Shown here piece after piece: positions 1-35,388 of a stretch of DNA of 35,388 nucleotides. The DNA comes from Acidobacteriota bacterium. Lineage in GTDB: Bacteria; Acidobacteriota; Terriglobia; Acidiferrales; UBA7541. The notes beneath the pieces were generated by a model, which ran no database searches, had not been told where the DNA came from, and saw only the letters and a program-made list of their open reading frames with translations. The number at the start of each line of letters is the position of its first letter. Position 1 is the first letter of the stretch. The stretch covers positions 1 through 35,388 of the forward strand of contig QHYE01000016.1 of NCBI GenBank assembly GCA_003224055.1, given 5' to 3'. The translations under genes were made by a program, and so were the position numbers.

Positions 1-225
1 GCCTTACTGTCACAGCGCCAGATCAAACGAGGTTCGCACTACCGCGTGCGTGAACTGCAAGCCGCGATCTCCGAATTCATCGCCGTGCACAACGAGCAGC
101 CCAAGCCCTTTGTGTGGACCAAGAGTGCCGATGCGATGCTCAACAGCATTGGCCGGTTCGCTTCCCGCACTCTGGCTGTACAGGGCACAACAAATATGTC
201 AGAAATCAATGACTCAGGAGACTAG
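1..225 (+). CDS. IS630-family transposase, C-terminal fragment (5' end outside window)
   Basis: The reading frame is open from base 1 to a TAG at 223-225 and gives 74 residues. It contains the block IAVHNEQPKPFVWTKSAD (about residues 27-44), which is the characteristic end of the DDE domain of IS630-type transposases found in many soil bacteria. These enzymes cut and paste their element and usually target TA or CTAG. The stop codon lies inside a CTAG (222-225), so the right end of the element is probably here (inference). The left part is outside the window, so it cannot be told whether the element is intact. No other transposon gene lies nearby. Confidence 0.85.
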   Translation, partial: ALLSQRQIKRGSHYRVRELQAAISEFIAVHNEQPKPFVWTKSADAMLNSIGRFASRTLAVQGTTNMSEINDSGD

Positions 226-276
226 TGACTCGTGTAAGAACAATCTCGGAGCGGCGACCGCTGGGATGAGTTGAAT

Positions 277-588
277 ATGATCCAAGCTAAGAAACAAAAT
301 ACAGAAACAGCGACAGAACCAGAAAATGGCCGCCCGGCCGGGAGCGGCGAGGAGTGGCTGGGGCGAAACCGAAGCAGTAAGCGGCGGCTCTGGGAGCGGT
401 TGAACCCGCGAAACCGCAAGCAAATTCATGTGATCGCCCAGGCGCTGGCGCTGCAGCAGACGCACGCGCAATTGCCGGAACCGCTGCGCGCGCGGCTGAG
501 CGCGGCGGTGGAAGAATTGGAGCGGCACGTGGGACGGATCCGGGCGCTACTGGCGGAGGTAGCACGGCGGACACCACGCGGCGAGTGA
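277..588 (+). CDS. Small hypothetical protein, helical
   Basis: Not recognised as a known family. ATG at 277 is preceded by GGGATGAG, a weak ribosome-binding match; a TTG at 271 would add two residues. The product is about 103 residues. The first third is polar and probably disordered. From about residue 40 it becomes Arg/Leu/Ala-rich with a heptad-like helical pattern (a LEEL/ERHV/RALL type series). The last codons overlap the GTG (585) that opens the long frame of the next gene, which suggests coupled translation. It lies just downstream of the IS630 end, so it could also be a chance frame in GC-rich DNA. Confidence 0.4.
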   Translation: MIQAKKQNTETATEPENGRPAGSGEEWLGRNRSSKRRLWERLNPRNRKQIHVIAQALALQQTHAQLPEPLRARLSAAVEELERHVGRIRALLAEVARRTPRGE

Positions 589-626
589 ACGTTGCAGCCG
601 GTGCCCGGCGGCGGGATACTTTCTAT

Positions 627-1670
627 ATGGCTGTCTCCAATAAGCGCGGCGCCCTCCTGGTTGCGGCACTCGCGGTGGTGTTTTCCGGGATGGCGCTATG
701 CGCCTGGGCGGATGAGATTCAACTCAAAGACGGCAAGAAATTGTACGGCGTGATCGTGGCGTACGAAGACAACATGTTCAAGGTCAAGACGGACTTTGGT
801 TTTGTGCTCGTGGAGAAAGACAAGATTTTGAAGATTATTCCGTCGACTCCGGCGGGAAAATCGGGGCCGCAACCAACAGCGAAAAAGGATGCGGCGCAGC
901 ATTCGCCGAAGCCGGCTGCTAATTCGCAGCCACAGGCTGAGCCGGCGGTGGCAGCGGGTAGCGAAGCATCGCCGGCATCAACGAATGCCAGCGCTAAATT
1001 GGCGACTGCGAGCACACCGGGAAAAGCCGACAAGTCTTCGCCGAAAGTGACGAGCGCTGCGGTGAAGCCCGAATTGCCGGCGGGTGGGCCCGCGGGGAAT
1101 GTGCCCGCGCCCGCGATAAAGGGATCGAGTGCGGCGCAAGCGAACGCAATGGCATCGAGCCCGGCCACGCCGGCTCCGCCAAAAGAGCCTGAAGTACCGG
1201 CAAACCGGGAAGAAATTCAGGGCAATCTCTATACGAATTACACGCACGGCTTTCGCATGTACAAAGCGCCGAGCTGGAACTTGATCGAAGAGGCGCGCAA
1301 CGCGCTGCCCAACGCCATTGTAGCGATGGGGACATCGAACGAATCCACGCTGATGGTGGTGGGAGAGGAAAAATCCAAGGAACCGCTGGAAACGGCGGCG
1401 GCTGCGGTGGAAAAGCGGCTGCAGGATGTTTACACAGGTTACCAGCGGGTTTCGCAGCGCAAGACGGTGGTCGGCGGTTTGCCGGCAGTCCAGTATCAAT
1501 ACCGAGGAAAAGCGGACGAGCATGACTGGTCGGGAAAACTGGTGGTCGTCGCGCGCGGCAACGAGATCCTCACAGTGCTGGGAATGACGTATGCCGACTC
1601 GGACCTAATCCAGATTCAGGAAAATGTCATCGCGCGCGCCATCGCGAGTCTAGACTTCAGCGTCCGTTAG
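627..1670 (+). CDS. Secreted protein: Sm-like N-terminal segment plus PsbP/DUF1795-like C-terminal domain
   Basis: I chose ATG 627 because it gives a clean signal peptide: a lysine/arginine start, a hydrophobic stretch LLVAALAVVF, and probable cleavage after AWA. The frame can open 14 codons earlier at GTG 585, overlapping the previous stop. After the signal come about 45 residues resembling an Sm-like/SH3-like beta barrel (IQLKDGKKLYGVIVAY and a following KDKILKI). Next is a long Ala/Pro/Lys-rich linker (about residues 75-195). The C-terminal globular domain starts at NLYTNYTHGFRMYKAPSW and ends with ASLDF, a pattern like PsbP/DUF1795 lipoprotein-type domains. Function is unknown. It is likely periplasmic or surface-located. 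Identity of both domains is by pattern only. Confidence 0.75.
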   Translation: MAVSNKRGALLVAALAVVFSGMALCAWADEIQLKDGKKLYGVIVAYEDNMFKVKTDFGFVLVEKDKILKIIPSTPAGKSGPQPTAKKDAAQHSPKPAANSQPQAEPAVAAGSEASPASTNASAKLATASTPGKADKSSPKVTSAAVKPELPAGGPAGNVPAPAIKGSSAAQANAMASSPATPAPPKEPEVPANREEIQGNLYTNYTHGFRMYKAPSWNLIEEARNALPNAIVAMGTSNESTLMVVGEEKSKEPLETAAAAVEKRLQDVYTGYQRVSQRKTVVGGLPAVQYQYRGKADEHDWSGKLVVVARGNEILTVLGMTYADSDLIQIQENVIARAIASLDFSVR

Positions 1671-1692
1671 GCGACCCACAACTCAGAAACTA

Positions 1693-2385
1693 TCATTGCG
1701 GGAGCTCTGCGCCGGCCTGCTCCGCCACCATGTACGCGGCGTACCAGTCGGGCCAGTTTTCGTCACGTTGGCCGCCGGTGCGCTCTTCGTGCTTGCCGTG
1801 GGCGGCGGCCGCACGCCGAAACGCGCTCGCCAGATCGTTCGCCGACGCGAAGGTCGTCGTCGCGGGGTCGATGCGACCCGGCAGCCGCGCCGTGATTTCC
1901 TGGAACAGCCAGCCGTTGCCGTCCGGATCATGGAACGAAGCGAACGACCGGTAGCTGCGATGCTCGGCATCCGGACCGCTGACCCGGGCCCGTCCAAACA
2001 GGTAGGGCTCGTCCGTGCCCGCGTACACGCCGGCGGCGTCGTGGAACACTTCGCTGACCTCGATGCCGCGATCGAGCAGCGCTTTGCGGGCGGCCTGGAT
2101 GTCGGAGACGATCAGGTACAGGCCCTGGGCGGAGCCGGGTGCCGCCGGGGTGACGTTCTTGCCGAAGATGATCGAGCACCCCGAGCCCGGCGGCGTGAAC
2201 TGGATCACGCGGAAGTCTTTACCGCTGTCGTAGTCGGCGTCGAGCCGCCACCCGAGCCTCCCGTAGAACTCCTTCGCGCAGTCGACATCCGAGACGGGGA
2301 TGACGACTATTTCGAACTTCATGTCCACTCTCGCGACGCCCGCGTCGCTGGTCGGGTCACTGGTACGGACTGCCTTGGTGCTCAC
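1693..2385 (-). CDS. VOC (glyoxalase/bleomycin-resistance) family protein with WPDWYA tail
   Basis: The start is GTG at 2385, supported by an AAGGAGG Shine-Dalgarno sequence about 6 nt upstream. The product is 230 residues. Residues about 22-145 form a VOC fold: it opens with FEIVVIPVSDVDCAKEFYGRLGW and closes with FHDPDGNGWLFQEIT. The first metal-ligand position, usually His, is not His here, while the closing Glu of FQE is present, so metal-dependent activity is uncertain. About 85 further residues end in a Trp-rich DENWPDWYAAYMVAEQAG motif that I know as a separate short tail in some bacterial proteins. The gene is very rich in C/G third positions and has a strong ribosome-binding site unlike its neighbours, so recent acquisition is possible. 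Confidence 0.85.
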   Translation of the reverse strand: MSTKAVRTSDPTSDAGVARVDMKFEIVVIPVSDVDCAKEFYGRLGWRLDADYDSGKDFRVIQFTPPGSGCSIIFGKNVTPAAPGSAQGLYLIVSDIQAARKALLDRGIEVSEVFHDAAGVYAGTDEPYLFGRARVSGPDAEHRSYRSFASFHDPDGNGWLFQEITARLPGRIDPATTTFASANDLASAFRRAAAAHGKHEERTGGQRDENWPDWYAAYMVAEQAGAELPQ

Positions 2386-2632
2386 GGCTGCCTCCTTCGT
2401 TGTGTGGGGATGATCGTTGGGCTTTCACCATTCCGTCGCGGATCACGCTACGTATGTGGCGGCTCGGGTCGGCCGGGAAATCGATCTTCGAGCCACGACT
2501 TTCCGTAGTTCGGTCGCGTCAGTCAGTGAAGGGCGAAGAGACTAGCACAGTTGTTGGTCCGGTGCATTAAATCCTGCTAGGTCGCCTAATCGGAAACCGA
2601 CCCACTTACCCGGTTCTCCAAATCGGATTTAA

Positions 2633-2740
2633 GAGAGGTCCTTCGTCGCGATGCTCCTCAGGACAGATTTCCTTATCGGAAATAGGAGAGATCCTTCGAC
2701 TCGCACGCTCGCTCAGGACACGCATCCTCATCGGATGCGT
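2633..2740. repeat. Two tandem intergenic hairpin units
   Basis: Unit 1 (2633-2683) and unit 2 (2686-2740) share GAGAG[G/A]TCCTTCG, then CTCAGGACA, then a hairpin. In unit 1 the stem is ATTTCC/GGAAAT with loop TTATC (2667-2683). In unit 2 the stem is ACGCATCC/GGATGCGT with loop TCATC (2720-2740). Stem sequences differ, but each is perfectly self-complementary. A related CCTAATCGGA lies at 2585-2594. The GATCCTTCG...CTCAGGA core resembles dispersed intergenic repeats of Acidobacteriota genomes (recollection, not checked). Confidence 0.75.
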
Positions 2741-2778
2741 GGTTAACCATAACACCCCCCACCCCCCATGTTTTTTGT

Positions 2779-2833
2779 AAGTGTGGATTCTGAAGGATTT
2801 AGGTTTACTGTAACTTCTTTAGAATCAACACTT
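2779..2833. repeat. Long imperfect inverted repeat
   Basis: AAGTGT (2779-2784) pairs with ACACTT (2828-2833), GATTCT (2786-2791) with AGAATC (2821-2826), and GAAG (2792-2795) with CTTC (2814-2817). The apical loop is about 18 nt. The decamer TTGTAAGTGT occurs at 2775-2784 and again at 2844-2853. There is no poly-T tail, so this is not a standard intrinsic terminator. Confidence 0.65.
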
Positions 2834-3046
2834 GTGAGGTGGCTTGTAAGTGTTGCATTTAAATGGGTTAGGGCGGAGAGGGCGAGAGAGCAAGAGTGCA
2901 AAAGCGTAAAGGTGTAAGAGTGCAGCCGTCGGCAAAGGTGAAGCGGCATGCGGACACGCGGTCCTTATCGAGTGTGGCCGCAGAGCGGCCAACCGGGCGA
3001 AGAGAGGACATGGGTGGCTCCGGAAAGTTGAGATGGAAATGAAAAA

Positions 3047-3065
3047 GCCCCGGTGAAACCGGGGC
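3047..3065 (-). terminator. Rho-independent terminator for the TonB-C gene
   Basis: A perfect 8-bp stem GCCCCGGT/ACCGGGGC closes a 3-nt loop. Read on the minus strand it is followed by TTTTT (bases 3042-3046 are A on the plus strand). It lies about 170 nt downstream of the stop of the gene ending at 3239. Confidence 0.85.
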
Positions 3066-3122
3066 GGAGTACTGAACAAGAGAGTTATACGGGATGAGTT
3101 ATATAACAGTCAAATGAAAATT

Positions 3123-3195
3123 GGGCGAAACGGGAGGAGCAGCGCACAAGCGGCGGAGAAACAAGGCGATGGGCAGTTTGGAGGGGAACAAGTCA
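3123..3195. repeat. Left copy of imperfect direct repeat flanking the TonB-C gene
   Basis: These 73 bases align with 4445-4518 with about 12 differences including one gap, in the same orientation. Both contain ACAAGGCGA and CAAGTCA at matching positions. The two copies bracket the TonB-C gene together with its upstream region. Confidence 0.75.
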
Positions 3196-3238
3196 AAACC
3201 CGCAGCTCTTAAACCGAAGGCAGCGGTACGCGCAACGG

Positions 3239-4363
3239 TTAGCGGATATTGAATATAACTTGAATGGCTACTTGGCAAGTGACGGGAGTACCGTCGGGCC
3301 CATCAGCGGGCTTAAACCACCAGTTTTTGACCGCCACAATGGCTTGCCGTTCCAGTCCGGAGCCAGGTCCCTTCACTACCTGAACGTTTTCCGCTCGGCC
3401 GTCCGCAGTTACGACAACCTTCAGAACAACGATTCCACCGATCTTGGCCTTGCGCGCTTCTTCGCTGTAAGAGGGTTGCGGGCAGTAGACGCAACGGGGC
3501 GCTGTAACGCCATCGATGCCAGCTTGTGCGATTCCGGCCGACGGCAACCCGGGTGCCCCGCCCATGTTAGTGCCAAGAGCACCGTCCGGCTCTCCGGAAC
3601 CTTGAGCCGCTAGGCGCTGCACCGTTTCCTTGAAGAGCTTATATTCGTCCGAGATGGCGAAAAGTGCGGCGTCCGGCTCCTGCCTCACAAGCTCGGTGAC
3701 GCGAACCGTCTGCACACCGTAACGGGGATCTGTGCGCTTAGTCAGTAGATTGATTCTGAGGTCTTCGGAATACCAGTATTCGGTGACAATGGTGAGGGGA
3801 CGGTCATTGCCGAGCGCGCCCGGTCCGTAGGTTTGGCTAACCCGCTCTCTGCGAACGGGAAGCCCCTCGATAGTATCGGAGCCGACGTTCTCCTTGGAAG
3901 TTTCCGGTTTACTGAACGCAGTTTGCGCGGAGGGAGCGGCCGTTGGAACTGGTGAGCCTACAGTCCATTGCCTTGCCGTTTTGGTGAGGGGGAATAGGTT
4001 TGTTCTGGTTCTTGTGGAGGGGTCGTAGAGTTCAATGCGCGTTAATCTGGGTTCCGCACCCTCGACGGGATTGATCCAGTTTCGCGCCTCGTTCCGCGTT
4101 CGTCCCAGGTGATCGCGAGCGTCAAGGTTGTAGGTTTTGTGCGTGATGAGGGTGCCGTCCTGGAGCTGATTGACCAGTTCAAGCTCGACTTTGGCGGAGA
4201 AAGGCAGGCCGGACACCGCGGGAATGTGCTCGCCGTACATCCACTCGGCAACCCTTCCGTCTCCGGGAGTGCTGACGGTAGAGGTGACGGTCGATTGAGA
4301 AAAGCCAGCCCGTGCGCAGCAGAAGGCAAAAAGGACGACTAAGAGCCTGAGCGGAACGCGCAT
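3239..4363 (-). CDS. Secreted protein with TonB C-terminal domain
   Basis: The start is ATG 4363, with GGGAG 8 nt upstream. The product is 374 residues with a signal peptide (LRLLVVLFAFCCARAGFSQ). Residues about 25-270 are a beta-rich periplasmic region without a family I recognise. The last 85 residues match the TonB C-terminal domain: PSYSEEARKAKIGGIVVLKV, then a conserved VVKGPGSGLERQAIVAVKNWWFKPA. Such domains transmit energy to TonB-dependent outer-membrane receptors. Here there is no N-terminal membrane anchor of the usual TonB kind and no ExbB/ExbD nearby, so the protein may instead be a stand-alone envelope protein using the fold. Many Acidobacteriota carry several such paralogues (family knowledge). 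A terminator follows at 3047-3065. Confidence 0.85.
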   Translation of the reverse strand: MRVPLRLLVVLFAFCCARAGFSQSTVTSTVSTPGDGRVAEWMYGEHIPAVSGLPFSAKVELELVNQLQDGTLITHKTYNLDARDHLGRTRNEARNWINPVEGAEPRLTRIELYDPSTRTRTNLFPLTKTARQWTVGSPVPTAAPSAQTAFSKPETSKENVGSDTIEGLPVRRERVSQTYGPGALGNDRPLTIVTEYWYSEDLRINLLTKRTDPRYGVQTVRVTELVRQEPDAALFAISDEYKLFKETVQRLAAQGSGEPDGALGTNMGGAPGLPSAGIAQAGIDGVTAPRCVYCPQPSYSEEARKAKIGGIVVLKVVVTADGRAENVQVVKGPGSGLERQAIVAVKNWWFKPADGPDGTPVTCQVAIQVIFNIR

Positions 4364-4444
4364 TGCGAAAGCTCCCAGTCAGGAGACAGGATCAGGAGCG
4401 AGTATAGCATCAGGGGCGCTCGTCTGAAGGCAAGATACCGTTTC

Positions 4445-4518
4445 GGGTGAGACGGGCGGACCAGTCGCATAAGCGGGGGAGAGACAAGGCGAGGGGCGGT
4501 TTGGCGGGGAGCAAGTCA
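4445..4518. repeat. Right copy of imperfect direct repeat flanking the TonB-C gene
   Basis: This is the partner of 3123-3195, about 84% identical over 74 bases by hand alignment. It is upstream of the TonB-C start and just before a second, unrelated tandem repeat. Confidence 0.75.
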
Positions 4519-4532
4519 GGCGACGGAAAATT

Positions 4533-4625
4533 GAAATCAGAAACTAGAAATCAGAATTAGGAAAAAGTCGGGCCGGGAGAATCGAAACTAGAAACTAGAA
4601 ATCAGAAATTCGGAAAAAGCCGGGC
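4533..4625. repeat. Two-copy tandem repeat of about 41 bp
   Basis: Copy 1 (4533-4573) and copy 2 (4584-4625) both read GAAA..GAAACTAGAAATCAGAA, then GGAAAAAG[T/C]CGGGC, with internal AGAAACTAGAAATCAGA reiterations. It is an A/G-rich intergenic repeat. No gene is seen in 4364-4651. Confidence 0.75.
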
Positions 4626-4651
4626 AAATGACAGGGAAGGAGACGGAGCGC

Positions 4652-5737
4652 CTAGCCCGCTCGATAGAGGCCGATGGCTTGCAAGTCTTCGTCGCTGTGA
4701 ATCCAACCTTCTTTGCCGTCGATGCGGACTTTTACCCAGATGTCGCCGGCTACTCCGAGCCCGATTCCATCTTTCCCTTCTTCCCACGTCACCAGGACCT
4801 TTCCGGCGAGGATTTCGACTCGGGAGTCTTTCTTGACCACAACGTGCGCCGGCGGGCCGATTTGCTCGTTGGATTCAGGAAACATCCGCACGAAAGTCAG
4901 TTCCTGTTCGCCCGGATGCCGCTCAACTCCTTCGACGGGCATCTCACAGCCGCCCTCGGCCATCCCGCGGCCGGTTTGATAGAAACAATGCTGCGCCAAG
5001 GCCAGCTTGCCTTCCATCCAGTTCAAGCGAACCGGCACGGAAACAAAAAAGTAGCCGGTGAACAGGCGGATCCTCAGTTCGTCGGGCAGAATCTGAGTGA
5101 GGTTGCCCATATGATTGACCTTGCCGGGAACGAAATCGCCCATTTCGCCTTCCGCGTAAAGGGGCTTTCCGATCGGAGCAAGCTTTCCGTTCACTATGCC
5201 GAAAATCTGCCAGGGGCCGCCACTCAGGGGCGCGGACGGCAGGCATCCGGTGTCAAGCAGCAGGCCTGCCCCGTTGCTTCCGGCAATCGGATTGACACTC
5301 ACCGAGCAGGTCTCCGTGAACTCGCCGTTCTCGACCGGGTGGGGAAACTCTTCGTGATGCAGAACCGCTCCGGCGGCGTCGGCAATATCCAATGACGCGA
5401 GCGCCAGAGCAAACTCGCCTTGCTTGCCAGGCACACGCTTGTTGTGTGCCACAACGGTGAACGTCTGGCCGCCGAACGTGAACGGCCCTTTGCGTTCCTC
5501 GACGTCTTGAAGTTCCGGCTCTCCAGACGAATGCGTCGCCGTCTGGCTCATTTGTTGAGTATGTGGCGGTGGCGATTCACGCTGCGGCAAGGAGGCTTGC
5601 GCCGCCACGGAAGCGCTGGCGGCCACCGCGCGCGCGGGTTCTTGCGGCATGGCACTCCGCTGCGGAGCTTGCCTACAGCCTACAGAGAAGGCCGCGAACA
5701 GGAGAAGCACTGCCGAGACACCGCGAATCGAAAACAT
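4652..5737 (-). CDS. Putative lipoprotein with SH3-like C-terminal region
   Basis: The product is 361 residues. The N-terminus VSAVLLLFAAFSVGC looks like a lipoprotein signal with Cys21 as the lipidated residue, although the -3 residue (Ser) is not the usual Leu. A Pro/Ala/Gln-rich spacer follows to about residue 80. The central region is not recognised; it contains EFALALASLDIADAAGA and a Cys-containing DTGC segment. The last 60 residues (VVKKDSRVEILAGKVLVTW, then IWVKVRIDGKEGWIHSDEDLQAIGL) look like a bacterial SH3 domain, which often binds cell-wall peptides. The start at ATG 5737 has no clear Shine-Dalgarno. It is probably a single-gene unit; the exact function is unknown. Confidence 0.75.
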   Translation of the reverse strand: MFSIRGVSAVLLLFAAFSVGCRQAPQRSAMPQEPARAVAASASVAAQASLPQRESPPPHTQQMSQTATHSSGEPELQDVEERKGPFTFGGQTFTVVAHNKRVPGKQGEFALALASLDIADAAGAVLHHEEFPHPVENGEFTETCSVSVNPIAGSNGAGLLLDTGCLPSAPLSGGPWQIFGIVNGKLAPIGKPLYAEGEMGDFVPGKVNHMGNLTQILPDELRIRLFTGYFFVSVPVRLNWMEGKLALAQHCFYQTGRGMAEGGCEMPVEGVERHPGEQELTFVRMFPESNEQIGPPAHVVVKKDSRVEILAGKVLVTWEEGKDGIGLGVAGDIWVKVRIDGKEGWIHSDEDLQAIGLYRAG

Positions 5738-6150
5738 AGTTCGTGAGCCACGGAATGATGGCTCTACTGTTCATTCTAGGTGGCGTGCGCCACCCGCGCC
5801 ACAAGGACGCGTGCAAGCGCAGCGCAAGAGGTACGATGGCCTGCGACATTCACGAGCGCACACAGCGGGGAGTGCCCAATGTATTTGTAGTGCGCGGCCC
5901 GGCGTGCAAACACTGCACCCAGGAAAAGCCGGGCCGCTTCGGTCGGCCCCGCAACAGTACCGGGACGCAAAATGCGCGAATGACAACGGAAGAGAAAGGC
6001 AAAGAGAGTAAAAGAGTGAAAGGGTGAAAGAGAAAAAGCGAAGATCCCAGCCTCAAAAACCGAGACTAGGGCAGCCGGCCGCCAATCGGGAGATTGGCGT
6101 TCCCGGGAGTGTACCGGACACAGAAAAAAGTGAAAGCGAAGAAACCAGAC
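5738..6150. other. Gene-free stretch with purine run and hairpin
   Basis: Frames exist in this gap, but their translations are Arg/His/Pro-rich and show no domain. A purine-rich low-complexity run (about 5990-6045, repeated AAAGAGTGAAAGGGTG-like words) resembles that at 2871-2925. A perfect hairpin lies at 6080-6099. Confidence 0.6.
6080..6099. repeat. Perfect 8-bp intergenic hairpin
   Basis: CGCCAATC and GATTGGCG pair around a GGGA loop, followed at once by the palindrome TCCCGGGA (6101-6108). It lies about 50 nt downstream of the LysR-type gene (minus strand). There is no T-run on either side, so a terminator role is only possible; it may be a dispersed repeat. Confidence 0.6.
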
Positions 6151-7062
6151 TTAGCCGGCGGCGGCTTCGCCGATTTCGGCGGGTTTGCGATGCTCGCGGA
6201 TGAGGGTGATGAGCGCCTGGGCAGCGCGGGGCAGGCTGCGGTCGCGGCGGTAGACGAGGCCGAGTTCGCGCCAGAGGTCGACGCCTTCGACGGTCAGCAA
6301 CTTCACTTCCCCGGCCTTCACATAGTCTTTTGCAAAACTCTCGCTGATGATGGAGAGGCCGGCATCGGCGGCGACGAAACGCTTGATCATGCCGATGCTC
6401 GGCAATTCCATGGTTACGTGGAGGCGCGAGCGGTAGGGACGAAAAAGTTTGTCAAGCACCTGGCGCGTAAAACCGGTTCGCGGAAAAATGAGCGGCTGGC
6501 CGGCGACCTCCGCCAGCGTAATTTTCGAACGATTCGCGAGAGGATTCTTCGCGCTGACCATGAAGCGCAGGCGGTCTTTGTAAATGTGGTGCACTTTCAA
6601 GTTGGGCGCCTTGATGGGAAGCGTGACGATGCCGACGTCGATGGAGCCGTCTTCGACGCGCTGCAGAATCTTGTGGCTGAAATTGCGGTAGATGCTGATG
6701 TGCACGAGCGGATAGCGGCGCTGAAATTCGGCAAATATATTGGGGAGCAGGTAGAGGCAGGTAGCTTCGTTGGCCCCGAAAACGATGGGGCCTTGCACAA
6801 CGTTGCCGCGGTCCGCGACCACCTGGATGGATTCGTCGCGCATGCGAAGAAGTTTTTCGGCGTATTCGAAGAGGACTTCACCGGCGGGAGTCAACTCCAC
6901 GGACTTGGCAGAGCGGTCGAGAAGCCGGGCCTTGTACGCCTGTTCGAGCTGGCGGATCTGCGCGCTGACAGCGGATTGCGAACGGAATACTTTCTGGCCC
7001 GCGCGAGAAAAACTCTTGAGTTTAGCGACGTAAACGAAAGTTGTGAGTTGATCGAAGTCCAT
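6151..7062 (-). CDS. LysR-family transcriptional regulator
   Basis: The product is 303 residues. Residues about 1-60 are the LysR winged helix-turn-helix: MDFDQLTTFVYVAKLKSFSR, then SQSAVSAQIRQLEQ and LTPAGEVLFEYA. Residues about 90-295 form the two-lobed effector-binding domain (GPIVFGANEATCLYLLPNIF, then IDVGIVTLPI). Members bind promoters as tetramers and respond to a small molecule; the ligand cannot be told from sequence. It sits 67 nt downstream of gltB on the same strand. A link to nitrogen metabolism is therefore suggested, though GltC-type regulators are normally divergent from gltB. A perfect TATAAT lies just upstream (see 7083-7088), so it may have its own promoter. Confidence 0.95.
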   Translation of the reverse strand: MDFDQLTTFVYVAKLKSFSRAGQKVFRSQSAVSAQIRQLEQAYKARLLDRSAKSVELTPAGEVLFEYAEKLLRMRDESIQVVADRGNVVQGPIVFGANEATCLYLLPNIFAEFQRRYPLVHISIYRNFSHKILQRVEDGSIDVGIVTLPIKAPNLKVHHIYKDRLRFMVSAKNPLANRSKITLAEVAGQPLIFPRTGFTRQVLDKLFRPYRSRLHVTMELPSIGMIKRFVAADAGLSIISESFAKDYVKAGEVKLLTVEGVDLWRELGLVYRRDRSLPRAAQALITLIREHRKPAEIGEAAAG

Positions 7063-7082
7063 AGTCAGATCGCCAGACAGGA

Positions 7083-7088
7083 ATTATA
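7083..7088 (-). promoter_or_regulatory. Candidate -10 box for the LysR gene
   Basis: On the minus strand the bases read TATAAT, the exact sigma-70 -10 consensus, 20 nt before the ATG at 7062. The -35 region 17-18 nt further upstream is poor (CGCATC). Transcription would start about 10-14 nt before the gene. Confidence 0.4.
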
Positions 7089-7129
7089 GCGAATTCCTCC
7101 TGCCAGATGCGGGGCAATTATCCTTCCTT

Positions 7130-10100
7130 TCAGACGTGAATTGCCGTTTGCGAGATTGGAGCAACAACCGGAGCGGGCAACAAATCGCGACGTTGCGCAA
7201 GGGGGGCCAGGACAGGGTTCCACGTGGCCTCCACGGTCCCTTGAAAATGGACGGGCTGCACACGCAGAAGAGGGAGAGCACCACGGCGCGAGAGCAAACG
7301 CGCGGCGCGAGGACTCGCGGTGAAATGCGCGTGTTCCTCGAGCACGCGGCGGAGCCAGGACTGCTCATCGGAGTCCGTCTCGGCGAGTTGGACGAAATCG
7401 CGGTGCAGCACGTCCTCCGCTTCCGCGCGTAATACGTAAGCGAGGCCGCCGGTCATGCCCGAGCCAAAATTGAGGCCCAGAGGCCCAAGAATCAGGGCAA
7501 TTCCGCCGGTCATGTATTCGCATCCGTGCTGGCCGACGCCTTCAACGACCGCGAGCGCGCCGCTATTGCGCACGGCGAAGCGTTCCCCGGCGCGGCCGGC
7601 GATAAAGAGCTGGCCGGACGTGGCCCCGTAGAGAACGGTATTACCAGCAAGGACATCGCCACGGCGCGAAGCCGCGGGGCCGGCGGCGATGGCAATCGTT
7701 CCGCCGGACAATCCCTTGCCGACATAATCGTTGGCCTCGCCATTTAACTTTAGGGTGACGCCCGCCACCAGGAACGCACCGAAACTTTGGCCGGCAGCGC
7801 CATGAAATTGCCGGCTGATTTCTTCGTTCCCAGCGCGTCCGGAATTCCGGCGGCGCATGAGTTCGCCGCTAAGACCCGTGCCAACACTGCGGTCGGAATT
7901 TTGAATGGGCTGAGATTCGTTTTGCAATGCGAGCGAGGCATTGAAATGCATGCTGTCTTCCGGAACGGGCACGTGAAAACCAGGCTCTTGCTGCGGTGCA
8001 ACCCGGTTCGAGTGCGAGATCGGGATCACGAGCAGCGGATCCATGCCGGAGCGCGCGCTGAGACGGTCATACCAGCCTGTGAGCTCACTCAGGGAGCGAA
8101 CACCGAGTTGCGCGAGGCGGCTCCGAACTTCTTCGGCGAGGAAACGAAAATAGGCCACAACCATTTCCGGCTTGCCTTGAAAACGCGCGCGCAGCGATTC
8201 GTCCTGCGTGGCAATGCCGACGGGGCAGGTGTTCAGATGGCACTGCCGGGCCATGACGCAGCCGATGGCGAGGAGAGAAGCGGTGCCGAAACCGAATTCG
8301 TCCGCGCCGAGAATGGCAGCAAGCACGACGTCGCGCGCGAACTTCAGGCCTCCGTCCACGCGGAGAGAGAGACGTGAACGGAGGCCTGCGCGAACCAGTG
8401 TGTCGTGCGTTTCGCGCAAACCGATTTCCCAGGGAAGCCCGGTGTTCTTGATGGAAGTGAGCGGCGAGGAGCCGGTACCGCCATTGTGGCCGCTGATGGT
8501 GATGACGTTCGCGCCGGCTTTGGCGACTCCGGCGGCGATGATGCCGACGCCCGAGCCGGAAACCAGCTTTACACCAATGCGGGCGCGCGGATTCACGGCG
8601 CGCAAGTCGTGGATCAACTGGGCGAGGTCTTCAATGCTGTAAATATCGTGATGCGGCGGCGGCGAAATCAGCGGAGTGCCGGGAGTGGCGTGCCGGATGC
8701 GCGCGATGTATTCGCTGACTTTGCGCGCGGGCAACTGGCCGCCTTCACCGGGCTTGGAGCCCTGGGCCATTTTGATTTCGAGCTCTTCGGCGTGGACAAG
8801 GTAGTCGGCGGTAACGCCAAATCGCGCGGAAGCCACCTGCTTGATCTTGTTTGCCGCAGCAGGCTCGAAGCGATAAGTGTTGGGATCTTCGCCGCCTTCG
8901 CCCGTATTGCTGCGGCCGCCCAACTGATTCATGGCCAGCGCCAGAGTGCGATGCGCTTCGGGACTCAAAGAACCCAGCGACATCGCCTGCGTGCTGAAGC
9001 GCTTGAGGATGGATTCGAGCGGCTCGACTTCGCCGAGCGGCACGGCTGTGTCGGGAACGGTGTCCAGCAAGTCGCGCAGGAAGACCGGACCCTGGTGCTC
9101 CGCCAATTCTTCAAACGCAGAATATTTTTTCGCATCGGGCGCGCGGGCGTGAGCGTGAAGGCGGCGCACGACTTCCGGCGAACTGGCATGAAGCTCGGCG
9201 CCCTTTCGGAAACGATAGAGACCCGCGTCGGACAGTTCCTCCGTATCCCCAGAGAACGCAGCCTGGTGCATGCGCAGGTAGTCCGCGAAGAGGCTGTCCA
9301 GCGATTTCTGGCCGGGAAAGTCGGCGGCGTCTTCGAAGAATTCGGCGCACAACTCCTCGGAGAGCCCGACCACTTCAAACAAATGGCTGTTGCGATAGCT
9401 GGCCAGCGTGGAAACGCCCATGCGGGCAAGAACTTTGCGCAGGCCGGCGTTCATCGCGATGCGCATCTTTTCCGCACCGCCGGGCTCGAGCGATTCGGCG
9501 AACTGGTCCGCAAGATACGGTACGACGGCAGTGGCTCCGGCGGCGACGAGCAGGGCGACATGATGCGTGTCAAATACCTGAGCGGATTCGACGATCAGAG
9601 GCACATCCCAAAGGCCTTCCTTGACCATCGCTTTCCAGACGGCAGCGGTCGCAAGCAGAGCAGGGAGCGGAGCGCGACCCTCGTCAATCCCTCGATCGCT
9701 GAGGAGGAGGAGTCCCGGGCGCCCGCTGCCGCTCAGAGGGGTAGTGGAAAGCCGAGCAAAACTGCAGCGCGCCCCCGGAACTCCAGTTACGGAGGAAAAC
9801 GTAAAATCGATTTTTTCTACGGGGCCAAGGATCGCGCCCAACTGCGTCAGTTGCGCTTCCGTGATGACTGGGCCGGGCAGCGTGACGCCCTCTTTCAATG
9901 GGACATCGAGAGACATCACGTGGGTTTCGCGTAGGGGATCAATGGGAGGGTTGGTGACCTGAGCGAATCGCTGTTTGCAGTAGTCCCAAAGCGACCTAGG
10001 AAGGGACGAAAGGAAGGCAGGAGGCGCGTCGTCGCCCATGCTCCAATCCGCTTCCTTGCCACGGACTAACGCGGAAAAGAGAGTCTTGAATTGATCTTCG

Positions 10101-11515
10101 GTCCAGCCGGCGGCTCCAGCAACGCGCTTCGGCTGCGGCACGGGCGTGGACGGCGCGGAAGCGGACGCCGCCAGATTGCGCTGCGGGATCGCGTGGCGGC
10201 CCTGGTGAATGGCGAGACGCTTGAGGATATCGCGCCAGCGCAAAAAGAGCCCCGTGGATGGGTTCGCGAGAATCATTTCGCCGGGGCCGAGACGCTGGCG
10301 CTCCGCGATTCGCGATTCTTCCAGGTCAACGAGGCCGGTTTCCGAGCCCGCGATCAGCAGGCCGTCGTGCGTGAGCGTGTAGCGCATCGGCCGCAAGCCG
10401 TTGCGATCGAGCTTGGCACCAACAAATTCGCCGTCGGAGAAAACGAGGGCGGCGGGCCCGTCCCAAGGCTCGCTTTGCTGAGAAAGAGAGCTCAGAGCGC
10501 CGCGCACATCGCGCGAGAGCAACGGGTCTTTCTCGAAGGCCGGAGGAACCATGGCGAGCATGGCCTCTTCCGAGGACAGCCCTTCGAGCAATCTCAACTC
10601 AAGACCGTTATCGAAACTCGCGGAATCGCTGACGTTTTCTTCCAGGATGGGAAACCACGGGCCCACCGTGAGCCGCGAACGAATTTCGCGCTCCTTGGCG
10701 CGCAACCAGCGGCGGTTCGAGGCGATGGTATTGATCTCGCCGTTATGCGCGACGTAGCGGAACGGCTGCGCCAAATGCCAGGACGGCTGGGTGTTCGTGG
10801 AATAACGCTGGTGAAAAACGGCGAAGGTGGTCTCGAAAGACGTGTCGCGCAGGTCTTCATAAAACTGGGGGAACTGCCACGGCGTCAGGAGACCTTTATA
10901 GACAATCGTCTGTGAGGAGAGCGAGCAAATGTAGCTTCGCGGGGGAAGGAGCGATTCGGCGCGCTTCCGCAGAAAAGCCAGGCGCCACTCGAAGCGGGCG
11001 GTTCCGCGAGAGGGGTGAAAGGGCTCGACGAAAAACTGCCAAATTTCCGGCATGGTCTCGAGAGCGCGGCGGCCTAGCGAGTCTGTGTTGACGGGAACAC
11101 GTCGCCATCCGAGCACGCGGAGGCGTTCGGTATCGGCTGCTATCTCGATTGCGGATTGGGCTGTTTTGGCTTCCGATGCGGGCAGAAAGGCAAAGCCGAC
11201 GCCGAAGTTTTCGGGGAGTTCGATTCCCTGCTCCGCGGCTCTCGCCCGGAAAAAAGGCTTTGGCAAGGAGGTTAAGAGGCCGGCGCCGTCTCCGCTGGCG
11301 CCATCCGCATCGACTCCGCCACGGTGTGTGAGACGCTCCAGGGCCGTCAAAGCAAACTGGACTATGTCGTAGCTGGGAGCAGCGCCAAGGCGAGCGATAA
11401 AGCCGGTGCCGCAGGCATCGTGGTCGGGATGGCCCCAGTTGGGGTGCCGATTCGAGCCGGGACGGGATTCTGGAGCTTGCGAACTAGCTGCCCCTCGACC
11501 ATGCCACAGGTACAT
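7130..11515 (-). CDS. gltB: Glutamate synthase, large (alpha) subunit
   Basis: The product is 1461 residues, near the usual length of about 1500. It converts glutamine plus 2-oxoglutarate to two glutamates. Cys35 in HDACGTGFIA should become the N-terminal nucleophile of the class II glutaminase domain (about 35-400) after removal of a 34-residue leader. A central domain (about 480-750) follows, then the FMN-binding synthase domain (about 830-1190, with GGRSNTGEGGEDP and HNGGTGSSP). The 3Fe-4S cysteines are C1086, C1092 and C1097 in CVMARQCHLNTCP. The GXGXG structural repeats (about 1240-1420) close the protein. No gltD (beta subunit) is in the window, so the NAD(P)H-oxidising partner must be elsewhere or another donor is used. 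The ATG at 11515 has no good Shine-Dalgarno. A LysR gene follows. Confidence 0.97.
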   Translation of the reverse strand: MYLWHGRGAASSQAPESRPGSNRHPNWGHPDHDACGTGFIARLGAAPSYDIVQFALTALERLTHRGGVDADGASGDGAGLLTSLPKPFFRARAAEQGIELPENFGVGFAFLPASEAKTAQSAIEIAADTERLRVLGWRRVPVNTDSLGRRALETMPEIWQFFVEPFHPSRGTARFEWRLAFLRKRAESLLPPRSYICSLSSQTIVYKGLLTPWQFPQFYEDLRDTSFETTFAVFHQRYSTNTQPSWHLAQPFRYVAHNGEINTIASNRRWLRAKEREIRSRLTVGPWFPILEENVSDSASFDNGLELRLLEGLSSEEAMLAMVPPAFEKDPLLSRDVRGALSSLSQQSEPWDGPAALVFSDGEFVGAKLDRNGLRPMRYTLTHDGLLIAGSETGLVDLEESRIAERQRLGPGEMILANPSTGLFLRWRDILKRLAIHQGRHAIPQRNLAASASAPSTPVPQPKRVAGAAGWTEDQFKTLFSALVRGKEADWSMGDDAPPAFLSSLPRSLWDYCKQRFAQVTNPPIDPLRETHVMSLDVPLKEGVTLPGPVITEAQLTQLGAILGPVEKIDFTFSSVTGVPGARCSFARLSTTPLSGSGRPGLLLLSDRGIDEGRAPLPALLATAAVWKAMVKEGLWDVPLIVESAQVFDTHHVALLVAAGATAVVPYLADQFAESLEPGGAEKMRIAMNAGLRKVLARMGVSTLASYRNSHLFEVVGLSEELCAEFFEDAADFPGQKSLDSLFADYLRMHQAAFSGDTEELSDAGLYRFRKGAELHASSPEVVRRLHAHARAPDAKKYSAFEELAEHQGPVFLRDLLDTVPDTAVPLGEVEPLESILKRFSTQAMSLGSLSPEAHRTLALAMNQLGGRSNTGEGGEDPNTYRFEPAAANKIKQVASARFGVTADYLVHAEELEIKMAQGSKPGEGGQLPARKVSEYIARIRHATPGTPLISPPPHHDIYSIEDLAQLIHDLRAVNPRARIGVKLVSGSGVGIIAAGVAKAGANVITISGHNGGTGSSPLTSIKNTGLPWEIGLRETHDTLVRAGLRSRLSLRVDGGLKFARDVVLAAILGADEFGFGTASLLAIGCVMARQCHLNTCPVGIATQDESLRARFQGKPEMVVAYFRFLAEEVRSRLAQLGVRSLSELTGWYDRLSARSGMDPLLVIPISHSNRVAPQQEPGFHVPVPEDSMHFNASLALQNESQPIQNSDRSVGTGLSGELMRRRNSGRAGNEEISRQFHGAAGQSFGAFLVAGVTLKLNGEANDYVGKGLSGGTIAIAAGPAASRRGDVLAGNTVLYGATSGQLFIAGRAGERFAVRNSGALAVVEGVGQHGCEYMTGGIALILGPLGLNFGSGMTGGLAYVLRAEAEDVLHRDFVQLAETDSDEQSWLRRVLEEHAHFTASPRAARLLSRRGALPLLRVQPVHFQGTVEATWNPVLAPLAQRRDLLPAPVVAPISQTAIHV

Positions 11516-11612
11516 AACTGTTTATCGAACGGGTTGGCCGCGGTTGTACAACGCAGAATTTGGATGCGCTGAATTGATTTCTTGATAGGAGAGGTTGGGA
11601 GACGGGAGGAGC

Positions 11613-13016
11613 CTAGAATTTTGTGACTTCGGAGAAATGAAAATCGCGGACCTTCATGGCCGGGACTACCATTTCGAACGCTTCTTCACCGGTTGCGCGC
11701 ACAGCAGGGCCCAGCAATTCGACATTATTCAGCATTTCGATGAGCGACTGATTGAAGCGAAAGTTGCGCGCGGCGCCGGCCACGCCGCCGTTCTCGACGA
11801 GGAAGAGGCCGTCGCGGGTCATGCCGGTCATCACCTTTTCATAGGGGTCTACTTCACGGATGTACCACAGGCGGGTGACCAGGAGGCCGCGATCCGTCGA
11901 AGCGACCATCTTCTGGAGTGAGGAATCGCCCCCGGTGAAGACCAGATTCATCGGTGCTTCGCCGTATTCATTGGGGAGAGCAAATCCGTGCCCGGTTGGC
12001 TGCTTGCCCGCCTTTTTGGCGCGCGCGCGCGAATAGACGAGATTCTTTGGAACGCCACGATCGACCAGCAAGACTCTCCGCCGGGGCATGCCTTCCCCAT
12101 CGAAGGGCGTGCCTTGCTGCAGCGGATGATAGACGTCGTCCCAGATGCTGATGTCGCGGCCAAAGAGTGGTTTGCCCATCCGGTCGTTCAGGCAAGAGCG
12201 CTTGTCTTCGAGAGCGGTGGCCGCAAAATCATAGAAGAGGAATCCAACAAGATCGAGCACGGCAGCCGGCTCGAGGATGACCGTGTAACGGCCGGGGGGC
12301 AATTCGCGCGCGTTCACCCCTAAATGTGCTTTTTCGCTGGCGCGCTCGGCAAGTTTTTGCGGATCGAGAGCGCGAAAGTCCGCAGAATTCGCTTTGGCCC
12401 AGCTCGCAGCGGGGTCTTCTTGCATAGTGACGGAGAATTCCGCGTGAGTTTCGCGGTACGCCGCAAAAAGGCCGCGCGAATTGCCGATTACGGATTGACT
12501 CTGCCCGGTAGCAAAAATGCCGGCAGCAATCTGGCCCTTCTTGGCGGCGAGGTCGCAGGCCAAGCGAACCGCCCGTGCGCGATCTTCGGCAGTGAGCGCT
12601 GCGGTATTTTTTACGAAACGATTTACGCGAGGGTAGCGCTGTTTCGCCGGCATCCGAAGAAGGCTAGGATTTTTCGGTTGGCTGTGTGCCAGCGAGAGGG
12701 AGGCTTGGATGGCGCCACGAAGGGAATCTTCCTCGGTGCGATTCGTCGTGGCACGCGCGGTGCGGCCGTCTACGACGGTGCGAATCGAGACGGTGAGTCC
12801 CTGCTCGGCGACGTTTTGATGAATGCCGTTGTTAGCGAAGCGCGTCAAACTGTCCGCAACTTCATCGATGTGGACCTCAGTTTCCTCGGATCCCGCTGGG
12901 CGGGCCAAACGAATGACAGTATCGACGATTCGGCGAAGTTCGCGCTCGGAGAGAAGTTCCGCGGCGCGAGGTTTGTTGCGGGAAGCGGACTTCGGGAGTT
13001 TGGCAGACGGCTTCAT
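11613..13016 (-). CDS. pmbA: TldE/PmbA-type subunit of TldD/E metalloprotease
   Basis: The product is 467 residues and belongs to the TldD/PmbA family. The N-terminal alpha/beta part contains SLTRFANNGIHQNVAEQGLTVSIRTVVDGRTARATTN. The C-terminal beta part contains RDISIWDDVYHPLQQGTPFDGEGMPRRR and ends in VPAMKVRDFHFSEV. It lacks the HExxxH zinc motif, as expected of the non-catalytic partner. In Escherichia coli the TldD/TldE heterodimer degrades unfolded peptides, removes the microcin B17 leader and degrades the CcdA antitoxin. Its ATG overlaps the tldD stop (ATGA, 13013-13016), so the two subunits should be translated in step. The N-terminus carries a basic extension of about 25 residues. 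Confidence 0.93.
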   Translation of the reverse strand: MKPSAKLPKSASRNKPRAAELLSERELRRIVDTVIRLARPAGSEETEVHIDEVADSLTRFANNGIHQNVAEQGLTVSIRTVVDGRTARATTNRTEEDSLRGAIQASLSLAHSQPKNPSLLRMPAKQRYPRVNRFVKNTAALTAEDRARAVRLACDLAAKKGQIAAGIFATGQSQSVIGNSRGLFAAYRETHAEFSVTMQEDPAASWAKANSADFRALDPQKLAERASEKAHLGVNARELPPGRYTVILEPAAVLDLVGFLFYDFAATALEDKRSCLNDRMGKPLFGRDISIWDDVYHPLQQGTPFDGEGMPRRRVLLVDRGVPKNLVYSRARAKKAGKQPTGHGFALPNEYGEAPMNLVFTGGDSSLQKMVASTDRGLLVTRLWYIREVDPYEKVMTGMTRDGLFLVENGGVAGAARNFRFNQSLIEMLNNVELLGPAVRATGEEAFEMVVPAMKVRDFHFSEVTKF

Positions 13017-14473
13017 TGGTTCGAGAATGCCGTTCCGATGCGCACATTCCTGAAGCGCGCCGGTGACGCGCCGTGACCAGTGCCCATGGTCTGCATCGGC
13101 TGGCCTTTGCCACAGTTGGGCGTGCCCCAGAGTGTCCAGTGAGCAAGCTTGCAGATGGCGTCACAGGAATTCCAGAATTCCGTGGTGATGCCGCTGTAAC
13201 TGGGATTTTTCAGCATGCGGACTTTCTTGCCGCCTTTGATTTCCCAGCCGATTTCTGTCGAAAACTGGAACTGGTAGCGGCGGTCGTCGATCGACCAGGA
13301 GCGGTTCGTTTCCATGAGGATGCCGTCGCTGGTATCGGCGATGAGATCGGCAAAGTCCCAAGCGCCTGGAAGCAGGCTGACATTTGTCATTCGAATGATC
13401 GGCAAGCGATTCCAGCTCTCGGTGCGCATGGTGCCGGAAGAACGGTTCAGACCGACAAGATGGGCGGTTTCGCGATTCGAAAGATAGCCGCGGAACTGGC
13501 CGTCCTTGATGATGTCCGTGCACTGCGCGGGAACACCTTCGTCGTCGTAGGCAAACGTGCCGAGCCCCGGCCCGTGATCGAGCCGCGCATCCGCGACGAC
13601 ATTGACAATGCTGGAAGCGTATTGCAGGTGATTCAGCTGGTCGAGCGTCAAGAAACTGGTGCCTGCAAAATTGGCTTCCTGACCGAGGACGCGATCGAGC
13701 TCGATGGGGTGCCCGATGGATTCGTGAATTTGCAGACCGAGTTGGCTTGCGCCTAGGATGAGCGTTCCAGCTTTCTCCGGGCATTGCGAGGCGGAGTGCA
13801 GTGCAGCGGCCTCTTCCGCGATGATGGGCGCATTGCGGAGCAAATCGAGCGATTCGATGAGCTCGTAACCCTGGAGAGAGTGCTGCCCGCCGAAACTATT
13901 GGGGTACGAGCGCTTTTGAATTTCTTCTTCCTGGAACGATGTGGCGGCGATCCCGCAACCGGAAATCACTTTTCGCTGGTGAATGCGCGAACCGATGCTG
14001 GAGGCAAACCACGAATCGATCTTCCGGAACTGCATATCCGTTTCGGTGAGCGTGACGCCTTTCACGCGACGCATTGCATCGTCTGCTGCGAGCAGCAGCG
14101 CAATCTGCCGTTCGAGCGGGATTTCGAACGGATCCTTTCGAAACGGGCTCTGCCAACTGTCCACGTAGGATTCTTCGGGCGCAAGAACGACGTCGCCGCG
14201 TTTCGCGAGGGCCGACGCTTTCGCAATCGAGACTGCCTGGGCGGCGCAGGCGGCGACACCCTTTTGCGTCAGCCTGTCCGTGGATGCAAAGCCCCAGGCC
14301 CCGTTTGCCAGAACACGAATTCCAATGCCGATGGATTCACTCTGCGCGAGAGTGCCAACCTGTCCGTTTTTTGTCGTCAGGTCGCGCTGGCGCAGATGCA
14401 TGACGCGCGCGTCGCAGTAGGAGGCACCGCGGAGCTGTGCCGTATCAAGGGCTAAGTTGGCCAAATCATACAT
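13013..14473 (-). CDS. tldD: TldD metalloprotease, catalytic subunit
   Basis: I chose ATG 14473 because it overlaps the previous stop in a TGATG and removes an unlikely 11-residue basic extension (upstream ATG at 14506). This gives 486 residues. The HExxxH zinc site is visible: H250, E251 and H255 in IHESIGHPIELDR. The third ligand is likely C454 in PNCGKGQP near the C-terminus. Conserved family segments include GLGTFAYDDEGVPAQ and GYLSNRETAHLVG. It cleaves peptides inside the TldD/TldE barrel; the local substrate is unknown. It is followed by tldE with an ATGA overlap and preceded by an exported-protein gene, which suggests a three-gene operon. Confidence 0.95.
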   Translation of the reverse strand: MYDLANLALDTAQLRGASYCDARVMHLRQRDLTTKNGQVGTLAQSESIGIGIRVLANGAWGFASTDRLTQKGVAACAAQAVSIAKASALAKRGDVVLAPEESYVDSWQSPFRKDPFEIPLERQIALLLAADDAMRRVKGVTLTETDMQFRKIDSWFASSIGSRIHQRKVISGCGIAATSFQEEEIQKRSYPNSFGGQHSLQGYELIESLDLLRNAPIIAEEAAALHSASQCPEKAGTLILGASQLGLQIHESIGHPIELDRVLGQEANFAGTSFLTLDQLNHLQYASSIVNVVADARLDHGPGLGTFAYDDEGVPAQCTDIIKDGQFRGYLSNRETAHLVGLNRSSGTMRTESWNRLPIIRMTNVSLLPGAWDFADLIADTSDGILMETNRSWSIDDRRYQFQFSTEIGWEIKGGKKVRMLKNPSYSGITTEFWNSCDAICKLAHWTLWGTPNCGKGQPMQTMGTGHGASPARFRNVRIGTAFSNQ

Positions 14474-15267
14474 CACTCTCTTTTTTCGTTCCTTTCTGCC
14501 AAGCACTCGCTATGGTCGACCGAAATTTTCGCCGATCCACCAATCGCAGAAAAATCACATGGAACACGAAGATCGACTCGGAACTCTAGCCACTTGATGA
14601 AGCCTTGTTTTCCACTCTCATCTGAAGTTCCAATTCTTGATTTCAAAATAATCAATCTGCCCTTCGCAACAGGGAACTTGAAAAGTGCGTTGGCGGCATC
14701 CTGGGATTCCTTCGCGAATTCCTCGGCAGATCTCTTATCAGACTGAGGGTGGGAAGTAACTGCCAATGCGACCAGATCAGCTGCCTTCTTGTACTGTTCT
14801 TCATTCAGGACAAAATTGAAATTTCGGGGTGAGGAGCGAACGGCTTCACTTGCACTCATACCATACGAGGCATCCAAATAACGAGGATTCCAAAAGTGGT
14901 AAGGCGGAGTCACGACCCAGATATACTCTGATTGGCTCGTGTCCCCTGGCCGATCGGGAACCACTTCAATATCCCAGCCAAACTGCTCACCTTTCGGAAC
15001 TAGCCGGAACAAGAGGCCATCGCCAAACCTGCGCTCGAAGGCTTGATTGGTTGATACTTCGCCTCGGAAGGAAAGTAGAATGCAGGCGCCTTCCTCGAAA
15101 GGGCTCTTGACGGTCCCGCAGCCTGCAGTGACAACCTGCGATGGCAGGGTGGATGGAGTGTAGCGCCCAGTGCCAGGCATGACGAAAAGAAGTGCGAAAA
15201 CCGCCAGCGTCCCGTCAAAAAAGCGAACAGAAGCGAGAGCGTTTTTGCAGAGAGCCCACATTGGCAT
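14473..15267 (-). CDS. Exported protein of unknown function, coupled to tldD
   Basis: The product is 264 residues and matches no family I recognise. A hydrophobic stretch (FDGTLAVFALLFVMP, about residues 17-31) suggests a signal peptide or membrane anchor. A mixed alpha/beta domain follows with five aromatic-rich motifs such as YIWVVTPPYHFWNPRYLDASYG. A helical region (about 150-190) follows and ends before a beta-like tail (KWLEFRVDLRVPCDFS). Cysteines occur at about positions 49 and 61 and near the C-terminus, so disulphides are possible. Its TGA overlaps the tldD ATG as TGATG, so co-expression is likely. ATG 15267 and ATG 15261 are both possible starts. A terminator of the upstream ahcY gene lies just before it. 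Confidence 0.7.
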   Translation of the reverse strand: MPMWALCKNALASVRFFDGTLAVFALLFVMPGTGRYTPSTLPSQVVTAGCGTVKSPFEEGACILLSFRGEVSTNQAFERRFGDGLLFRLVPKGEQFGWDIEVVPDRPGDTSQSEYIWVVTPPYHFWNPRYLDASYGMSASEAVRSSPRNFNFVLNEEQYKKAADLVALAVTSHPQSDKRSAEEFAKESQDAANALFKFPVAKGRLIILKSRIGTSDESGKQGFIKWLEFRVDLRVPCDFSAIGGSAKISVDHSECLAERNEKRE

Positions 15268-15300
15268 CCGTCAACTCGGAGAACCAGCGACCAAAAGCAA

Positions 15301-15326
15301 TAGGGGCACGATAAAACGTGCCCCTA
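15301..15326 (-). terminator. Intrinsic terminator downstream of ahcY
   Basis: A perfect 10-bp stem TAGGGGCACG/CGTGCCCCTA encloses a 6-nt loop. On the minus strand it is followed by TTGCTTTTGG, a T-rich but interrupted tail. It lies 40 nt after the ahcY stop and before the exported-protein/tldD unit, so it should separate the two operons. Confidence 0.75.
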
Positions 15327-15366
15327 TGAAGATATCACCATTAGACTGCGACGTCTGATGGGGAAC

Positions 15367-17936
<2,570 letters not shown>

Positions 17937-18020
17937 AACTATTTCTCCTTCTTATGTTTGCGTGGGGACGCGCCGCTGCCGCACACCCTTATTAAACTCA
18001 GCGTTTCGCTTAACTTCACA

Positions 18021-18060
18021 AAAGTACCATTCGCTGGCGGAAGAATCAACGCATTGATTC
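18021..18060 (-). promoter_or_regulatory. metK-ahcY promoter with dyad over the -35 box
   Basis: Minus strand: TTGATT (18049-18044), a 17-nt spacer, and TACTTT (18026-18021) form a fair sigma-70 promoter about 85 nt before metK. A perfect inverted repeat GAATCAA/TTGATTC with a 4-nt centre (18043-18060) covers the -35 hexamer, a position typical of a repressor operator. I see no consensus SAM or SAH riboswitch in the leader, which contains only small hairpins (AGCG/CGCT and GCGT/ACGC). Confidence 0.5.
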
Positions 18061-18134
18061 CAAATCGCTTGCGAGTGCGTTAAACCGTCGAATTTCGACT
18101 CTGAACGGCAATTGCGTGCATCTATCGGAGGGGA

Positions 18135-19293
18135 TTAGGCAGCATCCGCATCGTCGTCCGGTTGGACTTCGAGCTTCCCCTTGGTCTTCTTGGCCATCAG
18201 GTAGGAGCGGATGAAGGGGTCGAGATCGCCGTCGAGGACGCGGTCCACATCGCCGACCTCAAATTTTGTGCGGTGGTCCTTGATCAGGCGGTAGGGCTGC
18301 ATCACGTACGAGCGAATCTGGCTCCCGAAGGAAATGTCCAGCTTGCTGGCGTCCAGCTTGTCGGTGTGCGCCTGACGCTTCTGGATTTCGAGGTCATACA
18401 GACGCGACCGGAGCATCTTCATCGCTAGTTCGCGATTCTTGTGCTGGCTGCGCTCCGCCTGGCACCCCACTACGATGTTTGTCGGGATATGCGTGATGCG
18501 GACGGCCGTTTCCACCTTGTTGACGTTTTGCCCGCCCTTGCCGCCGGAGCGAAACGTATCCACGCGCAAGTCCTCGGGACGGATGTTGATCTCAATGCGG
18601 TCGTCGACTTCCGGAATTACGAAGACGGAGGCGAACGAAGTGTGGCGCCGAGCCGCCTGGTCAAACGGGGAGATTCGAACGAGGCGGTGAACTCCCGTCT
18701 CGCCGGTGAGAAGCCCAAAGGCATTTTCGCCGGAGAATTGAATCGTGGCGGATTTGATGCCCGCTTCTTCTCCCGGAGTCTCGTCGAGCACGACGGCGCT
18801 CATCCCCCGGCGCTCCGCCCAGCGCAAGTACATGCGCAGAAGGATGGAGGCCCAGTCCTGCGACTCGGTCCCGCCGGCGCCAGGCTTGATCGTCATGATG
18901 GCGTTGAGGTGGTCGTTCTCCCCGGAAAGGAGGGTCTTCGTCTCAAGTTCGGCGATGTAACTGTCCGCGGCGGTGAGTTCGCAGCCTAATTCCTTGAGCA
19001 GATCATTTTTCTGCTCGGCGTTGGTCTCTTCCAGGGCGAGATGAATATAGGTTTCGATATCGCTGTTGAAGGAAGTAAGTTTTTCGTCGGCGGCAATCTG
19101 TTCTTCGGCGCGCTTGCGATCGCGCAGGACGCCTTGCGCCGCTTCCTGATCGTTCCAGAAATTGGGATCGGCTACGCGAGCCTCGAGGGCTTTCAGGCGC
19201 TCGCGATACTGTGGCGCGTCAAAGATAGCTCCGCACGAGCGTAATGCGCTGCTTGAGTCCTTCGTAGCGGAATTGGAGGTCTTCGAGGATCAT
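18135..19293 (-). CDS. prfB: Peptide chain release factor 2, with programmed +1 frameshift
   Basis: Translation starts at ATG 19293 and reads 24 codons to RSYL, then an in-frame TGA (19221-19219). The site is CTT TGA C, preceded by GGAGC-TAT, the same arrangement as the classical RF2 autoregulatory frameshift (AGGGGG UAU CUU UGA C). Slipping +1 at CTT (19224-19222) joins Leu to DAPQYRERLKALE and gives about 385 residues. RF2 terminates at UGA and UAA. Downstream are the stop-codon recognition motif SPF in RISPFDQAARRH and the GGQ loop (about 253-255, in SGGKGGQNVNK). The long frame alone appears to start at ATG 18896, but that would lack domain 1. It lies 36 nt after lnt and has an acidic tail (DDDADAA). 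Confidence 0.95.
19219..19233 (-). promoter_or_regulatory. RF2 programmed +1 frameshift signal
   Basis: Minus strand: an internal Shine-Dalgarno-like CGGAGC (19233-19228), TAT, the slippery CTT (19224-19222), then TGA (19221-19219) and C. When RF2 is scarce, termination at TGA is slow and ribosomes shift +1 to finish RF2. This is established for bacterial prfB; the spacing here matches it. Confidence 0.92.
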
Positions 19294-19329
19294 ATCCTGT
19301 AAAAAACGACGCGCGCTGCGATGCGGGCG

Positions 19330-20922
19330 TCAGTTTTCCTTTCGAAAAGTTGTCGCCACTAGAATAACGGAAACCAGCACGCAGAGCCAGGCGAACCAGT
19401 CCCCAAAGCGAGTGTAAATCGTTGTGTCGGTCCGAAAGTCATAGGGGAGGTCGGCAGCGGCGCGCACGTCCGGGGGGAGCGGCTGAAAGACACGGCCGTA
19501 AGGGTCGATGGATACAGTAAATCCGTTATTCGTGGCACGCACGATCCACCGGCGATTTTCAACGGCCCGCACGCGCGCCATATGCAAGTGCTGCTCCGCG
19601 GCGGCGGAGCGGCCGAACCAGCCGTCATTCGAAATGTTTATGAAGAGCTGCGCGCCATTCGCGGCGAACTGGCGAACCTCGCCGGGATAAGTCGCCTCGT
19701 AGCAGATGAAAACGCCGAACGTATAGCCATTTGGAAACCGTCCCACGAGATATCGATTCCCTTTGTGAAAACCACCGACTTCGTCAGACACACTCGTCAC
19801 TACGCGGTGAATCAACGGAAACGGTTCGTACTCCCCGAACGGAACGAGATGAACTTTATCGTAAACGAAAACGCGCTGACCCTTAGCGTCGAAGAGCAAC
19901 GCGCTGTTATATGGCGCGAGTCTTCCAGGCGGAACCTTGTCCGATGGATCAACAGGGTGCTTCCATTCAACCGCTCCGGCAAGAAACGGATGCTGGAACT
20001 CGATCGCCAGTTTCGAGGCGAACCTTGCAAATTGCACATCTTGAAAGGAAAAAGGCGCGGGCGCTTCGGGCCAGACAAGGAGGTCCGACCTGGCGGCAGA
20101 GGGCGCCAGACTGATGCGTCGTAACTCTTCAAGATCTGCGGCGTGCAATTGAAACCAATCGCCGGGATACGCTTGCGATTCTGGAAAATTGAGTTGCACT
20201 GCGCGCGCGAAGTGATGTGCTTCCGACGACGGGAGCATTCGAAGCCCAAGAATCTCAGCGGCAATCAGAATTGCGGCGACGGCCGCAGAAATTGCGACGC
20301 GGCGCTTCAGAGTCGGGGCGTCTGCAGCGGCAGTCCACGCGAGAAGCGCATTGAAACCCGCCACGAGAAAGGAAAGCCCGTAAATGCCGGTGATCGTGGT
20401 CAACTGAACAAGCCCGGCGTTCGCGGCCGCGGGGTAGCCGAGCAGATTCCATGGAAAACTGATCTCGGGAAGGTGGGCGCGCGCAAATTCAAAGGTCACC
20501 CAGGCAAATGGCGCGCCAATGCAAGCGAGCGCGAGGCTCTTACGGGACAATCGATGGACGGTCCATGCAAAACTCCCCGTGAGAATCCCCCAGGCGATGG
20601 CAATGAGCAGCAGGACTGCCCATCCGCCAATCGTCGAGAGCCCGCCGTGAACCGAAAGCACCGTGGCAATCCACGGGACTGAAGCGAAAACAAAAAATAG
20701 CCCATGAAGAAATCCGCTGCCGAATGCAATGCGTGGTTCGGCCCGGAACAGAATAAAAAGAAGCACTCCCACGCAGACCCAGGAGTAGATACTCAGATAG
20801 AGGCCGGTAAAGGAGAGAGAAAGCGCGGCTCCGGAGGCGGCACCGATTACGAGACGCAACGCCGCAGGCACTTGCGCGCCCGCTAACGGACGATGGGAAC
20901 TCCGCGAGCTGTCCCCGGGCAT
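19330..20922 (-). CDS. lnt: Apolipoprotein N-acyltransferase
   Basis: The product is 530 residues. Several membrane helices fill about residues 20-220 (GAALSLSFTGLYLSIYSWVCVG, then AVLLLIAIAWGILTGSFAW). A periplasmic CN-hydrolase domain follows, with the expected triad E286 (LVWPEAP), K356 (YDKVHLVPFGEY) and C407 (FICYEATYP), and the SNDGWFG motif. A last helix (FAWLCVLVSVILVATTF) lies at the end. It adds the third acyl chain to the N-terminal Cys of lipoproteins in the inner membrane. Its ATG overlaps the stop of the SPOR gene by one base (TGATG). Presence of Lnt agrees with a diderm cell. Confidence 0.96.
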   Translation of the reverse strand: MPGDSSRSSHRPLAGAQVPAALRLVIGAASGAALSLSFTGLYLSIYSWVCVGVLLFILFRAEPRIAFGSGFLHGLFFVFASVPWIATVLSVHGGLSTIGGWAVLLLIAIAWGILTGSFAWTVHRLSRKSLALACIGAPFAWVTFEFARAHLPEISFPWNLLGYPAAANAGLVQLTTITGIYGLSFLVAGFNALLAWTAAADAPTLKRRVAISAAVAAILIAAEILGLRMLPSSEAHHFARAVQLNFPESQAYPGDWFQLHAADLEELRRISLAPSAARSDLLVWPEAPAPFSFQDVQFARFASKLAIEFQHPFLAGAVEWKHPVDPSDKVPPGRLAPYNSALLFDAKGQRVFVYDKVHLVPFGEYEPFPLIHRVVTSVSDEVGGFHKGNRYLVGRFPNGYTFGVFICYEATYPGEVRQFAANGAQLFINISNDGWFGRSAAAEQHLHMARVRAVENRRWIVRATNNGFTVSIDPYGRVFQPLPPDVRAAADLPYDFRTDTTIYTRFGDWFAWLCVLVSVILVATTFRKEN

Positions 20923-21593
20923 CAGTGCTTCACGATGGCTTTGAAACCGGCGCTCTCAAGGCCTTTCCTCGCGGCCTCGGCATTCTTCTGATCGGTGTAG
21001 GGGCCCACCTGAACGCGATAGTACTTGTCGCCGCGCGGTGAAAGCACGAAGGCAGGAAATTTCTTATGCTGCAGGCGGGTGGCTAGTTCTAGCGCATCCG
21101 ATTCCCTTCTGACCGCGGCCACCTGCAATGTGTATGTGCCGCCGGGAGCGAGCGGAGCATTCATGGATTTTGCCGAGTTGCCGGCAGATTTGGCCGCCGC
21201 GGTGGACTTGATGAGCACCGGCGCGTTCTTTTCCGCCGGGGCTGTCACGGGAACGGCGGGCTTCAAGTGGTCCACGGTTTTCTTGCTGTCTCCCGCGTGA
21301 TAAAACTCCCAATCCGAATTCGGGGGTGCGGTAGCGTCTCTCGGAGTCTCGGCAGGTGTCGAATTGCTTGCTCGCTTTGCGGCGGGCTCCGGCTTGTGCG
21401 AAAAGGGATTTTGCAGCTTCGCGAGGGGATCCGTGGCGGCACGAACCTGTCCGTCGTACTGATTGCGCCCCATAACGTAACCCAACGTGAAGAACACGCC
21501 CGAGAACAGCAGCATCAGCATGAACAAGCCGATGACATGCCGGCTCTCCAGAACGCGCTCTCCGGCGCCCCCTCGTTTTCCTCCAGATGCCAT
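20922..21593 (-). CDS. Membrane-anchored SPOR-domain protein
   Basis: The product is 223 residues. It has a short basic cytoplasmic N-terminus and one transmembrane helix (HVIGLFMLMLLFSGVFFTLGYVMG, about 19-42). A disordered Ala/Pro/Lys-rich linker follows to about residue 145, then a C-terminal SPOR domain of about 70 residues (YTLQVAAVRRESDALELATRL, then YYRVQVGPYTDQKNAEAARKGLESAGFKAIV). SPOR domains bind denuded glycan strands at the division septum; the layout is like DedD or FtsN. It is 2 nt from the slipin gene and overlaps lnt. A division or wall-related role is likely but not proved. Confidence 0.92.
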   Translation of the reverse strand: MASGGKRGGAGERVLESRHVIGLFMLMLLFSGVFFTLGYVMGRNQYDGQVRAATDPLAKLQNPFSHKPEPAAKRASNSTPAETPRDATAPPNSDWEFYHAGDSKKTVDHLKPAVPVTAPAEKNAPVLIKSTAAAKSAGNSAKSMNAPLAPGGTYTLQVAAVRRESDALELATRLQHKKFPAFVLSPRGDKYYRVQVGPYTDQKNAEAARKGLESAGFKAIVKH

Positions 21594-21595
21594 CC

Positions 21596-22366
21596 TTACT
21601 TTTGCGGTCCCCCTAAATTCCTAGTCCACTGATTAATGATATCGATAGGCAGGGGAAACACAATCGTTGTGTTCTTCTCGACACCTATCTCCGTGAGGGT
21701 CTGGAGGTAACGAAGTTGAATGGCAGAAGGCTGAGTCGCCAAAACTTTCGCGGCGTCCGCCAGTTTTTGAGAAGCCTCGAACTCTCCCTCAGCGTGAATG
21801 ATCTTGGCGCGGCGCTCGCGTTCGGCTTCGGCCTGCTTGGCGATAGCGCGCTGCATTTGTTCGGGAATGTCGACCTGCTTCACTTCGACTTTTGAAACTT
21901 TGATGCCCCAAGGTTCGGTGTCGGTATCGAGTATGATCTGGAGCTTGGCGTTGACTTTGTCGCGTTGAGAAAGAATTTCATCGAGCTCGAACTGCCCCAC
22001 AATGCTCCGAAGCGTGGTCTGGGCGAGCTGGGAGGTCGCGTATTGATAATTCTGCACTTGTGACATTGCCAGGTTTGCGTCAACCACTCGAAAATAACAA
22101 ACCGCGTTCACTTTCACGGACACGTTGTCGCGCGTGATGATGTCCTGCGGGGGAACGTCGAGAGTCTCAAGGCGCAGATTGATGCGGTAGAGCGTTTCAA
22201 TTGGCCAAACTACGAAATTGATGCCGGCGGTCTTTGCTTCAGGAAGCAACCGGCCGAGCCGAAGCACGACACCCCGCTCCCACTCCTTGATGATGTACAA
22301 CGAATTCCAAACCCAGATCAGCCCAAGACCAACGATCAGCGCCATCCCGACAAACCCGATCTCCAT
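21596..22366 (-). CDS. Slipin (SPFH/Band 7 domain protein)
   Basis: The product is 256 residues. The ATG at 22366 follows AGGAGG by 6 nt. An N-terminal hydrophobic segment (GMALIVGLGLIWVWNSLYI) anchors it in the membrane. The SPFH domain follows: EWERGVVLRLGRLLPEAKTAGINFV, LETLDVPPQDIITRDNVSVKVNAVCYFRV, then the alanine/glutamate-rich helix RAIAKQAEAERERRAKIIHAEGEFEAS. It is a stomatin-like slipin that oligomerises into membrane microdomains. The gene 26 nt upstream encodes its usual partner, an NfeD-type protease, which is known to cleave stomatin in archaeal homologues. So the pair is expected to act together. Confidence 0.95.
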   Translation of the reverse strand: MEIGFVGMALIVGLGLIWVWNSLYIIKEWERGVVLRLGRLLPEAKTAGINFVVWPIETLYRINLRLETLDVPPQDIITRDNVSVKVNAVCYFRVVDANLAMSQVQNYQYATSQLAQTTLRSIVGQFELDEILSQRDKVNAKLQIILDTDTEPWGIKVSKVEVKQVDIPEQMQRAIAKQAEAERERRAKIIHAEGEFEASQKLADAAKVLATQPSAIQLRYLQTLTEIGVEKNTTIVFPLPIDIINQWTRNLGGPQK

Positions 22367-22392
22367 GTTTTCCTCCTGAACTCACGAAATTC

Positions 22393-23793
22393 TTATTTCA
22401 CCATCGAGCCAGCCGCATCGGCCGGCTCAACGTACAGTTTTAGACCTTCGACTCGGACGACCCGGACGGTCTTGCCTTCTTGCACGGGCTGAGCAGATTC
22501 CGCCTGCCAAAGCTCGCCGTGTACTCGCACCAAGCCCTCGGCGCCCGATTGTAACAGCTTAACTACGACGCCTTCTGATCCGATCAACTCTTCCTTCCCT
22601 GTGGCCGTTTTCCATTTCCGCGAGCGTAGAACCAGCCGCATCAAGAACACGGCGAGGACCGCAAAAGGCAACGTCCCCGCAAGCGCAACGCCTACGCTTA
22701 CTCCTCCGGGCGTGAGCGGCGAACGGATCAGAAAAATCGCGCCCAGAAACATAGAGATCACTCCCCCAAGAGCCAGGACACCGTGGCTGGGCATTTTTGC
22801 TTCCAGGATGAAAAACGCCAGCGCCAGGACAATCAAGAAGAGCCCTGCGAGATTCACCGGCAGGAAATTGAGCGCGTACAGTGCAAGGACGAGGCAAATC
22901 CCGCCGACCACGCCGGGCAAGACGACTCCGGGATGCGTGAATTCGGTGTACAGGCCCAGGACTCCAAGAATCAGCAGAACGAAAACGACATCCGGCTGCA
23001 CGATCCGCGCAAGAAATTTCTGCCGCGTGGAGAGTTCAAAGGGCTTGCGCGACGCATTTTTCAGCGAAAGCGTGGTCTGCGCGCCGTCGAAGCGCGAAAT
23101 CGTCCGGCCATCCAATTGTCTCAATAGATCGTCAGGCGAGTTCGCGATCAAATCGATCATCTTCGCTTCAAGTGCTTCCTTCTCAGTGAAAGCCTTGCCC
23201 TCGGTGATCGCCTTCTCCGCGAGCGCTGGATTGCGCCCGCGCCTCTCGGTGAAACTCCTCAGAAACGCCATGGCATCATTGTTGATTTTTTTTCGAAACG
23301 CTTCATCAATCTGCATCGGCAGCAAACCGCCAATGGCAATGACCGGAGTGGCCGAACCCGTGTGCGTGGCCGGAGCCATCGCGGCAATGTCAGCGGAAAG
23401 AAGAATGTAGAATCCCGCGGAAGCGCCTCGCGCGCCCGTCGGCGAAACGTACACGGCCACCGGCACGCGCGACATGAGGATATGCTGAATCATGTCCTTC
23501 ATCGAATCGCTGAGCCCGCCCGGCGTGTCCATGGTGATCAGGACCAGCGACGCCTGGCGACGGGCGGCATCCTCGAGTCCTTCGTCAATGTAGGTGGCCA
23601 GGATGGGATCGACAACGCCATCAAGATTGAGTTCAAGAACCACAGGCTCCGAGGAACGCTGATCCGCCCCAACGGAAGGCAACCGCACGAAAATCGCGCA
23701 AGCACAGAGGGCGATGAGGAAAAGGAAAGTCGCGGATGACCTTGGCTGCCCAATATCAAGGTAGCGCACTATCAAACGGCAACGAGGGATCAT
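22393..23793 (-). CDS. NfeD family membrane-bound ClpP-like serine protease
   Basis: The product is 466 residues (long NfeD form). The signal or anchor is SATFLFLIALCACAIFVRL. A ClpP/SppA-like domain spans about 48-240 and carries MDTPGGLSDSMKDMIQHI and the nucleophile S125 in GARGASAGFY; the dyad lysine is probably in the FRKKINNDAM segment. Four to five membrane helices follow (about 270-400). The C-terminal OB-fold NfeD domain (LIGSEGVVVKLL, then VRVVRVEGLKLYVEP) closes the protein. It is predicted to cut slipin near its C-terminus (known for PH1510/PH1511 of Pyrococcus). The start ATG overlaps the TPR gene stop by ATGA (23790-23793). Confidence 0.94.
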   Translation of the reverse strand: MIPRCRLIVRYLDIGQPRSSATFLFLIALCACAIFVRLPSVGADQRSSEPVVLELNLDGVVDPILATYIDEGLEDAARRQASLVLITMDTPGGLSDSMKDMIQHILMSRVPVAVYVSPTGARGASAGFYILLSADIAAMAPATHTGSATPVIAIGGLLPMQIDEAFRKKINNDAMAFLRSFTERRGRNPALAEKAITEGKAFTEKEALEAKMIDLIANSPDDLLRQLDGRTISRFDGAQTTLSLKNASRKPFELSTRQKFLARIVQPDVVFVLLILGVLGLYTEFTHPGVVLPGVVGGICLVLALYALNFLPVNLAGLFLIVLALAFFILEAKMPSHGVLALGGVISMFLGAIFLIRSPLTPGGVSVGVALAGTLPFAVLAVFLMRLVLRSRKWKTATGKEELIGSEGVVVKLLQSGAEGLVRVHGELWQAESAQPVQEGKTVRVVRVEGLKLYVEPADAAGSMVK

Positions 23794-25532
23794 GGCGCAC
23801 CTCCGCCGGGCTTTTTCCCGGCCGGCTTGGAATTCTGCAAATGTTCGAGCAATTGTTTCGCTTCTGCATAGTTCGGCGCAAGTTTCAGGGCGCGTTCCAC
23901 TTCCGCCCGCGCGAGATCCGGTTTTTTCTGTTCCAGATAGATTCTTGCCAGCAGCGTTCGAACGACGGCGGAGTCTCGTGCTGCAAGCGAGGCCTGCAAC
24001 TCCTTCACCGCATCCTCCATCTTGCCCTGCCGGCGATAGATTTCTCCGAGCCCCCGGTGCGCTGCGGCATTGCCAGGATCTTCTGCGAGCGCGGCGCGGA
24101 ATTCCTTCTCGGCGGCCTCCGCGTGCCCTGCGGAAAGTTCCTGCCGGGCGCGCCGAATGTGCGCCGCAGGTGTATCGCTTGATTCTGCGGCTTCGGGTCC
24201 ATTTGTTGAAGGCCCAGATACCAGGCCCGCGCGGAGCGCGGTGATGTCCAGCTCTGTCTTCAGACGATCCAGACGTGTTACAAAGTCACCTTTGGCATCC
24301 GCACGAATCGCCGGCAGCCCATTCGGGCCAAATGTCTCCCTCGCGGTCTCCCGCTCCTGTTCTGCTTCAGACTTTTTTCCGGCTCTCTCCAAAGACAGAA
24401 TGAGCATCGCGCGGTCTTCCGGATTATCTGGCTCGCGTTCAACGGCTTCACGGAAATGATCTGCTGCCGCTGCAGGATCATTGCCCTGTAGCGCGAGCAA
24501 ACCCAAATTGAAAACATAGTCGTCTTCATCGGGATCCAGCTCCGCGGCCCGGCGCAGATCGGTCTGCGCCTCGGCTACTTTGCCCTGGCGAGCGCGCGCG
24601 ATTGCAAGATCGTTCAGAATTTCCGGCAGGTCCGCGCCGGAAACCATGCTGGTCCGCAAGCCGTTTTGGAGAGAAGCGAACACTTCCTCCGCGCGGTCTG
24701 GTTGACCGAGGAGCAGGCGGCAGACGCCCGTCGCGAAAACCGCTTCAGGGTAACGGTCATGCGTCTTCGGCAGCCGCGCGTACCACGGCAGCGCAGAATT
24801 GCAATCGCGCCGCGTGAAATAGACCTCTCCAAGCGCGAAGTCGGGGTCCGGCCACTCCGGCTCCAGGCGTGCCGCCTCCCGCAACTCGCGCAACCGCGCT
24901 TCATCTTCGCCAGCCAACAGCCCGCGGACGTAGTGCTCGAACGCATCGAGACGCAAGGGTCGCTGCAGCTTCGAGAAATCGGCGAAGTTTAGCGGATAGC
25001 GTGGCTCAGCCGAACCAAGCGTGCGCCAAAGCATTCGCAGATGCAGAGCCATCAGCCCGTCGAGAGTTCCGATTTCTCTGGTCAACGGGAGCAATCTTGT
25101 TGGATTCACTCGCAGGACTCGGGACTCGATGCTCAGGGAGGTCCCGCTTGCTCTGAACTTGCCGAAGATCACAAAATCCGCGTCAAGATCCTCCGCGGCG
25201 TGCAACATGGTCGCGCGGCTCAACTTCGAGGAGCGCGGCAAGCCGTAGCGCTCCAGTTCGGCGAGGCGTCCCGCGTGTGAATACACCTGCTCGCCGGCCG
25301 CAGCCAGCCGCTGGATTGTCAGCTCTTCCAGGCCCTCACCGAGCCAATCGAATCGAGGTGATGATCCTACGTTCTCGAACGGAAATACGAGGTACACGCC
25401 CTGCTGAAGGCCGGTGACCGCCGCCGTTCCCGCGCCCGATGGCGGCTGCTGGGTGGCAACACCGTCAGTTCCAAGGAAGACGAAGCTGGAGAGGAGGATT
25501 AGACAACGCGCGCTGCAAGCAAGGCGCCTCAT
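23790..25532 (-). CDS. Exported TPR protein with TolB-like N-terminal domain
   Basis: The product is 580 residues. A signal peptide spans about residues 1-27. Residues about 45-165 (VYLVFPFENVGSSPRFDWLGEGLEELTIQRLAAAG, then DLDADFVIFGKFRASG) resemble the TolB/FlgO-like alpha/beta domain that precedes TPRs in many signalling proteins. TPR-like helical repeats fill about 200-390 and again 455-565 (for instance ALAEDPGNAAAHRGLGEIYRRQGKMEDAV). The tail is Lys/Pro/Gly-rich. It is likely a periplasmic scaffold, and its coupling to NfeD points to membrane-domain or wall assembly. A TACAAT -10 box lies only 9 nt before the ATG, so an internal leaderless transcript is possible. Confidence 0.88.
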   Translation of the reverse strand: MRRLACSARCLILLSSFVFLGTDGVATQQPPSGAGTAAVTGLQQGVYLVFPFENVGSSPRFDWLGEGLEELTIQRLAAAGEQVYSHAGRLAELERYGLPRSSKLSRATMLHAAEDLDADFVIFGKFRASGTSLSIESRVLRVNPTRLLPLTREIGTLDGLMALHLRMLWRTLGSAEPRYPLNFADFSKLQRPLRLDAFEHYVRGLLAGEDEARLRELREAARLEPEWPDPDFALGEVYFTRRDCNSALPWYARLPKTHDRYPEAVFATGVCRLLLGQPDRAEEVFASLQNGLRTSMVSGADLPEILNDLAIARARQGKVAEAQTDLRRAAELDPDEDDYVFNLGLLALQGNDPAAAADHFREAVEREPDNPEDRAMLILSLERAGKKSEAEQERETARETFGPNGLPAIRADAKGDFVTRLDRLKTELDITALRAGLVSGPSTNGPEAAESSDTPAAHIRRARQELSAGHAEAAEKEFRAALAEDPGNAAAHRGLGEIYRRQGKMEDAVKELQASLAARDSAVVRTLLARIYLEQKKPDLARAEVERALKLAPNYAEAKQLLEHLQNSKPAGKKPGGGAP

Positions 25533-25541
25533 GTCAATTGC

Positions 25542-25547
25542 ATTGTA
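25542..25547 (-). promoter_or_regulatory. Candidate -10 box for an internal promoter upstream of the TPR-NfeD-slipin genes
   Basis: On the minus strand TACAAT lies 9 nt before the ATG at 25532. A start site 6-8 nt downstream would leave almost no leader. There is no Shine-Dalgarno in front of this ATG, which fits. The -35 region is weak. Confidence 0.35.
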
Positions 25548-25630
25548 ACAGAGGCAAGCACACGTTTCGCGCCAGACCTGCGCATCACGGTGGAGATTTG
25601 ACGAACCGAAGGAAAGTCAGGCCGCTCGTT

Positions 25631-26461
25631 CTATTGAGGCTTCGTTATAAAGACCTCTTGAATCGCCGGATCTTTCAGAACGGCAGCGAACGCCGGATCG
25701 GACTTCGCGGCGTTGAGTTCCTTATAACCTTCATCCTTCGCTTTGCGAAGATAGATCAGGCAGCGCTCCAAATTGCCAGCCTCGGCAAAGGACTTTGCCA
25801 GGAGGTAATAAAAGCGTCCGCGATCGCTGACGGAGCGGTCCTGCAACAGAGACCCGTTTCTCGAACTGTTGTGCTCGAAGAGCTGCGGATCTAATGCAAG
25901 CGCCTGGCGGAAAGAACCGATGGCCTGTTCATATTTCTTGTCGCCGAAATACGCGTACGCAAGGTTGCTGTAAAGCACGGCCATGTCATTGCGGATGCCA
26001 ATCGCCTTCTGATACGCCTTGATGGCCTTGCCATATCTCTTTCGCTGATACCAGATCGTGCCGATATTGTTCTGCGCATCAGCATAAGACGGGTCGGCCT
26101 TTGAAGCACGCTCGTAATACTTGAGAGCCATGGCGAGAGCGGCCTGCTGATGAAGCGAAATCCCGAGCTTGTTCAAATAGACCGGATTGCGCGGGTTTTG
26201 GTCAGCGAGCCGCTTGTAAACCAGCGACGCTTCCCGATAGTCCTTCCGCACCATGTATAAATCCGCGAGCTGCTCATCCGTCAGCTCCGGCCGCACCACG
26301 ATGACCGAAGGGTCCGCGGGCGGCTGTTGCTGCTGATGCGACGGCCCCACGCGCGGAGCGACAGCTGTCTCTGGGTCTTCAAAAAGCGACTGTCCTGCGG
26401 CGGGAATCGAAAGAGCGAAAAGGAGGATGCTTGCTGGACACGCCATCAGTGGCCTGGTCAT
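25631..26461 (-). CDS. Exported TPR protein
   Basis: The product is 276 residues. The signal peptide is MACPASILLFALSIPAAGQ. A Gln/Pro-rich linker (about 40-60) precedes about four TPR units: ADLYMVRKDYREASLVYKRLADQNPRNPVYLNKLGI, ALKYYERASKADPSYADAQNNIG, AIKAYQKAIGIRNDMAVLYSNLAYAYFG, and EQAIGSFRQALALDP. A C-terminal pair follows (YYLLAKSFAEAGNLERCLIYLRKA). It overlaps the PBP gene by ATGA (26458-26461), so it is a likely partner or scaffold for the PBP in the periplasm. Specific function is unknown; the next gene is 98 nt downstream. Confidence 0.9.
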   Translation of the reverse strand: MTRPLMACPASILLFALSIPAAGQSLFEDPETAVAPRVGPSHQQQQPPADPSVIVVRPELTDEQLADLYMVRKDYREASLVYKRLADQNPRNPVYLNKLGISLHQQAALAMALKYYERASKADPSYADAQNNIGTIWYQRKRYGKAIKAYQKAIGIRNDMAVLYSNLAYAYFGDKKYEQAIGSFRQALALDPQLFEHNSSRNGSLLQDRSVSDRGRFYYLLAKSFAEAGNLERCLIYLRKAKDEGYKELNAAKSDPAFAAVLKDPAIQEVFITKPQ

Positions 26462-29055
26462 GGCGGATCTCCCTTCTCCGGCTTCGGCTTAACCTTGTCG
26501 GGGTCCTTCTTCTTACCCCCAAAGATACCAAAGATTTTGTGTAAAGCGTTCTTTTTCTTTTCGGGCTGGGCAGAGGGATCAGCTGGATCGGGGCCCTGGC
26601 CGGTTGCATTGGGTGGCCGGTTTGGGTCGTAGGGGACAGGCGGCGCGGTTCCATCCGCTGGGGGCGTCTTTGGCTGACCTCCAAAAACGTGGGAAAGAAA
26701 GGAGCCCGTCGAAGAAAGAAGGCTGTGACCACCGTGAAGTTCGCAGAATTGCGTCGGCGCCGAGCCGGCAACGTAGATTTCCACTCGCGTCGTAGGACAA
26801 TTGGCGGTGGCGAGTTGCAGCGATTCCGGGTCGATCACGACGGACTGCACGCCTTCCGGCATCGTGAAATCCTTCACGTCGCGGTACGCCCCGAGCGACG
26901 TGGCACGCATCATAAAGTCCGCCCAGATCGGCGCCGCCACCGCCCCGCCCGGGAGCCCAAGGTCGCGATTGTCGTCGAAGCCGATCCAAATCACGCAGAG
27001 CAGATTCGAAGTGAAGCCGGCAAACCAGCCGTCTCGGGAGGTACCGGTCTTGCCTGCCGCCGCGGGCAGTGTGAACCCCCGCGCGCGAACGCCCGCGCCG
27101 GTGCCGCGATTCAGCACGTCCTTCAAAAGGCTGTTGACGAGGAACGCGACGCGCGGATCCAGCGCCATGTGCGTCTGCGGCGTAAATTTCTCCAGCTGCG
27201 TGCCATCCGCGCCCACCACGCTGCGTAGAAATTGCGGTTCGGAGCGTGTGCCGATATTTGCAAACGTGGTGTAACCGGCGGCGACGTCGATCGGCGTCAT
27301 CTCATACGCGCCAAGCGCCACCGCGGGAGTCGGCCCGATGTTCGTGCCAAGGCCCATCTGCCGCGCGACTTGTACCACGCGGCCGTACCCGATTAGCTCT
27401 GCGAGTTTGACGGTCGCCACATTCAGCGAATTCGTCAGCGCATCGCGAACCGTGACTCGGCCCATGAATCTTTCGCCATAGTTGTTCGGCGTGTATTCCT
27501 TGCCGTCGAATTGAAACGTGGTTGGTTCGTCGTCGATCGTGGTCGCCGGCGTAATGATGGGCTGCACGCCATCGACGGCATTGTCGAAGGCCGCCGCGTA
27601 AACGAATGGTTTGAAAACGGAACCAGGTTGGCGCCGCGCAAGGGCATGATTGAGCTGGCTCTGCCCGTAATCCCGTCCGCCGATCACGGCCTTGATTTCG
27701 CCGGTTCGCGGATCCAGCGCAACGAGTGCCACCTGCGCTTGCGGAATCGGATCGGTACTTCCCTTCTTCGCCGCTTCACGGCGCCATTTGTCATACTTCT
27801 TCGCGAGCAACAAATCTACGTTCTTCATGCCCGTGTCCACCGCTGCTGCGGCTGCGCGCTGCAAGGCGGGATCGAGCGTCGTATAGACGCGGAAATTTTC
27901 GCTGAGCAGTTCGTTTTCCGAATACTTGTCGAGCAGGTGGTCTTTCACCATGTCGACGAAGTACGGCGCGTCCCCTCCGGAAACGGACGTGCGTATGATT
28001 TTCAGCTGTGCGCGCTTCGCTTCTTGAACATCCGTTCCATTGATGAACTTATTGTCCAGCATCTGCGTCAGGACGCGGTCGCGTGCCTGCCCCCCGCGCT
28101 CGGGATGCCGGTCGGCGGAAGAGTAGTAGTTGGGCGCGCGGATGATGCCGGCAAGGTACGCGCACTCACCCAGGGACAATTGCCTCAAATCTTTTCCGAA
28201 ATACGCCACGCTGGCCTCGGCGAACCCGCGAACTCCGAAGCTGCCGCGATTGCCCAGGTACACTTCATTCGCGTACATCTCAAAAATCAGTTGTTTGGAA
28301 AAGCGCTCCTCGAGTTCGACGGAAACCATCGCTTCCGCGAGTTTGCGCCGCCACGTCCGCTCGTTGGAGAAGAAAAACGTGCGCGCCAATTGCATGGTGA
28401 TCGTGCTTGCGCCCTGATAGTGCTGGCTGCTGTGCCGGAGGTCCGCCCACGCGGCGCCTGCGATACGGATGAAATCAAAGCCCCCATGCTCAAAAAAGCG
28501 CTTGTCCTCCGCGGAAAGAATTGCGTCCACCAGGGTTACCGGCAAGTCGTCATACCGAATCCGGCGGCGCTTCTCCCGTGCGCTGTCGAAAAGGTTCGTG
28601 ATGAGGTCCGGCTCGATTTCGGCAGTGTTAAGTTCCCCCCCGCCCGCGAGCGGCTTGATGGATCGCACGCTTTTCCCGCGGAACTGTATGGCTAAGGCAT
28701 TTTTCTCCCCGAAATAGGAGAGCTTTGACGGGCGAATATCAACCGTGCTGCCTTGAATGGTGAACTGGCCGCGGGCGTTTTCGTCTTGCTCCGGGCGGTA
28801 CCCCACCCGCGTGAGATAAGTGGCTAGATCTTCTGGTCCCCAAGCCTGGTCAACGGAGAGGTGCTCCGGCGCGGAAAAGATCTGCGTTGTATTTTGGAGG
28901 ATATTGCCGGAGAGTCGCGCGTCGATCATGCGCGAATATTTGACATAGTAGTAGGTGAAGATCCCCCCCGCGACAAGAAAAATGGCGAAGACGATCCCCA
29001 GGATCGTCAATCCGATGGTCGAGGTAAAGAATCCCTTTTGAACATGAATGCGCAA
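26458..29055 (-). CDS. Bifunctional penicillin-binding protein, PBP1B-like (glycosyltransferase/transpeptidase)
   Basis: I prefer TTG 29055 because GGGAG lies 7 nt upstream; another TTG at 29094 would add 13 residues. The product is 865 residues. One transmembrane helix (GLTILGIVFAIFLVAGGIFTYYYV) comes first. A UB2H-like segment follows (PEDLATYLTRVGYRPE, then FTIQGSTVDIRP). The GT51 domain carries catalytic E183 in SAEDKRFFEHGG. The transpeptidase has S479 in PGSVFKPF (SxxK), SLN in TNSLNVATVK, and KTGTS. The end is a Pro/Lys-rich disordered tail. It polymerises and cross-links peptidoglycan. The UB2H-type region supports class PBP1B, which in E. coli is activated by lipoprotein LpoB. It overlaps the TPR gene. 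Confidence 0.95.
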   Translation of the reverse strand: MRIHVQKGFFTSTIGLTILGIVFAIFLVAGGIFTYYYVKYSRMIDARLSGNILQNTTQIFSAPEHLSVDQAWGPEDLATYLTRVGYRPEQDENARGQFTIQGSTVDIRPSKLSYFGEKNALAIQFRGKSVRSIKPLAGGGELNTAEIEPDLITNLFDSAREKRRRIRYDDLPVTLVDAILSAEDKRFFEHGGFDFIRIAGAAWADLRHSSQHYQGASTITMQLARTFFFSNERTWRRKLAEAMVSVELEERFSKQLIFEMYANEVYLGNRGSFGVRGFAEASVAYFGKDLRQLSLGECAYLAGIIRAPNYYSSADRHPERGGQARDRVLTQMLDNKFINGTDVQEAKRAQLKIIRTSVSGGDAPYFVDMVKDHLLDKYSENELLSENFRVYTTLDPALQRAAAAAVDTGMKNVDLLLAKKYDKWRREAAKKGSTDPIPQAQVALVALDPRTGEIKAVIGGRDYGQSQLNHALARRQPGSVFKPFVYAAAFDNAVDGVQPIITPATTIDDEPTTFQFDGKEYTPNNYGERFMGRVTVRDALTNSLNVATVKLAELIGYGRVVQVARQMGLGTNIGPTPAVALGAYEMTPIDVAAGYTTFANIGTRSEPQFLRSVVGADGTQLEKFTPQTHMALDPRVAFLVNSLLKDVLNRGTGAGVRARGFTLPAAAGKTGTSRDGWFAGFTSNLLCVIWIGFDDNRDLGLPGGAVAAPIWADFMMRATSLGAYRDVKDFTMPEGVQSVVIDPESLQLATANCPTTRVEIYVAGSAPTQFCELHGGHSLLSSTGSFLSHVFGGQPKTPPADGTAPPVPYDPNRPPNATGQGPDPADPSAQPEKKKNALHKIFGIFGGKKKDPDKVKPKPEKGDPP

Positions 29056-29176
29056 AATGTTGCTCCCGAGGGCTGGACTTTCATTGTCTCGCAAGACGAG
29101 GCTCTAGGAAAGGCGGAGTTCTCCTATACCGCCCCGTGGGAGGCAACTCGGGAATGAGCGGCGCGCCAGCAATATT

Positions 29177-29590
29177 TCAGAACAGCGCCTTATTCTCACT
29201 CGACGGCGAAAAATGGAGATCCAGATGATAGAAAAACAGGTCCACGGGAACGGTGTAGTTCAAGGAGATCTTCACCACGGCATTGGTGGCGACTATTTTG
29301 ATGTCCTCGCGCTTGGCGGGAATTTCCAATTCTTGCATGGTCTTGAAAAGAATTTCCCGAATCTGCTCCTCGCTGTATCGGTTTACCACCGCAAAGCGCG
29401 CTTGCTCCTGCATCTTGTCGGAAAGCTGATAGTCCGAGAAGTACGCAGGAACGATTTTCACCGCAGAGTAAATGAACAGGACAATGACCGCTATGACAAC
29501 AACGGCCTTAAGCCTGCCTTCTCCGCGTTCGGAACTGCGGTGCGCGGAATCACAGTGATCTCGGATGCCAGCCAGGTACAAGCGATTCAT
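29177..29590 (-). CDS. Small single-pass membrane protein, DUF4845-like
   Basis: I chose ATG 29590 (AAGGGG about 9 nt upstream); the frame can open at GTG 29632. The product is about 137 residues. A basic N-terminus is followed by one membrane helix (GRLKAVVVIAVIVLFIYSAVKIVPAYF). A soluble alpha/beta part contains NRYSEEQIREILFKTMQELEIP and VKISLNYTVPVDLFFYHLDLHFSP. This pattern (GxxK helix, VPxY, then an ID-repeat-like beta domain) resembles DUF4845-type proteins. It is on the same strand between proS and the PBP gene, so it is probably part of the envelope operon. Function is unknown. Confidence 0.75.
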   Translation of the reverse strand: MNRLYLAGIRDHCDSAHRSSERGEGRLKAVVVIAVIVLFIYSAVKIVPAYFSDYQLSDKMQEQARFAVVNRYSEEQIREILFKTMQELEIPAKREDIKIVATNAVVKISLNYTVPVDLFFYHLDLHFSPSSENKALF

Positions 29591-29725
29591 CTCCCGGAGC
29601 CCCTTCTGCCGCAGAGACTCACGATACAACACGGCGCTGCCCAGTGACTCTTCCTCATAACGCTAACACCCAGGTGGTGGAGTGTCGAGAATTAGGCGCG
29701 CACGATGTTTCCGGAAAGGAAATGG

Positions 29726-31165
29726 TCAGTAGGCGCGCCCAAAAATCGCTCTTTCGGTGGCGAGCTGGCCACAAGAGACGCAGGCGCCGGAGCCGCCTGG
29801 CTGTTCCAGCGGGATGCAGCGCATGGTGGCGCGCGTTTCTTCTTTGATCTTCGCTTCGCACTCCGCGCTGCCACACCAGAAGGAAAACGCAAAACCGTTT
29901 TCCACGGCGCGTTTCAGGTCCTCATAGGTTTTCGCGTCGTGCGTATTGCTCTTGCGGAAAGCCAGCGCCTTGTCATGCAGTGCCTGCTGAATTTCTTCGA
30001 GCAAGCGCTCAACGGTTGCGGCCAAATCGGCGATTGGGACGCTGACCTTCCCTTCCTTGCCCGGCCGGTCGCGGCGAGCTAGCACGGCAGCCTGCTTGGC
30101 GACGTCTTTGGGCCCAAGTTCCACCCGCAAGGGAACGCCGCGCATTTCCCAATCGTTGAATTTCCAGCCGGGGCTCTGGCCATCGCGCTCATCGAGCGTG
30201 ACACGAATGTTGGCCTTTGCCAACTCCGCCTTCAGTTTGCGCGCAGTATCCAGGACGGCTGTCTTCTCCTCGTCCGTCTTGAAGATCGGAACAATCACAG
30301 CCTGATACGGTGCGAGCTTCGGCGGCAGGACCAACCCCTGATCGTCGCCATGCACCATGATGATCGCGCCGATGACGCGCGTGGAGAGTCCCCACGACGT
30401 GGTCCAGCAATGCTGGAGCTCGCCGTTTTGGTCGAGGTAACGAACCTCAAACGCCTGCGAGAAATTTTGCCCAAGAAAGTGAGACGTGCAGAACTGCAGA
30501 GCCTTGCGGTCGCCCATCATGGCTTCGAGGGAGTAGGTTGTGTCCGCGCCGGCAAATTTCTCGGAATCGGACTTGCGCCCCGGAATAACCGGAATAGCAG
30601 CGTCGTTCACGGCGAAGTCCGTATAGGTGTCCAGCATCTGCCGCGTTTCGAATTCCGCTTCTTCGCGCGTGGCATGCGCAGTGTGGCCCTCTTGCCAGTA
30701 GAATTCCAGCGTGCGCAGAAACAGTTTTGTCCGCAGCTCCCAGCGCACCACGCTGTTCCATTGATTCATCAGCACCGGCAAGTCGCGGTACGACTGAATC
30801 CATTTCGACCACATGTGGCCAATGATGGTTTCCGAAGTCGGCCGAATCACCAGCGGCTCCGCGAGTTCTTCCCCGCCCCCGATCGTAACTACCGCCAGTT
30901 CCGGCGAAAACCCTTCCACGTGATGCTTCTCTTTGTCGATGAAGCTGCGCGGAATGAGCAGGGGGAACGCCACGTTCTGGTGGCCCGTGGCCTTGAAGCG
31001 CTGGTCCAGCGCCTGCTGGATGTTTTCCCACAATGCCCAGCCGTAAGGGCGCACGATCATGCAACCGCGCACCGGCGCATAGTCGGCCAGTTGCGCCTTC
31101 AGAACAAGTTGGTTGTACCACTCGGAAAAATCTTCACTGCGCTTCGGTAATTTCTCGTCCGCCAT
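29726..31165 (-). CDS. proS: Prolyl-tRNA synthetase, short (archaeal/eukaryote-like) type
   Basis: The product is 479 residues from ATG 31165; GTG 31177 is an alternative. It lacks the editing insertion of the long bacterial form and has the C-terminal zinc-type extension with WCGSAEC and ACVSC, which marks the archaeal/eukaryote-like ProRS found in several bacterial phyla. Class II motifs are visible: NSVVRWELRT (motif 2), LEFYWQEGHTAHA, and HGDDQGLVLPPKLAP. The anticodon-binding domain starts near AVIVPIFKTDEEK. It charges tRNA-Pro. It heads the long minus-strand run and is preceded by a promoter candidate at 31218-31244. The rest of the run has envelope functions, so linkage is likely positional. 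Confidence 0.97.
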   Translation of the reverse strand: MADEKLPKRSEDFSEWYNQLVLKAQLADYAPVRGCMIVRPYGWALWENIQQALDQRFKATGHQNVAFPLLIPRSFIDKEKHHVEGFSPELAVVTIGGGEELAEPLVIRPTSETIIGHMWSKWIQSYRDLPVLMNQWNSVVRWELRTKLFLRTLEFYWQEGHTAHATREEAEFETRQMLDTYTDFAVNDAAIPVIPGRKSDSEKFAGADTTYSLEAMMGDRKALQFCTSHFLGQNFSQAFEVRYLDQNGELQHCWTTSWGLSTRVIGAIIMVHGDDQGLVLPPKLAPYQAVIVPIFKTDEEKTAVLDTARKLKAELAKANIRVTLDERDGQSPGWKFNDWEMRGVPLRVELGPKDVAKQAAVLARRDRPGKEGKVSVPIADLAATVERLLEEIQQALHDKALAFRKSNTHDAKTYEDLKRAVENGFAFSFWCGSAECEAKIKEETRATMRCIPLEQPGGSGACVSCGQLATERAIFGRAY

Positions 31166-31217
31166 TCCGCCCGCCACTCTCCCGGTCTGCTCAAACCTGT
31201 GAGGGTAAATAAGAAAC

Positions 31218-31244
31218 GGTATAAGACCCGCACCACACTGTCAA
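31218..31244 (-). promoter_or_regulatory. Candidate promoter of the proS-led operon
   Basis: On the minus strand a perfect TTGACA (31244-31239) is separated by 15 nt from TATACC (31223-31218). The spacer is shorter than the optimal 17 nt. A start would be about 45 nt before proS. The next gene on the plus strand begins at 31356, so this is a divergent promoter region; nothing clear was seen for the plus strand. Confidence 0.4.
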
Positions 31245-31355
31245 CGAAGCAGCCCTATGTTCCAGTGGGCCGCAACTGCGATCACTTCCCACCTGGCTTG
31301 GCGCACCTGACTTTTACGGCTTCCCATCGTCTAATCCGGCAATTAGGAGTGTGCC

Positions 31356-33794
31356 ATGACGAATCTCCGCCAGGACATCCAGTTCGGCTTCCGCATGCTG
31401 CTTAAGAGCCGTGGACTCGCCGCCATCGCCATCTTTGCGCTAGCCCTGGGCATCGGCGCGAATACCGCAATTTTCAGCGTCGTCAACACTGTCCTCTTGC
31501 GCGCCCTACCCTATCCCCAGCCCGACCAGCTCGTCTGGTTCTGGGAATCCCAGCCCGGTCTGGAGCAGTCGTCCTTCTCCGCCGCCGACTTCCTCGATTA
31601 CCAGGCGCAGAATCAGTCGTTTCAACAAGTCGCCACCGTCCGCCGCCTCGGCTTCAATCTCACTGGGCAGGGCGCCGCCGAGCGCATTCGCGGGATGGTC
31701 GCCACGCCCAATGTCTTTTCCCTTCTGGGTGTGCATCCGATCCTCGGGCGCGATTTTGTTCCTGAGGAGGGCGCCTTCGCCTCACCACGCCGCGCGCTGC
31801 TCACCTACGGCTTCTGGCAAAGCCACTTTGCCGGCGACCGCACCGTCGTTGGCCGCCCCCTCACTCTCGACAACCAGCCCGTGCAAATCATCGGCGTCCT
31901 CCCGGCCAACTTCCGCTACAGCGGCACGGACGTTCAGCTCTGGGTCAATCCGGTTAACGTCGTCCCCGAGGTTTTCAGCACCTTTCCCGACTGGGAGCGA
32001 AATATCCGCACCAATCGCGAAGCCCATTACCTCTCCATTGTCGGCCGCCTCAAGCCCGGCGTCGCGCTCGCGCAAGCACAAAGCGATATCAACACCATCG
32101 TTGCGCGCCTGCACCAGCAGTATCCCGTCACCACGGGCCACAATGTACAGTTGATTCCGCTGCGTGAGCTCTCGGCCGGGCCTGTGCGCCAGACCCTTGT
32201 GGTACTGCTGGCCGTCGTCGGCCTCGTGCTGCTGATTGCTTGCGCCAATGTCGCGAACCTGCTCCTGGCGCGCGCGGTGGCACGGCGACGGGAAATCGCT
32301 GTCCGCACCGCGCTAGGCGCCGGTCGCTGGCGCATCGTACGCCAGCTGCTCGCAGAGAGCATGTTGCTCTCATTTGTGGGCGGCGCTCTCGGTCTGGGTC
32401 TGGCTTGGGGATTGGTGCGTCTGCTTGTCGCAGCCAGCCCGCAACAGTTGCCGCGGGTGCAGGAAATCACTCTGGACTTGCGTGTCCTCCTCTTCACGCT
32501 CGGCGTTTCTCTATTGACGGGACTGCTTTTCGGGCTTGCGCCTGCCATTGCTGCCACGCGTCAAAGCCTCGGCCATTTCCTGAAAGAAGCCGGGCGCGGC
32601 GGCGCACAGGGTCTCGCCCACAATCGACTGCGCGGCCTTCTCGTCGTGGCGGAGGTGGCGTTCTCGCTGGTGCTTCTCGTTTGCGCCGGGCTGCTGGGCC
32701 GCAGCTTCGTGCGCATGCTCGAAGTCAATCCCGGCTTCCGGCCGGATCACGTGGTCACGATGTGGATGAATTTTACCAGCGCGAACTACGCGCCCAAGGG
32801 CCGTTCCACACAATTTCTTGAGCAGCTACTTCCCCGCGTTGCCGCGCTCCCCGGCGTCGAAGGTGTGGCTGTCTCAAATGACCTTCCGCTGGAAGGTGAC
32901 GACACCACCACGGGTCTCAGCGAAGTCGAAGGGGGTGCTCCATATCCGCGGGGCCAGCAACCACTCACGGGCATCCACGCCATCAATCCCGGATATTTCC
33001 AGGCTATGGGCATTCCATTGCTTCGCGGCCGCGAATTTTCCGCAAGCGACAACGCCAATTCCACTCCTGTCGTGGTCATCAATCAGAAGCTCGCCGAAAC
33101 TCTGTGGCCCGGCCAGGATCCTCTGGGGAAGCACTTCAACCTCCTGGATAATAAGCAATCGGAAGTCGTCGGAGTGGTTGGCAATGTTCGGCATAACGGC
33201 CTCGGAGAATCCGTCTCCCTCGAAAGCTACCACGCGTTTCCGCAAAATCCCTGGTCCTACATCGGGCTTGCTGTGCGCACGCACGGCGATCCCGGCGCCG
33301 TGTACGGAGCGGTGCGCAGCCTTGTCGCGCAGATCGATCCTGAGCTTCCCGTACATGACATGCGCCCGATCGAGCAAGTCATGGCCGAAACAATGGCTTC
33401 GCGCCGCCTGACGCTGTGGCTCGTCGGCGCCTTCGCGGCGCTCGCGCTCGTGCTGGCCTCGGTGGGCATTTATGGCGTGATGAGCTACGCTGTCACCGAA
33501 CGCGTGCACGAAATCGGTGTGCGCGTGGCGCTCGGAGCGCAGCGGCAAGATGTTCTGTGCCTGGTGGTGGGTCACGGCATGCGCCTTGCCGCCATCGGCC
33601 TGTTGCTCGGCAGCATAGCCGCGTTCTTTGCCGCGCGCGCCATGACCACCTTGCTATTCGGTATACGCCCCAGCGATCCGCTCACTTATATCGGCATCGC
33701 CATGGTGCTCGGGCTTGCTGCGTTGGCGGCCTGCTATATTCCCGCGCGCCGCGCCACTGCCGTCGATCCGATGGTGGCGCTCCGCTACGAATGA
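31356..33794 (+). CDS. ABC transporter permease of the acidobacterial orphan (ADOP) type, MacB/FtsX duplicated
   Basis: The product is 812 residues. The ATG at 31356 has AGGAG 7 nt upstream. It has the duplicated permease layout: an N-terminal DIQFGFRMLLKSRGLAAIAIF, TM1 (AIAIFALALGIGANTAIFSVVNTVLL), a MacB-type periplasmic core (about 50-245), three helices with the FtsX motif (ANLLLARAVARRREIAVRTALGAGRWRI, about 285-320), then a second periplasmic core (about 450-650) and a C-terminal FtsX set (ERVHEIGVRVALGAQRQDV). The last residues are RRATAVDPMVALRYE. No ATP-binding subunit lies next to it, hence orphan. The substrate is unknown; MacB-type systems drive export or mechanotransmission. Confidence 0.94.
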   Translation: MTNLRQDIQFGFRMLLKSRGLAAIAIFALALGIGANTAIFSVVNTVLLRALPYPQPDQLVWFWESQPGLEQSSFSAADFLDYQAQNQSFQQVATVRRLGFNLTGQGAAERIRGMVATPNVFSLLGVHPILGRDFVPEEGAFASPRRALLTYGFWQSHFAGDRTVVGRPLTLDNQPVQIIGVLPANFRYSGTDVQLWVNPVNVVPEVFSTFPDWERNIRTNREAHYLSIVGRLKPGVALAQAQSDINTIVARLHQQYPVTTGHNVQLIPLRELSAGPVRQTLVVLLAVVGLVLLIACANVANLLLARAVARRREIAVRTALGAGRWRIVRQLLAESMLLSFVGGALGLGLAWGLVRLLVAASPQQLPRVQEITLDLRVLLFTLGVSLLTGLLFGLAPAIAATRQSLGHFLKEAGRGGAQGLAHNRLRGLLVVAEVAFSLVLLVCAGLLGRSFVRMLEVNPGFRPDHVVTMWMNFTSANYAPKGRSTQFLEQLLPRVAALPGVEGVAVSNDLPLEGDDTTTGLSEVEGGAPYPRGQQPLTGIHAINPGYFQAMGIPLLRGREFSASDNANSTPVVVINQKLAETLWPGQDPLGKHFNLLDNKQSEVVGVVGNVRHNGLGESVSLESYHAFPQNPWSYIGLAVRTHGDPGAVYGAVRSLVAQIDPELPVHDMRPIEQVMAETMASRRLTLWLVGAFAALALVLASVGIYGVMSYAVTERVHEIGVRVALGAQRQDVLCLVVGHGMRLAAIGLLLGSIAAFFAARAMTTLLFGIRPSDPLTYIGIAMVLGLAALAACYIPARRATAVDPMVALRYE

Positions 33795-33941
33795 TTCTCG
33801 CGCCTGCGGCTGTCAAGCAATCAAGCATGGCGGTCGCAGAAGCTCGTCTGCTATTAAATTACTTACTATCTCCAAAATCCTGCATCGCCGTATTAGAATA
33901 CAGCTCCGGCCGAGAACGATCTCTGAGGGAGATACCACGCC

Positions 33942-34733
33942 ATGAAACGCATCACCCTGATTTCTTTGCTGCTTCCTTGCGCCGCGCAGATTGCCTGCGG
34001 GCAGGATTGGGCCAAAGCTACCCTGGAAAAATCTCCGCGCCACCGCGAGTGGGTTACTGTGAAGCATGACAATCGCTCGGTCGAGACCTTCGTCGTCTAC
34101 CCCGAAGCGAAGGGCAAGACGCCGGTCGTGCTGATTATCCACGAGATCTTTGGAATGACGGACTGGGTGCAGGACCTGGCGGATCAAGTCGCCGCGGCCG
34201 GCTACATCGCGGTCGCTCCCGACCTTCTCTCCGGCATGGGCCCGAACGGCGGCCGCAGCACCGACTTCGCGGAGGGCAAAACGATGGAAGCCGTCAGCCA
34301 CCTGAATCCGGACCAGGTGACTGCGGACTTGAATGCCGCAGCGGATTACGCGTTGAAGCTCCCGGCTTCGAAGGGCAAACTTTTTGTCGGCGGCTTCTGC
34401 TGGGGCGGAAGCCAGACGTTCCGCTTCGCCACGAACCGCCCGGATCTGGCCGCAGCCTTTGTTTTCTACGGTGGGCCGCCGGAGAAAGATGCGATGGCGC
34501 GTATCAAGGCTCCCGTTTACGGCTTCTATGCGGGCAACGACTCACGCATCAACGCCACGCTTCCCGATGCCATCGCCCAGATGAAAGCGGCGGGCAAATC
34601 CTACGACCCAGTGACCTACGACGGCGCCGGTCACGGCTTTATGCGCGCCGGCGAAGCCCCTGATGCGAACGACGCCAACAAGAAAGCCCGCGCCGATGCC
34701 TGGGTGCGCTGGAAGAACCTGCTTGGCAAGTAG
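33942..34733 (+). CDS. Secreted dienelactone hydrolase family protein
   Basis: The product is 263 residues; ATG 33942 has GAGGGAGA about 10 nt upstream. The signal peptide is ITLISLLLPCAAQIACG, ending near residue 20. The alpha/beta-hydrolase fold carries the DLH triad: C153 in GFCWGG, D200 in GNDSRI, and H231 in GAGHGF. The IIHEIFG segment (65-71) is the conserved family start. DLH enzymes open lactones in chlorocatechol degradation, but many secreted relatives have other ester substrates. It follows the ABC permease on the same strand after 147 nt; a functional link is not evident. Confidence 0.93.
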   Translation: MKRITLISLLLPCAAQIACGQDWAKATLEKSPRHREWVTVKHDNRSVETFVVYPEAKGKTPVVLIIHEIFGMTDWVQDLADQVAAAGYIAVAPDLLSGMGPNGGRSTDFAEGKTMEAVSHLNPDQVTADLNAAADYALKLPASKGKLFVGGFCWGGSQTFRFATNRPDLAAAFVFYGGPPEKDAMARIKAPVYGFYAGNDSRINATLPDAIAQMKAAGKSYDPVTYDGAGHGFMRAGEAPDANDANKKARADAWVRWKNLLGK

Positions 34734-34773
34734 CAATTCGACGCAAACTCTCGCCGCGAGCGAGTGCGGCATC

Positions 34774-35388
34774 TCAGCTCAATTTTTTTTCGAGCTCGCC
34801 CCAGCGTGCATACAAATCGTCGACCGCTTTCTGCGCTGCATCCAATTCCGTGCAAGCCTCCTGCAGACAGATCCGGTCGCCCGTAACTGCGGGATCTTCG
34901 AGCGCCGCGCGCTTGGCATGGAGTTCTTGTTCCGCGTCGCCGATTTTCCTTTCCATCGCAGCCAGTTCGCGCGCTTCCTGATACGAGAGCTTTTTCCTCG
35001 CGGCAGCAGCCGGCGATTCGCCGTTTTCTGTACGAGGGCGGCGGCCGTCATCCGCTGATTTCAGCGTGCGACTGTACAGTTGCGCATTCTGCCAAGCCTC
35101 CCATTGCGAGTAATCAGCAAATCGCTGCGCACTCCCCAGTCCATCCAGCCCCAGCACCACGGTCGAAACGCGGTCCAGCATGAAACGGTCGTGCGTGACC
35201 AGCACCAGCGCACCGCTGTATTCGAGCAGGCCCTCTTCCAGGATTTCCAATGTCGGAATGTCGAGATCATTGGTCGGTTCGTCGAGCAACAAGACGTCCG
35301 CAGGTTGCAACATCAGTTGCGCGATTAACACGCGCGCGCGTTCGCCGCCGGAGAGCCGCCCGACGCGTTGATTCAAATTCTCCGCCGA
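34774..35388 (-). CDS. uup: ABC-F family ATPase, Uup-type, C-terminal part (5' end outside window)
   Basis: The frame is open to the right edge and gives 204 residues. It holds the second ATP-binding half: signature LSGGERARVLIAQL, Walker B VLLLDEPTNDLDIP, and the H-loop VTHDRFMLDRV. Next is a disordered linker and a C-terminal coiled coil (LSYQEARELAAMERKIGDAEQELHAK, ending ARWGELEKKLS), which resembles the DNA-binding C-terminal domain of Uup. ABC-F proteins act on ribosomes or nucleic acids and lack membrane parts. The gene reads towards the dienelactone hydrolase (convergent). The N-terminal half is not visible, so the subfamily call rests on the tail. Confidence 0.9.
   Translation of the reverse strand, partial: SAENLNQRVGRLSGGERARVLIAQLMLQPADVLLLDEPTNDLDIPTLEILEEGLLEYSGALVLVTHDRFMLDRVSTVVLGLDGLGSAQRFADYSQWEAWQNAQLYSRTLKSADDGRRPRTENGESPAAAARKKLSYQEARELAAMERKIGDAEQELHAKRAALEDPAVTGDRICLQEACTELDAAQKAVDDLYARWGELEKKLS

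Follow-up and report, generated by a model that had tools for sequence, protein, structure and literature searches.

Two-hairpin repeats dispersed in a genus of gp2 Acidobacteria, with copies that start at the stop codons of upstream genes

Two consecutive intergenic hairpin units lie in a 35,388-nt stretch of acidobacterial DNA (hereafter the window), which forms contig C84 in a draft genome of 4.53 Mb. Their stems differ in sequence and are both fully paired, and the question that the locus raises is whether the fold has been kept by selection and, if so, on which strand and in what setting. Here, we compare the units with their copies in this and related genomes, and weigh what the hairpins may do.

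The tandem units and their copies

Direct reading of the sequence places two tandem units at 2633-2740 with a period of 53 nt, and Tandem Repeats Finder, run on the window, reports 2622-2735 with period 53 and 2.1 copies. Two matches to the pattern TCCTTCG-N3-20-CTCAGGA are present in the window, where 0.01 would be expected. The initial annotation had described two tandem units with common flanks and with stems that differ and yet pair fully, and both parts of that description hold. The features, as read from the sequence, are:

2686-2740, minus strand: unit a (class A); covariance model match 2686-2753, 62 bits
2692-2718, minus strand: hairpin 1 of unit a (TCCTTCG..CTCAGGA)
2720-2740, minus strand: hairpin 2 of unit a (ACGCATCC-TCATC-GGATGCGT), with arms ACGCATCC at 2720-2727 and GGATGCGT at 2733-2740
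2633-2683, minus strand: unit b, the tandem copy; covariance model match 2633-2683, 26.1 bits
2639-2663, minus strand: hairpin 1 of unit b (TCCTTCG..CTCAGGA), with a GAGAGG flank
2667-2683, minus strand: hairpin 2 of unit b (ATTTCC-TTATC-GGAAAT), with arms ATTTCC at 2667-2672 and GGAAAT at 2678-2683
2617-2632, no strand: putative remnant of a further hairpin 2 (TCCAAATCGGATTTAA), without a full stem; 1-mismatch match to the core

The GAGAGA flank of unit a (2686-2691) is UCUCUC when read on the minus strand, and GTTAAC is absent beside unit b. The stem-loop ACGCATCC-TCATC-GGATGCGT folds better than every one of 200 shuffles, whether as RNA or as DNA; as DNA, hairpin 2 reaches -8.4 and -6.5 kcal/mol, again with 0 of 200 shuffles as good. 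A third core had also been proposed. Its letters are present at 2584-2594, but they lack the flanks of a unit, and the five 1-mismatch matches to TCCTNATCGGA in the window stand near the shuffled level (1.9 by shuffling, with 2 of 100 shuffles reaching five), which does not establish this core as a unit.

Copies elsewhere, whose scarcity the initial annotation had named as grounds for refutation, do exist. A covariance model built from six hand-picked copies, which contains GTTAAC and hence favours class A, gave 19 matches in the window's own genome and matches in 28 of 36 genomes of the genus (E <= 0.05), while the simpler pattern TCCTTCG-N3-20-CTCAGGA was present in 35 of the 41 genomes searched, other families included. 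In six loci from other families, hairpin 1 (GTCATCCTGAGCG..CGAAGGATCT) stands alone with the same sequence and flanks, and hairpin 2 is absent (by eye); such hairpin-1-only copies occur within the genus too. The short repeat GTCATCCTGAGCG..CGAAGGATCT is probably widespread in other phyla. The units themselves are a two-hairpin repeat dispersed in one genus of gp2 Acidobacteria.

Nested and tandem palindromes are seen among the copies, and the loop of hairpin 2 varies (TCATC, TTATC, TTACC, TTCGTC, TTCATC and others), so that the invariant part is narrower than the core previously taken as constant. Degenerate short repeats (such as GTGACTGGTGACTCGTGA and GGAAAATGGAAAATGG) border several copies (L010, L016, L061, L096 and L232), and in some copies further small palindromes lie within hairpin 1 or in the interval from hairpin 2 to GTTAAC.

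Both hairpins are kept by paired changes

We aligned 89 copies taken from 88 selected sources, namely the window plus 87 out of 281 loci. In this alignment, which was fitted to the structure, 94.2% of cells are paired, compared with 73.9% after shuffling and 33.7-48.7% in slid controls; 0 of 500 shuffles did as well, and all 16 of the 16 pairs show changes on both sides. Because the alignment was fitted to the structure, we also ran a structure-free anchored test on the 27 of 89 copies that have the sequence anchors (19 distinct arm pairs). Pairing was 7.16 of 8 within copies and 5.74 across copies, and 4.25 against 3.48 of 5 in a corresponding test of class B units (25 units, 12 distinct arm pairs), with 0 of 20000 permutations reaching the observed value in either test; the copies share ancestry, so these permutation counts are not strict probabilities. 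Both hairpins are thus kept by paired changes, selection on pairing is well supported, and the excess of compensatory changes that had been set beforehand as the test of the proposal is present.

The functional strand is probably the minus strand. In the 61 of 89 copies whose hairpin 1 could be cut out by a simple pattern (28 were unparsed), the RNA energy of this hairpin is lower on the minus strand in 58, with means of -8.74 and -6.33 kcal/mol for the minus and plus strands, a difference that may owe something to G.U pairing on the strand richer in G. For the two window units, the corresponding values are -4.4 against -3.5 and -7.0 against -2.1, and by inspection hairpin 1 on the minus strand has room for tandem G.A/A.G steps. 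Two results stand against this. Hairpin 1 of unit a shows no better folding than its shuffles on one strand or the other (z 0.76 and 0.36), and for the 206-nt stretch as a whole z is -2.36 when the plus strand is folded and -0.68 for the minus strand.

Class B units at stop codons

Outside the window, the first base of many copies coincides with the stop codon of a gene that runs on the strand of the copy. These are class B units, which lack GTTAAC and typically read, in the sense of the unit, TGAC-arm-loop-arm-GTCATCC(T/C)GAG... They were collected from 36 genomes with a pattern that fixes the outer arms (TGAC and GTCA) and the start of hairpin 1; TGA is therefore present by construction, and the result lies in its being an in-frame stop. 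Of 63 pattern rows in the loci examined, 24 without an inner palindrome were set aside and 39 kept, from loci that cover part of the places where the pattern occurs and that were in some cases chosen for their palindromic look and not for gene context. In 19 of these 39 units, the first triplet of hairpin 2, TGA, is the in-frame stop of the upstream predicted gene, compared with 17 of 558 other TGAC occurrences in the same loci and, with these hairpins taken on the opposite strand, 2 of 38. Orthologues are counted among the 19 (S10 twice and a sigma54 activator three times), and three of the 39 (L325, L337 and L339) lack the loop of the unit and are probably chance palindromes, one of which belongs to the 19. 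The remaining 20 units do not close a coding frame by the rule used. Class B copies from the model-based search, a set of 44 that includes some worn class A copies, behave similarly: where an upstream gene ends within 50 nt, it lies on the strand of the unit in 11 of 12 copies, and in 9 of those 11 the first triplet of the hairpin is itself the stop.

Ten genes that end at class B units were scanned against Pfam, of which two match no family and eight match DAHP synthase, sigma54 activators (two), ETF-QO, S10 (two), MsrA and 3-hydroxyisobutyrate dehydrogenase. Between the end of the domain and the stop there are 1-3 residues in ETF-QO, MsrA, 3-hydroxyisobutyrate dehydrogenase and the sigma54 activators, and these genes are therefore not truncated at that end. 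One stop-codon unit was seen in the window's own genome (C93, L267), behind a gene of low coding score, and the units of the window are not on the stop codon of any intact gene.

The gene rpsJ offers a comparison within the genus. It was found in 29 of 36 genomes and has the unit at its stop in four (G008, G004, G049 and G020); the 25 genes without the unit end in TAA (15), TGA (7) or TAG (3), and the end of the protein is the same or nearly the same in all 29. The units of G008 and G004 have 9 bp stems, both paired, that differ by a T-A to C-G swap, and those of G049 and G020 are imperfect, with one mismatch and unequal arms, respectively. In G008 and G049 the unit lies inside the rpsJ-rplC gap of 154 and 147 nt, a position seen in two of the four cases, as the L3 start was not found in the G004 and G020 loci. 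Genes for rpsJ with and without the unit in one genus are natural pairs in which to compare what a stop-codon hairpin may do to termination, operon balance and RNA decay.

We favour the reading, at a probability of roughly 55%, that the units are REP-like repeats acting as folded RNA 3'-end elements and selected for their structure. Action as RNA is suggested by the strand-specific placement at stop codons, together with the position of other units on the 3' side of promoter-bearing elements (described below). Transcribed from the minus strand, the order would be hairpin 2, hairpin 1 (UCCUGAG..CGAAGGA) and then UCUCUC. In RNA, the hairpins may stop 3' exonucleases, slow ribosomes at the stop codon, or both, and would thereby determine how stable the RNA is and how much product the upstream gene yields; the repeats would spread as DNA, and the pair in the window would mark where a decayed copy of an element with promoter, boxes and ORF has its 3' end. 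The absence of a U-tract and the rpsJ-rplC position (two of four rpsJ cases) argue against strong intrinsic terminators, and we prefer control of stability or of translation termination to control of transcription termination.

The REP-like character that the initial annotation had suggested applies in the broad sense, as these are multi-copy extragenic palindromes with stem covariation, and a preference for gene 3' ends is seen in class B only; it does not extend to membership of the GTAG or CGTC superfamilies. As those superfamilies are portrayed in excerpts of PMC3733652, they share with our units small palindromic repeats, compensatory stems and a location near gene 3' ends, whereas the units have two dissimilar hairpins, a TGA stop inside the stem and no unpaired GTAG or CGTC tag. 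Head-to-tail tandems, present here, are absent, under-represented or negligible in the GTAG/CGTC REP families, and GTAG REP termini often provide a TAG stop codon to flanking ORFs (PMC3733652, same excerpts). By eye, a GTAG tag at the hairpin base is not regular in the 89 copies, whose bases are of the GAGAG/CUCUC-, UGA- or GUUAAC-type. The combination that marks the CGTC superfamily (an unpaired CGTC or TGTC/CCTC tag, an 8-9 bp stem, a 4-5 nt loop and a CCA-type tail) was not found in the units; stem and loop sizes do resemble those of CGTC REPs, and in some copies CGTC is present, but solely within the stem, where other copies have AGTC or GGTC.

The 19 own-genome matches are few for a REP family, given that PMC2817692 puts such families usually above 100 copies per genome. 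For REPs of E. coli that lie no more than 15 nt from a stop codon, ribosome stalling and lowered translation are reported (PMC12306157). These likewise place a hairpin close behind the stop codon, whereas here the hairpin begins at the first base of the stop, with another sequence and in another phylum. Among the titles and abstract openings that searches of the open-licence literature listed, none describes these units. On our best reading, the units are REP-like elements in an unusual stop-codon and composite setting.

The composite element and the competing readings

The initial annotation was right about the two tandem units and missed, besides the stop-codon setting, a larger composite element that extends beyond them to about 3240. 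Its parts in the window are:

2740-2879, minus strand: U-block, with GTTAAC at 2742-2747, a C/G-tract at 2755-2767 and three AAGTGTTG-type boxes (+,-,+); from nhmmer, dispersed copies and alignment
2826-3011, minus strand: broken member of the family of small ORFs with a Cys/His motif; 64% identical to the copy in C110 (query residues 1-55)
3047-3065, minus strand: terminator-like hairpin with a T-run, between the promoter-like site and the ORF start; 1 found against 0.6 expected in shuffles, weak alone
3084-3113, minus strand: promoter-like site TTGACT-18-TATAAC, in element sense; 10/12 matches, 1 of 50 shuffles as good
3120-3240, minus strand: left-end block common to C110 and C23 (GCTGCGGGTTTTGACTTGTTCCC..); from sequence comparison

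The window U-block scores 4e-38 in nhmmer, with a profile of own-genome copies that includes the window copy. The ORF copy has an internal deletion and two stops inside the match, and a stricter promoter scan does not list the site at 3084-3113. Hairpins like that at 3047-3065 are seen by eye in C110 and C131 and are suggestive of attenuation. A left-end hairpin, of type GGTGCCCCATCC..GGGTGGGG or GGTGCCGCACCCT..AGGGTGCGGGTTTTGACTT and with variable stems (by eye), lies upstream of promoter-like sites in the window (3120-3240, minus strand) and in L271, L226, L268 and L085.

A query with the wider element gave 66 matching pieces in the window's own genome, where 41 distinct U-blocks were placed, any overlap with predicted genes being 30 nt at most. 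A 134-nt consensus was found in 23 of 46 genomes, all of them in the genus (23 of 28) and none among the 18 outside it. Copies of the U-block are dispersed, mostly non-coding and about 100-300 nt long, as are MITEs and RU elements (PMC2229807, PMC2759123), but the element differs from these in carrying a promoter-like site. MITEs and transposon ends are recognised by terminal inverted repeats, target duplications and empty sites; here, sites with and without a unit are seen for class B, at rpsJ. With at least 10/12 matches to TTGACA-N16-18-TATAAT required within 420 nt upstream in element sense (the minus strand of the window), and 40 of the 41 copies used, 22 of the 40 have such a site; the antisense strand has one in 2 of 40, and shuffles in 2%. 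The copies form subfamilies that share this promoter-like region. Unit a of the window adjoins the 3' side of this element, which has the promoter-like site in other copies.

Several other accounts of the U-block were rejected. Across the 41 U-blocks, the upstream gene has orientation + in 17 and - in 13 and is missing in 11 (downstream, 18, 19 and 4), and this lack of orientation preference speaks against 3'-UTRs of neighbouring genes. An RNA structure of the boxes was discarded, as just one of 13 predicted pairs shows a double change in 22 copies, in which the boxes are conserved in sequence without covariation (covariation term 0.02). Translation through the U-block (..GGGGCYG* in three copies) was rejected by eye, because the length of the G-tract shifts the frame and one other copy has TAG in that frame. 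No empty site was obtained for the window, as G046 and G008 also carry the U-block beside the TonB gene, and the window insertion therefore looks old.

The small ORF family has invariant Cys/His residues. Among 34 distinct ORF loci, the U-block is on the 3' side in 19, 18 of them in one orientation, on the 5' side in one and absent in 14; in an overlapping set of named ORF loci, it lies close behind the ORF in 9 of 22. The named records with a linked ORF are from gp2 Acidobacteria, 'Candidatus Acidiferrum typicum' and others, and would be members of the window's genus. The ORF matches no family in Pfam or PHROGs and has no credible match in NCBIfam, and its low-confidence fold model (pLDDT 72.7, pTM 0.36) matched no solved structure at E <= 0.001. 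With its 41 own-genome U-blocks and an ORF of no known family, the promoter/boxes/ORF element is a candidate new mobile element of Acidobacteria. In L062 (own genome, C23), an antisense gene, YjbR/MmcQ-like by eye, stands between the left-end block and the U-block in place of the usual ORF.

This organisation gives some weight to the possibility that a transposon-like element ends in the hairpins of the window units, which its ORF protein would recognise, the copies at stop codons being by-products. The 3' position and nearly uniform orientation of the U-block behind the ORF, boxes conserved in sequence and not in structure, and the upstream promoter-like sites all fit, and 17 of the 19 own-genome unit matches adjoin a U-block (the exceptions being the class B unit of C93 and unit b of the window). 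We nevertheless hold this reading to be doubtful, since a unit match is missing from 24 of the 41 own-genome U-blocks and a U-block from class B units, the GTTAAC in the model itself favours class A, and the ORF has no credible family match and no solved structure matched at E <= 0.001. An equally tentative picture is that the composite represents a new type of mobile transcription unit, with a sigma70-like promoter, either a short leader or a small protein with the Cys/His motif, three inverted boxes to which this protein would bind, a G-tract, GTTAAC and structure-selected hairpins, the hairpins also travelling alone and docking precisely on stop codons, where they would supply the TGA.

It seems unlikely that the hairpins matter as single-stranded DNA, folded and cut by a tyrosine (HUH) or other transposase in the manner of REP/IS200-type elements, with the RNA form incidental. 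Y1_Tnp genes do occur in 28 of 36 genomes of the genus, hairpin 2 is stable as DNA too (the energies given above), some copies include palindromes in tandem or nested within one another, and TIR-flanked tyrosine transposases occur in Acidobacteria according to an excerpt of PMC3733652. We examined 40 Y1 loci, a subset of the Y1 genes that includes seven chosen for nearness to a U-block or unit. A U-block lies within about 2.1 kb of the Y1 gene in 11 of the 40 (5 of the 33 not chosen for nearness) and within 200 bp in one, and four loci have unit matches, none within 700 nt of the gene; around the single Y1_Tnp gene found in the window's own genome, about 2.5 kb are free of U-blocks and units. 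Y1 genes in these loci are thus not closely flanked by units or U-blocks as in REPtrons or TIRtrons, and the RAYT/TnpA gene that the initial annotation had suggested looking for is not supported beside the repeats, another difference from GTAG REPs. The variation of stems between copies would leave shape alone to be recognised, and the strand-specific placement at stops (19/39 against 2/38) suggests RNA. A looser neighbourhood of Y1 genes and U-blocks is conceivable. The nearness of U-blocks to Y1_Tnp (L285 and others) may exceed chance.

That the units are bidirectional or intrinsic transcription terminators is improbable: class B does sit at gene 3' ends and a pyrimidine tail does follow hairpin 1, but this tail is UCUCUC, with no U-run and hence not the GC hairpin plus U-tract of an intrinsic terminator, a terminator scan of 2400-3300 shows none at the units, and the G008 and G049 units are placed in the rpsJ-rplC gap.

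A scan of the window against Rfam 15 at gathering cut-offs gave no match, and in ten copy-bearing loci at E <= 0.5 a sub-threshold match to mir-489 fell on one U-block (27.7 bits, cut-off 61). The Acido-Lenti-1 RNA (RF01687, 51.5 bits) lies at L224:1108-1153 (own genome, C94), about 900 nt outside the element. The window also holds a purine-rich tandem repeat at 4525-4625, with a period of 51 and two copies.
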